A stretch of DNA of 64,000 nt from Treponema vincentii (GTDB lineage Bacteria > Spirochaetota > Spirochaetia > Treponematales > Treponemataceae): the NCBI RefSeq assembly GCF_018336815.1, contig NZ_CP050497.1, positions 1,426,001 to 1,490,000 on the forward strand, in the 5' to 3' direction. Both the position numbers and the translations under genes were made by a program. The notes below the pieces were generated by a model that made no database searches, was not told where the DNA came from, and was given only the letters and a program-made list of their open reading frames with translations. How positions within the stretch are numbered: position 1 is the stretch's first letter; each line of letters opens with the position of its first letter. Positions 1 through 64,000 of this stretch are shown here, piece by piece.

Positions 1-1518
1 GCCAGATAGAATGAACCCGTAATCAACAGCGGCCGATTTTCGGTAATGCTTTGGGTAAAGGCCTTCTTTAATATCGCGTTAAAATCCTCGCTCGCTTCCA
101 TTACAACACTGTTCTCATTTTCGAAAACCTGCGTAAATGCGCCGACGGTTTTTTCTAAATTGCCCTTTTTAAACGAGCCCGGCACGGTGAGGTAGAGGTG
201 CGCAATGTTGCCGTAGAATATCGGCGCAAAACCGGCGGGGTGTTTGTCTGCGGCGCAGGCAAACACCAGTATCGGCTTGGTCTTCGGTGGTGCGTCGGGT
301 ATGGACTGAGTATCAGAGTATGCGGGTATAGTGCCGGATACGGGCAGGGTACCGGAGTATGCGATTGAAGGGGCAGCATGAATTGCTGAGCGGCCGGAAT
401 GTACGGATGTACTGTCGTTATAGGGAATCGAAGCGCCGGATCCGTTGTTGAGGAGAGAAAAAAACGTGTCTGCGCAAGTCCGTATGCTGTTATGCGTATG
501 TGCGCCATCGAGGACAATTAAAGGCTTGGTACTTAAAAGCTGGAATCGCGCGGGGAGCCATGCCTTTGAAAGCCCGCTTTCGATTAAGTCTTCCGGTGCG
601 TCGGGAAAGCGGTATTTAAAAGCGGCGGCAGCGAGGGCAGCGTTCTCCGCCTGTACGGGCGTAAAAAAGCGGGAGTATGGTGTGCAGCGGACGCTTAAAG
701 AGCGCCCCTACCGGATGCGCGGCGGAAAAGCGGATGGTAACTTCGCGGCCATGCGGTGTGAGCCGGTGTTCAATCGTTTCGATAAAATCGGGTAGATAAA
801 AAAACGGAGCATTGAGTGCCGCCGCCCGTTCTTTGAATACTTCAAGCGCGGAAGGTTGCTGACGTGAGCAAAAAACGGGACACCATGCTTTAATGATGCC
901 CGCTTTTTCCGCCGCAATGAGCGGAATGGTATGACCGAGATATTCGCAGTGCTCAAGCTCGATCGGTGTCAGCACGGTTAGTTCCGGCTGTACGATATTG
1001 GTAGCGTCAAGCCTGCCCCCCATGCCGGTTTCAAACACCGCCCAGTCGAGTTTCTCTTGTCGGAACAGCACAAAGGCAGTCAGCGTTACCAGCTCGAACC
1101 AGCTCGGTTGCGGCTCGCTCTCCTTCCCGATATAAGGTTGTATGCCCTCTCGTACGGTACGAAACGCTTTAAGATAGGCGGAATTATCGAAAAAACGGCC
1201 GTTTTCCGTTATCCGCTCGCGGAAGTCGTTTACATGGGGAGACGTGTAGAGGCCTGTCCTATAACCGGCTTCGGTGAGCAAGGCTGAAAACATCGCCGCA
1301 ACGGAACCCTTTCCCTTTGAACCGGCAATGTGTACAGTTTTATACGCTGTTTGCGGGTTGGAAAAAAGCGCTGCATAGTAGCCGATAACCTCAAGCGAAA
1401 AGGTCTTTTTATGCGGCCGTTTTTCAAAGTTAATGAAGCCGTCAAGCCATCGATAAAAATCGTTGAAATTTTTTTGATGCACTATGGGTGTTGAATTCGT
1501 ATCACCTGTTTTGTTCAT
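1..1518 (-). pseudogene. folC: folylpolyglutamate synthase/dihydrofolate synthase, frameshifted, 3' end outside window
   Basis: Mur-ligase-family enzyme that adds glutamate to folates in the cytoplasm. The first 285 or so residues read from ATG 1518 and carry the ATP loop GSKGKGS (66-72), TSPH and the ETGMGGRLDATN block. The frame then stops early near 616. Dropping one T from the T6 run (A6 at 663-668 on the plus strand) restores a reading frame that continues with PVQAENAALAAAAF, LIVLDGAHTHNS and VFACAADKHP and runs off the left edge. The C-terminal half holds a Ser/Pro/Thr-rich insertion (about 270-430) between the second-domain core motifs. ATG overlaps the pfp stop (ATGA), implying translational coupling. 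The homopolymer indel is probably a sequence error rather than true decay; the family call is firm. Confidence 0.85.
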
Positions 1519-3188
1519 GAGGAGTGCTGCCGGTTTTCATGCTCCAAAAGTAAGGTTTTAGAGAGAACATCGCATAGTTCAGACGGTCCGAAATATTGAA
1601 TAGGACCGGGGAAAATATAGGCAGTTTCTACCGCCCACCGTTCCCGCTGCGCCGCAAAGGTTTTAAACGGCTTACCGTTCAAATCGATAACCGTCTTTTT
1701 GATAACCGGCTTCTTCTCTCCCGAGCGCAATTCCATATCCATCAGTTTGGTTAACGGAATGCCACAGGGTTTCCATTCGATGGGCGGCGCTGTGAGGTTG
1801 TATACCGATGCTATATAGCCGGTCAGTCCGTTCGCAATCAGCAAAAAGATTGTTCTGCCAAGGGCATAGCAATAATCCGCATCAAAGTTTGAAGGGAATT
1901 CCGCCCGCCCTTCATATCCAAAGAAGTGAGCCTGTGCACTGAACTTCCCTGTATAGGTTCCTTCTTTTTTCAACTCGGCAAGCCGGTTTTTTACTAAGCC
2001 GATCAGCAGGTGCTCTGTTTCTATCCGCGACACTTGCAGATTGCCGTGCGGGTCTCGATCCGTTAAAAATTCCGCGGCAATGTCCTCCGGCATCGAGGCA
2101 AACAAGGCGGCTGATTCGGGATTAATGTGTTGCTCTACCCACGCTTTTTGTTGTTTAAAAGTTTCAAGCGTGTTAAATGCATCGGGATACTGCGCCATCG
2201 CTGCGTTGAGTTCTTTGATGAGCTGTTTCATCTCGGGGATAAATTCGATAACACCTTCGGGAATAAGCACGACACCGAAGTTCTCCTTACGGTTTGCGCG
2301 CTTTATCACTGCATCGGCGATTATATCGGTGATCTGCTTGAGGGTCATTTTTTTTTCGGCAACTTCTTCGGAAATCAGGCAGATATTCGGCTGGGTACGG
2401 AGCGCACATTCCAGAGCGATGTGGCTGGCAAATCGACCCATCAGTTTGATAAAGTGCCAGTATTTCTTTGCCGAATTTGCGTCGCGGGCGATGTTGCCGA
2501 TAAGATCGGAATATATCTTGGTTGCCGTGTCAAACCCGAAAGAAGTTTCCAGCATATCGTACTTTAAGTCGCCATCGATGGTTTTAGGAACGCCGATAAT
2601 CTGCGTTGCAATGCCGTGTTGCAAAAAATATTCTGATAATATGGCTGCATTTGTGTTTGAATCATCGCCGCCGATAATGACCACTGCATCAAGCTCCATC
2701 CGCTTTACCGTTGCTATCACTCCGGCAACTTGCTCGGGTGTTTCGATTTTTGCACGCCCCGAACCGATCATATCAAAGCCGCCTGTGTTCCGGTATCGAT
2801 CGACAATCTCTCCGGATATTTCGATAGCGTTTCCGATAATCAATCCTTCCGGCCCACCTAAAAAACCGAATAACTTGGAGCCGGGGTTTGCCTTTTTTAG
2901 ACCGTCGTATAAGCCTGCTATGACATTATGTCCGCCCGGCGCTTGTCCGCCCGATAAAATTGTTCCGACCCTGAGCGGTTTTTTGTCAATATGTGCTGTT
3001 CCCTTGACAAAATGAATAACCGGTTTGCCATACGTGTGCGGAAACAGCGGTTTTATCTCCTCTGCATGTGCCATGGATGTTGTCGCTTGTCCTTTTTGCA
3101 TTGCAATCGATTCAATCGGTTCCTCGAGAATAGCGGGGAAACGCGGCGTATATGTATACCGCGCTTTGTGTAACTGAGATACGGTCAT
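1515..3188 (-). CDS. pfp: pyrophosphate--fructose 6-phosphate 1-phosphotransferase
   Basis: PPi-dependent phosphofructokinase (long, plant-beta/Borrelia-like type, 557 aa) catalysing reversible phosphorylation of fructose 6-phosphate with pyrophosphate in glycolysis. Visible motifs: GGQAPGGHN (80-88) at the phosphate donor site; GGDDSN (173-178), where the second Asp is the residue that distinguishes PPi enzymes from ATP enzymes; PKTIDGDLK (201-209) with the catalytic TIDGD and the PPi-type Lys; then the MGRFASHIALECAL substrate-binding segment. A GGGAGG ribosome site lies just before ATG 3188. The gene is followed by folC with a 4-base overlap. Spirochaetes commonly rely on this enzyme instead of ATP-PFK, so it fits the organism. 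Confidence 0.95.
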   Translation of the reverse strand: MTVSQLHKARYTYTPRFPAILEEPIESIAMQKGQATTSMAHAEEIKPLFPHTYGKPVIHFVKGTAHIDKKPLRVGTILSGGQAPGGHNVIAGLYDGLKKANPGSKLFGFLGGPEGLIIGNAIEISGEIVDRYRNTGGFDMIGSGRAKIETPEQVAGVIATVKRMELDAVVIIGGDDSNTNAAILSEYFLQHGIATQIIGVPKTIDGDLKYDMLETSFGFDTATKIYSDLIGNIARDANSAKKYWHFIKLMGRFASHIALECALRTQPNICLISEEVAEKKMTLKQITDIIADAVIKRANRKENFGVVLIPEGVIEFIPEMKQLIKELNAAMAQYPDAFNTLETFKQQKAWVEQHINPESAALFASMPEDIAAEFLTDRDPHGNLQVSRIETEHLLIGLVKNRLAELKKEGTYTGKFSAQAHFFGYEGRAEFPSNFDADYCYALGRTIFLLIANGLTGYIASVYNLTAPPIEWKPCGIPLTKLMDMELRSGEKKPVIKKTVIDLNGKPFKTFAAQRERWAVETAYIFPGPIQYFGPSELCDVLSKTLLLEHENRQHSS

Positions 3189-3204
3189 AATAAGCCTCCC
3201 TGTC

Positions 3205-3723
3205 TTAGCAATTTTTATCTAATTTTGACAATAGCAGCCGATAAATGTTTTCCGCTTGCTTATTAAAACAAACATGGTAGACAGTCATATTACTTTTTGT
3301 TTCCATTAAGTAGGCATAAACGGTAGAAAGAGCAATTGCTGCTGCTTCCTCCATAGGATAGCCGTATACGCCTGCACTAATACAGGGAAACGCAATTGTT
3401 TTACAGTGAAAGTCTGCGGCTAGGATGAGCGAGTTGCGGTAGCAGCTTGCAAGCAGCTCCGGCTCCCCGTGCTTACCGTCTTGATATATCGGCCCGGGGG
3501 TATGGATAACGTATTCTGCAGGGAGCTGATACCCGCGCGTAATTTTTGCCTGTCCTGTTTTACACCCTTTGAGCGCACGGCATTCTTCCAATAATTCGGA
3601 TCCGGCAGCACGGTGGATAGCTCCGTCAACGCCCCCACCGCCGAGCAGGGATGTATTTGCCGCATTGACGATTACATCTACTTTAAGTGTAGTTATATCG
3701 GCGCAGATGATTTTGATATCCAT
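3205..3723 (-). CDS. macro domain protein (O-acetyl-ADP-ribose deacetylase-like)
   Basis: 172-aa stand-alone macro domain of the YmdB/Appr-1''-pase type. Signature features are NAAN at 20-23, the glycine-rich [14 protein letters not shown] loop at 28-41, and the [10 protein letters not shown] and [11 protein letters not shown] segments that line the ADP-ribose pocket. Known members hydrolyse O-acetyl-ADP-ribose or remove ADP-ribose from Asp/Glu. A GGAAG site precedes ATG 3723. It ends 16 bases before pfp on the same strand and may be co-transcribed with it. The length matches the family. The substrate in this organism is unknown. Confidence 0.9.
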
Positions 3724-3781
3724 AACTTCCTATATTTTTATTTATACCATCGATTACCGAATCCGGTATATTTTTTGAATT

Positions 3782-3846
3782 AAAAAACCGGCAGCCTATA
3801 CCTCATCGTTTGTATGATAAGAAAAGCTGAGGGGGCGGCTGCCGGT
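3782..3846 (-). terminator. rho-independent terminator after the fecR gene
   Basis: A 10-bp perfect stem (3787-3796 with 3837-3846, ACCGGCAGCC type) encloses an inner CCTCA/TGAGG stem. On the minus strand it is followed at once by T6 (A6 at 3782-3787). It sits directly after the stop of the minus-strand FecR gene, where termination is expected. Confidence 0.85.
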
Positions 3847-3862
3847 AAAATATTTTAATGAA

Positions 3863-4630
3863 TCATTCCCATTCTATATCGACTGTTACGTCACCGGTCG
3901 GCTTAGGATCATCAGGTTTAGGATCATCGGGCTTAGGATCATCAGGTTTAGGATTATCGGGCTTAGGATTATCAGGCAACGGGGTATTGCTTACCGATGT
4001 ATTTGATTCATTAGTGTTCGAAGGATCCGAACCGACATTTGCTTCACTCGTACTCAAACTTGAACTTCTTGTTGCAACCGCGACAGGTACGGATACCGTA
4101 CCGGTATTGCTGATTGACGTCCATTCCCCGCCTGCTACAATCTGCGGGATACCAACGCCGGATTCCGCTTCAAGCAGTACAGCGCCGTGATCTACAAGTA
4201 AGTTTTGCCCATCAAATTCAAATCCGGTACCGCGGACGGAAGCGGTCGCAGTCGGACTTTTGACCTTAAATTCCGCTTTTTCACCTTCACGCGGTGTAAC
4301 CTCAGCCTTAACACGTCCTGCCATCAAAAACATCTGAGTCTTTGTTGTTCCTTCGGATTTTACCAGCTCTTCAATGGTTAAGCGGGTAACGGGCTTTACT
4401 GTTAGTGTTGCCGATTCAGTTTTAAGAATGGCGGTACTCTTAAAACCGGTAGAGATAAAAGAACCTGCGGGTAAAACATCACCTGTTTTTGCGGTTTTCC
4501 AATCTTTTCCGGGGAGTTTACATTCAACCTTCCCCGCAACTTCCGTGATTGTTGCTGTCAGAGTAGCTGCTGCCGAGAGCGAGAAAATCCCCGCTATGCA
4601 GAGTATTAAAATTCCTAAAGATTTTTTCAT
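3863..4630 (-). CDS. FecR-domain exported protein with Pro/Asp repeat tail
   Basis: 255-aa protein. A signal peptide (about 1-21, Lys-Lys start, hydrophobic core, AAA cleavage region) is followed by a FecR-type domain (about 25-150) with the EVAGKVE and SPTATASVRGTGFEF motifs typical of spirochaetal FecR proteins. The C-terminus is a 15-bp-unit repeat giving PDNPK/PDDPK about five times, then a DIEWE end. FecR domains act in the periplasm as sensors or scaffolds. This one is the last gene of a three-gene minus-strand group with two exported proteins, divergent from a CHASE2 cyclase, a pairing seen in other bacteria. A strong GGAGGG site precedes ATG 4630. No TonB or sigma factor is nearby, so iron signalling is not supported. 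Confidence 0.8.
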   Translation of the reverse strand: MKKSLGILILCIAGIFSLSAAATLTATITEVAGKVECKLPGKDWKTAKTGDVLPAGSFISTGFKSTAILKTESATLTVKPVTRLTIEELVKSEGTTKTQMFLMAGRVKAEVTPREGEKAEFKVKSPTATASVRGTGFEFDGQNLLVDHGAVLLEAESGVGIPQIVAGGEWTSISNTGTVSVPVAVATRSSSLSTSEANVGSDPSNTNESNTSVSNTPLPDNPKPDNPKPDDPKPDDPKPDDPKPTGDVTVDIEWE

Positions 4631-4655
4631 GGTAACCCTCCTAAAAAATTATCTT

Positions 4656-5855
4656 TTATAGATGAACTGTAAATGCGAATTTCGTTAACCATTGTAAATT
4701 ATATCCCATAATGATCTTTTTATTGGGTACGAATATACCGCCGACGAATGATGCATCAAAATCATCATAAAACTGATAGGCGAGTTTCGCCGATAATTCG
4801 GAACCGACATAAGCCGACGTTTTCTTGATATTCGGAGAAGTCAGCGCTATGTATGATACTTCCGTTAAAAGCCCCCGAACAGGACGAACGCTTGCCGTAA
4901 GTCCTGCCGTAAGTATATCGCTGAATCGACCTACCGTCGTATCGGCAATGACGGTTTGCTTTATGTCTGTAATCGGTATAAATGATCGCATTGCTCCCGT
5001 ACCGTCATAGTCGCCTGCTGCCCAGTCGAGCTTACCGGTTATCGTAAAATAGCGCCAATCGGGGTTGAAGTATTGCACGGAAAGACCTGATGCGAGAGAG
5101 TAAAATAATTGCGTATCTTCACCGAATTGAACTGCTGCCCAGTATCTCCAGCTGACATTCCGACCTATCCGTCCGTGAATATACGGTATAAAATACTGCG
5201 TATGAGTCCTTCCGGTTTGCTTGAGTAAATCGAATTGCGCCAACATATCGAAACCGAATGTATGCGAAGGAATGAGTCCTTGGAAAGCGGTTGAAAGAAG
5301 CAAGAACAACCGCTGCGGAGCAAGTGCCTTTTCCTTATTGCTCAAACGTTCAATATCATCTTTATCTATCCTTATTTTCGCATCGGTTTTATAGGTTAAG
5401 CCCGTATAGCCGAGTGCGAAAGCAATATCAGCGTTCTTGATTGTAAGACCGACTTTTGCCCCGTCAAATAAACCGCGCAGAATTTTATTTGAATACTCGT
5501 TGAATGAGGTCCGTCCGAGCGCCCATTGGATGCCAATCGTATTGAAAGCCGTATTGCCCGACCAATCCGTTCTTTTCAGTCTAAATGCTTGGGTAAGCGG
5601 AAGTAACTGAACCGCTCCCTTAGGCTTAATCGGGAAAGTACCTGAAAACCGTGCCTCGCCGGAAATATATATCGATGAAAAATCTCCCGTAGGGAATTCA
5701 ATGAATGCTTCCGTGGCATTCGCCTGCGATATGTTAAAAGCTTTATTGGTACCGTTTAAGTCGGTACTATTTGAAAGGTTGAATCCGAAGTCCAATGCAG
5801 CGGCATACATTGTCATACCGCCCGCGATAATGAGAAAGGTTAGTATACGTTTCAT
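4656..5855 (-). CDS. predicted outer-membrane beta-barrel protein
   Basis: 399-aa protein that I cannot assign to a named family. It has a signal peptide (about 1-20) and then many alternating amphipathic strands rich in aromatic residues (for example WRYWAAVQFGEDTQLFY and WRYFTITGKLDWAAGDY). There are no internal hydrophobic helices, and the C-terminal strand ends in FTVHL, consistent with a porin-like barrel. It starts inside the stop of the upstream gene (TAATG), with GGCGG before it, so the two are translationally coupled. The FecR gene follows 25 bases downstream. A structural or transport role in the outer membrane is inferred only from composition. Confidence 0.65.
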   Translation of the reverse strand: MKRILTFLIIAGGMTMYAAALDFGFNLSNSTDLNGTNKAFNISQANATEAFIEFPTGDFSSIYISGEARFSGTFPIKPKGAVQLLPLTQAFRLKRTDWSGNTAFNTIGIQWALGRTSFNEYSNKILRGLFDGAKVGLTIKNADIAFALGYTGLTYKTDAKIRIDKDDIERLSNKEKALAPQRLFLLLSTAFQGLIPSHTFGFDMLAQFDLLKQTGRTHTQYFIPYIHGRIGRNVSWRYWAAVQFGEDTQLFYSLASGLSVQYFNPDWRYFTITGKLDWAAGDYDGTGAMRSFIPITDIKQTVIADTTVGRFSDILTAGLTASVRPVRGLLTEVSYIALTSPNIKKTSAYVGSELSAKLAYQFYDDFDASFVGGIFVPNKKIIMGYNLQWLTKFAFTVHL

Positions 5856-6310
5856 TATTCACCGCCTTGTACCATACCGACGCGGCCGAGTATTTGCAGC
5901 ATTGATGCTCCTGTCATAGAAGCGTCGGGATTGTTTTTGCCTTGGATAACTGCGAGGTACCGCAGATCACGATATGCATATCGAGGGCAGGGGTAGATAC
6001 GGTACATCATACCGCCTTTTACATCGAAGGCCTTCATCAATAAAAAGGCATAGGTCTTGACCGGTATCACATCTTCCGCCGTAACCGAATCCCGTATCAA
6101 ATTTTGATTTTCGCTTTTGAATCGCTCAAAAGCTGTTTCAAAATCAAGCCCGTCGGAACCGTCATCCAAAGCTGTCTGTATCAGATAGGCAGCCTGTCCA
6201 AAGGTCGCGGCTTCGGTTTCTAAAATTTTATCGATCTTTTCAGCTGCTTGACCGAATGTTGCTGCCGCGATAAGTAACATCGCAACGGCAATATATAAAG
6301 TACGTTTCAT
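5855..6310 (-). CDS. small exported protein of unknown function
   Basis: 151 aa with an N-terminal signal peptide (MKRTLYIAVAMLLIAAATFG). I do not recognise the family. The mature part has a helical stretch and a C-terminal DASMTGASMLQILGRVG segment. An ATFGQAA heptapeptide occurs twice, once at the signal-peptide end and again about 17 residues later, using different codons. A G6-rich ribosome site lies before ATG 6310. It heads the minus-strand group with the barrel protein and FecR protein, and its promoter must lie in the 95 bases shared with the divergent cyclase gene. Confidence 0.65.
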   Translation of the reverse strand: MKRTLYIAVAMLLIAAATFGQAAEKIDKILETEAATFGQAAYLIQTALDDGSDGLDFETAFERFKSENQNLIRDSVTAEDVIPVKTYAFLLMKAFDVKGGMMYRIYPCPRYAYRDLRYLAVIQGKNNPDASMTGASMLQILGRVGMVQGGE

Positions 6311-6356
6311 GCTGTCCCCCCTTTTATAAAAAACAAAGTTTTTAACATCTTCCCAT

Positions 6357-6385
6357 TGTATAACTCACGTACATATCATACTATA
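6357..6385 (+). promoter_or_regulatory. candidate sigma-70 promoter of the cyclase gene
   Basis: TTGTAT (6357-6362), a 17-base spacer and TACTAT (6380-6385) lie about 20 bases upstream of the GTG start at 6406, in the divergent intergenic region. Sequence match only; no experimental support. Confidence 0.4.
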
Positions 6386-6405
6386 GATTTAATAGGGAGT
6401 AAAGA

Positions 6406-9114
6406 GTGAAGAAAAAAACTCATTTGTCTTCGGTGGTTATACCGTGTATTGTCGGACTGCTGTGTGCAGGATTATATTTTTTTCCGTTTTGGATAGGTGT
6501 TGAAAATCGGCTGTATGATTTCTTTTTGGGATTAAAGTCCGCTGTTAAAGAAGATTCTTCGATTGTGCTGCTGGATATCGATGATGTGTCTATCGAAAAA
6601 GTCGGCTTATATCCGTGGCCGCGCAATACGATTGCAAAAGGCTTGGAAGCGTTGACGCAACTCGGCGCCGAATTTGCGGTCTTCGATATTGAGTATATCG
6701 ATAAAAGTCCGATGAGTGTGGATTTTACCTATTTAAACGGTACGTTAAAGTCCGAGTTTGCCGCTTCTTTTGAAGAGATTGGCGCAAATGTACAGGATAT
6801 TTTTGCAGCGCTTGCCAATAACCAAATTACACTGCCGGAGGCGGGCATATACGGGAGCGAATTGGTAGATTTAATCGATCAATCGCGCGACACTCTCTAC
6901 CGGCATACAAAGCAGGTTGCGATAGAGAACGACAGCTATTTGGGACAGGCAATGCGGCTGTTCGGTTCGTCGTTTATTACGGTTAATATGCAGGATGATC
7001 CTCCAAGCGAGGGTACGGAAGATTTATATGCGATTGCGAAGGAGCGCTTTACCTATCCTAAGCTCAAAGTGAACGCTCCCCTCACGGAAGGTCGGCACAG
7101 CGCTTTGGTACCGATACCGGAAATCAGCCGAATGGCGGCGGGAGCGGGCTTTACCAATGTGCATATCGATAGCGATGGCGTGAGGCGGCGTATCCGGTTG
7201 ACGGATAATATCGGCGGTACGGTGTTTATGCAGCTTGCCTTTTCTCCGCTGTTGCGGAAACTGGGTTCTCCCGAAGTTGTCATCGATAAAAACCTCGTTA
7301 CGTTGATCGGCGCCGTGTATGACGGTAAAGAAGAAAATATTTCAATACCGCTTGATTCAAGCGGTATGATGTTGATTCGATGGCCGAAAAAAAACTATCA
7401 AAACAGCTTTACTCATGTTCCTTTCTATTTATTGATTGATTATGCCGAAAGCGGAGAAAAAACGGCAAGCAGTTTACGCCTGTTACGGGCAAATCAAGGA
7501 TGGAACCTCGGCCCCGGCTACGCGCCGATCGATACATGTATGCAGCTATGGGATGAAAGCGAAGAACTACGCCGTACTGCCTTGGAATCGGGGTCTGTGC
7601 AGGATAAGGAAGCTTGGCTTACTGCTGTGCAGACCTATTGGGATACGGTAAAAAGCTTTTTTGAAATGGACTACGGTACGTCGGTAGCGCTTTTGTTCGA
7701 CGAGGCAAAACAGGCAGGGAATCCTGAAGATGCGGAACTTTACGATCAGGTAAAAGCCGATTTTGGAACGCTCTATGCAAACGCCGCCACATCGTATAAC
7801 CGGCATACGGAGCTTGAAACGGCGCTTGCCGGTAAACTTAAAGATGCTTTTTGTATTATTGGGTGGTCAAGTACCGGTACAACCGATATCGGTGTTAACC
7901 CGTTTCACAGCGAATATGTGAATGTCGGTACGCACGCTGCGGTCGCCAATACTATTTTGCAGCGTGATTTCTTACAGCAAGCGCCGGTTTGGGTGTCGGC
8001 TCTGCTCGCGATTGCGTTTTCTTTCGGTATTATTGTGGTTATCCGCCGGTTCAGCACCCTTGTTCAGATTATTGCAGGAGTTGTGCTGTCCCTCGTCGTG
8101 CTGATGGTGAATCAACTCATATTCCACTTTACCGGTATTTATATCTTTATTATCTCACCGGTACTGGCACTCTTCGTATCGTTCTTAACCTATTCGATGG
8201 TGTCGTTCATCATCAGTGAGCGCGAAAAGAGCTTTCTCCGCAAAGCATTCGGCACATACCTTTCCGGCGATGTTATCAATGAGATGATAGAAGATCCTTC
8301 TATGCTGAAGCTCGGCGGGCAGAAAAAATGGATTACCGCAATGTTTACCGATGTTAAGGGCTTTTCTACAATAAGTGAAGCGCTCGATGCCGAACAACTG
8401 GTTAAGCTGCTGAATATCTACCTTTCCGGTATGAGTGATATTATCTTAGAGCAGCGCGGCACTATCGATAAATACGAAGGGGACGCCATTATATCGTTCT
8501 TCGGCGCTCCGGTAGATTATAAAGAACATGCCCGCCTCGCCTGTCATGCCGCAGTGCTGATGCACCGTAAAGAGGTTGAACTGAACGAGCTTTTTATGCG
8601 CGAGGGGATGAGCCCTAATCCGCTTTTAACCCGCATCGGGATTAACACCGGTGATATGGTTGTCGGGAACATGGGTACCGAACGGAAGATGGACTATACG
8701 ATTATGGGTAACGCCGTCAACCTTGCCGCCCGTTTGGAAGGCGTAAACAAGCAGTACGGTTCATGGCTTTTGATTTCCGATATGACGAAAAACGAAATCG
8801 GCGACGAATTTATTACCCGCCGGTTCGACCGTGTGCGCGTTGTCGGTATCAATACACCGGTGCAGTTATGGGAGCTGGTTGAATTGAAGGAGGCTGTCGA
8901 TTCGGCAACGCTCGACTTTTTGCGCCGTTTTGAAGAGGCTCATTGCGTGTTCGACCGGCGGGATTGGAAGGAAGCAGCTCGCCTTTTTAAAGCGCTCCGC
9001 GAAGAGCGGCCGGATGATGGTCCCTCTGATGCCTATCTGCGTAAATGCGAGGCCTTTATCCAAAAGCCTCCTGCGGACAACTGGGACGGTGTATTCAGCC
9101 TTACGCAAAAATAG
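6406..9114 (+). CDS. CHASE2-domain class III adenylate/guanylate cyclase
   Basis: 902-aa membrane cyclase. A first membrane helix (about 9-30) leads to an extracytoplasmic CHASE2 sensor (about 35-500, including DIDDVSIEKVGLYPWPRNTIA). A group of helices between about 525 and 605 then leads to a C-terminal catalytic domain (about 640-830). Both metal-binding aspartates are present, D649 in FTDVKGF and D693 in YEGDAI, along with the NMGTERKMDYTIMGNAVNLAARLE block. The catalytic site is therefore probably active; I cannot decide cAMP versus cGMP. GTG 6406 is forced by an in-frame TAA two codons upstream and has GGGAG before it. It is divergent from the FecR group. Confidence 0.88.
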   Translation: MKKKTHLSSVVIPCIVGLLCAGLYFFPFWIGVENRLYDFFLGLKSAVKEDSSIVLLDIDDVSIEKVGLYPWPRNTIAKGLEALTQLGAEFAVFDIEYIDKSPMSVDFTYLNGTLKSEFAASFEEIGANVQDIFAALANNQITLPEAGIYGSELVDLIDQSRDTLYRHTKQVAIENDSYLGQAMRLFGSSFITVNMQDDPPSEGTEDLYAIAKERFTYPKLKVNAPLTEGRHSALVPIPEISRMAAGAGFTNVHIDSDGVRRRIRLTDNIGGTVFMQLAFSPLLRKLGSPEVVIDKNLVTLIGAVYDGKEENISIPLDSSGMMLIRWPKKNYQNSFTHVPFYLLIDYAESGEKTASSLRLLRANQGWNLGPGYAPIDTCMQLWDESEELRRTALESGSVQDKEAWLTAVQTYWDTVKSFFEMDYGTSVALLFDEAKQAGNPEDAELYDQVKADFGTLYANAATSYNRHTELETALAGKLKDAFCIIGWSSTGTTDIGVNPFHSEYVNVGTHAAVANTILQRDFLQQAPVWVSALLAIAFSFGIIVVIRRFSTLVQIIAGVVLSLVVLMVNQLIFHFTGIYIFIISPVLALFVSFLTYSMVSFIISEREKSFLRKAFGTYLSGDVINEMIEDPSMLKLGGQKKWITAMFTDVKGFSTISEALDAEQLVKLLNIYLSGMSDIILEQRGTIDKYEGDAIISFFGAPVDYKEHARLACHAAVLMHRKEVELNELFMREGMSPNPLLTRIGINTGDMVVGNMGTERKMDYTIMGNAVNLAARLEGVNKQYGSWLLISDMTKNEIGDEFITRRFDRVRVVGINTPVQLWELVELKEAVDSATLDFLRRFEEAHCVFDRRDWKEAARLFKALREERPDDGPSDAYLRKCEAFIQKPPADNWDGVFSLTQK

Positions 9115-9176
9115 GATAGAAAGGTAACCGTATCAGCGAGTAAATCAAATATCGCAGAATAAAGAGGCGGGGCTGT

Positions 9177-10874
9177 TTAAAAACCGTCTGATGCGGTTGC
9201 CGCGATATTAATAACCGTGGCGGCGATATTCAGCGTTGACTTACGGTGCGAAACGAGGACAACTGTCTTTCCGGCGCCGGATTCCTTGAGCGATTTAAGG
9301 ATGATACGCTCGTTAAGGGCATCCAGATTGCTGGTAGGTTCGTCGAGAAGGAGTAGGGGAGCGTCGTGCAAAAATGCACGGGCAAGTCCGATACGCTGTT
9401 TTTCTCCGCCCGATAGGGTGTCGCCGAGTTCCCCGACCGGCGTATTATAGCCGTCTGGAAGGGTGGTAATAAAGTCGTGAATCGATGCTTTTTGTGCCGC
9501 CGCGATAACTTCTTCTTCCGACGCATCCAACTTACCGATTTTGATATTGTCGGCAATCGTGCCTTTGAAGAGCTGACTTTCCTGTGTAACGCAGGATTCC
9601 ATCGCCCGCAACGCTCCGGTCGGAACGGTTTTTATGTCCTCGCCGGAGATGCGTATCGCGCCTTTTTGCACTTCCCAAAACCGCATCAGCAGTTTAAGTA
9701 GGGTAGACTTGCCCGAACCGCTTGCGCCGTGTATGCCGGTAATGCTATCTTTTTGAATGACGGCGCTGTAATCGTGCAATATCTGTTCGTTGCCGTAGCT
9801 GAAATCAATATGATCGGCTGCTGCTCCTTCAAATGAGCGCGGTTTGCCGTCAGCAGGGATTTCTTCTACGAGCGGCTGTTCTTCCAATAGGCTCAAGATA
9901 CGGTCGCCGCTTGCGAGCGTTTGATGTAAATTATTGGAAAGCTGCGCAAGAGCAAGCACGGGGCCGAAAGAGGCGGTCATGCCGAGTGTTATTCCTACGG
10001 CGGCGGCAAAGTCGATGCTTCCCTGCCGGAAGAGTACAATAGAAAGAAAAAGTTGAGCAAAAGTAAAGAACAAAATGACCGTGTTCGTTTCAATACGCTG
10101 CCGTGCTTCCTGTGTACTTAGATATTCCCCGCCTTTCCCGAGATTATCCGAGCGCTGCCGCAGCTCGGTTCGAATACGTTCCCCTGCCCCGTATTGGATA
10201 ATTTCTTCCAAGCCGCGCAGGGACTCAAGGACAAAGCTATTCAAATTTCCGAACTCGGTCCTAAAGGCAAGTCCCTGTTCGCTTGTCCGCTTGCCGTTGC
10301 GCAGCGGAATAATCACACCGATTGTAATATATCCTGCGAGTGCGACCGGTACTGCGATGAGGCTGCGGCTGCCGAGAAAGATCAGCATACAAAGGGATGT
10401 TACTGCTGCAATAATGATGGGGGAGATGGTATGTGCATAGAACACCTCCAACAGCTCGATGTCGGTAGTAATCAGGGAAATCAAATTCCCCTTGTCTTTG
10501 CCTTCAAGTTTCGCAGGCGCGAGTTTCCGTAATACGCTGAATACCTTATGCCGGATAATGGCCAAAAGCTTAAACGCAATATAGTGATTGCAGTATTGCT
10601 CTCCGTAGCGGAGCGCTCCCCGCAGAATCGCAAGGATGATCAATATCATCACGATGTGCTTCAGATTGAGTCCCAAGAGGGGCGTTCCGGCTGATATATG
10701 GGTAGGGAGCGCCGCGATAATTGCTTCGCCGCCGAGGATCGTGATAAAGATCGCGCATAAAAATCCGAGCACTCCTGCGGTAATTGCCAGCAGCATAACG
10801 GGAAGGAGTGGACGGACAAGGGTAATCAGCGAGTCCATTATGGTAAGGGCGCTTCTGCGTTTTGATGTATTCAT
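9177..10874 (-). CDS. ABC exporter half-transporter, CydC-like
   Basis: 565-aa fused permease/ATPase. Six N-terminal membrane helices precede a complete nucleotide-binding domain with Walker A GASGSGKS (383-390), signature LSGGEKQRIGLARA, Walker B LLLLDEPTSNLD and switch SHR. It abuts the end of the partner gene at 10875 and has an AGGAG site. The pair has the architecture of CydDC, which exports cysteine/glutathione for cytochrome bd assembly, but similar spirochaetal pairs have unknown cargo. The C-terminus is short after the switch (ends about 20 residues on), so the tail seen in most exporters is missing. Confidence 0.75.
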   Translation of the reverse strand: MNTSKRRSALTIMDSLITLVRPLLPVMLLAITAGVLGFLCAIFITILGGEAIIAALPTHISAGTPLLGLNLKHIVMILIILAILRGALRYGEQYCNHYIAFKLLAIIRHKVFSVLRKLAPAKLEGKDKGNLISLITTDIELLEVFYAHTISPIIIAAVTSLCMLIFLGSRSLIAVPVALAGYITIGVIIPLRNGKRTSEQGLAFRTEFGNLNSFVLESLRGLEEIIQYGAGERIRTELRQRSDNLGKGGEYLSTQEARQRIETNTVILFFTFAQLFLSIVLFRQGSIDFAAAVGITLGMTASFGPVLALAQLSNNLHQTLASGDRILSLLEEQPLVEEIPADGKPRSFEGAAADHIDFSYGNEQILHDYSAVIQKDSITGIHGASGSGKSTLLKLLMRFWEVQKGAIRISGEDIKTVPTGALRAMESCVTQESQLFKGTIADNIKIGKLDASEEEVIAAAQKASIHDFITTLPDGYNTPVGELGDTLSGGEKQRIGLARAFLHDAPLLLLDEPTSNLDALNERIILKSLKESGAGKTVVLVSHRKSTLNIAATVINIAATASDGF

Positions 10875-12629
10875 TTATCGCTCCTTCTGCACTGCTTGAG
10901 TATGGGCGGTGCCGCCATACCGTTCCAGCTCCGACTGGCTTTTGTACAACGCGCAATAGCGGCCGTTTAAGGACATCAATTCGCTGTGGGTACCTTTTTC
11001 CGTAATCCGCCCGTGTTCCATAAAGTAGATGCAGTCGGTGTCTACGCTGTTTGCTAACCGGTGCGAAATAAGCAGCACCGTCTTGGTCTGTTTCAGTTCA
11101 TGGATAATCTGTAATATCCGCTCTTCGCTTTCGATATCGATATTGGAAGTTGCTTCGTCAAAAATATAGACGGGGCTGTCGAAAAGGAGGGCGCGTGCCA
11201 ATGCAAGCCTCTGCCGTTGCCCGCCGGAAAAATTCATACCGCCTTCCTGCAGCTCGGTATCTAAGCCTTTTTGCGTATCTAAGAAATCAGCGAGGTTTAC
11301 TTTTTTGAGCGCGGCGGTCATCTCTTCAGCCGAGGCGTTCGGCTTTGCAATCCGCAAATTATCCCTGACGGTTCCCTTAAAAAGATACGCATTGTGTTTT
11401 ACCACAGCAATATGCCGCATAATGCGGCGCTCATCGATGGTTTTCAGCTCATCTTGGCCGAATAGGATGCGCCCCGTATAATTTTTATGTTTACCGGAAA
11501 GGAGCGCCGCAATCGTGCTTTTGCCGCATCCGGATTCCCCTGAAAGGGCAATAAAGGAACCGTGTGGAATGGTAAGGTTGATGTCTGTAAGGATTGCCCG
11601 TTGTTCGGTATAAGAGAACGAGATGTCTTGGACGCTGATACCGGCGGCGCTGTCGATGGCGCCGTGCGCTTCCGCAGGTTCGGGTAAATCGAGAATATAA
11701 AAAAGTTTATCAGAGGCGGCCATTCCGTTCATCGCAATATGGAAAAAAGAGCCGAGCAATCTGAGGGGAATAAAAAACTCCGCCGACAAGAGGATAATGC
11801 TGAATGCCGCCGCAATCGAAATATCCCCTGCGGCAAATTGATATGCTGCGGTGATGATACCGGCAGCAGCTCCCCCGTAGGCAATTACATCCATCACGGT
11901 AATGGAGTTAAGCTGCATACTGAGCACCTTCATTGTGATACGCCGGAAATGTTCCGCTTCTCTGTCCATCTCCTCGGCTTTTGCCTCATCCGCCTGATAT
12001 ATTTTCAGCGTTGTCAGTCCCTGAAGGTTTTCCAAAAACCTGTCGCCGAGTCCCGCATACGCGCCCCAGTATTTACTGAGCAGCCGCTTGGCGATTTTTT
12101 GCACGGCGACAATGGAAATGGGTATCAGGGGAACACAGCCGAGGAGAATGACCGCCGCCTTAAAACTGACCGGCGCCAACACCGCAAAAAGGGTGAGCGG
12201 CGCAAGGAGACTGTAAAAAAACTGAGGCAGGTATCTACCGAAATATATTTCAAGCTGTTCGATCCCGTCAGAGGCGAGCTGTACTACTTCCGAAGTAGCG
12301 ATGCTATCCCGATAGGCGGCGCCGAGTTTCAGCAGTTTCGCGTAAAGGGCATCCCGCAAGGTTGTTTTAACATCTCGTCCGGCAAGAAAGGCGTAGCGGG
12401 TTGCATATTTTGTTGCAACAGCCCGCACTGCAAGCGCCGCAACAAAAACAGCGCCAGCCGTTATCATCTCTTTTGAGGTAATCGTACCATTGAATAAGGA
12501 TTCCAAAAGACGCCCGATAAAAAATACCGCCGCAATCTGTGAAACAAGGGCGATCCACTGCCACAAAACATTTAAATAAACGTAGCGCTTCGAGTGTGCT
12601 AAAAACGTAATTAATCTTTTCTTTATCAT
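10875..12629 (-). CDS. ABC exporter half-transporter, CydD-like
   Basis: 584-aa permease/ATPase, partner of the downstream CydC-like protein. It has six membrane helices, then Walker A GESGCGKS (364-371), signature FSGGQRQRLALARA, Walker B VYIFDEATSNID and the LISHRL switch. Both half-transporters keep consensus ATP sites, unlike many heterodimers that have one degenerate site. No clear ribosome site is seen before ATG 12629. The N-terminus (KRLITFLAHSKRYVYLNVLWQW) matches the family start. A 13-bp tandem repeat lies 50-115 bases upstream. Confidence 0.75.
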   Translation of the reverse strand: MIKKRLITFLAHSKRYVYLNVLWQWIALVSQIAAVFFIGRLLESLFNGTITSKEMITAGAVFVAALAVRAVATKYATRYAFLAGRDVKTTLRDALYAKLLKLGAAYRDSIATSEVVQLASDGIEQLEIYFGRYLPQFFYSLLAPLTLFAVLAPVSFKAAVILLGCVPLIPISIVAVQKIAKRLLSKYWGAYAGLGDRFLENLQGLTTLKIYQADEAKAEEMDREAEHFRRITMKVLSMQLNSITVMDVIAYGGAAAGIITAAYQFAAGDISIAAAFSIILLSAEFFIPLRLLGSFFHIAMNGMAASDKLFYILDLPEPAEAHGAIDSAAGISVQDISFSYTEQRAILTDINLTIPHGSFIALSGESGCGKSTIAALLSGKHKNYTGRILFGQDELKTIDERRIMRHIAVVKHNAYLFKGTVRDNLRIAKPNASAEEMTAALKKVNLADFLDTQKGLDTELQEGGMNFSGGQRQRLALARALLFDSPVYIFDEATSNIDIESEERILQIIHELKQTKTVLLISHRLANSVDTDCIYFMEHGRITEKGTHSELMSLNGRYCALYKSQSELERYGGTAHTQAVQKER

Positions 12630-12678
12630 AAATGGATGGGAAATATATTATCACGCTGGGGAAAAATCGGCAAGCTTC

Positions 12679-12743
12679 GGGTAACAACTCAGGGTAACAA
12701 CTCAGGGTAACAACTCAGGGTAACAACTCAGGGTAACAACTCC
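12679..12743. repeat. five tandem copies of a 13-bp repeat
   Basis: GGGTAACAACTCA occurs five times head to tail (12679-12691, 12692-12704, 12705-12717, 12718-12730, 12731-12743; the last ends in C instead of A). It lies between the CydD-like start and the terminator of the sugar ATPase gene. It is too short and regular to code. Copy number could vary between strains. Confidence 0.95.
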
Positions 12744-12754
12744 GGCTTGTTGAT

Positions 12755-12783
12755 TAAAAAAGGAGCTGTCCAAAAAGCAGCTC
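12755..12783 (-). terminator. rho-independent terminator of the sugar-ABC ATPase gene
   Basis: On the minus strand a perfect GAGCTG/CAGCTC stem (12763-12768 with 12778-12783, 9-base loop) is followed by C and T6. It lies about 80 bases after the stop of the msmK-like gene and before the next minus-strand gene, as expected for a terminator. Confidence 0.8.
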
Positions 12784-12862
12784 ACTTTTCAGACATCCCC
12801 TTTATCTCAAAAAACTGTGTAAGAGTATTCAGCAAGCCGGGTAGACCGGCGGATGCGGCATT

Positions 12863-13978
12863 TTATTGCTTTTGAACGTCCTCGCAGATATTTGCTTCCG
12901 TTTCGTTATCGAAGAAGCGCGCTTTTTCCATATTCGGAACAAAGTGAAGCGATTCACCGATTCCCGCTTCGACCGCGTTGAATGTACGAGCGATAATCTG
13001 CTGGTTATTTGAAGCCAGATAGAGGTGTGTTTCCGCCCCGAGCGGTTCTTTAACGGTTATCTTGAGTGTCATGCTGTTTTTAGCAGTGTCACTTTCGGCA
13101 ACAAGTTGTAAATCTTCCGGCCGAATACCAAAGAATACATTTTTGCCGACGTACTTCTTTAAGTATTTTTGCTGATCTTCGGTAGGTGTCAATACAAAGG
13201 TGCCTTCGTCGATAGCGATGCCGCCGTCTTTTTCTATGACTTTAACGTTTAAGAAGTTCATGGGCGGCGAGCCGATAAAGCCTGCTACGAATTTATTCAC
13301 GGGATGGTTGTAGAGATAGAGCGGCGAGCCGATTTGCTGTACCTTTCCGTCTTTCATAACAACGATTTTGTCACCCATGGTCATCGCTTCAACCTGATCG
13401 TGTGTAACGTAAATCATCGTGGCTTTTAAGCGGTTATGCAAGTCGGAAATCTCGGCGCGCATCTGAACACGGAGCTTTGCATCGAGGTTGGACAACGGTT
13501 CGTCAAATAAGAATACCTTGGGGTTACGGACAATAGCGCGTCCTACTGCGACACGCTGACGCTGTCCGCCTGAAAGTGCCTTGGGTTTACGGTCGAGCAG
13601 TTTTTCAATGTCGAGAATGCGGGCGGCTTCGTGTACGCGGCGTTCAATTTCCTGTTTATCGACTTTGCGTATCTTTAATCCGAATGCCATGTTGTCATAG
13701 ACAGTCATGTGCGGATACAGCGCATAGTTTTGGAAAACCATTGCGATGTTACGATCTTTCGGAGGGACGTCGTTCATGCGTTCGCCGTCTATGTACAAAT
13801 CGCCTTCGCTGATTTCTTCAAGTCCGGCTACCATACGGAGTGTCGTCGATTTACCGCAGCCGGACGGTCCGACGAATACAACAAATTCCTGATCTTCGAT
13901 AACGATATTGGCATTCTCTACTGCACGGACGTTTCCATCGTAAATTTTGCCGATACCTTTCAGTTCAACTTTTGCCAT
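12863..13978 (-). CDS. msmK: sugar ABC transporter ATP-binding protein (MsmK/UgpC family)
   Basis: 371-aa ATPase of carbohydrate importers. Walker A GPSGCGKS (37-44), Q-loop FQNYALYPH, signature LSGGQ (135-139), Walker B FLFDEP (156-161), D-loop SNLDAKLR and the His switch VTHDQ are all intact. A C-terminal regulatory/TOBE region (about 235-371) is present. TAGGAGG precedes ATG 13978. No permease or solute-binding gene is adjacent, so it is probably a shared ATPase serving several sugar importers encoded elsewhere, as known for MsmK in streptococci. The terminator at 12755-12783 supports a single-gene transcript. Confidence 0.9.
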   Translation of the reverse strand: MAKVELKGIGKIYDGNVRAVENANIVIEDQEFVVFVGPSGCGKSTTLRMVAGLEEISEGDLYIDGERMNDVPPKDRNIAMVFQNYALYPHMTVYDNMAFGLKIRKVDKQEIERRVHEAARILDIEKLLDRKPKALSGGQRQRVAVGRAIVRNPKVFLFDEPLSNLDAKLRVQMRAEISDLHNRLKATMIYVTHDQVEAMTMGDKIVVMKDGKVQQIGSPLYLYNHPVNKFVAGFIGSPPMNFLNVKVIEKDGGIAIDEGTFVLTPTEDQQKYLKKYVGKNVFFGIRPEDLQLVAESDTAKNSMTLKITVKEPLGAETHLYLASNNQQIIARTFNAVEAGIGESLHFVPNMEKARFFDNETEANICEDVQKQ

Positions 13979-14070
13979 TACGGCCTCCTAAAAATTATCC
14001 TATAAAGAAAAGTATACCGTCAAATTCCGCATCTGTCAAACAAAAACATTAGGCTGTCAAGGACTAAAAG

Positions 14071-14098
14071 TAGACGGTGTGCGGCATATTTTCAAAAG
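14071..14098 (+). repeat. right-end fragment of the 123-bp structured repeat
   Basis: The segment AGACGGT...GGCATATTTTCAAAAG matches the right end of the element at 60060-60182, including its variant TTTTCAAAAG terminus. No left half is visible. It ends 9 bases before ATG 14108, and the GGAG ribosome site follows directly. Confidence 0.65.
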
Positions 14099-14107
14099 GA
14101 GCGGAGT

Positions 14108-14584
14108 ATGCTATACTCCTCTAAGAGTATGCTTGAATTAAAACCGATTATCATAAAAGAAGAAGACGACAAGAATGATGTCTATTATACGCTGACATGG
14201 ACGGCCTTAACACGTGCGGATAAATATAAGATAACGACGTCCGTTCCTGCAATTGCCGGTATGTACGAGTTGTATTATATGGATACTCACAAACGGCTTA
14301 ATCTATTGGCGATTACGCATGCGTGGTATGGAGGCTTGCGGAGTAATTTGCGACAAGCAATCGATCCGTACCATACGCATGACCTTGCGATGCGTGCGCT
14401 GCTTGAAGAATCCCCACTGTATTACCGATATTCCTGCTCCGATTCGTTTGGAGATCTTTTGGATACCGTATGGTTTTTGCATAATGTGTATTTTCCTGAT
14501 GATGTACGGGTGGAGCATTCGCAGCGGTATCGAAAAATTTTTTTACGAGAACAAGCTCCCGATAAAATATATTGGTTGGATTAA
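14108..14584 (+). CDS. conserved-looking hypothetical protein
   Basis: 158-aa soluble protein that I do not recognise. There is no signal peptide or membrane helix. It is rich in Tyr, Asp and Leu, with a central AIAGMYELYYMDTHKRLNLLAITHAWYGGLRSNLRQAIDP-like region (about 45-85). AAAGGAGCGG precedes ATG 14108. It ends three bases before the DMT permease start, so it probably heads that transcript. A fragment of a dispersed structured repeat sits directly upstream. Confidence 0.7.
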   Translation: MLYSSKSMLELKPIIIKEEDDKNDVYYTLTWTALTRADKYKITTSVPAIAGMYELYYMDTHKRLNLLAITHAWYGGLRSNLRQAIDPYHTHDLAMRALLEESPLYYRYSCSDSFGDLLDTVWFLHNVYFPDDVRVEHSQRYRKIFLREQAPDKIYWLD

Positions 14585-14587
14585 CCT

Positions 14588-15536
14588 ATGAGTAAGCTTA
14601 CAAAAAAAGAGATTGGCGCACATATTGCGCTCTTTGTTGCGGCGCTGTTTTGGGGAACGACCTTTGTCGCAATCAGCAGTACGAATGACTATTTTCCTCC
14701 CGCCTTTTTGGTCTTTATGCGGTGCGCTATCGGAGTAGGAGTGTTGATGCTGGTTTTTATCAAACGATTAAAAAACTTGTCCCGTTCCTACGTTGTCGTA
14801 TGCGCCGTTCTCGGTTTCCTTATGACAATCGGTTATCTGATGCAAAATCTTTCGATTGCCGTAGGATGCCCTCCGGGGCGTTGCGGTTTTTTGGTTGCGA
14901 CTTATTGCGTTATCACTCCGTTTATTGCATGGTTCGTATGGAAGAGAAAGCCGAATATCTATCACGTTATTGCAGCAGTGCTCTGTTTGGTAGGCATCGG
15001 CTTTATTTCGATGCCGGATCTTTTAAAAGCTTCCAATGTCGGCTTAAATCTCGGCGATTTTCTTGCACTGATAGGCAGTGTGGTTTTTGCTGCTTATCTC
15101 GTGTACCTTGGCCGGTATGTCGACACCATGGATCCGATTTTGCTTACGATTGGAAATCTTTTTTTTCGGCGCTGTGTATGCAGGTTTATATACCTATTTT
15201 TTTGAAGACAGTACTAAAATCGTCTGGAATGGGCATTCCATCTTTGCAGCTCTTTATTTAGGTATCATTTGTATGTCTCTTACTAATATATTGCAGGCGA
15301 TCGGTCAACGAGAGGTTGTTGCATCGACGGCGGCGCTCATCTTCTCCCTCGAATCGGTATTCGGTATTATCCTTGCTATTGTGTTCTGGCATGAGAAGGT
15401 TACAGTCTCGCTTTTAATCGGTTGTGTTCTCATTTTTATTGCGATTGTCATTTCCGAAACAAAGCTCGGCTTCCTCAAGAAAAAATTAAGCAGTAATGTG
15501 TTCAGGAAAATTTTCTCTCAGATAAAAGCTAAGTAA
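14588..15536 (+). pseudogene. EamA/DMT-family permease, frameshifted
   Basis: Drug/metabolite transporter family protein with two EamA halves and about ten membrane helices (full length about 316 aa once repaired). The first frame runs to about residue 192 (…DPILLTIGNLFF) and then hits a stop near 15205. Removing one T from the T8 run at 15159-15166 restores FFGAVYAGLYTYFF and continues through VASTAALIFSLESVFGIILAIVFWHE to the stop at 15536. The substrate cannot be told; family members move amino acids, nucleotides or metabolites. The break is in a homopolymer and is probably a sequence error, so the gene may be intact. Confidence 0.85.
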
Positions 15537-15540
15537 TCCG

Positions 15541-16335
15541 ATGACCGATAGAGAATGGCAGGCTTTTGCCGCCTTTAGAACCGACTTTAAAGCGTCATGT
15601 CGGCAATGGCTGAATCGTTGCGGCTATGAATATGCTGCACCGGATGAAGCTGTGTCATCTGTGCAAAAATCGGCGGGACAGGGGAGACTTCACCTGTTAC
15701 AGCAGGCAGCTGCGGCAGAAAATAAAACCCCTGCCTACCCGCAAGAAACGCCCATCGTGTATAATCATAGCTTGGACGAAGTACAAGCGTCAGATAGGAT
15801 AAAACTGATTATTATCAGCGATAATCCGGGAAAGAATGAGCAGCTGCATAAAAATCAACGCTATCTGGTGGGGCAGGCAGGGAAGGTTGCGGAAGGCTTT
15901 TTTCGCCGCAATCCCGAACTCAACATCGATTTTAGGCGAGATGTTATCATCCTCAATAAAACCCCCGTTCATACGGCAAAGACAAAGGAGCTTAATTACC
16001 TCCTCAAGCACGGCGGCGAACAATTCCGCAGCCTTTTTGAAGAAACGCAAATATGGCTTGCCGCTCATACTGCTGCCCTGCAACGTGTACTGGGGTGTCC
16101 GCTCTGGCTAGTGGGATACGGTGAATTACGAAAAAAATCTCTTTTTACCGCTTATGCGGAAGAACTGCGGCAGCAATACGGCGGCAAGCCCGATGCGCCG
16201 GTCTATGTGTTTCAGCATTTTTCAATGAATTGCTTTGCTATCGATTTTAAAAAATTGAGTGATGTGCATCGCTCTACAGAAGAAAATCTTAGGGCAATAG
16301 GTCTGCTGCACCGTAAAGAGATACTAGGTTGGTGA
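15541..16335 (+). CDS. uracil-DNA glycosylase-superfamily-like protein
   Basis: 264-aa soluble protein. The segment IIISDNPGKNEQLHKNQRYLVGQAG (about 85-109) resembles motif 1 of family 4/5 uracil-DNA glycosylases (GExPGxxED..GRPFVGxAG). It is followed by VIILNKTPVHT in the place of the TNxVKCRP strand and by QHFSMN in the place of the C-terminal HPS loop. The four cysteines of the iron-sulfur families are absent, so it would belong to a cluster-free branch. The order and spacing fit the fold, but the catalytic residues are not certain. It lies between the DMT permease (4-base gap) and the GNAT gene. No clear ribosome site is seen before ATG 15541. Confidence 0.55.
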   Translation: MTDREWQAFAAFRTDFKASCRQWLNRCGYEYAAPDEAVSSVQKSAGQGRLHLLQQAAAAENKTPAYPQETPIVYNHSLDEVQASDRIKLIIISDNPGKNEQLHKNQRYLVGQAGKVAEGFFRRNPELNIDFRRDVIILNKTPVHTAKTKELNYLLKHGGEQFRSLFEETQIWLAAHTAALQRVLGCPLWLVGYGELRKKSLFTAYAEELRQQYGGKPDAPVYVFQHFSMNCFAIDFKKLSDVHRSTEENLRAIGLLHRKEILGW

Positions 16336-16337
16336 TA

Positions 16338-16874
16338 ATGGTAGCGAAAGGGTATAGTGTAAGAAAAGCGGAGTCGGGGGATTTGGCGGCGGTGATGCAG
16401 GTTGAACGGCAGAGCTTTGAAGAAAATATCGTTGAGGACGAAAGTGTATTTGCCGACCGCATCGTGTATGCTGTAGATTGCAATTATGTCCTTGTTAAAA
16501 CCGCTACACAGTCGGTATGCGGGTACTTTACGGCTGAACTATGGGATTCGGAAAAGATTGGAACGGACGCATTTGCCTTAGGTCATTCGGTACGCGAGCG
16601 CCATCAGCCTGCAGGGACTGCGCTGTATATCTCTTCCTTTGCGTTATTGCCGGAGGTGCGCGGACAAAGCATTGCCGAAAGTTTTTTCGCAGCTTCTATA
16701 GAACGTATTGCTGCCGTTTTTCCGCAGTTGGAACGGATTATCCTGCTTGTGCATGAAGATTGGCATAAGGCTATTAGGATTTACGAAAAACAAGGCTTTA
16801 TCCGTACACAGGTTTTAGACCGGTTTGCATGGTTCGGAAACAAGCTGGCTTTTATCTACGAAAAAACGATATAA
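16338..16874 (+). CDS. GNAT-family N-acetyltransferase
   Basis: About 179 aa with the GNAT fold: N-terminal YSVRKAESGDLAAVMQVERQSF strand-helix, the LYISSFALLPEVRGQSIAESFF acetyl-CoA region (the R/Q-x-x-G/A loop is degenerate: EVRGQSIA), and a C-terminal RIYEKQGFIRT segment typical of RimI-like enzymes. The acceptor is unknown. ATG 16338 is chosen; GTG 16332, overlapping the previous stop, is an alternative. It follows the glycosylase-like gene without a gap. Confidence 0.8.
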   Translation: MVAKGYSVRKAESGDLAAVMQVERQSFEENIVEDESVFADRIVYAVDCNYVLVKTATQSVCGYFTAELWDSEKIGTDAFALGHSVRERHQPAGTALYISSFALLPEVRGQSIAESFFAASIERIAAVFPQLERIILLVHEDWHKAIRIYEKQGFIRTQVLDRFAWFGNKLAFIYEKTI

Positions 16875-16993
16875 GCGGATATGTCCTTTTGTAGCGTTTT
16901 GTCGCTTTTGTATTTATCGGATACTCCAAGCCGAGGTTCGAGAGAAAATTCGCAAATATTGACTTTATCGTTCATTTCTGCTTTACTAATCGG

Positions 16994-17680
16994 ATGAAAA
17001 AAACAATCGTTTTTACTGTCGTTATATTCGGCTTTTATATAACAGCATTTTGTCAATCCATTACGACCGCGAGCGTATTTTTTGCCGGAATGTCTGAACA
17101 ATACGCTGCGCTCTCCGATTACACAGCAAATCTCACCGTTTCAACCGGCTCCGGTTCAAAAGTTCAGACAATGGAAGCCACCGTCTACTTCAAACGGCCG
17201 AATCGGCTGCGCATTGATTTCACCAAACCGAACGAGCAGGTCATTCTATTCACCGGCGACACATTGACCATCTATGTTCCCTCCTATCGGATGGTTTTAA
17301 ACCAGACGATAGAAAAAGATTCTTCTGCGGGTACAGCCAACCTTGCAACTCCCCAAGGCCTATCGCTGCTGAAACGCTCATACACAATTGCTTATGAAAC
17401 AGGAGCAGAACCTCAGCCGTTGGAAGAAGGCTCCTCTCAGCAAGTCGTGGTACTTGCACTTAATCGCCGTTCTGCTTCGGAAACTTTTAGGAATATCCGG
17501 CTCCTTGTTTCGCCTGAAACAAAGCTGATTAGGCGAATTGAAGCATGGCCTATTTCGGGCAGCAAGATCACATTTGATTTTTCATACTATCGATTGAATA
17601 CGGGCATTCCGGATTCCCGCTTTTTATATGATATACCGCCGAATGCGGATATGATGAATAATTTTTTATTTGAAGAATAA
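16994..17680 (+). CDS. lolA: LolA-like outer-membrane lipoprotein carrier protein
   Basis: 228 aa with a signal peptide (about 1-20, ending FCQS) and a LolA/LppX fold: SDYTANLTVSTGS, VYFKRPNRLRIDFTKPNEQVILFTGDTLTIYVPSYRMVLNQ and IRRIEAWPISGSKITFDFSYYRLNTGIPDSRFLYDIP, which are typical of the family. The family carries lipoproteins across the periplasm to the outer membrane, relevant in a lipoprotein-rich spirochaete. It is followed after 17 bases by rodZ-like and rimO genes, an arrangement that suggests one transcript. No strong ribosome site is visible before ATG 16994. Confidence 0.8.
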   Translation: MKKTIVFTVVIFGFYITAFCQSITTASVFFAGMSEQYAALSDYTANLTVSTGSGSKVQTMEATVYFKRPNRLRIDFTKPNEQVILFTGDTLTIYVPSYRMVLNQTIEKDSSAGTANLATPQGLSLLKRSYTIAYETGAEPQPLEEGSSQQVVVLALNRRSASETFRNIRLLVSPETKLIRRIEAWPISGSKITFDFSYYRLNTGIPDSRFLYDIPPNADMMNNFLFEE

Positions 17681-17697
17681 CATAAGGAAAGAAATAG

Positions 17698-18816
17698 ATG
17701 CAGGATATAGGCAATGTATTAGAAAAAGCACGCAATGAAAAACAGATAAGCCTTGAACAGGCTTCGCGGGAAACGAATATTGCCCGCCGCTATTTAGAGG
17801 CGCTTGAAACCGGTATGTATGAAGTCTTTCCCGGGGAGCCTTATGTTGTCGGGTTTTTACGGAACTATGCAGAATACTTAGGCTTAAATCCAAATGAATG
17901 TGTTACACTGTATAAACAGGCACGAATACAAGAAACAGCGGTTCCGCCTGAAACGCTGATCCCTCAAAAGTCATTCACCGTTCCACGCAGCGTATTTATC
18001 GGGATAGGAGTAGTCCTTCTTTTAATAGCAGTATTTTTTGTCGGTAGAATATTGATTACGAAAATCGATACCACGATAAAAAACAAACCGGTACAACCGG
18101 CTAAACAAACGGAGATTATAGAAAAAAAAGAGAAGGCTTCATACACCCTTTCTCAAGAAGTCTTTGAAAAACGAGTCTTTCAAGGCGATACCATTACAGT
18201 CCCTATCAATGGAAAAGATTATCAAATACAAGTTGAGAAAACAGCGCCTGAACTGTATCTTGCAACGGATATCGGAACACAAATCATTGCATTAGGTCAG
18301 AGCCTTGTGTTGGATCTGAACGGCGATGTTACCGCCGATGTGAAAATTTCAGTTGAAGATATTGATACGTCTGATGAATCGAAGGGCGCATTGGTGGAGA
18401 TACTTACCACAGGTTTTTCCGAACCGGTTTCTGCAGAAGCATCCACAATAAAAATCTCCGATCAGGCAGCTCCGCCCGAATCTGCAAAGTACAAGGTACT
18501 GTTCGACGCCGGCTCAGCATATCCGGTAACTCTGAATGCAACATTCCGAAGCTATTGCCTCTTCCGCTACGAACAGGATAAAACCAATCGAGACGAACGG
18601 TACTATCAAAAATCGGAACAGCTGACCGTTCAGGCAAATAACGGTATCCGTATCTGGGCATCAAATGGAAACGCCGTTAAAATGCAAATTATTGCAGGTG
18701 GAAAAACCATCGATATAGAAGTCAGCCGTCCGGGCGAAGTCATCGTTAAGGATTTAAAATGGATCAAGGATGATGAAGCGGGACGCTATAAATTTGTGGT
18801 AATGGAAGTTGACTAA
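17698..18816 (+). CDS. RodZ-like helix-turn-helix membrane protein
   Basis: 372 aa. An N-terminal Xre-type HTH (about 5-75; IGNVLEKARNEKQISLEQASRETNIARRYLEALE) is followed by a linker, one membrane helix (about 99-121) and a long extracytoplasmic beta-rich part with a C-terminal DUF4115-type domain (about 270-360). This is the RodZ architecture; RodZ links MreB filaments to the cell-wall elongation machinery, and an MreBCD-RodA cluster is present further right. AAGGAAAG precedes ATG 17698. Its 3' end overlaps the start of rimO by 8 bases. Confidence 0.8.
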   Translation: MQDIGNVLEKARNEKQISLEQASRETNIARRYLEALETGMYEVFPGEPYVVGFLRNYAEYLGLNPNECVTLYKQARIQETAVPPETLIPQKSFTVPRSVFIGIGVVLLLIAVFFVGRILITKIDTTIKNKPVQPAKQTEIIEKKEKASYTLSQEVFEKRVFQGDTITVPINGKDYQIQVEKTAPELYLATDIGTQIIALGQSLVLDLNGDVTADVKISVEDIDTSDESKGALVEILTTGFSEPVSAEASTIKISDQAAPPESAKYKVLFDAGSAYPVTLNATFRSYCLFRYEQDKTNRDERYYQKSEQLTVQANNGIRIWASNGNAVKMQIIAGGKTIDIEVSRPGEVIVKDLKWIKDDEAGRYKFVVMEVD

Positions 18817-20329
18817 GTGGTTCTTTCTTGATCAGCATGGATGCGCTAAAAATCAAGTAGACGGAGAGCTGCTTATCGGTATCTTAACCGATAAAGGTTG
18901 GCAAAAAACTACCGAACCGGAAAACGCCGATCTCATCATTGTCAATTCGTGCGGCTTTATCGAGCCTGCAAAGCGGGAATCGATTGAAGCTGTTATCACT
19001 GCCCGCACGGCCTACCCTCAGGCAAAAATTCTACTGGCAGGCTGCTTGGCGGAACGGTATGGCGACATCTTTAAAACCGACTTTGAAGAAGCTGATGCCT
19101 TTTTTGGCAACGGCGACCTATCGCAGCTTCCCATACTTATCGACCGGCTTTTTCCGGTTCAACCCGAACTCCAGTGTGAACAGCCATTACCGGCCAAAGA
19201 TCAACCGGCACAGTCTACCGAACACAGCCGCCCATTTCTTAAACCGGCGCAAGAAGGCGTATGCTGCGGTTCGCGCCCCGAACTACTCAACTTTCCCCGC
19301 TCTGCCTTTATCAAAATTACCGAAGGCTGTAATAATTGCTGCTCATTTTGCGCGATACCGCTGATACGCGGTTCAGTGAGAAGTCGCCCGCTTGACAGTA
19401 TCATCAATGAAATACAGGGGTTTGTGCAGCAAGGATATAAAGAATTCAACCTCATCGGGCAAGACCTTGCAGTGTATGACGCCGCACCGCCTCTAGATAA
19501 GCTCAGCAACCGGCTTAATAGCGGATTACCCACATTGCCGACTCAACCAAAGCAGGGGCTTTCGGGATTGGCGCAGCTTTTACAGGCCATTTCCGGTATT
19601 GAAGGAAAATTCAGCATCCGGCTGCTTTACATCCACCCCGATCATTTCCCGCCGGATATACTGCCGATTATGACTGCCGATACTCGCTTTCTCCCCTACT
19701 TTGACATACCCTTTCAGTCCGGCTCCGAGCCGATTATCCGCGCGATGAACCGTTGCGGTTCTGCCGAAATCTATCTCAAGTTGATAGAAAATATCCGCGC
19801 AGCTTTCCGCACCGCGGAAAGCCCCTACGGGGAGGCGGTTATCCGTACTACTTTTTTAACCGGCTTTCCGGGAGAAACGCAAGCCGATTTTGAGCGGACG
19901 GCAGCCTTTTTGCAGGCAGCCCAGAGCCTATGGTCGGGAGCATTCGCCTATTCACAGGAAGAAGGAACCAAGGCTGCCGATATGAAAAAACAGGTACCGG
20001 CAAAAATTGCCGAACAGCGCAAGACTGCCCTTAACGAACTGCAATTAAAGATTACCGAACAAAAACTCTCTGCTTTTTGCGGGCTGGAAACGGACGTCCT
20101 TATCGAAGAGATTATCCCGCAGGAACAAAACAGCGAAGAAGAGAACACACAGGGCTGTATTGCGCTCGGACGGGCATGGTTCCAAGCGCCGGAAGTAGAC
20201 GGCGCAGTGGTCGTCAATTTTTCCGAAACGCAAAAAGACAGCGAAGGGCAGCCGATAACTGCCGGCAGTCTGGTTCGGGTACGGATTACCGCCCTGCGCG
20301 GGATTGACCTCGAAGCGGACGCACTCTAA
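18809..20329 (+). CDS. rimO: ribosomal protein S12 methylthiotransferase RimO
   Basis: 506-aa radical-SAM enzyme that methylthiolates an Asp of ribosomal protein S12. The N-terminal MTTase domain has the three cluster cysteines C12 (DQHGCAKNQVDGE, diagnostic of RimO rather than MiaB), C48 and C79. The radical-SAM motif CxxxCxxC is at C174, C178 and C181, and a TRAM-like C-terminus is present. A Pro/Gln-rich insertion lies near 235. TTG 18809 must be the start because an in-frame TAA lies three codons upstream. The start overlaps the rodZ-like gene, so the two are probably coupled. Confidence 0.93.
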   Translation: MTKWFFLDQHGCAKNQVDGELLIGILTDKGWQKTTEPENADLIIVNSCGFIEPAKRESIEAVITARTAYPQAKILLAGCLAERYGDIFKTDFEEADAFFGNGDLSQLPILIDRLFPVQPELQCEQPLPAKDQPAQSTEHSRPFLKPAQEGVCCGSRPELLNFPRSAFIKITEGCNNCCSFCAIPLIRGSVRSRPLDSIINEIQGFVQQGYKEFNLIGQDLAVYDAAPPLDKLSNRLNSGLPTLPTQPKQGLSGLAQLLQAISGIEGKFSIRLLYIHPDHFPPDILPIMTADTRFLPYFDIPFQSGSEPIIRAMNRCGSAEIYLKLIENIRAAFRTAESPYGEAVIRTTFLTGFPGETQADFERTAAFLQAAQSLWSGAFAYSQEEGTKAADMKKQVPAKIAEQRKTALNELQLKITEQKLSAFCGLETDVLIEEIIPQEQNSEEENTQGCIALGRAWFQAPEVDGAVVVNFSETQKDSEGQPITAGSLVRVRITALRGIDLEADAL

Positions 20330-20456
20330 GTTTTGACCGGCTTTTTAAAGACATGATAATCCATATATAAACCTCCGACTTGACCTTTACTTGACCCATT
20401 AAAAATCAAGCAAAATTATCAGTTTTATAAGTCTATATATAGCAAGGAATAAACTA

Positions 20457-20529
20457 TCGGGATGGAGGGATTTGAACCCCCGATCTTCTGGTCCCAAACC
20501 AGACGCCTTAGCCCCTAGGCTACATCCCG
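20457..20529 (-). tRNA. tRNA-Pro (anticodon TGG)
   Basis: On the minus strand a 7-bp acceptor stem (CGGGATG/CATCCCG), a D arm, a TCTGG/CCAGA anticodon stem with loop TTTGGGA (anticodon TGG) and a T arm with GGTTCAAATC fold into a complete cloverleaf, 73 bases including discriminator A. CCA is not encoded. Confidence 0.95.
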
Positions 20530-20665
20530 TTATGCGCATTGCCGGTAACTGAAATACGTCACGCAGTTGCTAGTAAGAATTGTAACTTTACTTAAAATAA
20601 AGTATCCTGTCAAGCGGAATGTCGCAGGATACACGCATCAGGTAAGGCAATGATTTATCATGTGG

Positions 20666-20756
20666 CTGTCCAAAAACTAAAAGCCTATCGGCTTTTTCTG
20701 TAGAGAAATGATTTATCATATCCGCTAACGCGGATTGCGTAACAGTTTTTGGACAG
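20666..20756 (-). repeat. 91-bp inverted-repeat-bounded element (R1, copy A)
   Basis: Perfect 13-bp inverted ends (CTGTCCAAAAACT at 20666-20678 and its complement at 20744-20756) enclose a minus-strand copy of the core found in the 63-bp array at 23.0-23.4 kb: the AATCCGC-GTTA-GCGGATT hairpin, the ATGATAAATCAT palindrome and an AAGCC/GGCTT stem. Part (AAAAGCC/GGCTTTTT) could also act as a terminator. No coding capacity. The rest of the 20330-20813 interval holds tRNA-Pro and no other gene that I can support. Confidence 0.8.
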
Positions 20757-20813
20757 TTTCCTTCTACATTGACATTTCAAACGGAATCATCGAAAATATC
20801 TTCACGAGGTACT

Positions 20814-22990
20814 ATGTTACTACAAAAAAATGCTGACCAACACCGGTGGAATTTTTCACGATTCGGCGGTGTTACACAGGTTCTCTTGAAGGATGCAGAC
20901 GATATTACGCATCTGCGTGAACTCGACTTGAAATTATGGACGGTGCTGGCGATGCCGACACACGGGATATTTCTCGATTCTAAGACGGTTGCATTACTTG
21001 ACAGTGATACGGACGGCTTTATCCGTCCGCCTGAAATTCTGGCAGCTGCCGATTGGATCGCCGCGCAACTTTCCGATCTTTCTTTATTGCTGGAAGAAGG
21101 AGATACGGTACCGCTTGTTTCAATTAAAGATGATATGCTTCGCTCCAGTGCCCGTTGGTTACTGGATCACATCAAAAAGAATGATGCGCAGGAAATTTCG
21201 ATAGCAGATATAGAAACGCAAAAAAAATTTTTTGATGCCCATACACCGGATTGCAATGCACCGATACCGGTCGATGCTTCCGATGATGACAAACTAAAAC
21301 AGATCATCAATAGTGCGGTGGCCTCCTCTATTGCAAACGGTGCGCTTGAGGACGGGTTGCAGCAACGCATCCAACAAGATCTGATAACCGATGCGCAACT
21401 CTTTTTAGCATGGCAAACGTCTTTAGAAGAAGAAGGTATCTTGCCCCTCGATTTGGAGCGTACGCAAAAAGCAGCGGCAGCGCTTACCGCTATAAAAGAA
21501 AAGGCAGAGGATTATTTTCTTCGCTGTAAATTAACCGAATATGATCCCGATAAAGCAGCGGCCTTATCCGCCGATGAACAGGCATTCCAACAACTTGCAG
21601 CGGAGGTTATCCGTTGCACTAATGAAACGCTCAATTCCCTGCCGCTTGCTTCCGCTGTTGCCGATAAGCCGCTGCCGCTGTTGAAAGGTGTAAATCCCGC
21701 ATGGAAGAAACAGCTTCAATCTTTTGCAGACAATGCTGTCATCCCGCTGCTCGGCCAAAAGGAATGTATTACGCAGGATGAATTCGCCCTTATCGTACAG
21801 AAACTGACACCGTATCAAGAACGCTTAAACAGCAAACCGACATCTTCGGTAGCATTGCTCGATCGTTCATTCTTGCAAGCGCTCGTAAACGGTGAAAAGC
21901 AAGGAGAGGTTTCTTCATTTATTCGGTATGCACTAACCATCGAAAAAGAACGAGGAAACTTATCCAATTTGGAAAAGCTGATACTTCTCCGCCGTGATTT
22001 TGTTACAGTGCTGAAAAACTATATCAGCTTCAGCGATTTTTTTATGAGGGCAAAGGCTCCGTCTTTCAAGCCGGTGCATTGTATTTTGATGCACGCGCAG
22101 CAGATTTATGCTTTGAGCTTAACAGCGATGCTCGTCATGCAACGTTGGATACGCTTTCCGGCGCCTATTTGGTATACTGCGACATAAGTCGAAAAGGAGA
22201 ATCAGGCAAAAAGATTGTTGCCTTGTTTACAAACGGAGATAGCGAAAATATTGTAGTCGGAAGAAACGGTATCTTCTACGATCGCGCCGGAAAAGACTGG
22301 AATGCGGTTGTTACAAAGGTTATTGCTAACCCGATTAGTGTCAGGCAAGCATTTTTTATGCCGTACAAGCAACTCGCTGCAATGATTGAGACCCAAATTG
22401 CAGCGCGGGCTGCAGCGGGCGAAGCAAAATCTGCCGATTTACTTTCCAAGGCAGCAGCCACCGTTACGACCGCCGACAAGCAAGCTGCCGCAAGTACCTC
22501 TCCAGCACCTGTCGCACCGATAGGTGTAAAAAAACTCGACTTAGGAACCATTGCCTTGATCGGTACTGCGTTAGGCGGTATATCAGCCTTAATCGGCAGC
22601 ATTCTGCAAGCCTTATTCGGCTTAGGTTTTTGGGTTCCGCTCGGTCTTATCGGAATTTTGCTCTGTATTTCCGGCCCGTCGATGATTTTAGCCTCGATGA
22701 AATTGCGAAAACGCAGTATCGCGCCGATTCTTGAAGCAAACGGATGGGCGGTAAATATCCGCACGCGAATCAACATTCCGTTCGGAACTCAACTTACCAA
22801 ACTCGCTACTATTCCGTTCGGCAGCATCGTTGTTCCCGTCGATCCCTTTGCCGATAAGAAAAACGGACGGAAAGCTTTGTTTATCATACTCGGTATTCTG
22901 ATCGTAGGAGGCGCAGCTTTCTGCTTTATAAAATTCGGTCTACACCTTAATTTTTCGGACATACCGACTTATTTGAAAAATCTTCACTAG
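20814..22990 (+). pseudogene. EF-hand-containing membrane protein, frameshifted
   Basis: Repaired length about 725 aa. A canonical EF-hand loop is at 63-74 (DSDTDGFIRPPE), a long helical region follows, then a beta-rich part (FQAGALYFDARAADLCFEL), an Ala/Thr-rich linker, two or three membrane helices (GTIALIGTALGGISALIGSIL; FWVPLGLIGILLCI) and a final hydrophobic segment near the C-terminus. The frame changes at T7, 22037-22043. Adding one T or removing two gives …FYEGKGSVFQAGALYF and reads on to 22990. ATG 20814 is chosen because CGAGG precedes it; the upstream TTG 20769 lies just past a repeat. The function is not known to me; similar EF-hand proteins occur in Bacteroidetes and treponemes. 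Confidence 0.7.
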
Positions 22991-22992
22991 GT

Positions 22993-23368
22993 AAACCTCT
23001 AAAAGCTGATTCGCAATCCGCGTTAGCGGATATGATAAATCATTTCCTTACAGAACAAGCCATTAGGCTTGATTCGCAATCCGCGTTAGCGGATATGATA
23101 AATCATTTCCTTACAGAACAAGCCATTAGGCTTGATTCGCAATCCGCGTTAGCGGATATGATAAATCATTTCCTTACAGAACAAGCCGTTAGGCTTGATT
23201 CGCAATCCGCGTTAGCGGATATGATAAACCATTTCCTTACAGAACAAGCCGTTAGGCTTGATTCGCAATCCGCGTTAGCGGATATGATAAACCATTTCCT
23301 TACAGAACAAGCCGTTAGGCTTGATTCGCAATCCGCGTTAGCGGATATGATAAACCATTTCCTTACAG
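22993..23368. repeat. 63-bp tandem array, 5.75 copies (R1 array)
   Basis: Units start at 23007, 23070, 23133, 23196, 23259 and 23322 (the last is partial, ending 23368). Each contains the hairpin ATCCGC-GTTA-GCGGAT, the palindrome ATGATAAATCAT (ATGATAAACCAT in copies 4-6) and AAGCC-NTTA-GGCTT. The array is preceded by an ACCTCTAAAA end (22993-23004). The period is a multiple of 3, so it reads as 21-residue repeats, but no ribosome site supports translation. Confidence 0.95.
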
Positions 23369-23410
23369 GTTTATTCATTATCTGGAGAGGGAAGGAAAAA
23401 AAAGAAAAAA

Positions 23411-23445
23411 CCCTGTAGGCAAAAGGAGGAAAAAATCCTACAGGG
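23411..23445. terminator. hairpin with minus-strand T tract
   Basis: CCCTGTAGG (23411-23419) pairs with CCTACAGGG (23437-23445). On the minus strand it is followed by T6. No minus-strand gene ends here, so it is a terminator-like hairpin of uncertain role in the 560-base gap between the EF-hand gene and the OmpA-family gene. Apart from the tandem array and this hairpin I see nothing else in that gap. Confidence 0.4.
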
Positions 23446-23548
23446 CAACTGTAAAGGAGGTACATTGAATACTCTCTTGATAGTACGTATCGCAATATAC
23501 ACCACTTAAACAGACGAAAAAAGAAAGGTTACATATTTACAAAAAATT

Positions 23549-24877
23549 ATGAAAATATTAGGGTACGGTATGCTATTACTTTTTTCTTTTTCCAATACTA
23601 TGATGAATATGTTAAAGAATCTCTCAAAGATGCAATTTCAGCGCTTTCTATTTTTAGGAATTTCTTTTACGTTCAGTGCATTCTCTCCGCTGCATGCCGA
23701 AATCTTCCGTTTCAACTTCAGGGATGGTGATACTTACCGGATTAATTCTACGGTTACCGAAGACGTATACTTGAATGGACGGTTTGCACATCAGGCTTAT
23801 ATTATCAATCGCGTTACTGTGGAAGTTTCGGATGTTCAACCGGCATCAAACGGCAAGCCTTCTTCTGCGCTTCATACCTGTACTTTTATGACGAGCGAGC
23901 AAAACAGCAACCGGACGTTCTCGTGGGGACGCGAATATCCGAGCGTATTCCGCAGAGACGAGTTTGGTATTTATGCTATTGGCGAGCAGTATTTTATGCC
24001 GGTGGTTCGAGATGTTCCGGTTTTTCCTCAGTATGATGTAAAAAAAGGTGAAAGCTGGCGGCATTCTGCAAGCGAAGCGCACGACCTGCGGGATAACTTT
24101 AACATTCAAAAACCGTTTGTCGTTCCCATCGATGTTACGTATACATACCAAGGGCCTACCCAGCGTGAAGGAAAAACCTATCAATTAATAGAAGTAAATT
24201 ATGACCTTTATTATGATATTCCGATAAAAAATATCCAAAATAAAAGAAACGGAAATACAACGCTGCCGATGCTCTATCCCGTCCGTACGATGGGGTATTC
24301 AAAACAGCGGCTGTATTGGGATAATGATGCAGGAATCCTTCCCTATTATGATGAAGTATTTACCATAATGATGGAGCTAAACACCGGAGCAGTGATAGAA
24401 TACCGCGGTAGTGCAAAGGCGGAAATAACCGCGTTACAACGTATGGATAAAGAAGAAATAGCAGGAATACTAGATAAAAATATCCGTGACATGGGCATTG
24501 CGAATACGACCGTAGAAAAAACCGATGAGGGCATTACCATCAGTCTTGAAAATATTCAATTTGAAGCCGATTCAGCGCGTCTCCTTCCGGCCGAAAAAGA
24601 AAAGATTAAAAAAATAGGGAAACTTTTAAGCAAGTATCCCGACTATGAACTGTTGATTTCGGGGCATACCGCGTTGGCAGGCAAAGCCGAAGACCGGCAA
24701 ATCTTATCCGAGCAGCGTGCAGCAGCGGTTGCAAATTATCTGGTAGAACTCGGTGTAAGGGAGCAGCACCATATTTTTACCCGCGGCTTCGGTGCGGAAA
24801 AGCCGATTGCGCCTAACACCACGGAAGCGAACATGGCGCGGAATCGGCGTGTTGAAATCACCGTGCTGGAAAAGTAA
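23549..24877 (+). CDS. OmpA-family outer-membrane/peptidoglycan-associated protein
   Basis: 442 aa with a hydrophobic N-terminus (signal peptide ending FSPLHA near residue 50). The central beta-rich region (about 55-300) has no family that I recognise. The C-terminal OmpA domain (about 325-440) shows the ISLENIQFEADSARLLPAEKEKI, LLISGHTALAG and NRRVEITVLEK elements, including the Arg and Asp/His-region residues used to bind peptidoglycan. It probably sits in the periplasm or outer membrane and anchors to the wall. The start is uncertain: ATG 23549 and ATG 23609 both lack a clear ribosome site, and a later Met would give a shorter, more normal signal peptide. Confidence 0.8.
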   Translation: MKILGYGMLLLFSFSNTMMNMLKNLSKMQFQRFLFLGISFTFSAFSPLHAEIFRFNFRDGDTYRINSTVTEDVYLNGRFAHQAYIINRVTVEVSDVQPASNGKPSSALHTCTFMTSEQNSNRTFSWGREYPSVFRRDEFGIYAIGEQYFMPVVRDVPVFPQYDVKKGESWRHSASEAHDLRDNFNIQKPFVVPIDVTYTYQGPTQREGKTYQLIEVNYDLYYDIPIKNIQNKRNGNTTLPMLYPVRTMGYSKQRLYWDNDAGILPYYDEVFTIMMELNTGAVIEYRGSAKAEITALQRMDKEEIAGILDKNIRDMGIANTTVEKTDEGITISLENIQFEADSARLLPAEKEKIKKIGKLLSKYPDYELLISGHTALAGKAEDRQILSEQRAAAVANYLVELGVREQHHIFTRGFGAEKPIAPNTTEANMARNRRVEITVLEK

Positions 24878-24885
24878 CTGATAAA

Positions 24886-24914
24886 CCTATTCGGAAACGC
24901 AGTTATCGAACAGG
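24886..24914. repeat. CCTATTC/GAACAGG hairpin (R5, copy 1)
   Basis: CCTATTCGGAAAC pairs with GTTATCGAACAGG with one mismatch and wobble. It lies between the convergent ends of the OmpA-family gene and tcdA, so it may act as a bidirectional terminator. Two related hairpins sit in the leader at 46663-46779. Confidence 0.6.
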
Positions 24915-24949
24915 CCGAATGTACCGATATTTCCCGCACCGCATGGGAT

Positions 24950-25720
24950 TTAGTATCGGAGTATCTGATTGAGTAAATCGCCTGCAAGCAAAATACCGAC
25001 AGCAGCGGGTACCCATGAAACCGAGCTTGGCGGACGGCTGCGGACAGCGGGAACTTCCTTGGAATACAGTACCCGCAGCTTTTTTACGCCCCGCTTTTTT
25101 AAAAGACCGCGCATGGTTTTACAGAGGGGGCAAACGGCGGTATCGTAAATATCAGCAAATTGAAATAAATCCGCGCGGAGCTTATTCCCGCAACCCATCG
25201 CCGCTACGATTGGGATGCTGCGATTTTCTGCCTCTGCCGCCAGTGCGACTTTAAGCGAAATCGTATCAACCGCATCGACAACACAATCGATGTCAGATAA
25301 AAAAGGTAAGAAAGAAAGGAATCCGTCCGCATCGGGGAGAATATGCTGCACAATCTGATGAACCGTACACGCTGGGTTTATGTCGGTGATACGTGCGGCA
25401 GCTGCGGCAGTTTTGTACTGTCCGATGGTGGAATGGAGTGCATAGAGTTGCCGGTTAAGGTTTGAAGGAGTTACCGTATCGCCGTCGATTAAGTACAGCG
25501 TCCCGACACCTGCGCGGGCAAGGGCTTCGACCGTGTACCCGCCAACGCCGCCGATACCGAATACCGCAATCCGCAGCTTACGGAGCAGCTCAACGCCTTC
25601 CGTTCCGATAAGCGCTTTACTCCGGATAAACAGTGGCCCATGCTCATCCTGCACAGCTGTGCTGATATTGTGTACATCGTATGAGCTGCACACAGCGCTC
25701 TTGCTATCAGGTTCAGACAC
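24950..25720 (-). CDS. tcdA: tRNA threonylcarbamoyladenosine dehydratase
   Basis: 256-aa ThiF/MoeB-fold enzyme that cyclises the t6A modification at tRNA position 37 to ct6A with ATP. Features: SKALIGTEGVELLRKLRIAVFGIGGVGGYTVEALARAGVG (ATP loop GIGGVG 55-60), the DGDTVTPSNLNRQ motif, the AAMGCGNKLRADLF segment and MRGLLKKRGVKKLRVLYSKE, all typical of TcdA/YgdL rather than MoeB. GTG 25720 is the assigned start; the first 30 residues are unlike the family and a later start is possible. It ends the transcript shared with mraY, 5 bases apart. Confidence 0.88.
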   Translation of the reverse strand: MSEPDSKSAVCSSYDVHNISTAVQDEHGPLFIRSKALIGTEGVELLRKLRIAVFGIGGVGGYTVEALARAGVGTLYLIDGDTVTPSNLNRQLYALHSTIGQYKTAAAAARITDINPACTVHQIVQHILPDADGFLSFLPFLSDIDCVVDAVDTISLKVALAAEAENRSIPIVAAMGCGNKLRADLFQFADIYDTAVCPLCKTMRGLLKKRGVKKLRVLYSKEVPAVRSRPPSSVSWVPAAVGILLAGDLLNQILRY

Positions 25721-25725
25721 AGAGA

Positions 25726-26784
25726 TTAGCGAATTTTAAAGAGGACTGCAAATACGGCAAGCGTAATGAGCAGCTGTAAAATGAGGAATTTTATCAATAC
25801 CTGCGTCGATGACCATTGAAGATTTTTCCGCATGTGGTCATGGAGCGGGAATCGGATATTCCTAAAAATACGGATATGGAAAAAGCGCAATAACGCTACT
25901 TTAACGAGACCTGTGCCGCCGTTCAGTAGAATCATCCCGCTGGTCATTAACAGCAAGAAAGGATTGCCCGAAATAATGACCAACACGCCGATAAAAAAGC
26001 CGAGGGCGCGGGAACCGGCATCTCCCATCATCACCTTACTCGGATATGCGTTATGCCACAGGTATCCCATCAGCACGCCGGAAAGGCTAAAGCAGATAAG
26101 CGCCCACTGTGCGCCGTCTATCCGATGCGGAATGAGCAGGTATTCCGAAACTTTTACGTTCCCGATAATAAAATAGAAAACCATACCGAGCGAAATAAGC
26201 GCCATCAAAATGAGCGTGCCGGAAAGACCATCCACCCCGTCGGTACAGTTCGTCGTATTGATGGAAAACCATAAAATTAAAACCGAAACGGTAAAAAACA
26301 CGGCGGGATGCACGGCGATACTTTGACTCATAAACGGAATCCAGTAAAAAATGGAATCATCGAAATACCAATGAAAGAGCACCGCTGTGGTAATCAGCGA
26401 CAACACTAAATCCAACGCACCTTTCCGGTATTCTCCCCACGGATTAACCGACCGATCGTCAAGGTAACCGGTAAGCATTACCAACCATGTTAAAACCAGT
26501 ACGGCGATTTGCGTACCCGAAGGAATAATCAGCAGAAAAATCATCACGACAAAAATCGTAATAAACACAACGCCGCCGCCGGTCGGTTTACCCTTTGCAG
26601 CCTCAGGAGCAATACCGAATTCCTTTCCCCTGTCTTTCGGTAAACGCGCATAAAAGCGCGGTAAAATAAATACCGTTAAAAAAAAGCCTACGTAAAATGC
26701 AATCGAAATAAGTACAAGATATGACTGTAAAAGCCGCATGGGGCCGTAAAATGAAGAAAGGAGCCCCGACAAATAAAAAAGCAT
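25726..26784 (-). CDS. mraY: phospho-N-acetylmuramoyl-pentapeptide transferase
   Basis: 352-aa polytopic enzyme making lipid I, the first membrane step of peptidoglycan synthesis. PTGGG (68-72), the catalytic aspartate pair D109-D110 (GYLDDRS), NTTNCTDGVDG (176-186) and GDAGSRALGF (254-263) are in family order, with about ten membrane helices. It stands alone with tcdA rather than inside a murein (dcw) cluster. No clear ribosome site precedes ATG 26784. The upstream interval to tRNA-Met/Ile holds only short broken frames. Confidence 0.92.
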   Translation of the reverse strand: MLFYLSGLLSSFYGPMRLLQSYLVLISIAFYVGFFLTVFILPRFYARLPKDRGKEFGIAPEAAKGKPTGGGVVFITIFVVMIFLLIIPSGTQIAVLVLTWLVMLTGYLDDRSVNPWGEYRKGALDLVLSLITTAVLFHWYFDDSIFYWIPFMSQSIAVHPAVFFTVSVLILWFSINTTNCTDGVDGLSGTLILMALISLGMVFYFIIGNVKVSEYLLIPHRIDGAQWALICFSLSGVLMGYLWHNAYPSKVMMGDAGSRALGFFIGVLVIISGNPFLLLMTSGMILLNGGTGLVKVALLRFFHIRIFRNIRFPLHDHMRKNLQWSSTQVLIKFLILQLLITLAVFAVLFKIR

Positions 26785-27072
26785 TGAAACAGTATATACA
26801 GCCCGTATAAAAAAAACAACCCTTCATATTATTCATGGGTAATGTGTCATGGCGTTAAGTAACATACAGAAAAAATGAACAGGAATTATCACGGTCAGAG
26901 CAGACGATACAGCACGGAACGGTGCAGGGATTAGTACGATGAAAATACACCTATTATTTTTGCTTGCGTTTAGCGTACTGTGAGAAATAAAGCGGAAATA
27001 TGAACACCAATACTGTAACAGAAAGATTTATCTTGCCTTTCGGCGATACTTCGGTGTAAATGTAAAAGGAGT
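26785..27072. other. intergenic, no supported gene
   Basis: Between mraY and the tRNA I see only short frames: MKIHLLFLLAFSVL at 26939 reads like the start of a signal peptide but stops after 14 codons, and an unlinked 19-codon frame follows. This may be a gene remnant. No promoter or hairpin is convincing. Confidence 0.3.
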
Positions 27073-27145
27073 TAGCGGCAATAGGGCTTGAACCTATGAC
27101 CTAACGGATATGAGCCGTTTGCTCTACCAACTGAGCTATACCGCC
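27073..27145 (-). tRNA. tRNA with CAT anticodon (elongator Met or Ile2)
   Basis: Minus-strand cloverleaf of 73 bases: acceptor GGCGGTA/TGCCGCT (with G-U closing pairs), D arm with AGCTCAGTTGGTAGAGC, anticodon stem AACGG/CCGTT with loop CTCATAT, T arm with GGTTCAAG. Not an initiator (no triple G-C in the anticodon stem). CAT can be elongator Met or lysidine-modified Ile; sequence alone does not decide. Confidence 0.93.
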
Positions 27146-27235
27146 GTAAAAATACTTGAAGACTATAGCGCAAAATAAAATCTTTGTCAATTACCCTTAA
27201 AATTTTACTTTACCTAAAGATTGATACCTACAACC

Positions 27236-29506
27236 TCACCGGATGCGGATTGAAACGGTTTCGCTTTTAAATTCACCGGTTTGTGCGGACACCTTTACCG
27301 TGCCGACTTTTCCGAGCGTTTTAATCCAAAAGCCGCGGGCGCCGCCGATGAGGGCGAACTCCTTAGGGCCGATAACCTCGGCGGGGCCTTTCAGCTTAAT
27401 CTGCACAACCTCCGAACTATAAGGGAGTTCGTTCCCCGCCTGATCAAGGAGCCGCACAACAAAGCGGACGGCATCGGGTATGTCCGCCCGAAGTTTTGTC
27501 TCATCGGCGGTAAGCACAAGCTGCGTCGCAACGGGATTTGCAGTAAAGCGGCGGGTAATACACTCTTTACCGTTATGGTAGCCGATGAATACGGCATCTT
27601 CCCATCCGCCGCCCCACACGCTTGGAAGGTTCTCGATAACAACCGGCGGATGCGCAAGCCCGGGATATCGGTCAAAAGCGGGATAAAACAGACCTAAATC
27701 TTTTTCGCCGATGCTCAGCCGGACTGCGGTACAGTTCGTACAGATGATAAGCGGCGCAATTCCGCCGACTGCACGGTCGCCGACGGTATAACGGGTTAAC
27801 GGTTCCAACACCGGCCGTACTTCCGCAGACAGCTGGCTCGCATAAACGCTTGCAGCAAACTTAGGAAGGCGGAACATATCCATCACACCGTGGTAGCAAA
27901 TACGGTCGCCCGAACCGAAATTCGCATGGGTATTATAGTCAAAAGCGCACCAGCCGATTGCACCGCATTTTTGCGGGTCGAGCGCGGCGGCATTTTGCAC
28001 CGAAAGGTGGAGTTTTGCATGCTCAACCAAGCGCTCTTCCTGATCGAACCGCTTTGTCGGATAGATGTGTCCGCCGAACTCGGTTACCAGATACGGCACC
28101 ACATCGGACTGTCCCGTAACCTCACGCTGAGAACGAAGCGCTCGCGCAATTCCCGCTCCATTGCCAACAGGCAATCCTTGAGAACCATATATAAAATCGT
28201 TCATCGTATAGACATCTTCAAAAAATTCACTGTTCTCAATACAGCGGACACCGCCGGTCTGCCGGTACGGGTCAAGCTCATGGGCGATCGTATTTGTGCG
28301 CTGATAAAACGCCGCACAATCAGGCGATTCATTAATGCGTACTCCCCACAATATAATAGAAGGATGATTTCGATCTCTAATGATCATCTTCCGGACACTT
28401 TCACAGCTGATATCTTGCCACGCCGAATCGCCGATATGCTGCCAACCGGGGATTTCCTCAAAAACCAATAAGCCCATCTCATCACATCGATCCAAAAAAT
28501 ACGGTGACTGCGGATAATGCGAGGTACGGACGATATTAACGCCAAGTCCATATTTTAAGATATCCGCATCTTTTTGCTGCACTCGCTTCGGCATTGCATA
28601 ACCGACATACGGAAAAGACTGGTGCCGGTTTAAACCGCGCAGCTTGAGCAGTTTGCCGTTTAAGAAAAAACCTTCCGGCGTAAACTCAACCGTGCGGAAT
28701 CCGATACGGGTCGATACGGCATCACATACCATGCCGTCTTCCAGTAACGATACTTCGACGCGGTACAGCTCAGGTTTTTCAAGTGTCCATAGTTTTAAGC
28801 CGGTTAATTCATCCATTATCATCGATAGAGAAAGCAACGGAACGGATACGACAAGACTTCTGCTCAGCTCTGCCCGTTTCCGGTTTCTGGAATCGAAAAG
28901 CGCTACCGAAATATCAATCGATTGATTTGTTCGCTCGCTGTGTTCAATCGCAATATCAACCTGCAAACTTTTTTCCGCCGTTAAAACGGAAACAGGATGG
29001 GCATACATCGATTCAATATGGCAATGGGGTACTGCACGTAGGGTAACATCGCGGTAAATGCCCCCGTAACACAGATAATCTACCATACCGCCGAACGGAG
29101 GAATATCAGCCCGCTCCGTCGAATCGACATATACGACGAGTACGTTGCTTTCAGCTTCTCCATACTCAACGTATTGAGTAATCTCTACGGAAAAAGGAAC
29201 ATATCCGCCTTTATGCTCACCGGCAAACTGTCCGTTAATAAAGACCTTCGCATAGCACATTACGCCGTCAAAGTCGATAAAAAGACGCATCCCTTGCAAC
29301 TGAGAAGGGGCAGCAAATTTTTTTCGATAACATGATTCGAATTGATATATTTTTTCATCAAAATAATGGTACGGTAATTCCTTCACCGTATGAGGAAGCT
29401 GCACTTCGGTAAAATGAGTTTCGTCGCAATCGGGTTGTATATACTGCTCCGTAAAGTTTTCTGCAAATTGCCAATTTTGCCATAATGGAATTAATGTTCG
29501 TGCCAT
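27236..29506 (-). CDS. glycoside hydrolase family 2 (beta-galactosidase/beta-glucuronidase type)
   Basis: 756 aa with GH2 layout: N-terminal sugar-binding jelly roll (about 1-180), immunoglobulin-like linker (about 180-280), TIM barrel (about 280-590) and C-terminal Ig-like domains. The acid/base Glu is E393 in WGVRINES and the nucleophile E476 in VTEFGGH; the RTSHYPQSPYFLDRCDEMG segment is typical. No signal peptide, so cytoplasmic. The substrate (beta-galactoside or beta-glucuronide) is undecided. ATG 29506 is preferred over 29530 because CGGAGAACTAAG gives a well-spaced ribosome site. It follows the P-loop gene with one base between. Confidence 0.88.
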   Translation of the reverse strand: MARTLIPLWQNWQFAENFTEQYIQPDCDETHFTEVQLPHTVKELPYHYFDEKIYQFESCYRKKFAAPSQLQGMRLFIDFDGVMCYAKVFINGQFAGEHKGGYVPFSVEITQYVEYGEAESNVLVVYVDSTERADIPPFGGMVDYLCYGGIYRDVTLRAVPHCHIESMYAHPVSVLTAEKSLQVDIAIEHSERTNQSIDISVALFDSRNRKRAELSRSLVVSVPLLSLSMIMDELTGLKLWTLEKPELYRVEVSLLEDGMVCDAVSTRIGFRTVEFTPEGFFLNGKLLKLRGLNRHQSFPYVGYAMPKRVQQKDADILKYGLGVNIVRTSHYPQSPYFLDRCDEMGLLVFEEIPGWQHIGDSAWQDISCESVRKMIIRDRNHPSIILWGVRINESPDCAAFYQRTNTIAHELDPYRQTGGVRCIENSEFFEDVYTMNDFIYGSQGLPVGNGAGIARALRSQREVTGQSDVVPYLVTEFGGHIYPTKRFDQEERLVEHAKLHLSVQNAAALDPQKCGAIGWCAFDYNTHANFGSGDRICYHGVMDMFRLPKFAASVYASQLSAEVRPVLEPLTRYTVGDRAVGGIAPLIICTNCTAVRLSIGEKDLGLFYPAFDRYPGLAHPPVVIENLPSVWGGGWEDAVFIGYHNGKECITRRFTANPVATQLVLTADETKLRADIPDAVRFVVRLLDQAGNELPYSSEVVQIKLKGPAEVIGPKEFALIGGARGFWIKTLGKVGTVKVSAQTGEFKSETVSIRIR

Positions 29507-29507
29507 C

Positions 29508-30386
29508 TTAGTTCTCCGTTTGTACATCAATCATCTTATTCAATACGATATTAAAATCTTCGATAAAAATTCCGGAATACCGCTCGATGTTTTTTATGAT
29601 AAAGTCTTTTAACGCCAATATCCTGCCCGCCAAATCGGGGCCGGCAGGCATATCGACCATCATAATAACTCTGTAACCGTTGCTTTCCGCTTGAACGGTT
29701 ATTTTCTTAATATGTACCGCACTATCGTACTGCGCCGCATATTGTATCACCATTTCTTTTAATGCGGTATCGGAAACCTGTGCCGCATAGACCTTTGAGA
29801 ACTCGGGACGCACAACCGATTTTTCAAATAACGTTTCTTCTTCTTTTAAGCGCCCAATATGTGCATTACGGAACAACAGCCTGATTTTATCGTAAAATAT
29901 TTGCGGATAGTTCCGTTTAACTTCAACAGAGGGAACGGGAATAACGTGCTTTCCTTCAACACGGCGACTCCTGATAGCGGTTTCAATCTCTTCCCTCGTT
30001 GCAATATCTTCAATACGGATAATTTTTTGCGGCGGCGGAATTTGCAATCGTGTTGCAATTTTATTAACCATCTTATCCGACGTTCCCAAAATCAGCACCT
30101 TTTTACGGCTTAATTGATGAAGCACTTTTGCCGCTTCATCACGATGCTGTTTATCGTCAAAGACAGCTGTTTTTACTGCTGCCAAAAAGGTCTTTTCCCG
30201 TTTTGCAGAATGCCCTGCAAGTATTTTATCGCCTTTAATAACCAATCCGTCATCGATAATCAAATCAATTCCATATCTTTGCGCGACCATCCGTGCCCTA
30301 AAACTTTTTCCGGTACCGTTGCCGCCAACCAGCGCATATATTTGAGGTCTCTTTAGCCAGCGAAAAAACCTATCAAAAAACCGCAT
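29508..30386 (-). CDS. P-loop ATPase of unknown role
   Basis: 292 aa. Walker A GGNGTGKS is at 21-28; a plausible Walker B-like strand is KKVLILGTSDK (about 94-104). The C-terminal half (about 190-285) has an alternating strand/helix pattern resembling Asp23/alkaline-shock or OsmC-like modules, but I cannot name it. A predicted nucleotide-binding protein conserved in treponemes and some Firmicutes is my best description. It lies just upstream of the GH2 gene; the link may be positional only. Confidence 0.6.
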   Translation of the reverse strand: MRFFDRFFRWLKRPQIYALVGGNGTGKSFRARMVAQRYGIDLIIDDGLVIKGDKILAGHSAKREKTFLAAVKTAVFDDKQHRDEAAKVLHQLSRKKVLILGTSDKMVNKIATRLQIPPPQKIIRIEDIATREEIETAIRSRRVEGKHVIPVPSVEVKRNYPQIFYDKIRLLFRNAHIGRLKEEETLFEKSVVRPEFSKVYAAQVSDTALKEMVIQYAAQYDSAVHIKKITVQAESNGYRVIMMVDMPAGPDLAGRILALKDFIIKNIERYSGIFIEDFNIVLNKMIDVQTEN

Positions 30387-30541
30387 ATCGTTTTAGTATA
30401 AGCCGGTTATTGCATCTTCGCAAGTACATACGTCGGAAATTCATACCAAAACACATAGTAAAAACGCAGCAAAACAAAAAAATGCTTGAAATAGCAGGAT
30501 TTTTCATATATAATAATAGAATAATTGTAACGGAGTAGTTT

Positions 30542-31018
30542 TTGCAGCAAGGATTATTTTGGAAAGACGGCTTATGCTTTTCGTGCGACCGATGTTCGGC
30601 ATGTTGTCGATATGATCCGGGGTTTGTGTATTTATCTCCTCGCGATCTTCAGAATTTGCAGACATGGGCGTCGTTGGAACGATCCGCTTTTATTCAAAAA
30701 TATTGCCGGTGGGTACTCCAAGGGGATGGATACGAGTATCTTTGTTTAAAAGAGCTGCCTAATTACGATTGTATTTTATGGAATAACGGCTGTATTGCAT
30801 ATAACTATCGGCCTTTTCAATGTTCGTCATATCCGTTTTGGGATTATTTACTCGAAAATGAGCAGCGTTGGAATGTAAATGCCCGCAGCTGTTCGGGAAT
30901 AAATCGCGGTAAACGGTATTCGGCGGAAGAAATTCAAGGCTTGCTTGATACTGCAAAACAATTTCCTGTCATTCGACGAAAAAGAACCGGTGAAAGCGCG
31001 GATTTCACCGAAAAATAG
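30542..31018 (+). CDS. YkgJ-family cysteine cluster protein
   Basis: 158 aa with the CxxCxxCxxCC arrangement (C12, C15, C18, C21, C22), a middle CLKELPNYDCILWNNGCIAYNYRPFQCSSYP block and a late Cys (ARSCSG). These are typical of the YkgJ/UPF0153 zinc- or iron-chelating family, whose role is unclear. TTG 30542 is forced by an in-frame TAG two codons upstream and has CGGAG ahead of it. It heads the long plus-strand housekeeping run. Confidence 0.82.
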   Translation: MQQGLFWKDGLCFSCDRCSACCRYDPGFVYLSPRDLQNLQTWASLERSAFIQKYCRWVLQGDGYEYLCLKELPNYDCILWNNGCIAYNYRPFQCSSYPFWDYLLENEQRWNVNARSCSGINRGKRYSAEEIQGLLDTAKQFPVIRRKRTGESADFTEK

Positions 31019-31026
31019 AGGAGTGT

Positions 31027-31993
31027 ATGCGGGTACATTTTTGGGGCGTTCGCGGTTCGATTGCAACTCCGTTGAGTGCAGCGCAAATTCAAGCGAAAAT
31101 TTCTGCCGTCGTTCAACGGATAACCGAAAAAGACATTACCGATCAAGATGCACGGGAACGTTTTCTTGCTTCATTACCGCCATGGCTCTTTGGAACTATC
31201 GGTGGGAATACTACCTGCGTAGAGGTGGAAACCGAAGAGTGTAATCATATCATTTTTGATGCGGGTACCGGTATCCGTGAATTGGGAATCAATTTGCAAA
31301 ATCGCTTTGATTATTTTGATCGTCCGCAAACCTATCATCTCTTTTTCTCTCATTTTCATTGGGATCATGTCCAAGGCCTTCCCTTTTTTGGCCCCGCGTA
31401 TGATTCACGCAATACCATTATCATATATAGCACTCGCCCTAAAATGCGGGAATTTTTAGAAGAGCAGATGAAGTGGCCGTATTTCCCGATAACTATGTTC
31501 GGGAAGGGCGGCTTTACTGCAAAGTTTGAGTTCCGCTGTATTGCCCCTGACGAACCGTACATCCACATCGGTAATACCCGGATAGGTTGGCATCGTGTGC
31601 GTCATCCGGGCGGGTGTGTGGCATATTCAATTTTCGATAATCAAAAAAAGATCATCTTTTCAACCGATACGGAACTTCGTCCTCAAGACTTTGAAAAAAA
31701 CGATGCCAATATCGCATTTTACAGTGATGTAGAACTGTTGATTATCGACGCTCAGTATACGATGACCGATTCCATCGAAAAAAATAGGGTGGGGGCATTC
31801 TACCTTTTCCCTCGCTATTGATTTTGCAACTTCGTGGGGAATTAAAAAATTAGCGCTTTTCCATCACGAACCGACCTATAACGATAAAAAGATTCTAGCG
31901 ATAGAATCAAGTGCACAGCATTACTGCAACTATATAGGCGCCGGTACGCTTGAAATATTCAGCGCTGTTGAAGGAACGGATCTGTACTTATGA
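31027..31993 (+). pseudogene. metallo-beta-lactamase-fold hydrolase, frameshifted
   Basis: Repaired length about 321 aa. The metal motif HFHWDH (H109, H111, D113, H114) is followed by the expected FSTDTE and the late GWGHST and LFHHEPTYND strands, as in the PhnP/ElaC-like branch with a wide loop. The frame is lost at A7, 31778-31784; removing one A restores SIEKIGWGHSTFSLAIDFA and reads to TGA 31991-31993. That stop overlaps the next ATG (ATGA). The true reading frame is therefore supported by both homology pattern and operon spacing. Similar treponemal genes are annotated only as beta-lactamase-fold proteins; the substrate is unknown. Confidence 0.85.
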
Positions 31994-32169
31994 GTGATGA
32001 GCTGCCGATTTATCAATTCTCAGATTCAGAACTCAAAGCGCTTATTTCTTTTTTTAGGAAAAATCTCCCGCTGCCCGATGAGCTGTATTCATTGAATGCT
32101 TTTGCTGAAAAGTATATTTATCGAAATCTTACCATCGGTGAAGCGGAACAGCTCTACGGCGGGCGGTAA
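31990..32169 (+). CDS. small protein of 59 residues, unknown function
   Basis: ATG 31990 overlaps the preceding stop by four bases, and its own TAA overlaps the mltG ATG by one (TAATG). This double coupling is the main support. The peptide (MSDELPIYQF… ending LYGGR) is acidic at the start and basic in the middle, without a membrane helix. I do not recognise it. Its fixed place between a beta-lactamase-fold gene and mltG suggests a real gene. Confidence 0.7.
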   Translation: MSDELPIYQFSDSELKALISFFRKNLPLPDELYSLNAFAEKYIYRNLTIGEAEQLYGGR

Positions 32170-33203
32170 TGCAAGCAATATCTATGAAACAAAAACGCTT
32201 TCGCTTAATAATGTTTGTGTTGGCGTGTATCCTTCTTATCGCAGTGGGTACGGTTGCCGGTTTTTATACTCCTGCTTCTTTTGATACAAATCCAGCTGAA
32301 CAGCTTTTTACCATTAAACGCGGCGCTTCCGTGCGGGCAATTGCTGCCGATTTAAAAGCGGCGGGGCTCATCCGGTTTGAGTATCCGGCATACCTGTATT
32401 TCCGGCTTGTTAATAAACCGATTAAAGCCGGAACATATAAACTTTCTCCCGCTTGGTCAGTACATACACTCTGCGCCTATTTACAAGCGGGAAAACAAGA
32501 GCTGATCAAGGTTACCGTGCCGGAGGGTCTGACCCTTTCAAAAACGGCAGCGATTCTTGAAGATCGGCAGGTTGTCGCCGCCGATGATTTCCTTGCCGCA
32601 GCAAAAAACGAGGCTTTGCTGCAATCATACAGCATTATCGGTGCTTCCGCCGAAGGGTTTTTATTTCCCGACACCTACTTTTTTTCGTACGACGAAACGG
32701 CGGAACGAGTTATCACGGTGATGCTGGATAATTTCTTCCATAAAACAGCCGATATTCCTCATTTTCCCGATGATCCTGCTCAGCGGTACGAGGCGGTTAT
32801 TTTAGCAAGCATTATCGAGCGGGAATACCGCGTACCTGAAGAAGCCGTAAAAATTGCCGGTGTTTTTTCAAACCGGTTGCAAATCGGTATGGGCTTGCAA
32901 TCGTGTGCAACCGTTGAATATATCTTGACGGAGATTCAGCATAAACCTCACCCTGACCGCCTGTTGAACAGGGATTTGGAAATAGATCATCCCTATAATA
33001 CCTATAAATGGCGGGGGCTTCCTCCGGGGCCGATTTCCAATCCGGGTATGACAGCCTTATACGCCGCCTGTAATCCCGAAAAAAGCGGGTACCTCTACTT
33101 CCGCTTGGAAAATGCGGAGACCGGTACGCATATTTTTACCAGAAATTTAACGGAACATGCAAAAGCAGGCGCGATTATTTTAAAACGGGCTGCGGGGCGC
33201 TGA
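32169..33203 (+). CDS. mltG: endolytic transglycosylase MltG
   Basis: 344-aa YceG-like protein that cuts nascent glycan strands and helps end peptidoglycan chains. It has one membrane helix (about 11-33), a LysM-like region (about 55-130) and the catalytic domain with the active-site Glu in ILASIIEREYRVPEE, then LQSCATVEYIL, NTYKWRGLPPGPISNPG and a final YFRLENAETGTHIFTRNLTEH, all classic. ATG overlaps the upstream TAA. dnaG follows after five bases. Confidence 0.93.
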   Translation: MQAISMKQKRFRLIMFVLACILLIAVGTVAGFYTPASFDTNPAEQLFTIKRGASVRAIAADLKAAGLIRFEYPAYLYFRLVNKPIKAGTYKLSPAWSVHTLCAYLQAGKQELIKVTVPEGLTLSKTAAILEDRQVVAADDFLAAAKNEALLQSYSIIGASAEGFLFPDTYFFSYDETAERVITVMLDNFFHKTADIPHFPDDPAQRYEAVILASIIEREYRVPEEAVKIAGVFSNRLQIGMGLQSCATVEYILTEIQHKPHPDRLLNRDLEIDHPYNTYKWRGLPPGPISNPGMTALYAACNPEKSGYLYFRLENAETGTHIFTRNLTEHAKAGAIILKRAAGR

Positions 33204-33208
33204 CCGCG

Positions 33209-34996
33209 ATGGCAAAAATTACCACCGAAACAATCGACGCAGTAAACAATCATACCGACTTGGTGTCGATCGTCGAAAACTATACTCATTTGGAAAAGCG
33301 CGGGCATGATTGGTGGGGGTGCTGCCCCTTCCACAGTGAAAAAACACCGTCCTTCCATGTTATCCCCGACAAAAAAATGTATTACTGCTTCGGCTGCGGT
33401 GCGGGCGGATCTACCATTAAATTCGTTATGGAGATGGAAAAGCTGTCCTTTACCGAAGCGGTGGAAGCGCTTGCAAAGCGTGCCGGTATTCCGGTTGTGT
33501 ATGCGGAAGGCAGTTACAGTCCTGCACCGGAAGATTCGTTTAAAGAAACAGTGCTCGAATTGTACAAAAGAGTGAGCGGAACCTTTCATTATTTCCTGCT
33601 GAACACTCCCGAAGGCGCCTCCGCGCTCCGGTATCTGGAGAGGAGGGCGGTAAGTCCCGAAATGATCGAGCAGTTCAACCTCGGGTATGCACCGGCTGAC
33701 CGTCGGTGGCTCTTTAAGTTTTTACAGACAAAGGGATATTCCGCGGAGTTCTTGGCGAAGTCGGGACTCTTTTCCAAAAACTATCCCGAAGTTTCGTTTT
33801 TTTCTAACAGAATTATGTTTCCGATTTGTAATCGGCACGGTCAGCCGGTAGCTTTCGGCGGGCGGATTCTGGAAGGCGATGGACCGAAGTACCTTAACAC
33901 CGGAGATTTACCGCAGTATAAAAAAGGCGAGACGCTTTTTGCGTTTTCGCAGGCACTCGCACAAATTAGAAAAGAAAAAACGGTTATTTTTTGCGAAGGC
34001 TATATGGATGTTATCGCCTTTCATCAAGCAGGTATTACCAATGCCGTCGCTCCGTTGGGTACTGCTTTGACGGAAGATCAGGTAAAGCTTATTCAATCCT
34101 TTGCCGACACTATCATTCTTTCTTTCGATTCCGATTTTGCAGGACAACAGGCAACATACAAGGCGATAAAGCTTTGCCGTGCCGGACATTTGCAGGTGCG
34201 GGTGCTGATGATAAAGGAAGGAAAGGATCCCGCTGAGATACTGGCGCATAAGGGTGCCGAAAGCTTGACGGAACTGGTGAAAAATGCTATTTTAGACAGT
34301 GATTATCTTATTCAAATTGCCGTTGGGCGGTTTGATGTAGTGAGTCCTGAAGGAAAGGCTCAAGCTGCTGCCTTTCTATTCCCCTATATTGAGGTGTTGG
34401 AATCCGATATTCAAAAAGAGTCAACAATACATAAGTTTTCGGCGGATTTGGGTATAAGCTCAAAAGCGTTATTTACTGATTATATACAGTATGACCAAAA
34501 ACAAGAACGGGTACCGCCTACACGAAAAAGTGAAACACAAAAGCGCACTGCGCTTAAAATGACCGCGGAGCTGAGGATCGTGCTTGCAGCAGCTGCAAAT
34601 CCTCATCTATTTAAAAAAATGCGGACAGAGTTGACTTCCGATGATTTTGAGGATCCTGCTGCGAAGGATTTGTTTATTGTATTAGAAGAATGTTATCGCG
34701 CCGATGCAAATACGTATGACAGCTTATTAGCGCATTGTCCTTCCGAAACGTTAAGGAATGCCGTAAGCAGTGCAATTATTAAAGGTGAATTTGCAGAAAA
34801 TCCTGATAAACTGGTGTATGACGGTATCTACTATATTAAACAAAATGCTTTACAGCGGCAAAAGGAGCTCATAATCCGTAAATTGCAAGCAGTGCATGAG
34901 AGCGGTAATGTTGATGACATTCGGCATACCAATGACCTGCTGAGTGAGAAACTGCATATCGACAGAGTGCTTGCAGAATTAAAGGAAACGACGTAA
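33209..34996 (+). CDS. dnaG: DNA primase
   Basis: 595 aa. The N-terminal CHC2 zinc finger (C39, H42, C60, C63) is followed by the primase core with a Toprim fold (acidic EGYMDV and the DSDFAGQQ motif) and a C-terminal helicase-binding region. It synthesises RNA primers for replication. It forms the classical macromolecular-synthesis pair with rpoD directly after it (no gap). ATG 33209 has no strong ribosome site, consistent with coupling to mltG. Confidence 0.95.
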   Translation: MAKITTETIDAVNNHTDLVSIVENYTHLEKRGHDWWGCCPFHSEKTPSFHVIPDKKMYYCFGCGAGGSTIKFVMEMEKLSFTEAVEALAKRAGIPVVYAEGSYSPAPEDSFKETVLELYKRVSGTFHYFLLNTPEGASALRYLERRAVSPEMIEQFNLGYAPADRRWLFKFLQTKGYSAEFLAKSGLFSKNYPEVSFFSNRIMFPICNRHGQPVAFGGRILEGDGPKYLNTGDLPQYKKGETLFAFSQALAQIRKEKTVIFCEGYMDVIAFHQAGITNAVAPLGTALTEDQVKLIQSFADTIILSFDSDFAGQQATYKAIKLCRAGHLQVRVLMIKEGKDPAEILAHKGAESLTELVKNAILDSDYLIQIAVGRFDVVSPEGKAQAAAFLFPYIEVLESDIQKESTIHKFSADLGISSKALFTDYIQYDQKQERVPPTRKSETQKRTALKMTAELRIVLAAAANPHLFKKMRTELTSDDFEDPAAKDLFIVLEECYRADANTYDSLLAHCPSETLRNAVSSAIIKGEFAENPDKLVYDGIYYIKQNALQRQKELIIRKLQAVHESGNVDDIRHTNDLLSEKLHIDRVLAELKETT

Positions 34997-36820
34997 ATGA
35001 TAGATATCTCCGAAGATCCTATTGTTATAAAGTTGATTGCCCATGCAAAAGAACGCAAGTCATTGACATGGGATGAATTGACCGATTTGTTGCCTGAAAA
35101 AATGACTTCGTCCGAAGCTGTAATGGATGAAATTCTAGATTTGCTCGAACAGGAGCAGATACAAGTAGTTGATGAGGTCGCCGAAGAAACCGATGATATG
35201 TTCGCGGATGAGCTTGATGAAGTAGAGCTTGAAAGCGAGGAACAGCTGTTTGAAGAAGCCGAGCTTGAACCTGAAAACAACGCTGAATTTTCAAAACCCG
35301 AAGAAACGCATAAAAAGCTTTTGAATAACGATAGAGAAGCGATTGTTGACGACCCTATTAAACTCTATTTACGTGATATCGGCAAAGAAAATTTGCTGAC
35401 AGCCGAACAGGAAGTTATTCTGTCGAAAGCGATGGAGGACGGGGAGAATATCATCAAAAGTGCGATAAAAAACTCCGGTGTGCTGATTTCCGAAGTTCAG
35501 ATGATCGCTCAAAAAGCGTTTGCCAAAATCAGTTCTTCAGAGAGCAATAAGCCGCGTAAAGAATTGAGCTATGAAGATGCCGAAAAAAAACGGCTCCGCC
35601 AATCGTACGGCGAACAATTAAAACCCATCTATTCCGATATAAAGGCTTATATCTTATTAAAAAAGAAACTATACGATAAAGAGACGCTTGCCAGTTTTCT
35701 GGATGATGCAGATCTGCAAAAAACACGAAAAAAAATCCTGAATTATTTACAGAAAATTGAATTTCAAACAGAAGAAATTGAAAAAATTTCGGATCATTTT
35801 TTGGAGGCTGCACGGAAAATACGGGAGTATCGGCGCCGACGTGAAAAGAAACAACGTCAGCTCGGTATACGGGCGTACTCTGATTTACGAAAGCTTGGAA
35901 AACGGCTCGCTATTCCGCGTGAACGGCAGAAGCTGGAAGAAGAGCTGGGTATGACGGCAAGCGATATCCGTGATATTTATACGCATATTCAAACGCTCAT
36001 TCGCAAGGTTCGAAAAATCGAATATGATTTTGAAGCGCCGACGGAAGATATTATCGCACTTGCGAAAGAGATACGCCATGGTCATGCAATGCTGAAAAAG
36101 GCAAAGGATAAGCTCATTAATGCAAACCTGCGCTTGGTTGTATCGATTGCAAAGAAGTATACCAATAGAGGATTACACTTTTTCGATCTGGTTCAGGAAG
36201 GCAATATCGGCTTAATCAAAGCGGTTGAAAAATTTGAATATCGCAAAGGATATAAGTTTTCGACGTATGCGACATGGTGGATACGGCAGGCAATCACACG
36301 CTCCATCTCCGATCAGGCGCGGACTATCCGTGTGCCGGTACACATGATTGAACAAATCAACAAGGTTACCCGCGAATCGCGGCAGCTGATGCAGAAGTTC
36401 GGCAGGGAGCCGACTGATGAAGAGATCGCTGCACAGCTTGGCTGGAATGTCGAGCGGGTTAAGCAGGTCAAAAACGTAGCGCGCGAACCTATTTCACTTG
36501 AAACGCCGATAGGAGAGGAAGAAGATTCTTCGCTCGGTGACTTTATTGAAGATAAGGATGTCGAAAATCCATCCAACCTGACGGAGTATATTCTCTTGCA
36601 AGAGCAGCTGCGCGGCGTGTTATCATGTTTGCCGCTGCGGGAGCAAGAAGTGCTTAAGATGCGGTTCGGTCTTGATGAAGGTTATGCGCTGACCTTGGAA
36701 GAAGTCGGCTTGTATTTTAACGTAACCCGTGAGCGTATTCGCCAAATTGAGGCGAAGGCATTACGTAGACTGCGGCATCCTAAACAGAGCTGCAAATTAA
36801 AAGATTATTTGGATACATAG
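34997..36820 (+). CDS. rpoD: RNA polymerase primary sigma factor RpoD
   Basis: 607 aa. Region 1.1 is acidic and Glu-rich (about 40-110). Region 1.2 is [16 protein letters not shown] (about 117-132), followed by a large nonconserved insert (about 170-330). Region 2 is [54 protein letters not shown]. Regions 3 and 4 end in the [30 protein letters not shown]. It directs housekeeping transcription, so the TTGACA/TATAAT-type promoters here are likely its targets. It begins immediately after the dnaG stop. Confidence 0.96.
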
Positions 36821-36846
36821 GGAATATTTGATATAGGGGAGTGACG

Positions 36847-37671
36847 ATGGTTACAGCGGAGATTTTTGATAAACTGCGTGAATTACAGGATATTCTTGCA
36901 CGGAAGAATCAGCTTGATAGTGAGATTTTAGAGGCGCCTCAACTGTTGGTAAAGCAGGAAGAGCTGTTGGCGCAGTATAAAACCAATTATATTAAGAAGA
37001 ATACCGATGACGAAGCAATACGGCAAACCATCGGGGCATTAAAAGCAGAGTTGTTTGAAACCGAACAGAAGCGCGAACAGGCCGAGAAAGGAATGGATAC
37101 TATTTCCACACAGCGGGAATATGATGCTCTTGATCGTGAAATTCAGGATGCCACTAAAAAAGAAGCCGAACTTCGCAAGGAAATCCTTAAAAACGAAGCC
37201 AATCACAAACGTCTTGACGAAGAGATTAAAAACGAAGAGGCGTTGATTAAACAGCAGGAGCAGGAACTCGATGAACGCAAGGCGATGATTGAAAAAGAAA
37301 TTGCCGAAAAGAAAAACGAGTTGGCTGAGCTTGTTGAAGGGGAGCAGCGGATTGCTCCCGATTTGGATAGCGATACGCTGTTTAAATTCGACCGTATCAT
37401 CAAAAACAAGCAAGGTATCGGTATCGTCCCCGTTCAAGGTAATGTCTGTATGGGCTGTCACATGATCCTATCGGCTCAATTTGCTATTGAAGTGCGGGAA
37501 GGAAAAAATATCATGTACTGCCCCTATTGCAGTAGAATTCTGTATTATCAAGAAAGCGAGCAGGATGCTGCTGAGGATATGATTTTTGACGATATGGATA
37601 TGGGAAGCTTAGCCGATTTGGATGATTCGTCTGACTATGACGAGGCTGAATCAGACAGCAGCGAAGATTAA
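36847..37671 (+). CDS. zinc-ribbon coiled-coil protein (C4-type, DUF164-like)
   Basis: 274 aa. A long Glu/Lys-rich coiled coil (about 5-165) is followed by a C4 zinc ribbon (CMGCHMILSAQFAIEV…YCPYCSRILYY) and an acidic Asp-rich tail. Similar proteins are wide-spread in bacteria with no settled role. ATG 36847 is preferred because the AGGGGAG ribosome site ends inside the earlier GTG at 36841. It sits between rpoD and the RNase P RNA gene. Confidence 0.8.
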   Translation: MVTAEIFDKLRELQDILARKNQLDSEILEAPQLLVKQEELLAQYKTNYIKKNTDDEAIRQTIGALKAELFETEQKREQAEKGMDTISTQREYDALDREIQDATKKEAELRKEILKNEANHKRLDEEIKNEEALIKQQEQELDERKAMIEKEIAEKKNELAELVEGEQRIAPDLDSDTLFKFDRIIKNKQGIGIVPVQGNVCMGCHMILSAQFAIEVREGKNIMYCPYCSRILYYQESEQDAAEDMIFDDMDMGSLADLDDSSDYDEAESDSSED

Positions 37672-37685
37672 TAGTGTAATAGGAT

Positions 37686-38023
37686 AGAGAGCCGGTAACC
37701 GCCGTGATATACGGAGGAAAGTCCGGACTCCTTCGGAAATGATGCCGGTTAACGACCGGGCACTTGTATTGTAAAATGCAGGCGACAGACAGCGCAACAG
37801 AAAATAAACCGCCGGTAAAACGGTAAGGGTGAAAAGGCGGGGTAAGAGCCCACCGCGCTTTCCGGTAACGGGGTGGCAGTGCAAGCCTCATCAGGAGCAA
37901 AATTGAATAGTAAAGGATATCCGATCCTTTATTTACGGGTTGATTGCGGAAATTGCTGTAGTAATGCAGCAATAAGATAGATGGTTACCCTGTTCGCAGA
38001 CAGAATCCGGCTTATGGCTCTCT
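37686..38023 (+). ncRNA. rnpB: RNase P RNA (type A)
   Basis: Catalytic RNA of RNase P, which matures tRNA 5' ends. Hallmarks in order: P1 strand GAGAGCC (37687-37693), conserved GGAGGAAAGTCCGGACT region, ACAGAAA near the middle, GGTAAGGGTGAAA and GGGGTAAGAGCCCACCGC (J11/12-P10/11 region), AGATAGATGGTTACC, then GACAGAATCCGGCTTA and the closing P1 strand GGCTCTC (38016-38022). A T-rich stretch follows. Ends are estimated to within a few bases. Confidence 0.95.
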
Positions 38024-38075
38024 ATTTTTATTTATACGGATAGATTCCGTTATGAAGGACATTAGTTAGGAACGT

Positions 38076-39008
38076 ATGAAAAGGCACCACGGTAAGACAC
38101 AGCATTCATCGAAACCGCATATCGGAAGATATGCCGTTCTTTTTTTGTGTATTGCACTTATCGTTGCCGGAGTTCTCTTCTTTTTTACTGTTTATCGGGC
38201 GCGTTATTTCCGTGTGCCGTCGATACGTACGGTATATACTCAGTGGGAAAATAAAGATTATGCGGGAGTGTATGCAAAAACCGCTCAAATTTTAGAGAAA
38301 CGCCCGATGGATGGAACTGCGCTTGCACTGCACGGTTTTGCCGCATATTACCTTTTTGCCGAGCAGACCGATTTATCCATCGGCGCAGATTATCTTACCG
38401 CAGCTATCGTGCATTTGCGCCGCGCACTGTATCTAACTAAAGATAAAGACATCCCTAAGATCGCTTATGTACTCGGGAAGGCATATTATCAACAGGGCTA
38501 TTACTATGCCGATCTTGCAGTGAAGTATTTGGATGAAGCATATACCGGCGGTATCGAGGCAAGCGATTTGTCGGAGTTCCGCGGTATGGCGGCTTCTTTA
38601 TTAGGAGATACCGATAAGGCGATAGAGGCCTTTACACAGGCGCTTGCGGTAAACCCTTCCGATTTCATACTATATGCCGTAGCGGAGAACTATAAAAAGA
38701 AGGGTGATCTACAAAATGCAAAGCTCTATCTTTTTGAAACCATAAAAAAAACCGGCAATGCCGTGTTGGAAGTACGGTGTAGAAATCAACTCGGGTTGCT
38801 CTTTTTAGAGGAAAATAAACCGGAAGATGCTTTAGAGCAATTCAAGCTTGTACTTGAAAAAGATGTCAACTCTGCTGATGCTCATTACGGTATCGGACTG
38901 ATACATGAGATGCAGGGTGATATGATTAAGGCGCGGTATGAGTGGCGATCTGCGATACGGCTTAATCCCATACATGCGGAAACACGTGCAAAATTGAATA
39001 TAAAATAA
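38076..39008 (+). CDS. TPR-repeat membrane protein
   Basis: 310 aa: cytoplasmic Lys/His-rich N-terminus, one membrane helix (about 22-44), then TPR-like helical repeats (about 60-305; e.g. DKAIEAFTQALAVNPSD and PEDALEQFKLVLEKDVNSADAHYGIGLIHEMQGDMIKARYEWRSAIRLNP). It probably scaffolds protein contacts outside the membrane. It lies immediately upstream of mreB, with 21 bases between, and may belong to the elongation machinery, but that is inferred from position. Confidence 0.8.
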   Translation: MKRHHGKTQHSSKPHIGRYAVLFLCIALIVAGVLFFFTVYRARYFRVPSIRTVYTQWENKDYAGVYAKTAQILEKRPMDGTALALHGFAAYYLFAEQTDLSIGADYLTAAIVHLRRALYLTKDKDIPKIAYVLGKAYYQQGYYYADLAVKYLDEAYTGGIEASDLSEFRGMAASLLGDTDKAIEAFTQALAVNPSDFILYAVAENYKKKGDLQNAKLYLFETIKKTGNAVLEVRCRNQLGLLFLEENKPEDALEQFKLVLEKDVNSADAHYGIGLIHEMQGDMIKARYEWRSAIRLNPIHAETRAKLNIK

Positions 39009-39029
39009 GCTAGGAGGAACGTACGGAAT

Positions 39030-40064
39030 ATGGGCTTTTTTAAAAGATTTTCTGCCGATATCGGCATTGATTTGGGAACCTGTAATACTATTATCTATAT
39101 AAAAGGAAAGGGTATTGTCGTTAATGAACCGTCAGTTGTTGCTGTAGAACGCGGAACAAAATCGGTCGTGGCGGTCGGCGCCGAAGCTAAACGGATGTTG
39201 TGGAGGACGCCGGGCAATATTATCGCTATACGACCGCTGAAAGACGGTGTTATTGCAGATAAAGATACGACGGAGAAAATGATCCGGTACTTCATTTCCA
39301 AGATTTTGCCGCGCCACAGGCTTATTAAGCCTCGTATGGTTATCGGAATCCCGAGCTGCATCACCGATGTGGAAAGCAGCGCCGTGCACGAAAGCGCCTT
39401 AAAAGCAGGTGCGGGCAGCGTCGAGGTGCTTGAAGAATCGCTTGCAGCAGCCATCGGCGCTCAAATTCCGATTACGGAACCTGCCGGTAATATGGTATGC
39501 GATATCGGCGGCGGTACGACTGAGGTATCGGTTATTTCATTGCTCGGTATGGTTGTTACCAATGCCATCCGTGTCGGCGGCGATGAATTCGATCAGGCTA
39601 TCATTAAGCATATCCGCTCCGTGCATAACCTTATCATCGGAGAGCAGACTGCCGAGCGCCTTAAAATTGAAATCGGTAATGCGTTCCCCGAAAAAAATAT
39701 GGAACGAGTAGAAATTAAGGGAACTGATGCAATTACCGGACTTCCCCGCCGCCTCGAAATCGATTCCGTAGAAGTGCGCGAGGCGCTGAGGGAGCCGATT
39801 ACCCAGATTGTCGAAGAGATAAAAACAACACTCGCACAGACGCCGCCGGAACTGGCAGCCGATATTGTAGAGCGGGGGATCGTTATGACCGGCGGAGGCG
39901 CCCTGTTGAAAGGGTTACCGAAGCTTATCTCCAAAGAAACGCATGTTCCGGTCATCCTTGCCGAAAACCCTATGAACTGCGTGGCGATCGGTGCAGGTTT
40001 ATACTATGACGTATATAAGGATATGTCGGGTAACCGCAGTTTGTATGAGAGTCTAAACCGCTAA
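39030..40064 (+). CDS. mreB: rod-shape-determining protein MreB
   Basis: 344-aa bacterial actin homologue that guides lateral wall synthesis. The phosphate-1 motif [29 protein letters not shown], the [10 protein letters not shown] region, phosphate-2 [15 protein letters not shown] and [11 protein letters not shown] are all present. A strong TAGGAGG site precedes ATG 39030. First gene of the mreB-mreC-mreD-mrdA-rodA block. Confidence 0.97.
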
Positions 40065-40068
40065 TGCA

Positions 40069-40932
40069 ATGAAAAAAAAATTTTCATTTAAAATAAAGCT
40101 TGATGTTTTTTTATTGATCTTGCTGCTTATCATATCTTCGGTGTTGCTGACATTCTCCGGCGGTCGGTTTATTGTCGATTTTAAATCGGTCGGTTTTTCG
40201 GTGGCTGCAGGGACGGAAAATGCCGTACATTCGATATCATCATTTGTGACGGATGCGGTGTCGGCTGTGCGGGAGCTTGCGGAGCTGCGTTCGAAGTATG
40301 TGGCGTTGAGCGAAAAACTCAAAGATTATGAGCTTTTGCAGCGATCAAATGCCGACATCCGCCGTGAAAACAGAGAGTTAAAGGAGCTGCTCGGTTTTGC
40401 GGACACGATTACATATAAAAATATTCCGGCGCAGGTTACCGGCTTTGATCCCGACAACCTCTATTCCGGTATTATCATTAACCGCGGAACAAAGCATGGT
40501 GTGCGTAAGAATATGCCGGTATTGGCATTTCAAGGCAGCAATGTCGGTTTGGTAGGAAAAATCGTACAAACCGGCCGCGACAGCAGTATGATTATCCCAA
40601 TATATGATTATCAATGTTATGTTGCCGCCTCCGTTCAAACAACAAAGCACCGGGGTTTGATTAACGGACAGGGTACTGCCGATCTTCCGCTTATTATGAA
40701 GTATGTACAAAAACGGGCAAAAGACGAAATTGCTATCGGCGATAGAATTCTTTCTTCAGGAGAAAACAATCTGTTCCCTAAAGATAGTCCCATCGGCATT
40801 ATAACCGGTATTAAGGTGCATGATTATGAAACCTACCTTGAGCTCGCGGTACAGCCGATTATCGACTTCTCCCGGCTCGATTATGTATTCGTGTTAAACT
40901 TGTCGGGTTCTGATGGGGAGGCAGCACAGTGA
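40069..40932 (+). CDS. mreC: rod-shape-determining protein MreC
   Basis: 287 aa with an N-terminal membrane helix (about 11-31), a coiled coil (about 60-100, ELRSKYVALSEKLKDYELLQRSNADIRRENRELKELLGF) and the beta-rich MreC domain (PAQVTGFDPDNLYSGIIINRGTKHGVRKNMPVL; VLNLSG at the end). It links MreB inside to the wall synthases outside. It starts 4 bases after mreB and overlaps mreD by 4 bases. Confidence 0.95.
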   Translation: MKKKFSFKIKLDVFLLILLLIISSVLLTFSGGRFIVDFKSVGFSVAAGTENAVHSISSFVTDAVSAVRELAELRSKYVALSEKLKDYELLQRSNADIRRENRELKELLGFADTITYKNIPAQVTGFDPDNLYSGIIINRGTKHGVRKNMPVLAFQGSNVGLVGKIVQTGRDSSMIIPIYDYQCYVAASVQTTKHRGLINGQGTADLPLIMKYVQKRAKDEIAIGDRILSSGENNLFPKDSPIGIITGIKVHDYETYLELAVQPIIDFSRLDYVFVLNLSGSDGEAAQ

Positions 40933-41429
40933 GGAAAGTTATTCTGTGGACGATTGCAGCAGCCTTTTTACTCGGTGTGTTTGAAACAGCTATTCTGTCC
41001 CATATTCAATTATTGTCGGCGCTACCGGATTTAATTTTAATTCTTGTGGTGTATATTGCGCTGTATAACGGGACAGTCGTCGGTATTACGGCAGGTTTTT
41101 TTTCCGGACTCATTTTTGATTTTCTTTCCATGGCGCCGATGGGACTCCATTCATTTACGTTTACCGTACTCGGATTTCTTTATGGTATATTGTACGGAAA
41201 ATATAATGTGCGGCGCTTCTTTTTTCCGCTCGTACTCGGTCTTTCGGCGACATTTTTAAAAGCCGGAATCATATTGATATTGCATGTACTGTTTGGACAA
41301 AGTATTCAGATTTATAACCTATTTGCAGTCTCCTTTTGGATTGAAGTTGCAGAAAACGCTCTCTGTGCACCGCTGTTATTTATGTTGTTCGGTTTATTTC
41401 CGAATGCGTTTGAAATAAAGGAGCTCTGA
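40929..41429 (+). CDS. mreD: rod-shape-determining protein MreD
   Basis: 166-aa polytopic membrane protein with five to six helices, the usual MreD length and hydropathy, and typical ALPDLILILVVYIAL and GLLYGILYGK-like segments. GTG 40929 overlaps the mreC stop (GTGA). It is part of the elongation complex with MreC, PBP2 and RodA. The sequence family is poorly conserved, but position settles the call. Confidence 0.88.
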   Translation: MRKVILWTIAAAFLLGVFETAILSHIQLLSALPDLILILVVYIALYNGTVVGITAGFFSGLIFDFLSMAPMGLHSFTFTVLGFLYGILYGKYNVRRFFFPLVLGLSATFLKAGIILILHVLFGQSIQIYNLFAVSFWIEVAENALCAPLLFMLFGLFPNAFEIKEL

Positions 41430-41434
41430 GTTCC

Positions 41435-43289
41435 ATGTATGAGCAGGATTTTCAACAAGTTGATAGACGGCTGAAATTTTTTAGTGTCTTTGTTTTCTGT
41501 ATTTTAGTGATATATCTTTTTCGATTATTTTCGATGCAGATTGTTCAAGGCGATCAATTTAGAAAACAGTCTCAAACAATATCCCAGCGTTCAGAGCGTA
41601 TACCGGCGCAACGCGGGGAAATCTTTGACCGTAATGCAAATATCCCTATGGTGCTTAACACCAATACCTTTGCCGTGTCGGTAACGCCGGGCGAAATTCC
41701 GAAAAAGGCATTTGCGACGGTTATCGCCCGCCTTGCAAATATTCTGCAAATTCCCGTTGCAGATATTGAAAAGAAATTACCGGCAAAGCGTAGTTCCTTT
41801 CAAAGTATCGCGATACGGTCTAATCTTCCTTATGAAGTCATTACCTCACTTGCAGAAAATATCGACGAACTTCCGGGCGTTTCGTGGCATTCAAAGCCGG
41901 TGCGTAATTATGTTGAAACGGGATCATTTTCCCATATTCTCGGCTATGTCGGTGATATAACAAAAGAAGAACTCAAGACTTTCTATAATAAGGGTTATAC
42001 CGCGAATACTTCAATCGGTAAGGCCGGTATCGAAAAATACTATGATGAGTGGTTACGTGGAGAGGATGGCAGCGAATATCGTACGGTTGATGCAAGAGGA
42101 CGTTTAATTGAAAACAATACTGCATTTACTCCCCCTAAAATGGGAAACAATCTTATCTTAACCATCGATCGGAAAATTCAAAAGCTTGCGGAAGATGCCC
42201 TCGGTCAACGTATTGGGGCTGCTGTTGTGCTGAAGCCTACAACAGGAGAAATTCTTGCGCTGGTTTCGTATCCTTCTTTTGATTCCAACCTTTTTTTGAA
42301 TGATAATGGCAATGAGATGTATGCGCAGCTGTTGCATGATCCTCGTAATCCGCTCTTGAACAGAGCCGTTAATGCAAGTTATCCGCCCGCTTCGACCTTT
42401 AAAATTGCTATGTCTACCGCTATTCTTTCTGAAAAGGCGTTTCCTCCTGAAAAAAAAAATACAGTGTACCGGTAAAGTAGAATACGGTAATCACTTGTTC
42501 CGTTGCCACCAGCGTTACGGGCATGGTTATTTGGATTTGCGAAATGCACTCGCACAGTCGTGCGACATTTATTATTGGACGGTATGCCGCGATAATCTCG
42601 GTATCGATAAGATGGTCGAGTATGTCCGCGATTTTGGGTATGGTAAGTCTGCTGAAATTGATTTGCCGAGTCAAGCGATCGGTCAAGTACCCAATCCGGT
42701 ATGGAAGGAACGGCAATTCCATGAAAAATGGCTTGGCGGAGATACGATGAATATGGCCATCGGACAAGGATTTATGCTTGCTTCTCCGTTACAGGTTGCA
42801 AATATGGTTGCAATGGTTGTTAACGGCGGTATAATCTATAAGCCGCATTTGTTAAAAGAGGTTCGAGCCCCCGGTACCAACGAACTCATTTTTGAAAAAA
42901 AGCCGGAGATATTAAAGCAAAGTGATATTTCTCCGGATGTATTCGCACAGGTACGGGCGGATATGCGGTATACCATTACGGATGGGACAGCTCAATATCC
43001 TATGCATAATAAAATCGTGCAGCTTGCAGGAAAAACAGGTACTGCAGAAGTCGGTCTTGCGGATCACTGGCATTCATGGATGGCGGCTTACGGACCTTAC
43101 AATGCTTCGGCAGAAAACGCGGTGATAGTAGTAGTATTGGTTGAAGCGCAAAACAAATGGGAGTGGTGGGCGCCTTATGCCACGAATATTATCTTTCAAG
43201 GTATCTTTGCAGATCAAACGTATGAAGAAGCGGTTGAGGCTCTCGGCGGTAGGCGCTTTTTACCGGCGGTAAGGGTAAGGCAAGAATGA
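41435..43289 (+). pseudogene. mrdA: penicillin-binding protein 2, frameshifted at poly-A
   Basis: Elongasome transpeptidase. N-terminal membrane helix (about 15-35), PBP dimer domain (RIPAQRGEIFDRNANIPMVLN), transpeptidase domain with catalytic Ser in ASTFKIAMS (SxxK), SCDIYY (SxN-like position) and KTGTAE. The frame breaks at A10, 42450-42459. With nine A it reads PEKKIQCTGKVEYGNHLFRCHQRYGHG and continues to TGA 43287-43289, which overlaps rodA ATG. PBP2 is normally required for growth of rod/spiral cells, so a real knockout is unlikely; a sequence error, or slippage on the A tract, is more likely. Confidence 0.9.
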
Positions 43290-44587
43290 ATTTGAGACAA
43301 GTTACTAATTTTGATTATATACTGTTTTTAGCTGTAATCGGCTTATCGGTTGTCGGTATTCTCTTTATCTATTCTTCCGGGGTTAATTCCGATGGCATAT
43401 CGGTTTCGCATGAATATGTTAAACAGCTTATTTGGGTAGTGTCGGGCTTGGTTTTACTGTTTGCGGTAGCGATATACGATTATACTAAAATCGCCGATCG
43501 TGCCTTATTGATTTATATTATTACGATGCTCTTATTGGTGTACACAAGACTGTTCGGAAAAACCGTTAAAGGTGCACGGAGCTGGATCGGAATCGGAGAT
43601 TTCGGCATACAAGTTTCCGAATTTACAAAAATTATTTATATTGTATTTCTTGCATGGTATCTATCAAGATCTCAGAATGAGAGCGAACTTCGCCGATTTA
43701 TAAAGGCTGCGGTTATTATGTTCGTACCGATGGGGTTGATTTTATTACAGCCCGATCTTGGAACAGCTTCCGTTTATCTTCCCATCTTTTTAATTATGTG
43801 TTTTATAGCCGGTTTTCCGCTTCGATATGTGTTCGGCTTATTGGGAACAACGATCTGTACGCTTGTTTTCACGCTTCTGCCTCTTTGGGAGCGGACTATT
43901 TTACACAAATCTTCCCTTGCGGTTAAAGTATTGGGCAATAAAAATATTATGCTGTTGATTATTTTTTCCGTTGTCGGGGCGGGGGTTATTGCTGCAATCG
44001 GATACATCCTTTTAAAGAAACGGTATTATTACTGGATTGGCTATGTGCTCGGTATTGTCGCCATCTCTTTATCCGGTGCATTGGTTGGGAGCAGAGTATT
44101 AAAAGACTACCAGATGAAACGGCTCATTATCTTTTTGGATCCTAATAGCGATCCGCTCGGTGCGGGTTGGCATATTCTCCAATCGATGACGGCAATCGGC
44201 TCAGGCGGAAAAACGGGCTTAGGTTTTCTAAAAGGAACGCAAAGCCATTACCGCTTTTTGCCGGAACAAAGTACCGATTTTATTTTCAGTATTTTATCCG
44301 AAGAGTGGGGATTTCTCGGCGGGCTTTTGGTATTTGGACTTTATGCAATCATTTTTTTACGGATGTTTTTTATCATTCAAAAGACAAGTGATTTATTCGG
44401 CAAACTCATTGTCTCCGGTGTCGTTGCGATGCTCTTTTTTCATTTTGTTGTAAATATCGGGATGGTTATGGGATTTATGCCGATTACCGGTATTCCGCTT
44501 TTATTTCTGTCGTATGGCGGCTCTTCCTTGTGGACCGCAATGATTGCTATAGGACTTGTGATAGGAATCAGCCTAAGACAGCTGTAA
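43286..44587 (+). CDS. rodA: peptidoglycan glycosyltransferase RodA (SEDS family)
   Basis: 433-aa membrane protein with about ten helices. SEDS markers include VKGARSWIGIGDFGIQVSEFTKI, LLQPDLGTASVYLPIFLIMCFIAG, the large extracytoplasmic loop with RFLPEQSTDFIFSILSEEWGF, and the C-terminal PITGIPLLFLSYGGSSL. It polymerises lipid II with PBP2. ATG overlaps the mrdA stop (ATGA). It ends the long plus-strand run; an R1-type repeat follows at 44608. Confidence 0.95.
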   Translation: MNLRQVTNFDYILFLAVIGLSVVGILFIYSSGVNSDGISVSHEYVKQLIWVVSGLVLLFAVAIYDYTKIADRALLIYIITMLLLVYTRLFGKTVKGARSWIGIGDFGIQVSEFTKIIYIVFLAWYLSRSQNESELRRFIKAAVIMFVPMGLILLQPDLGTASVYLPIFLIMCFIAGFPLRYVFGLLGTTICTLVFTLLPLWERTILHKSSLAVKVLGNKNIMLLIIFSVVGAGVIAAIGYILLKKRYYYWIGYVLGIVAISLSGALVGSRVLKDYQMKRLIIFLDPNSDPLGAGWHILQSMTAIGSGGKTGLGFLKGTQSHYRFLPEQSTDFIFSILSEEWGFLGGLLVFGLYAIIFLRMFFIIQKTSDLFGKLIVSGVVAMLFFHFVVNIGMVMGFMPITGIPLLFLSYGGSSLWTAMIAIGLVIGISLRQL

Positions 44588-44607
44588 AAAAAGCTAGTAA
44601 AAAGGGG

Positions 44608-44679
44608 CAGTCCAAAAACTGTTACGCAATCCGCATTAGCAGCGGATATGATAAACCGTTTCTTTACAGAACTTCTGTC
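44608..44679 (+). repeat. R1 element, copy B (truncated right end)
   Basis: CAGTCCAAAAACTGTTACG plus the AATCCGC…GCGGATATGATAAACC core matches copy A (20666-20756) in the other orientation. The hairpin loop is ATTAGCA instead of GTTA. It ends with ACAGAACTTCTGT rather than the second inverted end. It lies between the convergent rodA and nucleoside kinase genes and reaches within 13 bases of the latter's stop. Confidence 0.7.
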
Positions 44680-44691
44680 GGGAATGCCCAC

Positions 44692-46345
44692 TTATCGGTA
44701 CGAAAAGTCGCTGTCGCCGATAAACTCCCGTAAAATGGACTGCCCGTGCACGAAGGACGGAGAGACCGAAAGGAAGTTGTTTAAGAAGATGAGCAGTCGA
44801 GATGCTTCGCTGTATGCCGGATCGGTGGGTTTTACCGCACGGAGCAGCGGTTCCGCATAAATTTTCAGTACCGAAAGCTCATAATCGAGCGCTGTGTTAA
44901 AGATAACGTCGGCGGTATTTTGATACGGGAAGATATGCTTTGCCTCTCCCGCCCGCACATCAGACCACATACCGATGGTAATCGATGCGGAGCTGCCTCT
45001 AAATTGAGCGTCGCGCACAATACGCCGCAAGAGCCGGTTATCGGAAGTCGGTATCCGGTTATGATCATCTAAGGTCAGCTGTGTTAATGCCGAAAGATAT
45101 ATCTTAAATTTAAGCGAAGCGTCTATCTGCGGGGTTAGGTTGTCGTTTAATCCGTGTATTCCTTCCAAGATGAGAATAGAGCGGCTATTGAGGCGAAGTT
45201 TTTTTCCGGTATAAAACCGCTCACCTGTTTTGAAATTATAAGACGGCAGCTCAACTTCTTCACCCGCAAATAGTTTGAGCAACAGCTCATTTAAAAGCGG
45301 AACATCCAAAGATTCAAGGCATTCGAAATCAAACTTTCCGTCCTTATCACGCGGCGTCTTATCCCTGCCGACATAATAATCGTCGAGGCTGATAACATAA
45401 GGTTCATAGCCTACGACGCGCAGCTGCATTGAAAGTTTTTTTGCGGAGGTCGTTTTTCCTGAACTGGACGGCCCTGCAATCAGAATCACTTTGACGTTTC
45501 CTCTGTTTCTAATTTGCTCGGCAATATGCGCCAGCTTATTATTCTGCAACGTTTCCGTAATTTCAATGAAGTCTTTGGTTTTACGGCTTTCGATAATTTC
45601 ATTTAATTGCCCGACCGAAGATACGCCGATCATCTTACCCCACATTTTATATTCTTTGTATACGGTAAAAAGCTGCGGAATATCTTTAAATTTAGGCAGT
45701 GTGTCGGTATCGGCAGTTGCAGGGAAGCGCAGCAAAAAGCCGTCTTCATACTTCATCAATTCGAATACTTTTAAATAGCCGACACGATCCATCAACGGCT
45801 GGAAGTATAAGTCGTAATAATCATCGAGTATGTTGATCGTGATTTTCGGCTTACTGTTATAGGAAAGCAGCCGGTACGCATCGGGCTGATTGGTATTTGC
45901 AAAAAGTTCCAGCGCTTCGGAGTATGCGACGGATTGCGTTTGTATCGGTAAATCCGCATCAACCATCTCGTGCATTTTATCTTCGATTATTTTGAGATCG
46001 ATATCGGAAGCATGGGCGCCTTCAAAGGTATAATAGTACGAGTAGCCGAAACTGTGCCCAACCAACAGTCGTAAATCGGGGTATACTTTCCGTGCGGCAG
46101 CGGCTAACAGAAAACACAGCGTGCGCCGGTAAATATTCGATCCTTCGTAAGTTCCTTTTAAGACAGGCTTTATAGTAGCGCGCACATCGATCATCTTGTT
46201 TAACGGAACTAATTCGTTATTTACTTTCATCCCGAATGCAACCGATTCCGGCTCTTTACAATATGCCAATGCAGCACGCGCGGAAATCGGTTCAACAAAC
46301 TGTTTTTTTTGAGCCGTCCGGAAATGTAATCTCAAAACCTTTCAT
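44692..46345 (-). pseudogene. ThrRS-like/uridine kinase fusion (nucleoside kinase), frameshifted near start
   Basis: About 550 aa. Repaired start MKGFEITFPDGSKKQFVEP is a TGS-type domain from ATG 46345, which has an ideal GGAGG ribosome site. The T8 run at 46303-46310 (A8 on the coding strand) has one base too many and breaks this frame; otherwise only a weak TTG start at 46335 would be available. A threonyl-tRNA-synthetase second-domain region follows (about 60-250; HSFGYSYYY, DLKIIEDKM), then a uridine kinase domain with Walker A GPSSSGKTT, SLDDYYVGR and EGIHGLND. Such fusions are common in spirochaetes and clostridia; nucleoside phosphorylation is probable, the physiological substrate is not proven. 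Confidence 0.85.
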
Positions 46346-46865
46346 AAATGCCTCCGCTATATTTTGCACAGTTTATTTTTAGGAGAAAATGCATCAGACA
46401 AATAAATCTGAGAAAGTGCTAATTCAATGCGCCCTCGCTTTAATCAGCACTTCTCTAGGTAGCCTCCAGTACATACCCTAGCAGTTTATCACAGCACCAC
46501 ATTACGAATCAATAACCTCTAACTGTAAGAGTAAAAGATAGCTTATCCGCTGCCGTCGTGCTTCCTGTTCCATTTTTGCTTGTATTTCTTCTTCGCTTAA
46601 TACAGGGCACTGTTACCTCATTTATAATTTGACAAATGGAAAAAAGCGGGTATATAATAGATCTATTCTGAAACTTTCGTTTTCGAATAGGTCGACGAGT
46701 TCCCAATCGCACAAATGGCACGATGCGAGAACATCGCATTTCAAGGTAACCTGTTCAGAAACGGAAGTTTCCGAACAGGTTTAATATCCTTTGTTGTGAA
46801 TTGATCCGCTTCATGTTAATTGACGGACAATCACTACCTAAAAAATTTTTATGGAGGCTTCTATT
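46346..46865. promoter_or_regulatory. 520-base intergenic region with promoter and structured leader
   Basis: TTGACA (46629-46634), 18-base spacer, TATAAT (46653-46658) form a good plus-strand sigma-70 promoter for the symporter operon. The roughly 200-base leader carries two look-alike hairpins (46663-46690 and 46750-46779), each about 12-13 bp with one mismatch at the same place, separated by a CGATG/CATCG stem. An imperfect GAGAAAGTGCT/AGCACTTCTC repeat lies at 46408-46457. A 36-codon minus-strand frame (46502-46612) without a start looks like a gene remnant. The leader may regulate the operon; the ligand or mechanism is unknown. Confidence 0.55.
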
Positions 46866-48053
46866 ATGGAAAAACAAAGCGGTAGAAAATTGGGACTGTT
46901 ACCGCAGCTTGCATTGGGGATTCTTGCCGGTGTGGTACTCGGGTTAGTTGTACCCGCTCCGGTGATGGGGATCATCGCGACAATTAAAAGGTTACTCGGT
47001 TCGCTGATCTTTTTTGCCGTTCCGCTCGTTATCTTCGGTTTTATTTCTCCGGCAATTTGCGACTTAAAAGCAAATGCGGGAAAAATGCTCGGCGTCTTTT
47101 TGCTGATATCGTATTTATCCGCAGTCGGTGCATCCCTGTTCTCGGCTGTAGCCGGATATATTCTGATCCCGTTCCTGCATATCCCGTCACAGGCTGCCGA
47201 ATTGGTTGACATACCGGCGACGGCATTCTCGCTGAATATTCAACCGATTATGCCGGTTATGACTGCGTTGGTATTGGCTATCTTAGCCGGTATTTCGGTT
47301 ATTTGGACAAAGGCCGCTACGGTTGAAAAGCTCTTAAAAGAGATTCAGGCAATGGTGCTCGAAATCGTCAACCGCGTTATCGTACCGGTGCTGCCGTTCT
47401 TCATTGCGACAACCTTTGCCGAGCTTGCGTACAGCGGCAGCTTAACCCGCCAGCTTCCCGTATTCTTAAAGGTTATTATTATCGTACTGATCGGTCATTT
47501 TATCTGGATGACGCTGCTGTATCTCATCGGCGGTGCGGTTTCCAAGCAGAATCCGCTTGAAGTGGTAAAGCATTACGGCCCTGCGTATGCCACCGCTGTC
47601 GGTACGATGTCAAGCGCTGCGACCTTGCCGGTTGCGCTACGCTGTGCACATAAATCCAGTGTTTTACCTGCTGATATCGTTGACTTTGCGATTCCGCTGG
47701 GAGCGACAACCCATTTGTGCGGTTCCGTTCTTACCGAAACATTCTTTGCAATGACGATATCTCAGATGCTGTACGGCTCGGTTCCCTCAGTCGGAACAAT
47801 GATTTTGTTCTCATTTCTGTTCGGTGTATTCGCCGTCGGAGCGCCCGGCGTACCCGGCGGAACGGTTATGGCTTCGCTCGGTATCGTTATCAGCGTACTC
47901 GGCTTTGACGAAATCGGTACCGGCTTGTTGATCGCCATCTTTGCCTTGCAGGACAGCTTCGGAACGGCATGCAACGTAACCGGAGACGGCGCGCTCGCAC
48001 TTATTCTGCGCGGTGTATTCTATAAACCCGATGGAACATTAAAACAGGCGTAA
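46866..48053 (+). CDS. sodium:dicarboxylate (DAACS)-family symporter
   Basis: 395-aa polytopic carrier with eight helices, two re-entrant loops and DAACS features: SSAATLPVALRCAHK, the helical hairpin AIPLGATTHLCGSVLTETFFAMTI and GAPGVPGGTVMASLGIV near the end. The family imports glutamate, aspartate, serine or similar. ATG 46866 is preferred, since GGAGG lies inside the earlier in-frame ATG 46851. It is followed after 3 bases by a cysteine desulfidase gene, so serine/cysteine-type substrates are plausible. Confidence 0.87.
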   Translation: MEKQSGRKLGLLPQLALGILAGVVLGLVVPAPVMGIIATIKRLLGSLIFFAVPLVIFGFISPAICDLKANAGKMLGVFLLISYLSAVGASLFSAVAGYILIPFLHIPSQAAELVDIPATAFSLNIQPIMPVMTALVLAILAGISVIWTKAATVEKLLKEIQAMVLEIVNRVIVPVLPFFIATTFAELAYSGSLTRQLPVFLKVIIIVLIGHFIWMTLLYLIGGAVSKQNPLEVVKHYGPAYATAVGTMSSAATLPVALRCAHKSSVLPADIVDFAIPLGATTHLCGSVLTETFFAMTISQMLYGSVPSVGTMILFSFLFGVFAVGAPGVPGGTVMASLGIVISVLGFDEIGTGLLIAIFALQDSFGTACNVTGDGALALILRGVFYKPDGTLKQA

Positions 48054-48056
48054 GGT

Positions 48057-49349
48057 ATGGAACTCACGGACATTGACTGTAATCAATTCATTGCAATCCT
48101 TCAAGAAGAGCTGGTTCCCGCGCTCGGCTGTACCGAACCGATTGCCATAGCATATGCGGGCGCTCATGCCCGTACTTTGCTCGGGAAAATTCCCGACCGC
48201 GTGTGCATTAAAAGCAGCGGTAACATTATTAAAAATGTAAAGAGCGTTACCGTCCCCAATTCGGGCAACATGAAAGGTATTCCGGCGGCGGCGGCAATCG
48301 GTATTATCGGCGGTAATCCCGATAAGGGGCTTGAGGTCCTTGCCGACATAACCGAAGCCGATATCGCCCGTACCAAGGAATTTTTGGAAAAAGTTCCTTG
48401 CAAGGTGTCCTTGTTGGATACGGTCGCTTCTCTGCATTTTATTGTAGAAGTTTTTGCCGGCGCCGACAGCGCATCGGTTGAGATTATCCATCAGCATACG
48501 AATATCGTGCATACAACCAAAAACGGAAAAGACGTATTATCTATTCCGTTTGATCCGGCCAGTGCAAATGCCGCGTTGACCGACCGCGCGGGATTGTCGG
48601 TAAAAAAGATCCTTGAGTTTGCCGATACGATAGACCTTGACCGCGTCCGCCCGATACTGGAGCGGCAGATCGACTATAATACCCGCATCTCACAGGAAGG
48701 CTTGGAACATCGCTACGGTATTAACGCAGGCGCGAATCTCTTGAAGGCTGCTGAAGCGGAGCAAGCCGTTACCCTAAAAATCCGTGCACAGGCCGCCGCC
48801 GCCGCAGGTTCCGATGCCCGCATGAGCGGCTGTACCTTGCCGGTTGTTACCAATTCCGGCAGCGGTAATCAGGGTTTGACTGCTTCGTTACCGGTTATCG
48901 TGTTTGCTGAAGAAAAAAAGCTCCCGCATGATAAGCTGTTACGCGGGTTGCTGGTTAGTAACTTGATTGCGATTCATCAAAAGACGCGGATCGGACGGCT
49001 TTCCGCCTATTGCGGAGCTGTCAGTGCAGGTTGCGGAAGCGGGGCTGCCGTTACATATCTTTCAGGCGGCAGCTATGAACAGGTATGCGGGACAATTACC
49101 AATACCCTTGCGGTTGTGTCGGGAATTGTCTGCGACGGCGCCAAGCCCTCGTGCGCTTCAAAGATTGCCTCATCGGTCGATGCAGCGCTGAATGCTCATT
49201 ACCTTGCAATGCAAAACAGGGTATTTCAACCGGGCGAGGGTATCGTAAAAGGCGATATAGAAAAGACCATTGCCGGTGTAGGCTCTGTTGCAGCCGACGG
49301 TATGCGGGAAACCGATAAGGTGATATTAAAAATCATGGTGGAAGACTAG
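48057..49349 (+). CDS. L-cysteine desulfidase family protein (CyuA/YhaM)
   Basis: 430 aa of the UPF0597/CyuA family, which uses a [4Fe-4S] cluster to split L-cysteine to pyruvate, ammonia and sulfide. VPALGCTEPIAIAYA carries the first cluster Cys (C25); SAYCGAVSAGCGSGAAV and GIVCDGAKPSCASK hold the later ones. The VTNSGSGNQGL segment fits L-serine dehydratase-like folds. Next to an amino-acid symporter it suggests uptake and use of cysteine with H2S release, a known trait of oral treponemes. Serine or cystathionine as a substrate is not excluded. Confidence 0.85.
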   Translation: MELTDIDCNQFIAILQEELVPALGCTEPIAIAYAGAHARTLLGKIPDRVCIKSSGNIIKNVKSVTVPNSGNMKGIPAAAAIGIIGGNPDKGLEVLADITEADIARTKEFLEKVPCKVSLLDTVASLHFIVEVFAGADSASVEIIHQHTNIVHTTKNGKDVLSIPFDPASANAALTDRAGLSVKKILEFADTIDLDRVRPILERQIDYNTRISQEGLEHRYGINAGANLLKAAEAEQAVTLKIRAQAAAAAGSDARMSGCTLPVVTNSGSGNQGLTASLPVIVFAEEKKLPHDKLLRGLLVSNLIAIHQKTRIGRLSAYCGAVSAGCGSGAAVTYLSGGSYEQVCGTITNTLAVVSGIVCDGAKPSCASKIASSVDAALNAHYLAMQNRVFQPGEGIVKGDIEKTIAGVGSVAADGMRETDKVILKIMVED

Positions 49350-49447
49350 TCTTACGCCGATTATGCGCCGGGAGCGTTCCGAAAGCAATCGACTTTCGCG
49401 GCGTTTCCGGCGTTTTTACAGTCAATTTGTAAATGGAGGTTTACTAT

Positions 49448-50851
49448 ATGAAAAAGACATTGATAACGGGCGGTACACTCGTAACCGAAAACGATACGTT
49501 TAAGGCGGATATTGCGATAACCGGCAGCAAGATAACCGGAATTGGGCATTTTCCCCCTGCTGATTTTGATGCCGTATATGAAGTTTCCGGCTGTTATGTT
49601 ATGCCGGGGTTAATCGATGCGCACACACATCTTGAGTTACAGCAATCCCCGCAATATCGCGCCGTCGATGACTTTTACACCGGTACCGTTGCAGCAGCTT
49701 GCGGCGGTACGACCTCCGTTATCGACCATATCGCTTTCGGCCCCGCCGGATGCAACCTGCATTATTCCATTGACCGGTACCATGAGCTTGCAAAAAAAGC
49801 GGTTATCGACTACAGCTTTCACGGCGTTATTCAGCATGTCGACGACGCTATCTTGCAGGAATTATCCGGTATCATTAAAAACGAAGGTATTACGAGCTTT
49901 AAGGCCTATACGACTTACGGATTTAAAATTGATGACACGGGTTTTTACCGCTTGCTGCAAACCGTGAAGGAAGCGGGCGGAATTTTAACCGTACATTCGG
50001 AAAACGATTCGCTTATTAACTATCTCCGCTCGAAATTCGTAAAAGAAAATAAAATGCTGCCTATCTACCATGCGCGCAGCCGCCCTAACGAAACGGAAGC
50101 CGAGGCTGTTTCTCGCCTTATCCATTTTTCGGAAATGGTGGAAGATGCCCCGCTGTACATTGTGCATCTTTCTACGGGAGAGGCGCTTATCAGCGTCATA
50201 GAGGGGCGGCAGCACGTTAATCGGCTGTTTGTTGAAACCTGTACGCAGTATCTGACGCTTTCGGAAGAAAAATACGGAAACGAGAACGGCAGCCCCGATG
50301 ATCCTGAAAATATCGAAGGGCTGAAATATATTATGGCGCCGCCCTTGCGCAGAAAGCAAGATATAGAAGCGCTCTGGATCGGGCTTGCAAACGGCGATAT
50401 CCAAGTAGTCGCAACCGACCATTGTCCCTTCCTGTTAAAAGAAAAGATGGACACCAAGGGCGATTTTACCAAGGGACCGGGCGGCGCTCCCGGGATCGAA
50501 GAGCGGGTGCGGATTATTTTCTCCGAAGGCGTACAAAAAAAGCGGATTTCGTTGGAGCGTTTCGTACAGGTGATGGCGGCAAATCCTGCCCGCATCTTCG
50601 GTATGTATCCTCAAAAAGGATGCCTGTTGCCCGGCGCCGATGCCGACATCACGGTGATCAATCCCAATGCCGAAGAAGTGCTGACAAAGAAAAATTTGAA
50701 AAGCGCCTGCGATTACTGCACGTATGAAGGGATGAAGGTGCAGTGTGCAATCGATTCCGTATTCAGCCGTGGGGAATTAATCGTAAAGAATAACGAATTT
50801 TTAGGCGAAAAGGGTAGGGGACAATTCATCTTTAGAAAACCGCCGTTTTAA
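49448..50851 (+). CDS. dihydropyrimidinase (D-hydantoinase)
   Basis: 467-aa amidohydrolase that opens dihydropyrimidine or hydantoin rings. Metal ligands: DAHTH near the start, the carbamylated Lys in SFKAYTTYG, TVHSEN, IVHLSTGE and VATDHCPF. GGAGG at 49435-49439 with proper spacing supports ATG 49448 rather than 49433. It lies 98 bases after the desulfidase, possibly in the same transcript; pyrimidine and amino-acid use may be combined. Confidence 0.88.
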   Translation: MKKTLITGGTLVTENDTFKADIAITGSKITGIGHFPPADFDAVYEVSGCYVMPGLIDAHTHLELQQSPQYRAVDDFYTGTVAAACGGTTSVIDHIAFGPAGCNLHYSIDRYHELAKKAVIDYSFHGVIQHVDDAILQELSGIIKNEGITSFKAYTTYGFKIDDTGFYRLLQTVKEAGGILTVHSENDSLINYLRSKFVKENKMLPIYHARSRPNETEAEAVSRLIHFSEMVEDAPLYIVHLSTGEALISVIEGRQHVNRLFVETCTQYLTLSEEKYGNENGSPDDPENIEGLKYIMAPPLRRKQDIEALWIGLANGDIQVVATDHCPFLLKEKMDTKGDFTKGPGGAPGIEERVRIIFSEGVQKKRISLERFVQVMAANPARIFGMYPQKGCLLPGADADITVINPNAEEVLTKKNLKSACDYCTYEGMKVQCAIDSVFSRGELIVKNNEFLGEKGRGQFIFRKPPF

Positions 50852-50904
50852 TGCAACAACTCTCTTCATCCATATCCATTCTGAATCCGATATCTAGTTT
50901 CAGA

Positions 50905-50922
50905 AGCGGCACGGATGCCGCT
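50905..50922. repeat. small CGGA-loop hairpin after the dihydropyrimidinase gene
   Basis: AGCGGCA-CGGA-TGCCGCT: 7-bp perfect stem with the same CGGA loop as the 15-bp hairpin at 50964. A second 8-bp stem, GTTTCAGC/GCTGAAAC, follows at 50941-50959. There is no T tract, so termination is possible but not clear. Confidence 0.6.
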
Positions 50923-50963
50923 GGTTATATCAGAAGCGATGTTTCAGCATCGCTGAAACTCGT

Positions 50964-50997
50964 CATGAAAAGTGTACACGGATGTACACTTTTCATG
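50964..50997. repeat. 15-bp perfect hairpin with CGGA loop (R4, copy 1)
   Basis: 50964-50978 is exactly complementary to 50983-50997, loop CGGA. Bases next to the loop are ACA/TGT as in copies at 54011 and 59995, although the outer 12 bp are unrelated. It is followed by a right-end fragment of the 123-bp element (to about 51034). Confidence 0.9.
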
Positions 50998-51003
50998 ATG
51001 CGA

Positions 51004-51034
51004 CAACGCAGATGTGCCGTATATTTGCAAAAAA
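51004..51034 (+). repeat. right-end fragment of the 123-bp structured repeat
   Basis: CAACGCAGATGTGCCGTATATTTGC plus A run matches the right end of the element at 54150-54272. The left half is absent; the R4 hairpin occupies its place. It abuts the 3' end of the minus-strand TPM gene. Confidence 0.75.
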
Positions 51035-51040
51035 AGGAGG

Positions 51041-51734
51041 TTAGTATTCTAAAATAACAAGCCCATCGGGCAGCTCATTGAGATTTTCCGCTTTGTTAGG
51101 AAAGTGTTCTTGCAGAATCCTGCCACATTCTTTTACGGCAGAGATAAAGGCTTGAGCGGCCTGGCGTTCTTTTAATCCTGCAGTCATAATTTTGCAAATG
51201 CTGTCCCATTCGGTTTGAGCTACTTTTGCGGCAATTCCCGAATCGGCGATGACAAAAAAACTTCCGTTCCAGTACGGAAGCAAAGATGAGAACGCCTGAA
51301 TGTCCGGTAGTTTTATATATGCCGCTTTCCACAAAGTGTTGGAGTGCACGGGCATAGACGCGGCGGTTTTTTAAGGCATTCGGGATAATCAGCCGGTCGA
51401 TTGCGGGAATATTTACCAATAAATAAACGATAAGCACAACGGTAGCTGCACTGCTGCCGATAACTGCTGTCAACTGGGCAGGAGAAGGGAACCAAACAGT
51501 GCGTTCCAACAGGTTCCAGATGGGGGCAGCGCATAAAAACAAGATGAGAAAAGAGAGAAAGGATGCGCAAAATGCAACGAATAGCTCTACAAAGGCATAG
51601 GAATCGCTTTGGTACACAACCGCAAGGGCAATTTCTCCGGTTGTCTTTTTCTCAGCCTCCGCAACCGTATCCGCAATTTCTCTCATTTGAGTAGGAGAAA
51701 TATCCATCAGTTTTAACAGCCTATTCTTTTTCAT
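51041..51734 (-). pseudogene. TPM-domain membrane protein, frameshifted
   Basis: Repaired length about 230 aa. An N-terminal TPM/phosphatase-like segment (IADTVAEAEKKTTGEIALAVVYQSD, about 17-41), two membrane helices (about 45-70 and 85-110), then TGHSGVLIFASVLERKFFVIADSGIAAKV and a helical C-terminus. The frame is lost at the T7 run (A7 at 51254-51260 on the plus strand); one base fewer restores KFFVIADSGIAAKVAQTEWD through to the stop at 51041. It is downstream of lemA, the usual partner of this family (LemA/TPM pairs). The function of the pair is not established. Confidence 0.85.
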
Positions 51735-51761
51735 TGCATCCCTTCCTTAATCGATAATCAG

Positions 51762-52370
51762 TTAAAATTCAACTTTAGGCGCAGTTGCAGCTTGTTCATC
51801 AGCCTTAAAATACGCCTTTTCTCTAAAGCCGAACATATTAGCGAGAAAGGCTTGCGGAAAACGCCTAATCTGTAAATTATATGTCTGTACCGCTTCATTA
51901 AAACGCTTCCGTTCTACGGCAATACGGTTTTCGGTTCCTTCAAGCTGGCTTTGTAAGTCTCGAAAGTTTTCATTTGCTTTTAATTCGGGGTAATTTTCTG
52001 CGACGGCAAGCAGTCGTTGTAGTGCACCGCCTAACTCGCTCTGTGCTTTTTGGAACTTTTCAAACGATTCGGGATTATTTAAGACGTCGTCCGAAACATT
52101 GATAACACCACCTGCTTTAGAGCGCATTTCCGCAATTTCGGTAAAGACTTTTTCCTCATGGCTCGCATAGCCTTTTACGGTGTTCACGAGGTTGGGGATT
52201 AAATCGAAACGGCGCTGGTATACGTTTTCTACCTGACTCCATGCCGCTTTAACGTTTTCATCCGCCGCTACCATCGAATTATACGAACGGGTTACACAAC
52301 CGTACAGTGAAAAAATAATCAGCACAATAATGCCGAGAACGATAAGCCCTGTTTTTAATCCTTTGCTCAT
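51762..52370 (-). CDS. lemA: LemA family protein
   Basis: 202 aa. N-terminal membrane helix (about 8-25), then the LemA coiled-coil domain with NSMVAADENVKAAWSQVENVYQRRFDLIPNLVNTVKGYASHE and LLAVAENYPELKANENFRDLQSQLEGTENRIAVERKRFNEAVQTYN, both diagnostic. It sits in the membrane with the bulk outside. It forms a two-gene unit with the TPM protein, 27 bases apart. The role is unknown in general; some links to envelope stress exist in other bacteria. Confidence 0.92.
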   Translation of the reverse strand: MSKGLKTGLIVLGIIVLIIFSLYGCVTRSYNSMVAADENVKAAWSQVENVYQRRFDLIPNLVNTVKGYASHEEKVFTEIAEMRSKAGGVINVSDDVLNNPESFEKFQKAQSELGGALQRLLAVAENYPELKANENFRDLQSQLEGTENRIAVERKRFNEAVQTYNLQIRRFPQAFLANMFGFREKAYFKADEQAATAPKVEF

Positions 52371-53120
52371 AGCCGGATGCTCCTATCAAATTGGTAAAGT
52401 ATTCTTATGCACACTGATGGAAACCTCTAAAAACTTCAGTTTTTTAGAGGTTTTCCTTAAGCTTATTTGCGATGTTTTAATTTAAGTCATTACTATATAA
52501 AGACTTAAATTAAAACTCGTCGGGCACCTCTAAAAATCTAACCGAGTTTTTAGAGGTGCCCTGATGTATGCCGAACTGACTGTAAAGTATAGACCATTTA
52601 TCGAAAAAAAACAATGTGCCGAAAGTCCGTAAGCAGGGATTCAGCATGAAAGAAAAATAAAAGAAAAACATCGTTTTATGTGACAGCACGTGTGAAAAAA
52701 GAGGGCGTTCAGGCACTTTCGCTTCGCTCAAAGGCCATTCACAACCCTCTTTTTTCACGCTTTTCTGATATATTCCGGTCTTTCGTTGTTTTTTTCACAG
52801 CTGAATCCCTGTCATTATTAAAAAAGTGCGGATTTTTGAATTTCTTTGTCCTAAAAAACATTCAAAAATCCGCACTTGCTCTATTAGAAAACCTCCTGTT
52901 TCACTGTTATCTCTCAAGAATTTTTTTCATGCTGAAGCCCTGAGTCCGTAAGGTAGTTGTAATTGTTATTATGGTACAGAGGCCGAGATATTACCCTTTT
53001 CCGTACAAATAAACATTTTACAGTAGAAAAACGGATCGACGTCCTTTTGTCTATACAAAAAATAGTTTTTTTATAGACATAGTGATTTCCCTATTTTGCA
53101 TTATAAAAGTAACCCACGCT
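52371..53120. repeat. palindrome-dense intergenic region
   Basis: Five perfect inverted repeats lie between the divergent lemA and tetR genes: 52421-52433/52441-52453 (ACCTCTAAAAA type), 52474-52488/52502-52516 (15 bp), 52522-52536/52547-52561 (15 bp, ACCTCTAAAAA type), 52692-52705/52745-52758 (14 bp) and 52824-52841/52860-52877 (18 bp). No gene ends here, so they are not ordinary terminators. No coding region in this 750-base stretch is supported; the visible frames lie across the palindromes. Confidence 0.85.
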
Positions 53121-53158
53121 TGACATTTTTAGCTTGTTTTAGTAACATTGTTACTAAT
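53121..53158 (+). promoter_or_regulatory. tetR promoter and overlapping operator
   Basis: TTGACA (53121-53126), 17-base spacer, TAACAT (53144-53149). The -10 lies inside the perfect palindrome TTAGTAACA-T-TGTTACTAA (53140-53158), 9-1-9, a typical TetR operator. This predicts autorepression. Confidence 0.75.
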
Positions 53159-53175
53159 TAGTAGAAAAGTTATTC

Positions 53176-53895
53176 ATGCGGAGGGTTTTATACCTGCCGT
53201 TTTTCGGCAATGCTCTGCAGCGGGGTATGTTGATTAGAACTATGAACAACTATGCGGAAAAAATATTAGCCGATAAGGATGAACTAAACACACGGGCAAA
53301 GATTTTGCGCGCTGCAAAACAGGAGTTTTTTACCAATGGTTTTGCAGATACCAATGTGCGCACCATCGCCGAAAAAGCAGGGGTTACGACAGGGGCGCTG
53401 TATAACCTTTTTGATAATAAGGACGGCATATTCGAAGCTCTTGTAAGCGGCGTATTCGACGAATTTTTAGCCATCGTAACGCATCACGATGTATTCGATG
53501 CTGAAAAATTCGGCATGAAAACAGGCGAGCTTTCCGCAATTACCGAGCTTTCGCAACGCCGCTTTTTAAGGATGATAGATTTTTTCTATGCTCATTGGGA
53601 TGCGATGAAATTGATTGTCTGCTGTTCGAAGGGAAGCTCCTGTGAGCATATTTTTGATAAAGCAATCGATGTAACTGAAAGAGAAACACTTCAATGGCTG
53701 GAACAAGACGGCGTTAAAATGTCGCGGCGCATACGATTTTTTATTCATGTCATGGTAACGTCTCACTTTGAAAATCTAAAAGAAGTTTTTTATCATAACT
53801 TAAAAAAATCGGAAGCGGTAGAATATATACTCGACTTTAACATATACCATTGTGCCGGGTGGAAACAATATTGGATGGAACAAGTAAAAGGCTAA
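53176..53895 (+). CDS. TetR/AcrR-family transcriptional regulator
   Basis: 239 aa. The DNA-binding domain (about 36-85: RAKILRAAKQEFFTNGFADTNVRTIAEKAGVTTGALYNLFDNKDGIFEAL) is a clear TetR HTH; the C-terminal ligand domain is variable. Starts at 53176, 53227 and 53242 are all possible; the helix-turn-helix is far from each. It is upstream of two ABC exporter genes and is likely their regulator as well as its own. The ligand is unknown. Confidence 0.87.
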   Translation: MRRVLYLPFFGNALQRGMLIRTMNNYAEKILADKDELNTRAKILRAAKQEFFTNGFADTNVRTIAEKAGVTTGALYNLFDNKDGIFEALVSGVFDEFLAIVTHHDVFDAEKFGMKTGELSAITELSQRRFLRMIDFFYAHWDAMKLIVCCSKGSSCEHIFDKAIDVTERETLQWLEQDGVKMSRRIRFFIHVMVTSHFENLKEVFYHNLKKSEAVEYILDFNIYHCAGWKQYWMEQVKG

Positions 53896-54010
53896 AGGGG
53901 TATGGGAAATTCATAATTGGTAATTGGTAATAAGCGTTAGGGATTGGAGGGGCAGCGCAGCTGTTCCGAAGGAATGGAGCGTTAGCGGAACCCCGTAAAG
54001 CCCGACGGTC

Positions 54011-54044
54011 GGTCAAACATTGACATCCGTGTCAATGTTTGACC
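54011..54044. repeat. 15-bp perfect hairpin with TCCG loop (R4, copy 2)
   Basis: 54011-54025 pairs perfectly with 54030-54044; loop TCCG, the reverse of CGGA, again flanked by ACA/TGT. Outer arms are unrelated to copies 1 and 3. Confidence 0.9.
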
Positions 54045-54149
54045 TGCGAGATTTATTGTATAAATCTCGCAATAGCGTATTCCACAGCCCTCCGTGGCTA
54101 CTGGGATACGCGGGAACCGGAACGCCCAAAATTAATTTTATGAATAAGC

Positions 54150-54272
54150 CTTTTGCAAATAGACGGTACAGATGCAAGGCGCAAGCAAAAATTAACCGGA
54201 GCCGTACTTTGTGTACGGTGAGGATTAATTTTTTTGAAGCAACGCAGCAGATGTCCCGTATATTTGTAAAAG
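54150..54272 (+). repeat. 123-bp structured element (R3, copy 1)
   Basis: Ends CTTTTGCAAATA and TATTTGTAAAAG are complementary apart from a G-T pair. Inside, CAAAAATTAACC faces GGATTAATTTTT around a CCGTAC/GTACGG hairpin. The right end lies 18 bases before ATG 54291. Copies 2 and 3 (56029-56150 minus, 60060-60182 plus) have the same fold with compensating changes. Confidence 0.85.
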
Positions 54273-54290
54273 ATAAGGAGGTTGTTCTAA

Positions 54291-56027
54291 ATGGACACAT
54301 ATAAAAGGTTATTAAAATATACGCCGGAGAAAATACACTGTGCGTATATTTCGGTGGTGTGCGCTACGCTGGGAGTTGCTTCTCAGATGGGTGCATTTTG
54401 GTTTTTATGGAAGTTTTTGTACGCGCTTTTGGTTACCAAAAACGTTACGGACGGGTCGATGTACGCAACGGTGATTGTTTCGCTGTTGGCAGGTTATTCG
54501 GTTGTATATTTCTGCGCTTTGTGGGCGTCGCACGTACTTGGGTTCCGGCTTGAATCGAATTTGCGCAAAACGGCAATCAATCATTTGATGAATGCTTCGT
54601 TTTCGTTTTTCGACCTGAACCCGTCGGGAAAAATCCGCAAGCTGATCGATGACAATGCGCAGGAAACGCACATGCTGGTTGCGCATTTAATTCCCGATAA
54701 TATTTCCGCATTGTTTACGCCGATTTTTATGTTTATCATTGTATTTGCAGTTGATGTAAAACTCGGTCTGTTGCTGCTTGCCGTTGCGCTTATCGGCGGT
54801 GCGCAGATGATGTTTATGATGGGCAATAAAGATTTTATGCGGAAGTATCAAGCGGCGTTGGAACGGATGAATGCCGAAGCGGTTGAATATGTCCGCGGTA
54901 TGCAGATTGTCAAAATCTTTAGAAGCACGGTTGAATCTTTTAAAGCGTTTTACGAAGCAATTACCGGCTATTCCGATTTAGCATACAAGTACACGCTCAG
55001 CTGCCGTACGCCGTATGTGATGTTTCAAGTGCTGTTTAATCTGTTCGCGGTATTCACTATTCCTGCCGCTATTTATTTTATGAACAAGGGGGCGGACGCT
55101 AACCTTATCATTGCAAAGCTCGTCTTTTTTGTCTGTATCGCCGGTGTGCTTTTTTCGGCATTTATGCGCGTGATGTATGTCGGTATGTATAACTTTCAGG
55201 CAAAAAGCGTTGTAGATAAACTCGAAAATCTTTTTGCAGATATGGAAAAGGATAACCTTGAACACGGTACGGAAGAAACCTTTGAGAACTTCGGTATTGA
55301 ATTTAAAAACGTATCGTTCGGTTACACGGAAGAAAAGATTTTAAATGATGTCAGTTTTACATTGGAACCGAATAAAACCTATGCACTGGTCGGATCATCA
55401 GGCGGAGGAAAAAGTACAATAGCAAAATTGATCTCTGGTTTTTATAAAATAAATTCAGGTGAAATTTTAATCGGCGGAAAAAATATTTCGTCATATTCAC
55501 GGAATGCGCTGATGCACAGTATCGCCTTTGTGTTCCAAACCTCGAAGCTCTTTAAAACAAGTATTTTTGAAAACGTCAAAATGGGGAATAAAAATGCAAG
55601 CGATGAAGAGGTGATGAATGCGCTTAGGCTTGCCCGCTGCGAAGATATTTTAGCCAAATTCCCCGAACGTGAAAAAACGGTTATCGGTTCAAAGGGTGTA
55701 CACTTATCCGGCGGAGAAATTCAGCGTGTTGCGATTGCCCGCGCTATTTTGAAAAATGCGGATATTATCATTTTGGACGAGGCGTCCGCCGCTGCCGACC
55801 CGGAAAATGAATACGAAATTCAACAGGCGTTTTCCAATTTGATGAAAAACAAAACGGTTATTATGATTGCGCACCGCTTGAGCTCGATTAGAAACGTCGA
55901 CGAAATTCTCGTGGTCGAAGACGGAAACATCGCCGAACGCGGCAGCGATGCCGAGCTTATGCAAAAAGGCGGAAAATACAGCCATCTACAACGACTGTAT
56001 TCTAAGGCGAATGACTGGAGGGTCTAG
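54291..56027 (+). CDS. ABC exporter half-transporter (first of pair)
   Basis: 578 aa. Six membrane helices (about 15-290), then an ATPase domain with Walker A GSSGGGKS, Q-loop FVFQTSKLFKTSIFENVKMGN, signature LSGGEIQRVAIARA, Walker B IIILDEASAAADPE and the IAHRL switch, all intact. The AAGGAGG site is 6 bases before ATG 54291. It pairs with the next gene as a likely heterodimeric exporter controlled by the TetR protein; drug, peptide or lipid cargo is unknown. Confidence 0.88.
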   Translation: MDTYKRLLKYTPEKIHCAYISVVCATLGVASQMGAFWFLWKFLYALLVTKNVTDGSMYATVIVSLLAGYSVVYFCALWASHVLGFRLESNLRKTAINHLMNASFSFFDLNPSGKIRKLIDDNAQETHMLVAHLIPDNISALFTPIFMFIIVFAVDVKLGLLLLAVALIGGAQMMFMMGNKDFMRKYQAALERMNAEAVEYVRGMQIVKIFRSTVESFKAFYEAITGYSDLAYKYTLSCRTPYVMFQVLFNLFAVFTIPAAIYFMNKGADANLIIAKLVFFVCIAGVLFSAFMRVMYVGMYNFQAKSVVDKLENLFADMEKDNLEHGTEETFENFGIEFKNVSFGYTEEKILNDVSFTLEPNKTYALVGSSGGGKSTIAKLISGFYKINSGEILIGGKNISSYSRNALMHSIAFVFQTSKLFKTSIFENVKMGNKNASDEEVMNALRLARCEDILAKFPEREKTVIGSKGVHLSGGEIQRVAIARAILKNADIIILDEASAAADPENEYEIQQAFSNLMKNKTVIMIAHRLSSIRNVDEILVVEDGNIAERGSDAELMQKGGKYSHLQRLYSKANDWRV

Positions 56028-56028
56028 A

Positions 56029-56150
56029 CTTTTGCAAATATGCGGGTAATTACTTTGTCGCTGCATAAAAATTAATCCTCAACGTATCAAAGATACGCCT
56101 CCGGTTAATTTTTATTCGCTCCTCGTACTTACCTCACCTATTTGCAAAAG
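56029..56150 (-). repeat. 122-bp structured element (R3, copy 2)
   Basis: Minus-strand copy of the element at 54150. The right end (CATATTTGCAAAAG) lies just after the stop of the first ABC gene and the left end (CTTTTGCAAATAG) at 56150; the inner stem has GCGTATC/GATACG. It separates the two ABC genes. Confidence 0.85.
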
Positions 56151-56192
56151 CGTTGGAAGGAAAGAGATTTTTTCCTAATTAGGGAGTTATAT

Positions 56193-57911
56193 ATGACTAA
56201 ATTACAAAAATGGTTCGGGGTAACCGAATCGGGGGCAAAAGGAATTGTTACGGCATCGGTATGGTCGATGCTTGCGGATGTTGCATTTATTTTACCGATG
56301 TTTTTAATGATGTTCTTTTTGCAAAACTATTTTGACGGAACGCTGCAGTCGGCGGGATTTTATATCGGTATTATTGCTGCGCTTGCGGTTGTGATGTATG
56401 TGCTTGTGCATATCAATTACAATACGCTCTACACCGCGACATTTAAAGAATGTAAAGAACTGCGCGTGAATATTGCAGACCGGCTCAAGGCGCTGCCGCT
56501 TGCGTATTTTTCCAAACACGATGTTTCCGACTTATCACAAACGGTGATGACCGATGTCGCTACAATCGAACATGCGCTCAGCCACGCAATTCCTCAAACA
56601 ATCGGTCTTGTGTTCTATTTGCTTATAATCGGTGCAGTGATGATTACTGCTCATCCGGGATTAGGCTTATGTGTATTTGTCCCGATTATTATCAGCTTTA
56701 TTTTATTGATCCTGTCGAAAAAAATTCAAATACGGGAGACAACGCGGGACTTTCATAAACAGCGTGAGCGCACGGAATTTTTTCAAGAAGCGATAGAACT
56801 GCAACAGGAAATTAAAAGCTACGGGCTTACGGAAGACACAATGGAAAAATTGAACCGCAATGTTGATGAAGCAGAGAAATTGCACTTAACTGTGGAAGCG
56901 CATCAAGCGATCCCGCTTAACATCGCACTGCTGTTTTTAAAGTTTTCCATCGGCGTTACCGTATTTTTCGGACTAAAAATGTATCTGGCAGGCACGGCTT
57001 CGCTTTTATATCTTATCGGCTATATTATTGCAGCTGCCCGTGTGGTGGATGCGGTTGCAGGTGTTGAAGCGAACCTTGCAGAGATGATGTATATCGATGC
57101 ACGGGTTAAGCGCATAAACGAGCTGCGCGAAACAAAAACGCAGGAAGGCGAACCTGCTTCTTTGCAGCATTACGGTATTCAATTTAAAGATGTGGAGTTT
57201 TCGTATAACGACGGACAAAAGATTATCGACGGTATTTCGTTTACCGCGGAACAAAATAAAGTTACCGCGCTTGTCGGTCCATCAGGCTGCGGAAAAACAA
57301 CCGTACTGAGGCTTGCGTCCCGTCTCTATGATTACGGCAAGGGACAAATTCTCATCGACGGCAAAGACATTGCAACAATCGATACCGACAGCCTTTTCGA
57401 TAAAATTTCGATTGTCTTTCAGGATGTCGGGCTTTTCAATACCTCGATTATGGAAAATATCCGCGTCGGAAATAAAAACGCAAGCGATAACGACGTAAAA
57501 GAAGCTGCCCGTCTTGCAAACTGCGCCGAGTTTATCGAAGCGCTGCCGGACGGCTACAATACGGTCATCGGTGAAAATGGAAGCAGGCTTTCCGGCGGAG
57601 AGCGTCAGCGTCTTTCCATTGCTCGCGCCCTTTTGAAAAACGCACCGATTATCATTCTTGACGAAATCAGCGCCTCGCTCGATGTGGAAAACGAAATGAA
57701 AATACAGGAAAGCCTCAACACACTCATAAAAGGCAAAACCGTGATTATCATTTCGCACCGCTTAAAGTCAATCGAGAACGCTGATAAAATCATCGTAATG
57801 AATAAAGGCAAAGTTGATGCGGAAGGTACGCACGCAGAGCTGTTACAAAAATCGGCGCTGTACCGAAGTATGATTGAAAAGTCTTCGGTAACGGAAAAAT
57901 ATACCTATTGA
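56193..57911 (+). CDS. ABC exporter half-transporter (second of pair)
   Basis: 572 aa. Six membrane helices (about 18-290) and an ATPase domain with Walker A GPSGCGKT, VFQDVGLFNTSIMENIRVGN, signature LSGGERQRLSIARA, Walker B IIILDEISASLDVE and ISHRL. Both partners have intact ATP sites. ATG 56193 is chosen for its AGGGAG site; an upstream in-frame ATG (56142) lies at the edge of repeat R3 and lacks one. Confidence 0.88.
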   Translation: MTKLQKWFGVTESGAKGIVTASVWSMLADVAFILPMFLMMFFLQNYFDGTLQSAGFYIGIIAALAVVMYVLVHINYNTLYTATFKECKELRVNIADRLKALPLAYFSKHDVSDLSQTVMTDVATIEHALSHAIPQTIGLVFYLLIIGAVMITAHPGLGLCVFVPIIISFILLILSKKIQIRETTRDFHKQRERTEFFQEAIELQQEIKSYGLTEDTMEKLNRNVDEAEKLHLTVEAHQAIPLNIALLFLKFSIGVTVFFGLKMYLAGTASLLYLIGYIIAAARVVDAVAGVEANLAEMMYIDARVKRINELRETKTQEGEPASLQHYGIQFKDVEFSYNDGQKIIDGISFTAEQNKVTALVGPSGCGKTTVLRLASRLYDYGKGQILIDGKDIATIDTDSLFDKISIVFQDVGLFNTSIMENIRVGNKNASDNDVKEAARLANCAEFIEALPDGYNTVIGENGSRLSGGERQRLSIARALLKNAPIIILDEISASLDVENEMKIQESLNTLIKGKTVIIISHRLKSIENADKIIVMNKGKVDAEGTHAELLQKSALYRSMIEKSSVTEKYTY

Positions 57912-57927
57912 AAATGATTAATCTTTC

Positions 57928-58022
57928 ACGTTAGATTGCAATATCTCTTTTGCAATCTAACGTAATACATTGTTGCAGCCCTATATGGAACCTCTAACAA
58001 CCGTAAGTTTTTTAGAGGTTCC
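57928..58022. repeat. two inverted repeats after the second ABC exporter
   Basis: ACGTTAGATTGCAA/TTGCAATCTAACGT (57928-57941 with 57950-57963, 14 bp perfect) and GGAACCTCTAA/TTAGAGGTTCC (57987-57997 with 58012-58022, R2 family). Neither is followed by a strong T tract on the plus strand. The remaining bases to 58199 hold no other feature that I can name. Confidence 0.8.
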
Positions 58023-58199
58023 CGTATGTATTGACGTGTGTATAGCTTTTATGCTAGCTTTCGCAGTTTGATTGTAGAATAGCTACATTCTTTGGTACAT
58101 ACACGGTTGCCGCTCCGAGCTTACAAACCGAAGGAAAATACCGTGTATAGTCAAAACACAAAATAGATACGCGGGAACCACCTGCAGTAAGGAGTCACC

Positions 58200-59939
58200 A
58201 TGGATCAAAACCACATTTCCGCTCATTCAGCAGCCAAACGTACATACCGGCTGCCGCAGATGAAGCATATTTTCCTCTCTGTGCTTATGCTGACTGTAAG
58301 CGCAGTGATGTTTTTAAGCTGTAGAGGTCACAGTGGTAGCAACGTCATTACCATCAAAGTAGAAGGAGACCAGTATATCACCGTCAAAAAACCGGAAACA
58401 AAATCATTAACAGTTGCAAGAGGCAGCAAATGGGCTGCAATAAAGAGCACAATCGAAATAAGCTGTCATGATGATTATGAGCTGAGCGGCTGGAAGCTCA
58501 ACAATGCGAGCGGAACTGCCGTAACGGACGAAACGGTATTTAACAATGATAGTGTTGTTTTTGCAGTGTCGGCAAAAAAACCGGGAAAAAAATATTACGT
58601 GCATCATTTACTGCAAAATGTCAACGATGATAACTACACGCACAACACACAAGATGATCAAACACTGCACGGAGATGTCGGCACAGATACAAAAGCTACT
58701 GCAAATTCCTATCAGGGTTTTACTGCACAGTCCTTTGATCAGAAGAAAATTGCGGCTGACAATACAACCGTTGTAGAGATTAAGTATGACCGGAAGAATA
58801 TCACACTTACTTTCGACTTGGATGGAGGCAGTTTTGTACCGCCCCTTCCATCGGGAAATACCTTGACGGGACGTTTTGGGGCGCCTATTTCTATAACTGA
58901 CCCGACAAAAGCAGATGTCATATTTGCGGGGTGGGATCCGGAACTTCCAGCAACTTTCACCTTAGAAGCTAACGGTAAGACATACACTGCACAGTGGAGA
59001 AAGCTAAGGATTACTGTAGAGGGAGACGAGCGCATAAAGGAAGATACGTTGGGCACTATCGAAGTAAACAAGGATGCAACATGGGCAGACGTGGAAGCAC
59101 AAGCAAAAGCAAAGGCTATCTTAAAAGATGACTGGCCGGCAGCAGACTATGAAATCTACGAATGGCGGCTCAACGATAGAAACGGTGAAAAACTGGATAC
59201 AACGTATACCTTTACCAAAGATACAACAGTCTATGCCGTTACCAATTATAAGAGCTTTAACATTGCAGCTGACGGTAAAACACTTGATGCATATCCGCAT
59301 GGAAAAGCCCCAAAAGGCTCAATTATTATTCCTGAAAATATTACCGTAATCGATTCGAATGCTTTTGCAGGAGCTGCAGAGCTCTCAAATGTCATTTTAC
59401 CGGAGAAGCTGGAAGAGATCCGTGAAAATGCTTTTAGCGGCTGTACAGAACTCAAAGCCATAGACATTCCTGCAAAAGTTACTAAGATTGATAAAACGGC
59501 GTTTACAGAGTGCCCTAAACTGGCTACATTCACGGTACATGCTGACAATACCATCTATCATGCCGAAGAAAATATCATCTACAGCAAGGATAAGAAAAAA
59601 CTGGTGTGGGCAGCCCCCGCGCTAAAAGAGGCGAATATTCTTGATTCCGTTATCGAAATAGAGGATTACGCCTTTCGAGGATATTCAAACTTGGAAGCAG
59701 TAAAGCTTCCTCGTGGTCTCAAAACAATTGGTGAGGAAGCTTTTCTAGGCTGTACTGCAAGTGTGATCACAATTGTAGGTAATGAGCTTACTACAATAGG
59801 CAACAATGCTTTTGGTCATAAAGATCATAGCGAAACTTGTTGCAAAAAGATAAGGATACCGCAAGGAGCTGAGTTCGATAATATCGTAACAAAGGTCAAA
59901 GCTGTCAATTACCCCGAAGGGCGGATTGAACGGTATTAA
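58200..59939 (+). CDS. BspA/LrrA-like leucine-rich-repeat lipoprotein
   Basis: 579 aa. A 20-residue extension precedes a signal sequence with a lipobox-like LSC near residue 42, so a lipoprotein is likely. InlB-type beta-grasp repeats follow (about 50-110, 185-265; ITLTFDLDGG…PTKADVIFAGWDP and KTYTAQW), then treponemal-type LRR_5 repeats (about 365-560; e.g. IPENITVIDSNAFAGAAELSNVILPEKLEEIRENAFSGCTEL). Related proteins of oral treponemes and Tannerella bind host matrix or partner bacteria. AAGGAG before ATG 58200 supports this start over an internal Met at 21. Confidence 0.87.
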   Translation: MDQNHISAHSAAKRTYRLPQMKHIFLSVLMLTVSAVMFLSCRGHSGSNVITIKVEGDQYITVKKPETKSLTVARGSKWAAIKSTIEISCHDDYELSGWKLNNASGTAVTDETVFNNDSVVFAVSAKKPGKKYYVHHLLQNVNDDNYTHNTQDDQTLHGDVGTDTKATANSYQGFTAQSFDQKKIAADNTTVVEIKYDRKNITLTFDLDGGSFVPPLPSGNTLTGRFGAPISITDPTKADVIFAGWDPELPATFTLEANGKTYTAQWRKLRITVEGDERIKEDTLGTIEVNKDATWADVEAQAKAKAILKDDWPAADYEIYEWRLNDRNGEKLDTTYTFTKDTTVYAVTNYKSFNIAADGKTLDAYPHGKAPKGSIIIPENITVIDSNAFAGAAELSNVILPEKLEEIRENAFSGCTELKAIDIPAKVTKIDKTAFTECPKLATFTVHADNTIYHAEENIIYSKDKKKLVWAAPALKEANILDSVIEIEDYAFRGYSNLEAVKLPRGLKTIGEEAFLGCTASVITIVGNELTTIGNNAFGHKDHSETCCKKIRIPQGAEFDNIVTKVKAVNYPEGRIERY

Positions 59940-59994
59940 TTTATTTCTTTGCTATCTTAGATTTACAAAATCAACAACCCCGGCGCAGAGCATT

Positions 59995-60028
59995 CGCCAA
60001 AACTATACACGGATGTATAGTTTTGGCG
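59995..60028. repeat. 15-bp perfect hairpin with CGGA loop (R4, copy 3)
   Basis: 59995-60009 is complementary to 60014-60028, loop CGGA flanked by ACA/TGT, outer arms unrelated to copies 1 and 2. It is followed by AGATGCGCCGTATATTTTG (to about 60047), a degenerate R3 right end, as at 50964-51034. Confidence 0.9.
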
Positions 60029-60059
60029 TAGATGCGCCGTATATTTTGTTTCCGTAAGC

Positions 60060-60182
60060 CTTTTGAAAATAGGGGTACCGGATACAAGGCACGAACAAAA
60101 ATAAAGCGGAGACGTACTTGTTGTACGTTGAGCATTTATTTTTGTGCAGCAACGCCGTAGACGGTATGCATATTTTCAAAAG
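60060..60182 (+). repeat. 123-bp structured element (R3, copy 3)
   Basis: Ends are CTTTTGAAAATA and TATTTTCAAAAG: both differ from copy 1 but remain complementary. The inner stem is ACAAAAATAAA-GC facing GC-A-TTTATTTTTGT with ACGTAC/GTACGT, so compensating changes preserve the fold. It ends 26 bases before the scpA ATG. Confidence 0.85.
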
Positions 60183-60208
60183 TCCCGTTCTTCGATATAA
60201 TAACCCCC

Positions 60209-60986
60209 ATGATAACTGGCGAAGATGAAAAGCACGAAGAACAGAACAACGAGGCGCTAACTGCGTTTAAAGTCAATGATTTTGAAGGGCCGCTCGACCT
60301 TCTGCTCTTTTTAATTAAGAAAAATGAGATCAATATCTACGATATCCCCATCGGGGACATAACCGAACAGTACCTTGAATATCTCGATTATGCGGTAAGC
60401 CTCAATCTGGACAGCTTAACCGAGTTTTATGAACTCGCGGCGCACCTTGTCTACATTAAAAGCAAGATGCTCCTTCCCGTCGAGGTTGATCCGGACGATG
60501 AGGATATCGAAGACCCGCGTATGGAATTGGTCAACAAGCTGATTGAGTATCAGAAATTCAAAAAACTGTCGGTTTTAATGGAAGAAAAAGAAAGCGAGGC
60601 CGAATGGTTTTTTGAGCGCAAGAAAATACAGCACGCGCTTCCCTTTACCGAAGAAAACCTGTGGGAGCGGGTTGATACGTGGGAGCTTTTACGGACGTTC
60701 TCAAAACTGATGTCTAATTATAACTCGGAACAAATTCTTGACCTGTACGAAGAGGTGTCCGTAAATGAAAAGCTGACGCTGATGAATGAATTTTTTGGAA
60801 GAAAAGGGTGAATGCCTCTTTACCGATTTGATTGTACGGAAAGGAAATCTGCTGGATGTCATTTGCGCTTTTATGGCGCTGCTTGAGGCGGTCAAATTCA
60901 GGATGGCAAGTATCTGGCAAAACAGGATGTTCGGCGATATAAAAATACGCCCGTGGGAAGCTGCCCGCAATGATGATGGAGTATAA
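60209..60986 (+). pseudogene. scpA: segregation and condensation protein A, frameshifted
   Basis: Repaired length about 258 aa; kleisin subunit that joins SMC and ScpB in condensin. N-terminal FEGPLDLLLFLIKKNEINIYDIPIGDITEQYLEYL is diagnostic. The frame breaks at T6, 60791-60796. With five T it reads LMNEFLEEKGECLFTDLIVRKGNLLDVICAFMALLEAVKFRMA to TAA 60986, matching the C-terminal winged-helix. scpB follows 1 base later. The indel is probably an error, as SMC-ScpAB is normally needed for chromosome segregation. Confidence 0.88.
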
Positions 60987-60987
60987 A

Positions 60988-61521
60988 ATGGAAAAAGAAA
61001 CAGCCCTCGTAGAGGCAATCCTCTATTTGGAAGGAGAGCCGCTTGACGACGCTGCAATCAGTAAAATTGCCGGCTTATCGGTCGATGTCGTAAAAGAATG
61101 TATTAAAAATCTGAAAGATTCATATTCGGAAGGTTCGAGCGGTATCGAAATTACACAGATGATGGGCGGCTGGATTATCACGCCTAAAAAAGAATTTTGG
61201 GATGCGCTGAAAGACCGCTACGGCAAAAAGAACGAAAACCGGCTTTCGCGCGCTGCGATGGAAACGCTGTCGATTATCGCCTATTCTCAGCCGATAACCC
61301 GTGCCGAAATCGAAGCAATCCGCGGGGTTTCCGCCGACACGATGATTAGGCTTTTGGTAGAAAAAGAGCTGATTAAAGAAGTGGGGAAAAAAGACATTCC
61401 CGGAAAACCGGTGCAATTCGGCACGACTAAGGAATTTTTAAAAGTATTCGGTTTAAACAGCATTGCGGACTTACCAAAGATGGATGAGACTGAACAGGAG
61501 CGGTTCGAACTTGCGCGATAA
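60988..61521 (+). CDS. scpB: segregation and condensation protein B
   Basis: 177 aa with two winged-helix domains: VEAILYLEGEPLDDAAISKIAGL, GGWIITPKKEFWDALKDRYGKKNENRLSRAAMETLSIIAYSQPITRAEIEAIRGVSADTMIRLLVEKELI and KPVQFGTTKEFLKVFGLNSIADLP, all typical. ATG 60988 is used; GGAG lies in the end of scpA. It works with ScpA and SMC. Confidence 0.93.
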   Translation: MEKETALVEAILYLEGEPLDDAAISKIAGLSVDVVKECIKNLKDSYSEGSSGIEITQMMGGWIITPKKEFWDALKDRYGKKNENRLSRAAMETLSIIAYSQPITRAEIEAIRGVSADTMIRLLVEKELIKEVGKKDIPGKPVQFGTTKEFLKVFGLNSIADLPKMDETEQERFELAR

Positions 61522-62392
61522 CAATCATTTTTCTCACAGCTCTCGACCTTTCGATAACGGCACTCTTAACAAAGACGACGAAAACAGCGGCAAGCGAACC
61601 GAATATTTCAACAGCGGTACAACTACTAAAGATAACGGAAAAAGCGACAAGCAGGAGATGCGGCTGCAAGTCTATCTTGCCCATGCGGGGGTTGCGTCGC
61701 GGCGGGCTTGCGAAAAGATTATCGCGGAGGGGCGCGTTTCCGTAAACGGAACGCTTGTTACCGACATGGGCAGCAAGGTTCGCACAGGTGATACGGTACT
61801 CCTTGACGGAAAGCCGGTGCATCCCGAAGCGCGCAAATGCTACGTACTTTTGAACAAACCGGCGGGCTTTGTCTGCACGCTCTCCGACGAGAAAGGACGC
61901 CCCACTGCCGCAGATCTTTTAAAAGAAACCTACAGCGAACGGCTCTACAACATCGGCAGGCTCGATATGTTTTCGAGCGGGGCAATCCTCTTTACCAACG
62001 ACGGGGATTTTGCCGCAAAGATAGAACACCCGTCAGCGCAGATCGAAAAGGAATATGTCATCGAAACCACGCAGGACTTTCCGCCGGAGCTGCTCACCCG
62101 CTTTGAACGCGGTATCCGCGTTGACGGCATTTTTTACAAATGCCGTTCAGCCGCTGCCGTGAACCGCCGTAAGCTGCGGATTGTACTTGTCGAAGGGAAA
62201 AATAGAGAAATCCGCCGCGTGCTGGATTCCTTTAACTGTACGATAAAGCGGCTGGTGCGGGTTCGCATCGGGAACCTCGAGCTGGGAACCCTGAAAGCAG
62301 GAGAGTTCCGCGACCTTACCGCAAAAGAACGGCAGGCGCTGCTAAACCTCGCAGCGGAGAGTCAAAACGAGGAGCGAAAGTACACAGAATAA
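61511..62392 (+). CDS. 16S/23S rRNA pseudouridine synthase (RsuA/RluB family)
   Basis: About 293 aa. A low-complexity Asp/Ser/Lys-rich N-terminus (about 1-50) precedes an S4 RNA-binding domain (MRLQVYLAHAGVASRRACEKIIAEGRVSVNG) and the catalytic domain with the Asp in NIGRLDMFSSGAILFTNDG. Such enzymes isomerise one uridine in rRNA; RluB-type is most similar, but the site is not decidable. TTG 61511 with AGGAG upstream, overlapping scpB by 11 bases, is preferred over ATG 61463 in scpB. The scpA-scpB-rluB order is common in bacteria. Confidence 0.87.
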   Translation: MRDNNHFSHSSRPFDNGTLNKDDENSGKRTEYFNSGTTTKDNGKSDKQEMRLQVYLAHAGVASRRACEKIIAEGRVSVNGTLVTDMGSKVRTGDTVLLDGKPVHPEARKCYVLLNKPAGFVCTLSDEKGRPTAADLLKETYSERLYNIGRLDMFSSGAILFTNDGDFAAKIEHPSAQIEKEYVIETTQDFPPELLTRFERGIRVDGIFYKCRSAAAVNRRKLRIVLVEGKNREIRRVLDSFNCTIKRLVRVRIGNLELGTLKAGEFRDLTAKERQALLNLAAESQNEERKYTE

Positions 62393-62397
62393 TTTTT

Positions 62398-62724
62398 TTA
62401 CTCAATCGTATACTCGATAAAGCCTTCCGCTTTCCGTTTGATGATTTCTCCGATTCCGGCACGTACGGTTCTGATATTTTTATACTGTATGTCGTCCATC
62501 CCCTGCCCCGCTAAGGCATTATGGCACAGAGCTATGTCGCAACCGCAGTCCGTAAAATCATTTTCAAGATTCTTAAAATATTGCACAACATCTCCGGCAA
62601 ACACGATTTCAATTTCCGCCGTATCGCCGGTTTCTTTGCAATAATTTCGGTAATTGACTAATTTATTTTGCAATTTAGCGATCAACCGAATCTTTTCTAT
62701 TCTGAATAAAACTTTATAGTGCAT
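62398..62724 (-). CDS. DsrE-like small protein
   Basis: 108 aa. MHYKVLFRIEKIRLIAKLQNKLVNYRNYCKET, EIEIVFAGDVVQYFKN, CDIALCHNALAGQGMD and VRAGIGEIIKRKAEGFIEY follow the DsrE/DsrF-like pattern seen in small sulfur-relay or peroxiredoxin-like proteins. ATG 62724 is chosen since the 16 codons before it read through an R1/R2 repeat fragment. Convergent with the pseudouridine synthase. The function is not known. Confidence 0.72.
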   Translation of the reverse strand: MHYKVLFRIEKIRLIAKLQNKLVNYRNYCKETGDTAEIEIVFAGDVVQYFKNLENDFTDCGCDIALCHNALAGQGMDDIQYKNIRTVRAGIGEIIKRKAEGFIEYTIE

Positions 62725-62735
62725 AGCTATAAGGG

Positions 62736-62764
62736 ATCCTCTAAAAATATCAAGCCTAACGGTT
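62736..62764. repeat. R1/R2 repeat fragment
   Basis: CCTCTAAAAATATCAAGCC plus TAACGG: an R2 end followed by the minus-strand complement of the CCGTTAGGCTTGAT part of the 63-bp unit. It lies between the DsrE-like and HD genes. Confidence 0.6.
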
Positions 62765-62781
62765 TGTATCATACCCTTTCT

Positions 62782-63975
62782 TTAACGGTACGATTCAAAA
62801 AAGCTTTCTAGGGAAAAGCCGTTGATAACGGTGTTTTTGCCGTAGTGCTGCAGGATGTTTGCCCTGCCTTCTTCCAGCTGCTCGGAGCGGATGCCGAAGT
62901 GGATGGAACTGTCGGCTTCTACGAAGGCCGCGATGTGATCCGCCGCGCGGATCAGTTTACCGTCGATCCCGCGAAACCGAGGCGCCGAGTACGTTGTGTT
63001 CAGCTCTTCGCTTGTTACGCAGCGAACAGCACCGTCCAGTTTAATGCGGTTCTCAAATTCATCTTGAATAAAATACAGTACCTCTTCGCGGTAAAAGTCG
63101 TCCATCAGCGGGAGTAATTCCTTTGCGACAATTTCATCTTCAATATGCTTAACCACTTCGGGTAGGCGATCGGTCGCTTGCTTTACCGGAGAGATAATAT
63201 CGCGGGTAACCGCTTCCGGCAAGTCGTGGAAGAGCGCTGCAAAAAAGTTAATCGAAAGCCGATGTTGCGGTAGCTTAAGCGTGCGGCTCATTAAGAAAAC
63301 CAGCGCGGCAACAAAGTACGAATGCCCGAGTACCGTCGTCGCCGGAACCCGCGGCGTTTGATTCCAACGGGTTTGGAAGCGCAGTTTTTCAATTTCCGTA
63401 ATAAAATAGTACGGTTGTTGCCGCGTTGTCAAAAGCTGTACGCCCTTTAAGTCCATAAAATCGGCAATATCGGTCTCCAAGCATTTATCGATTTCAGTCA
63501 GCCGGAAAGGTTCGTTCACCATGCGGATCATATCTAGCTCGCGCATTGCCGAATACTTATGTGCAGCGCGCAGTACCCGAAAACTTATATCCGTAGGGTC
63601 AACCGGATCAAAAAGGTAGGCTGCAAATTCATCAAGAAACTGCGGATCGGTGATAATCGTCTTGTATTTATCGAGTACCCAGCGGTTCAGTTTTTTATAT
63701 TCTTCGGGATATTCCGAGCGGATAATGCGCTGTACCGGCGACTTCATATCGCAGAGCGCAATTCGGCGTAGCAGCTCAAAGAAGGAATTATTAATGATGG
63801 GCAGCCAATTGACCGCTTTCCCATTTTTTTCTTCATATTTGCCGATGATAAAGCTGAGAAACATTTTTTCCGCTGTCTTATCCATTTCGACGATATCGAA
63901 GGGGCGGACTAAATCGTTCCACCGCTGAATGGAAAACGCTTCAAAAAGTTTACATACAATTTCTTTGCTAAACAT
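62782..63975 (-). CDS. HD-domain phosphohydrolase (YfbR-like)
   Basis: 397 aa. N-terminal helical region, then an HD domain: HSYFVAALVFLMSRTLKL (first His), FHDLPEAVTRD (HD pair) and a later KLIRAADHIAAFVEA (final Asp). The His…HD…Asp order matches YfbR-type 5'-nucleotidases, but at nearly twice their length, so activity on nucleotides is only a suggestion. The entire gene seems present, ATG 63975 lying 25 bases inside the window with a weak GAGA ribosome site. Confidence 0.8.
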   Translation of the reverse strand: MFSKEIVCKLFEAFSIQRWNDLVRPFDIVEMDKTAEKMFLSFIIGKYEEKNGKAVNWLPIINNSFFELLRRIALCDMKSPVQRIIRSEYPEEYKKLNRWVLDKYKTIITDPQFLDEFAAYLFDPVDPTDISFRVLRAAHKYSAMRELDMIRMVNEPFRLTEIDKCLETDIADFMDLKGVQLLTTRQQPYYFITEIEKLRFQTRWNQTPRVPATTVLGHSYFVAALVFLMSRTLKLPQHRLSINFFAALFHDLPEAVTRDIISPVKQATDRLPEVVKHIEDEIVAKELLPLMDDFYREEVLYFIQDEFENRIKLDGAVRCVTSEELNTTYSAPRFRGIDGKLIRAADHIAAFVEADSSIHFGIRSEQLEEGRANILQHYGKNTVINGFSLESFFESYR

Positions 63976-64000
63976 TTTATTTCTCTTTTGTCTATACTTT

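Follow-up and report, generated by a model that had tools for sequence, protein, structure and literature searches.

Hairpin copies in the window

The window, the whole 64,000-nt stretch of the Treponema vincentii genome analysed here, holds three full-length copies of an element of 122–123 nt that folds into a single long hairpin with small internal loops. Copy 1 (54150..54272, plus strand) lies 18 nt upstream of an ABC transporter gene start (54291) and copy 3 (60060..60182, plus strand) 26 nt upstream of an ScpA-domain gene. Copy 2 (56029..56150, minus strand) sits between two ABC transporter genes, and its 3′ end in the element orientation adjoins the stop codon of the first. The neighbours of the copies also include a TetR-type gene and a BspA-type leucine-rich repeat gene.

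Partial copies accompany them. At 50990..51032 (plus strand), a truncated copy retains the 3′ part, element positions 80–122, joined to and overlapping a TD-2 match. By eye, the apparent 3′ end of a further truncated copy (60028..60047, plus strand) abuts copy 3 on its left. The 5′ linker TTCCGTAAGC (60050..60059, plus strand) recurs 5′ of copies as CCGTNAGC or CCARCG, and the 3′ flank carries no recurrent linker. The piece at 14071..14098 (plus strand), called a fragment of the element by the first-pass annotation, does read as the 3′ end of a copy, with the search match covering 14087–14098 and the remainder recognised by eye. A TD-2 RNA (RF03162) match (54007..54101, minus strand) lies on the 5′ side of copy 1 in the opposite orientation.

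The three copies had been described in that annotation as one long hairpin with compensatory changes. All three are present and fold in this way, and their ends and inner stems covary exactly as it wrote. As RNA, taken on the strand on which they had been read there, copies 1, 2 and 3 fold at −47.4, −48.4 and −49.6 kcal/mol with z of −6.6, −9.0 and −8.1, and no shuffle equals them. As single-stranded DNA they likewise form hairpins, with z of −5.9 to −7.4. No Rfam family matches any of the three at the gathering score.

A dispersed and patchy family

A search with copy 1 by blastn gave 42 matches in the genome at E up to 1, many of them partial. We built a covariance model, R1, from 22 copies (alignment A2), and it gave at least 65 matches in the same genome among the best 150 of 1738 candidates scored. 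After we dropped the opposite-strand and weak matches, at least 48 distinct model-spanning copies were left; in two of these the 5′ end is foreign and a TD-2 match overlaps the copy.

With the best 60 candidates taken per genome, R1 matched 9 of 59 genomes overall. The matches numbered at least 40 in G001, 58 in G002, 60 in G004 and 57 in G006, then 21 in G021, 6 in G050, 4 in G052 and 1 in G033, and G003 and G005 of the same genus had none in the same search. Five genomes of the genus, the own genome included, hold 40–60 model matches each. A core model at E 1e-6 matched 8 of 247 Spirochaetota genomes, six of them in two genera, and this patchy spread makes the distribution look mobile. The search of the genome and of related treponemes proposed earlier finds dozens of copies, patchily placed among relatives.

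Carriage by phages or plasmids was rejected, as blastn with copy 1 against phages and plasmids and a core-pattern search of viral_contigs gave no match to the element. Strand counts along the genome, compared without reference to the origin position, had no clear pattern of replication-strand bias.

In T. putidum (G064, ~2.58–2.64 Mb), G105 and G233, the core-model matches form one-strand clusters with a spacing of 2–9 kb, whereas the copies in the genome of the window are scattered. Two hairpin copies in T. putidum are inside YD-repeat frames, RHS-like by eye (L153, 692–2149 and 4538–7972), and leave these long reading frames open.

A core shared between phyla

The core reads CCGSAG-NCGTA-loop-TACG-NYGAGG, flanked by AAGG-like and ACGCAG-like motifs. 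As a pattern it occurs in at least 108 stretches of genome_contigs, from Synergistaceae, Bradymonadales, several Deltaproteobacteria, Nitrospirae, Myxococcales, Sedimentisphaerales and others, while its expected number by chance is well under one by our estimate from the fixed letters. A second model, R2, gave at least 10 matches in 12 of 17 genomes (range 1 to at least 150), these genomes having been picked for their core-pattern hits.

The invariant letters within the core are forced by the pattern, so the evidence rests on the unforced features. Among 28 non-redundant non-treponeme copies, the two 60-nt flanks form a median of 44 pairs with each other, against a shuffled mean of 15.4. The motifs not forced by the pattern occur in 19 and 20 of the 28 (null means 5.6 and 2.3; maxima 12 and 10). 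Of 112 pattern copies, 60 had ends placed by an automatic search for outer inverted repeats, most of them ~160–198 bp apart and some 99–129 bp. These ends are taxon-specific, and the outer arms, unrelated between members, are paired from end to end.

Target duplications of 4 bp flank 7 of 9 Synergistaceae copies (CTAA in five; P 0.0005 against a shuffle mean of 3.0), 5 of 8 Bradymonadales copies (shuffle mean 0.73, P 0.0003) and 1 of 3 in one Deltaproteobacterial group. None stands out among 149 treponeme copies; the lone signal there comes from a single boundary shift, at which 4 of the 149 show a 2-nt match (versus 0.15). Two related groups in other phyla thus show the case named earlier as speaking against a structural role, a simple insertion family with target duplications; the treponemes do not.

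The treponeme element is one branch of a cross-phylum superfamily with a shared core and freely diverging outer arms. Tentatively, this superfamily may be held together by a core that a widespread factor recognises, with the arms exchanged or rewritten layer by layer as paired units and inheritance following the fold and not the linear sequence; we take this as possible and short of probable. Six core strings had no occurrence in the literature searched, and the other searches returned general or unrelated work.

Paired arms in separate layers

In the 22-copy alignment, 98.1% of 943 cells at the 43 consensus pairs are standard pairs, against a shuffled mean of 86.5%. Both sides have changed in 24 of these 43 pairs, a covariation that 0 of 500 shuffles reach, and the covariation score is 0.383 versus 0.151 shuffled. 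Sliding the 3′ partner by 1–3 columns lowers the pairing to 34–48%. In 149 copies from six genomes, 97.8% of 6383 pair cells are standard pairs. The covariance model and covariation test suggested by the first-pass annotation return a very strong covariation in the 22 copies.

We classed the arms by type into an outer and an inner layer. The 5′ and 3′ arm types are associated with a Cramér's V of 0.96 in the inner layer (n 137 of 149) and 0.86 in the outer layer (n 140), while outer versus inner layer gives 0.29 (n 138), nearly independent; unclassed copies are dropped from these values, and the pairing-aware model that found the copies favours matched arms. In the treponemes, the arms of one layer stay matched while the layers reassort.

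The outer arms, ~110 nt apart, are strongly linked, and the outer and inner stretches of one arm, only ~40 nt apart, are nearly unlinked. Linear distance alone predicts that the outer arms should be the least linked, so the pattern points to exchange on the folded hairpin, to arm templating or to loss of mismatched recombinants. The layer reassortment could be partly recurrent mutation. Two chimeras, described below, show that recombinant copies do arise.

Turnover at the same sites in related species

Copies were grouped into 30 shared sites by flank similarity, and these groups favour intact copies since the relatives' copies are the best-scoring ones listed. The 70 between-species pairs fall into 38 at an identity of at least 0.90 and 32 at 0.63–0.815 with none between, a gap that is not absolute, as a flank-anchored copy (L333) stands at 0.837. 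The 32 dissimilar pairs hold 220 double changes that keep pairing, 45 G-U changes and 48 cells that break. The 38 similar pairs hold 11 paired double changes, 22 G-U changes, 25 breaks and 36 changes in unpaired columns. We infer that these 11 double changes far exceed independent hits at such divergence.

At the site of copy 2, the same element is found in G002, one with a different interior within the same flanks in G006, and none in G001 and G004. One site can hold different subtypes in different treponeme species, and much of the between-species 'compensatory' variation separates whole subtypes at the same site and is not stepwise mutation.

A less biased set was made of the three window sites and 11 further own-genome sites, whose counterparts in G002, G004 and G006 were located with no more than the right flank; 4 of 15 flanks queried were left out, one as repetitive and three for weak, short or several matches. 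By our own reading, with the right flank as the only anchor, the 42 comparisons show the same element in 11, a different well-paired subtype in its place in 9, a chimera in 2, a fragment in 9 and no element in 11. The boundaries of the 11 empty sites are blurred by neighbouring repeats, so that loss is not told from non-insertion. Eight of the 9 fragments are 3′ ends or collapsed mini-hairpins; the fragments include one of ~10 nt recognised by eye (L342) and a 5′ piece of 36 nt that does not adjoin the junction (L329). At two sites, relatives have lost all of the element but its last ~24–44 nt, which adjoin a −10-like box.

The chimeras occupy the site orthologous to L069. One (L345, 263–385) joins two subtypes with mismatched inner arms, and its RNA fold is still an imperfect hairpin with the outer arms paired. 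The other (L349, ~263–385) joins two subtypes without a 5′ outer arm.

Comparison with known repeats

Among known repeats, the ERIC/IRU/RU-1 repeat of enterobacteria comes closest in size and fold. It is described in parts of PMC2229807 and PMC10969869 as a 127-bp dispersed intergenic palindrome of one long stem loop in tens of copies or more, and transcripts of ERIC and NEMIS fold likewise according to a part of PMC1590033. One E. coli ERIC copy (L243) folds here as a long hairpin with z of −7.2. In the table of PMC2229807, however, ERIC has a target duplication and TA termini, whereas the treponeme element shows no duplication. A test for kinship with ERIC did not show it: R1 had no ERIC match in E. 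coli and R2 had just a partial match of 9.5–9.7 bits (E ~0.04) at three loci that represent two distinct ERIC copies.

Correia/NEMIS, RUP and RPE are given in a part of PMC2229807 as small palindromic repeats with terminal inverted repeats. Compared by description, they differ from the present element in that its core, not its ends, is common across phyla. RPE occurs inside genes, as does the treponeme element in T. putidum. The REP/BIME repeats resemble it as mosaics of several hairpin families in intergenic space and in a one-sided tag, but REP elements measure 20–40 bp (a part of PMC3733652) against 123 bp here, and the treponemes searched have no Y1 transposase match.

The element shares with MITEs its short length, its many dispersed copies with terminal inverted repeats and its empty sites between species (11 of 42 comparisons). 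MITE-like repeats are as a rule identified by their conserved ends, the sequence between them being dispensable. This element reverses the usual pattern, its middle being conserved between phyla and its ends not. Integron attC sites carry the core sites GTTRRRY and RYYYAAC at the hairpin ends, and the element was rejected as an attC site because its ends, CTTTTG...CAAAAG, do not fit by eye.

A mobile hairpin or a structure used by the host

The copies are dispersed and patchy, are absent at orthologous sites, turn over as paired arms and share a cross-phylum core. We think that the element is probably a non-coding, non-autonomous, MITE-like mobile hairpin with arms turning over as paired units. 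The hairpin would be needed, as single-stranded or cruciform DNA or as a transcript, in mobility or in exchange between copies, and as a consequence only well-paired copies would spread. Paired arm changes would arise in one step, either by recombination between copies or by one arm templating the other.

Alternatively, the host may use the structure under purifying selection, for example in mRNA stability or processing at gene ends, such that any well-paired subtype serves and a swap is allowed but decay is not. The kept copies mismatch their counterparts at 73 of 3922 positions (1.9%), versus 352 of 3827 (9.2%) in the adjacent 120-nt right flank, and are the more conserved in 31 of the 32 similar pairs (of 38) with an alignable right flank; this counts against a neutral mobile repeat, yet the comparison is biased toward the best-scoring copies listed for the relatives, and choice by model score favours conserved copies. 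The 42 flank-anchored comparisons contained no copy that was full-length yet decayed through scattered point mutations. The strands also differ in polarity, as G-T plus T-G cells number 121 against 58 for A-C plus C-A in the element orientation, a count of non-independent cells that excludes the two basal apical pairs with their 222 G-T cells.

This use by the host nevertheless appears unlikely. In 20 of the 42 comparisons the element is absent or a fragment, and two others are chimeras. At kept, unreplaced sites, pair-breaking substitutions (25) are as common as pairing-keeping G-U ones (22), and the copies have no fixed orientation to genes. Selection on structure, argued earlier from the covariation, hence holds as far as the covariation is real and point-decayed full-length copies are missing from the 42 comparisons, and fails for an RNA leader.

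Base-pair covariation is the standard proof of functional RNA. If the mobile hairpin undergoes structure-directed exchange, mobile DNA can produce covariation without any RNA function. Such covariation, if true, bears on the acceptance of structured-RNA candidates.

Search for a mobilising enzyme

The searches described here found no mobilising enzyme. Movement as a REP-like single-strand element by an HUH enzyme of IS200/IS605 type would fit the one-sided recurrent linker (CCGTNAGC or CCARCG), the absence of target duplication in treponemes and the TD-2 neighbours, which are almost all on the 5′ side (20 of 22). This is quite unlikely in view of the 4-bp duplications in two groups of other phyla and of the Y1 transposase search, which had no match in seven element-carrying treponeme genomes (G000, G001, G002, G004, G006, G021 and T. 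putidum) and led us to reject a Y1/IS200-IS605 partner.

A DDE_Tnp_1 partner was also tried and set aside, being unmatched in three copy-rich treponemes (G001, G002 and G021). No autonomous element with matching ends was present in the loci scanned, and the lone treponeme candidate (L322, 276–822) was discarded because it spans two neighbouring copies. The core provides a concrete sequence for seeking the missing enzyme.

Orientation to genes

The first-pass annotation had placed the two plus copies and the 14071–14098 fragment shortly before start codons. The distances are right for these quoted cases (18, 26 and 9 bases), and are not general over 149 copies. With the neighbouring reading frames assigned mechanically in six genomes, the right side of the element faces 65 frame starts, 81 frame ends and 3 without a frame, and the left side 75 ends, 55 starts and 19 without. 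The neighbour pairs are codirectional in 77, convergent in 33, divergent in 18 and incomplete in 21. Convergent neighbours outnumber divergent ones, a pattern expected of repeats avoiding promoters. No fixed upstream orientation to genes was found over the 149 copies, and at most sites the element does nothing oriented for the neighbouring gene.

A hairpin in 5′ untranslated regions that controls the next gene is therefore very unlikely. Positions 9–26 nt before start codons and the strong covariation would suit such a leader, but the right neighbour starts at the element in just 65 of 146 assigned copies and ends there in 81, and no Rfam family matches the element. The cis-regulatory leader fails because the copies have no useful gene orientation and because 20 of the 42 orthologous comparisons have no element or a fragment; this part of the earlier proposal is largely refuted for the family.

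It is extremely doubtful that the covariation is wholly an artefact of comparing subfamilies fixed long ago in a dead repeat: the subtypes are discrete and most double changes separate them, but at one site sister species can hold different subtypes, a fragment or nothing, which means turnover after the split, 11 double changes fall within the 38 similar pairs, and the cross-phylum members pair fully with unrelated arms.

A few element 3′ ends sit at the position of a promoter −35 box. Among unique flanks, a −10-like hexamer follows TTTNCA by 17–18 nt in 6 of 109 on the right, with two of these belonging to one site, and in 0 of 112 on the left; an outward −35 box at the 3′ end is a minor effect only. 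In the window (60171–60200), a TATAAT-like box follows 17 nt after the element 3′ end TTTTCA. At sites orthologous to L013, the 3′ end by a TATAAT-like box persists in relatives that lost the rest.

Neighbouring hairpin families

TD-2 has at least 147 matches in the own genome among the best 150 of 699 candidates scored. It lies within 200 nt of 24 of the 48 copies, while just 2.0% of the genome is that near to TD-2. Two of the 24 overlap it, and among the other 22 it is in the opposite orientation in 18 of the 20 on the 5′ side. Like the element, TD-2 is dispersed, hairpin-based and physically linked to it, but it has its own three-hairpin structure, which the element does not match.

One site has a short spacer and no element in G002 and G006, versus a mosaic of several repeat types that ends in the hairpin in the own genome and G004. 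Taken together, the TD-2 proximity, the linker and this multi-repeat site mean that hairpin families make up a mosaic in the intergenic space here, often with the element as its 3′ terminal module.

In the literature searched, TD-2 terms did not occur, and the part of PMC2864571 consulted does not mention TD-1, TD-2 or Treponema. TD-2 acts as a dispersed repeat, in the window (50905–51001 and 54007–54101) and genome-wide, though its Rfam type is sRNA. Some TD-2 matches occupy the expected place of the hairpin loop, as at 646003/646004 and 1260304/1260305 of G000. Three near-perfect hairpins in a row (52417–52562, z −11.5) form a separate dispersed family, with dozens of matches in related genomes among the matches listed.
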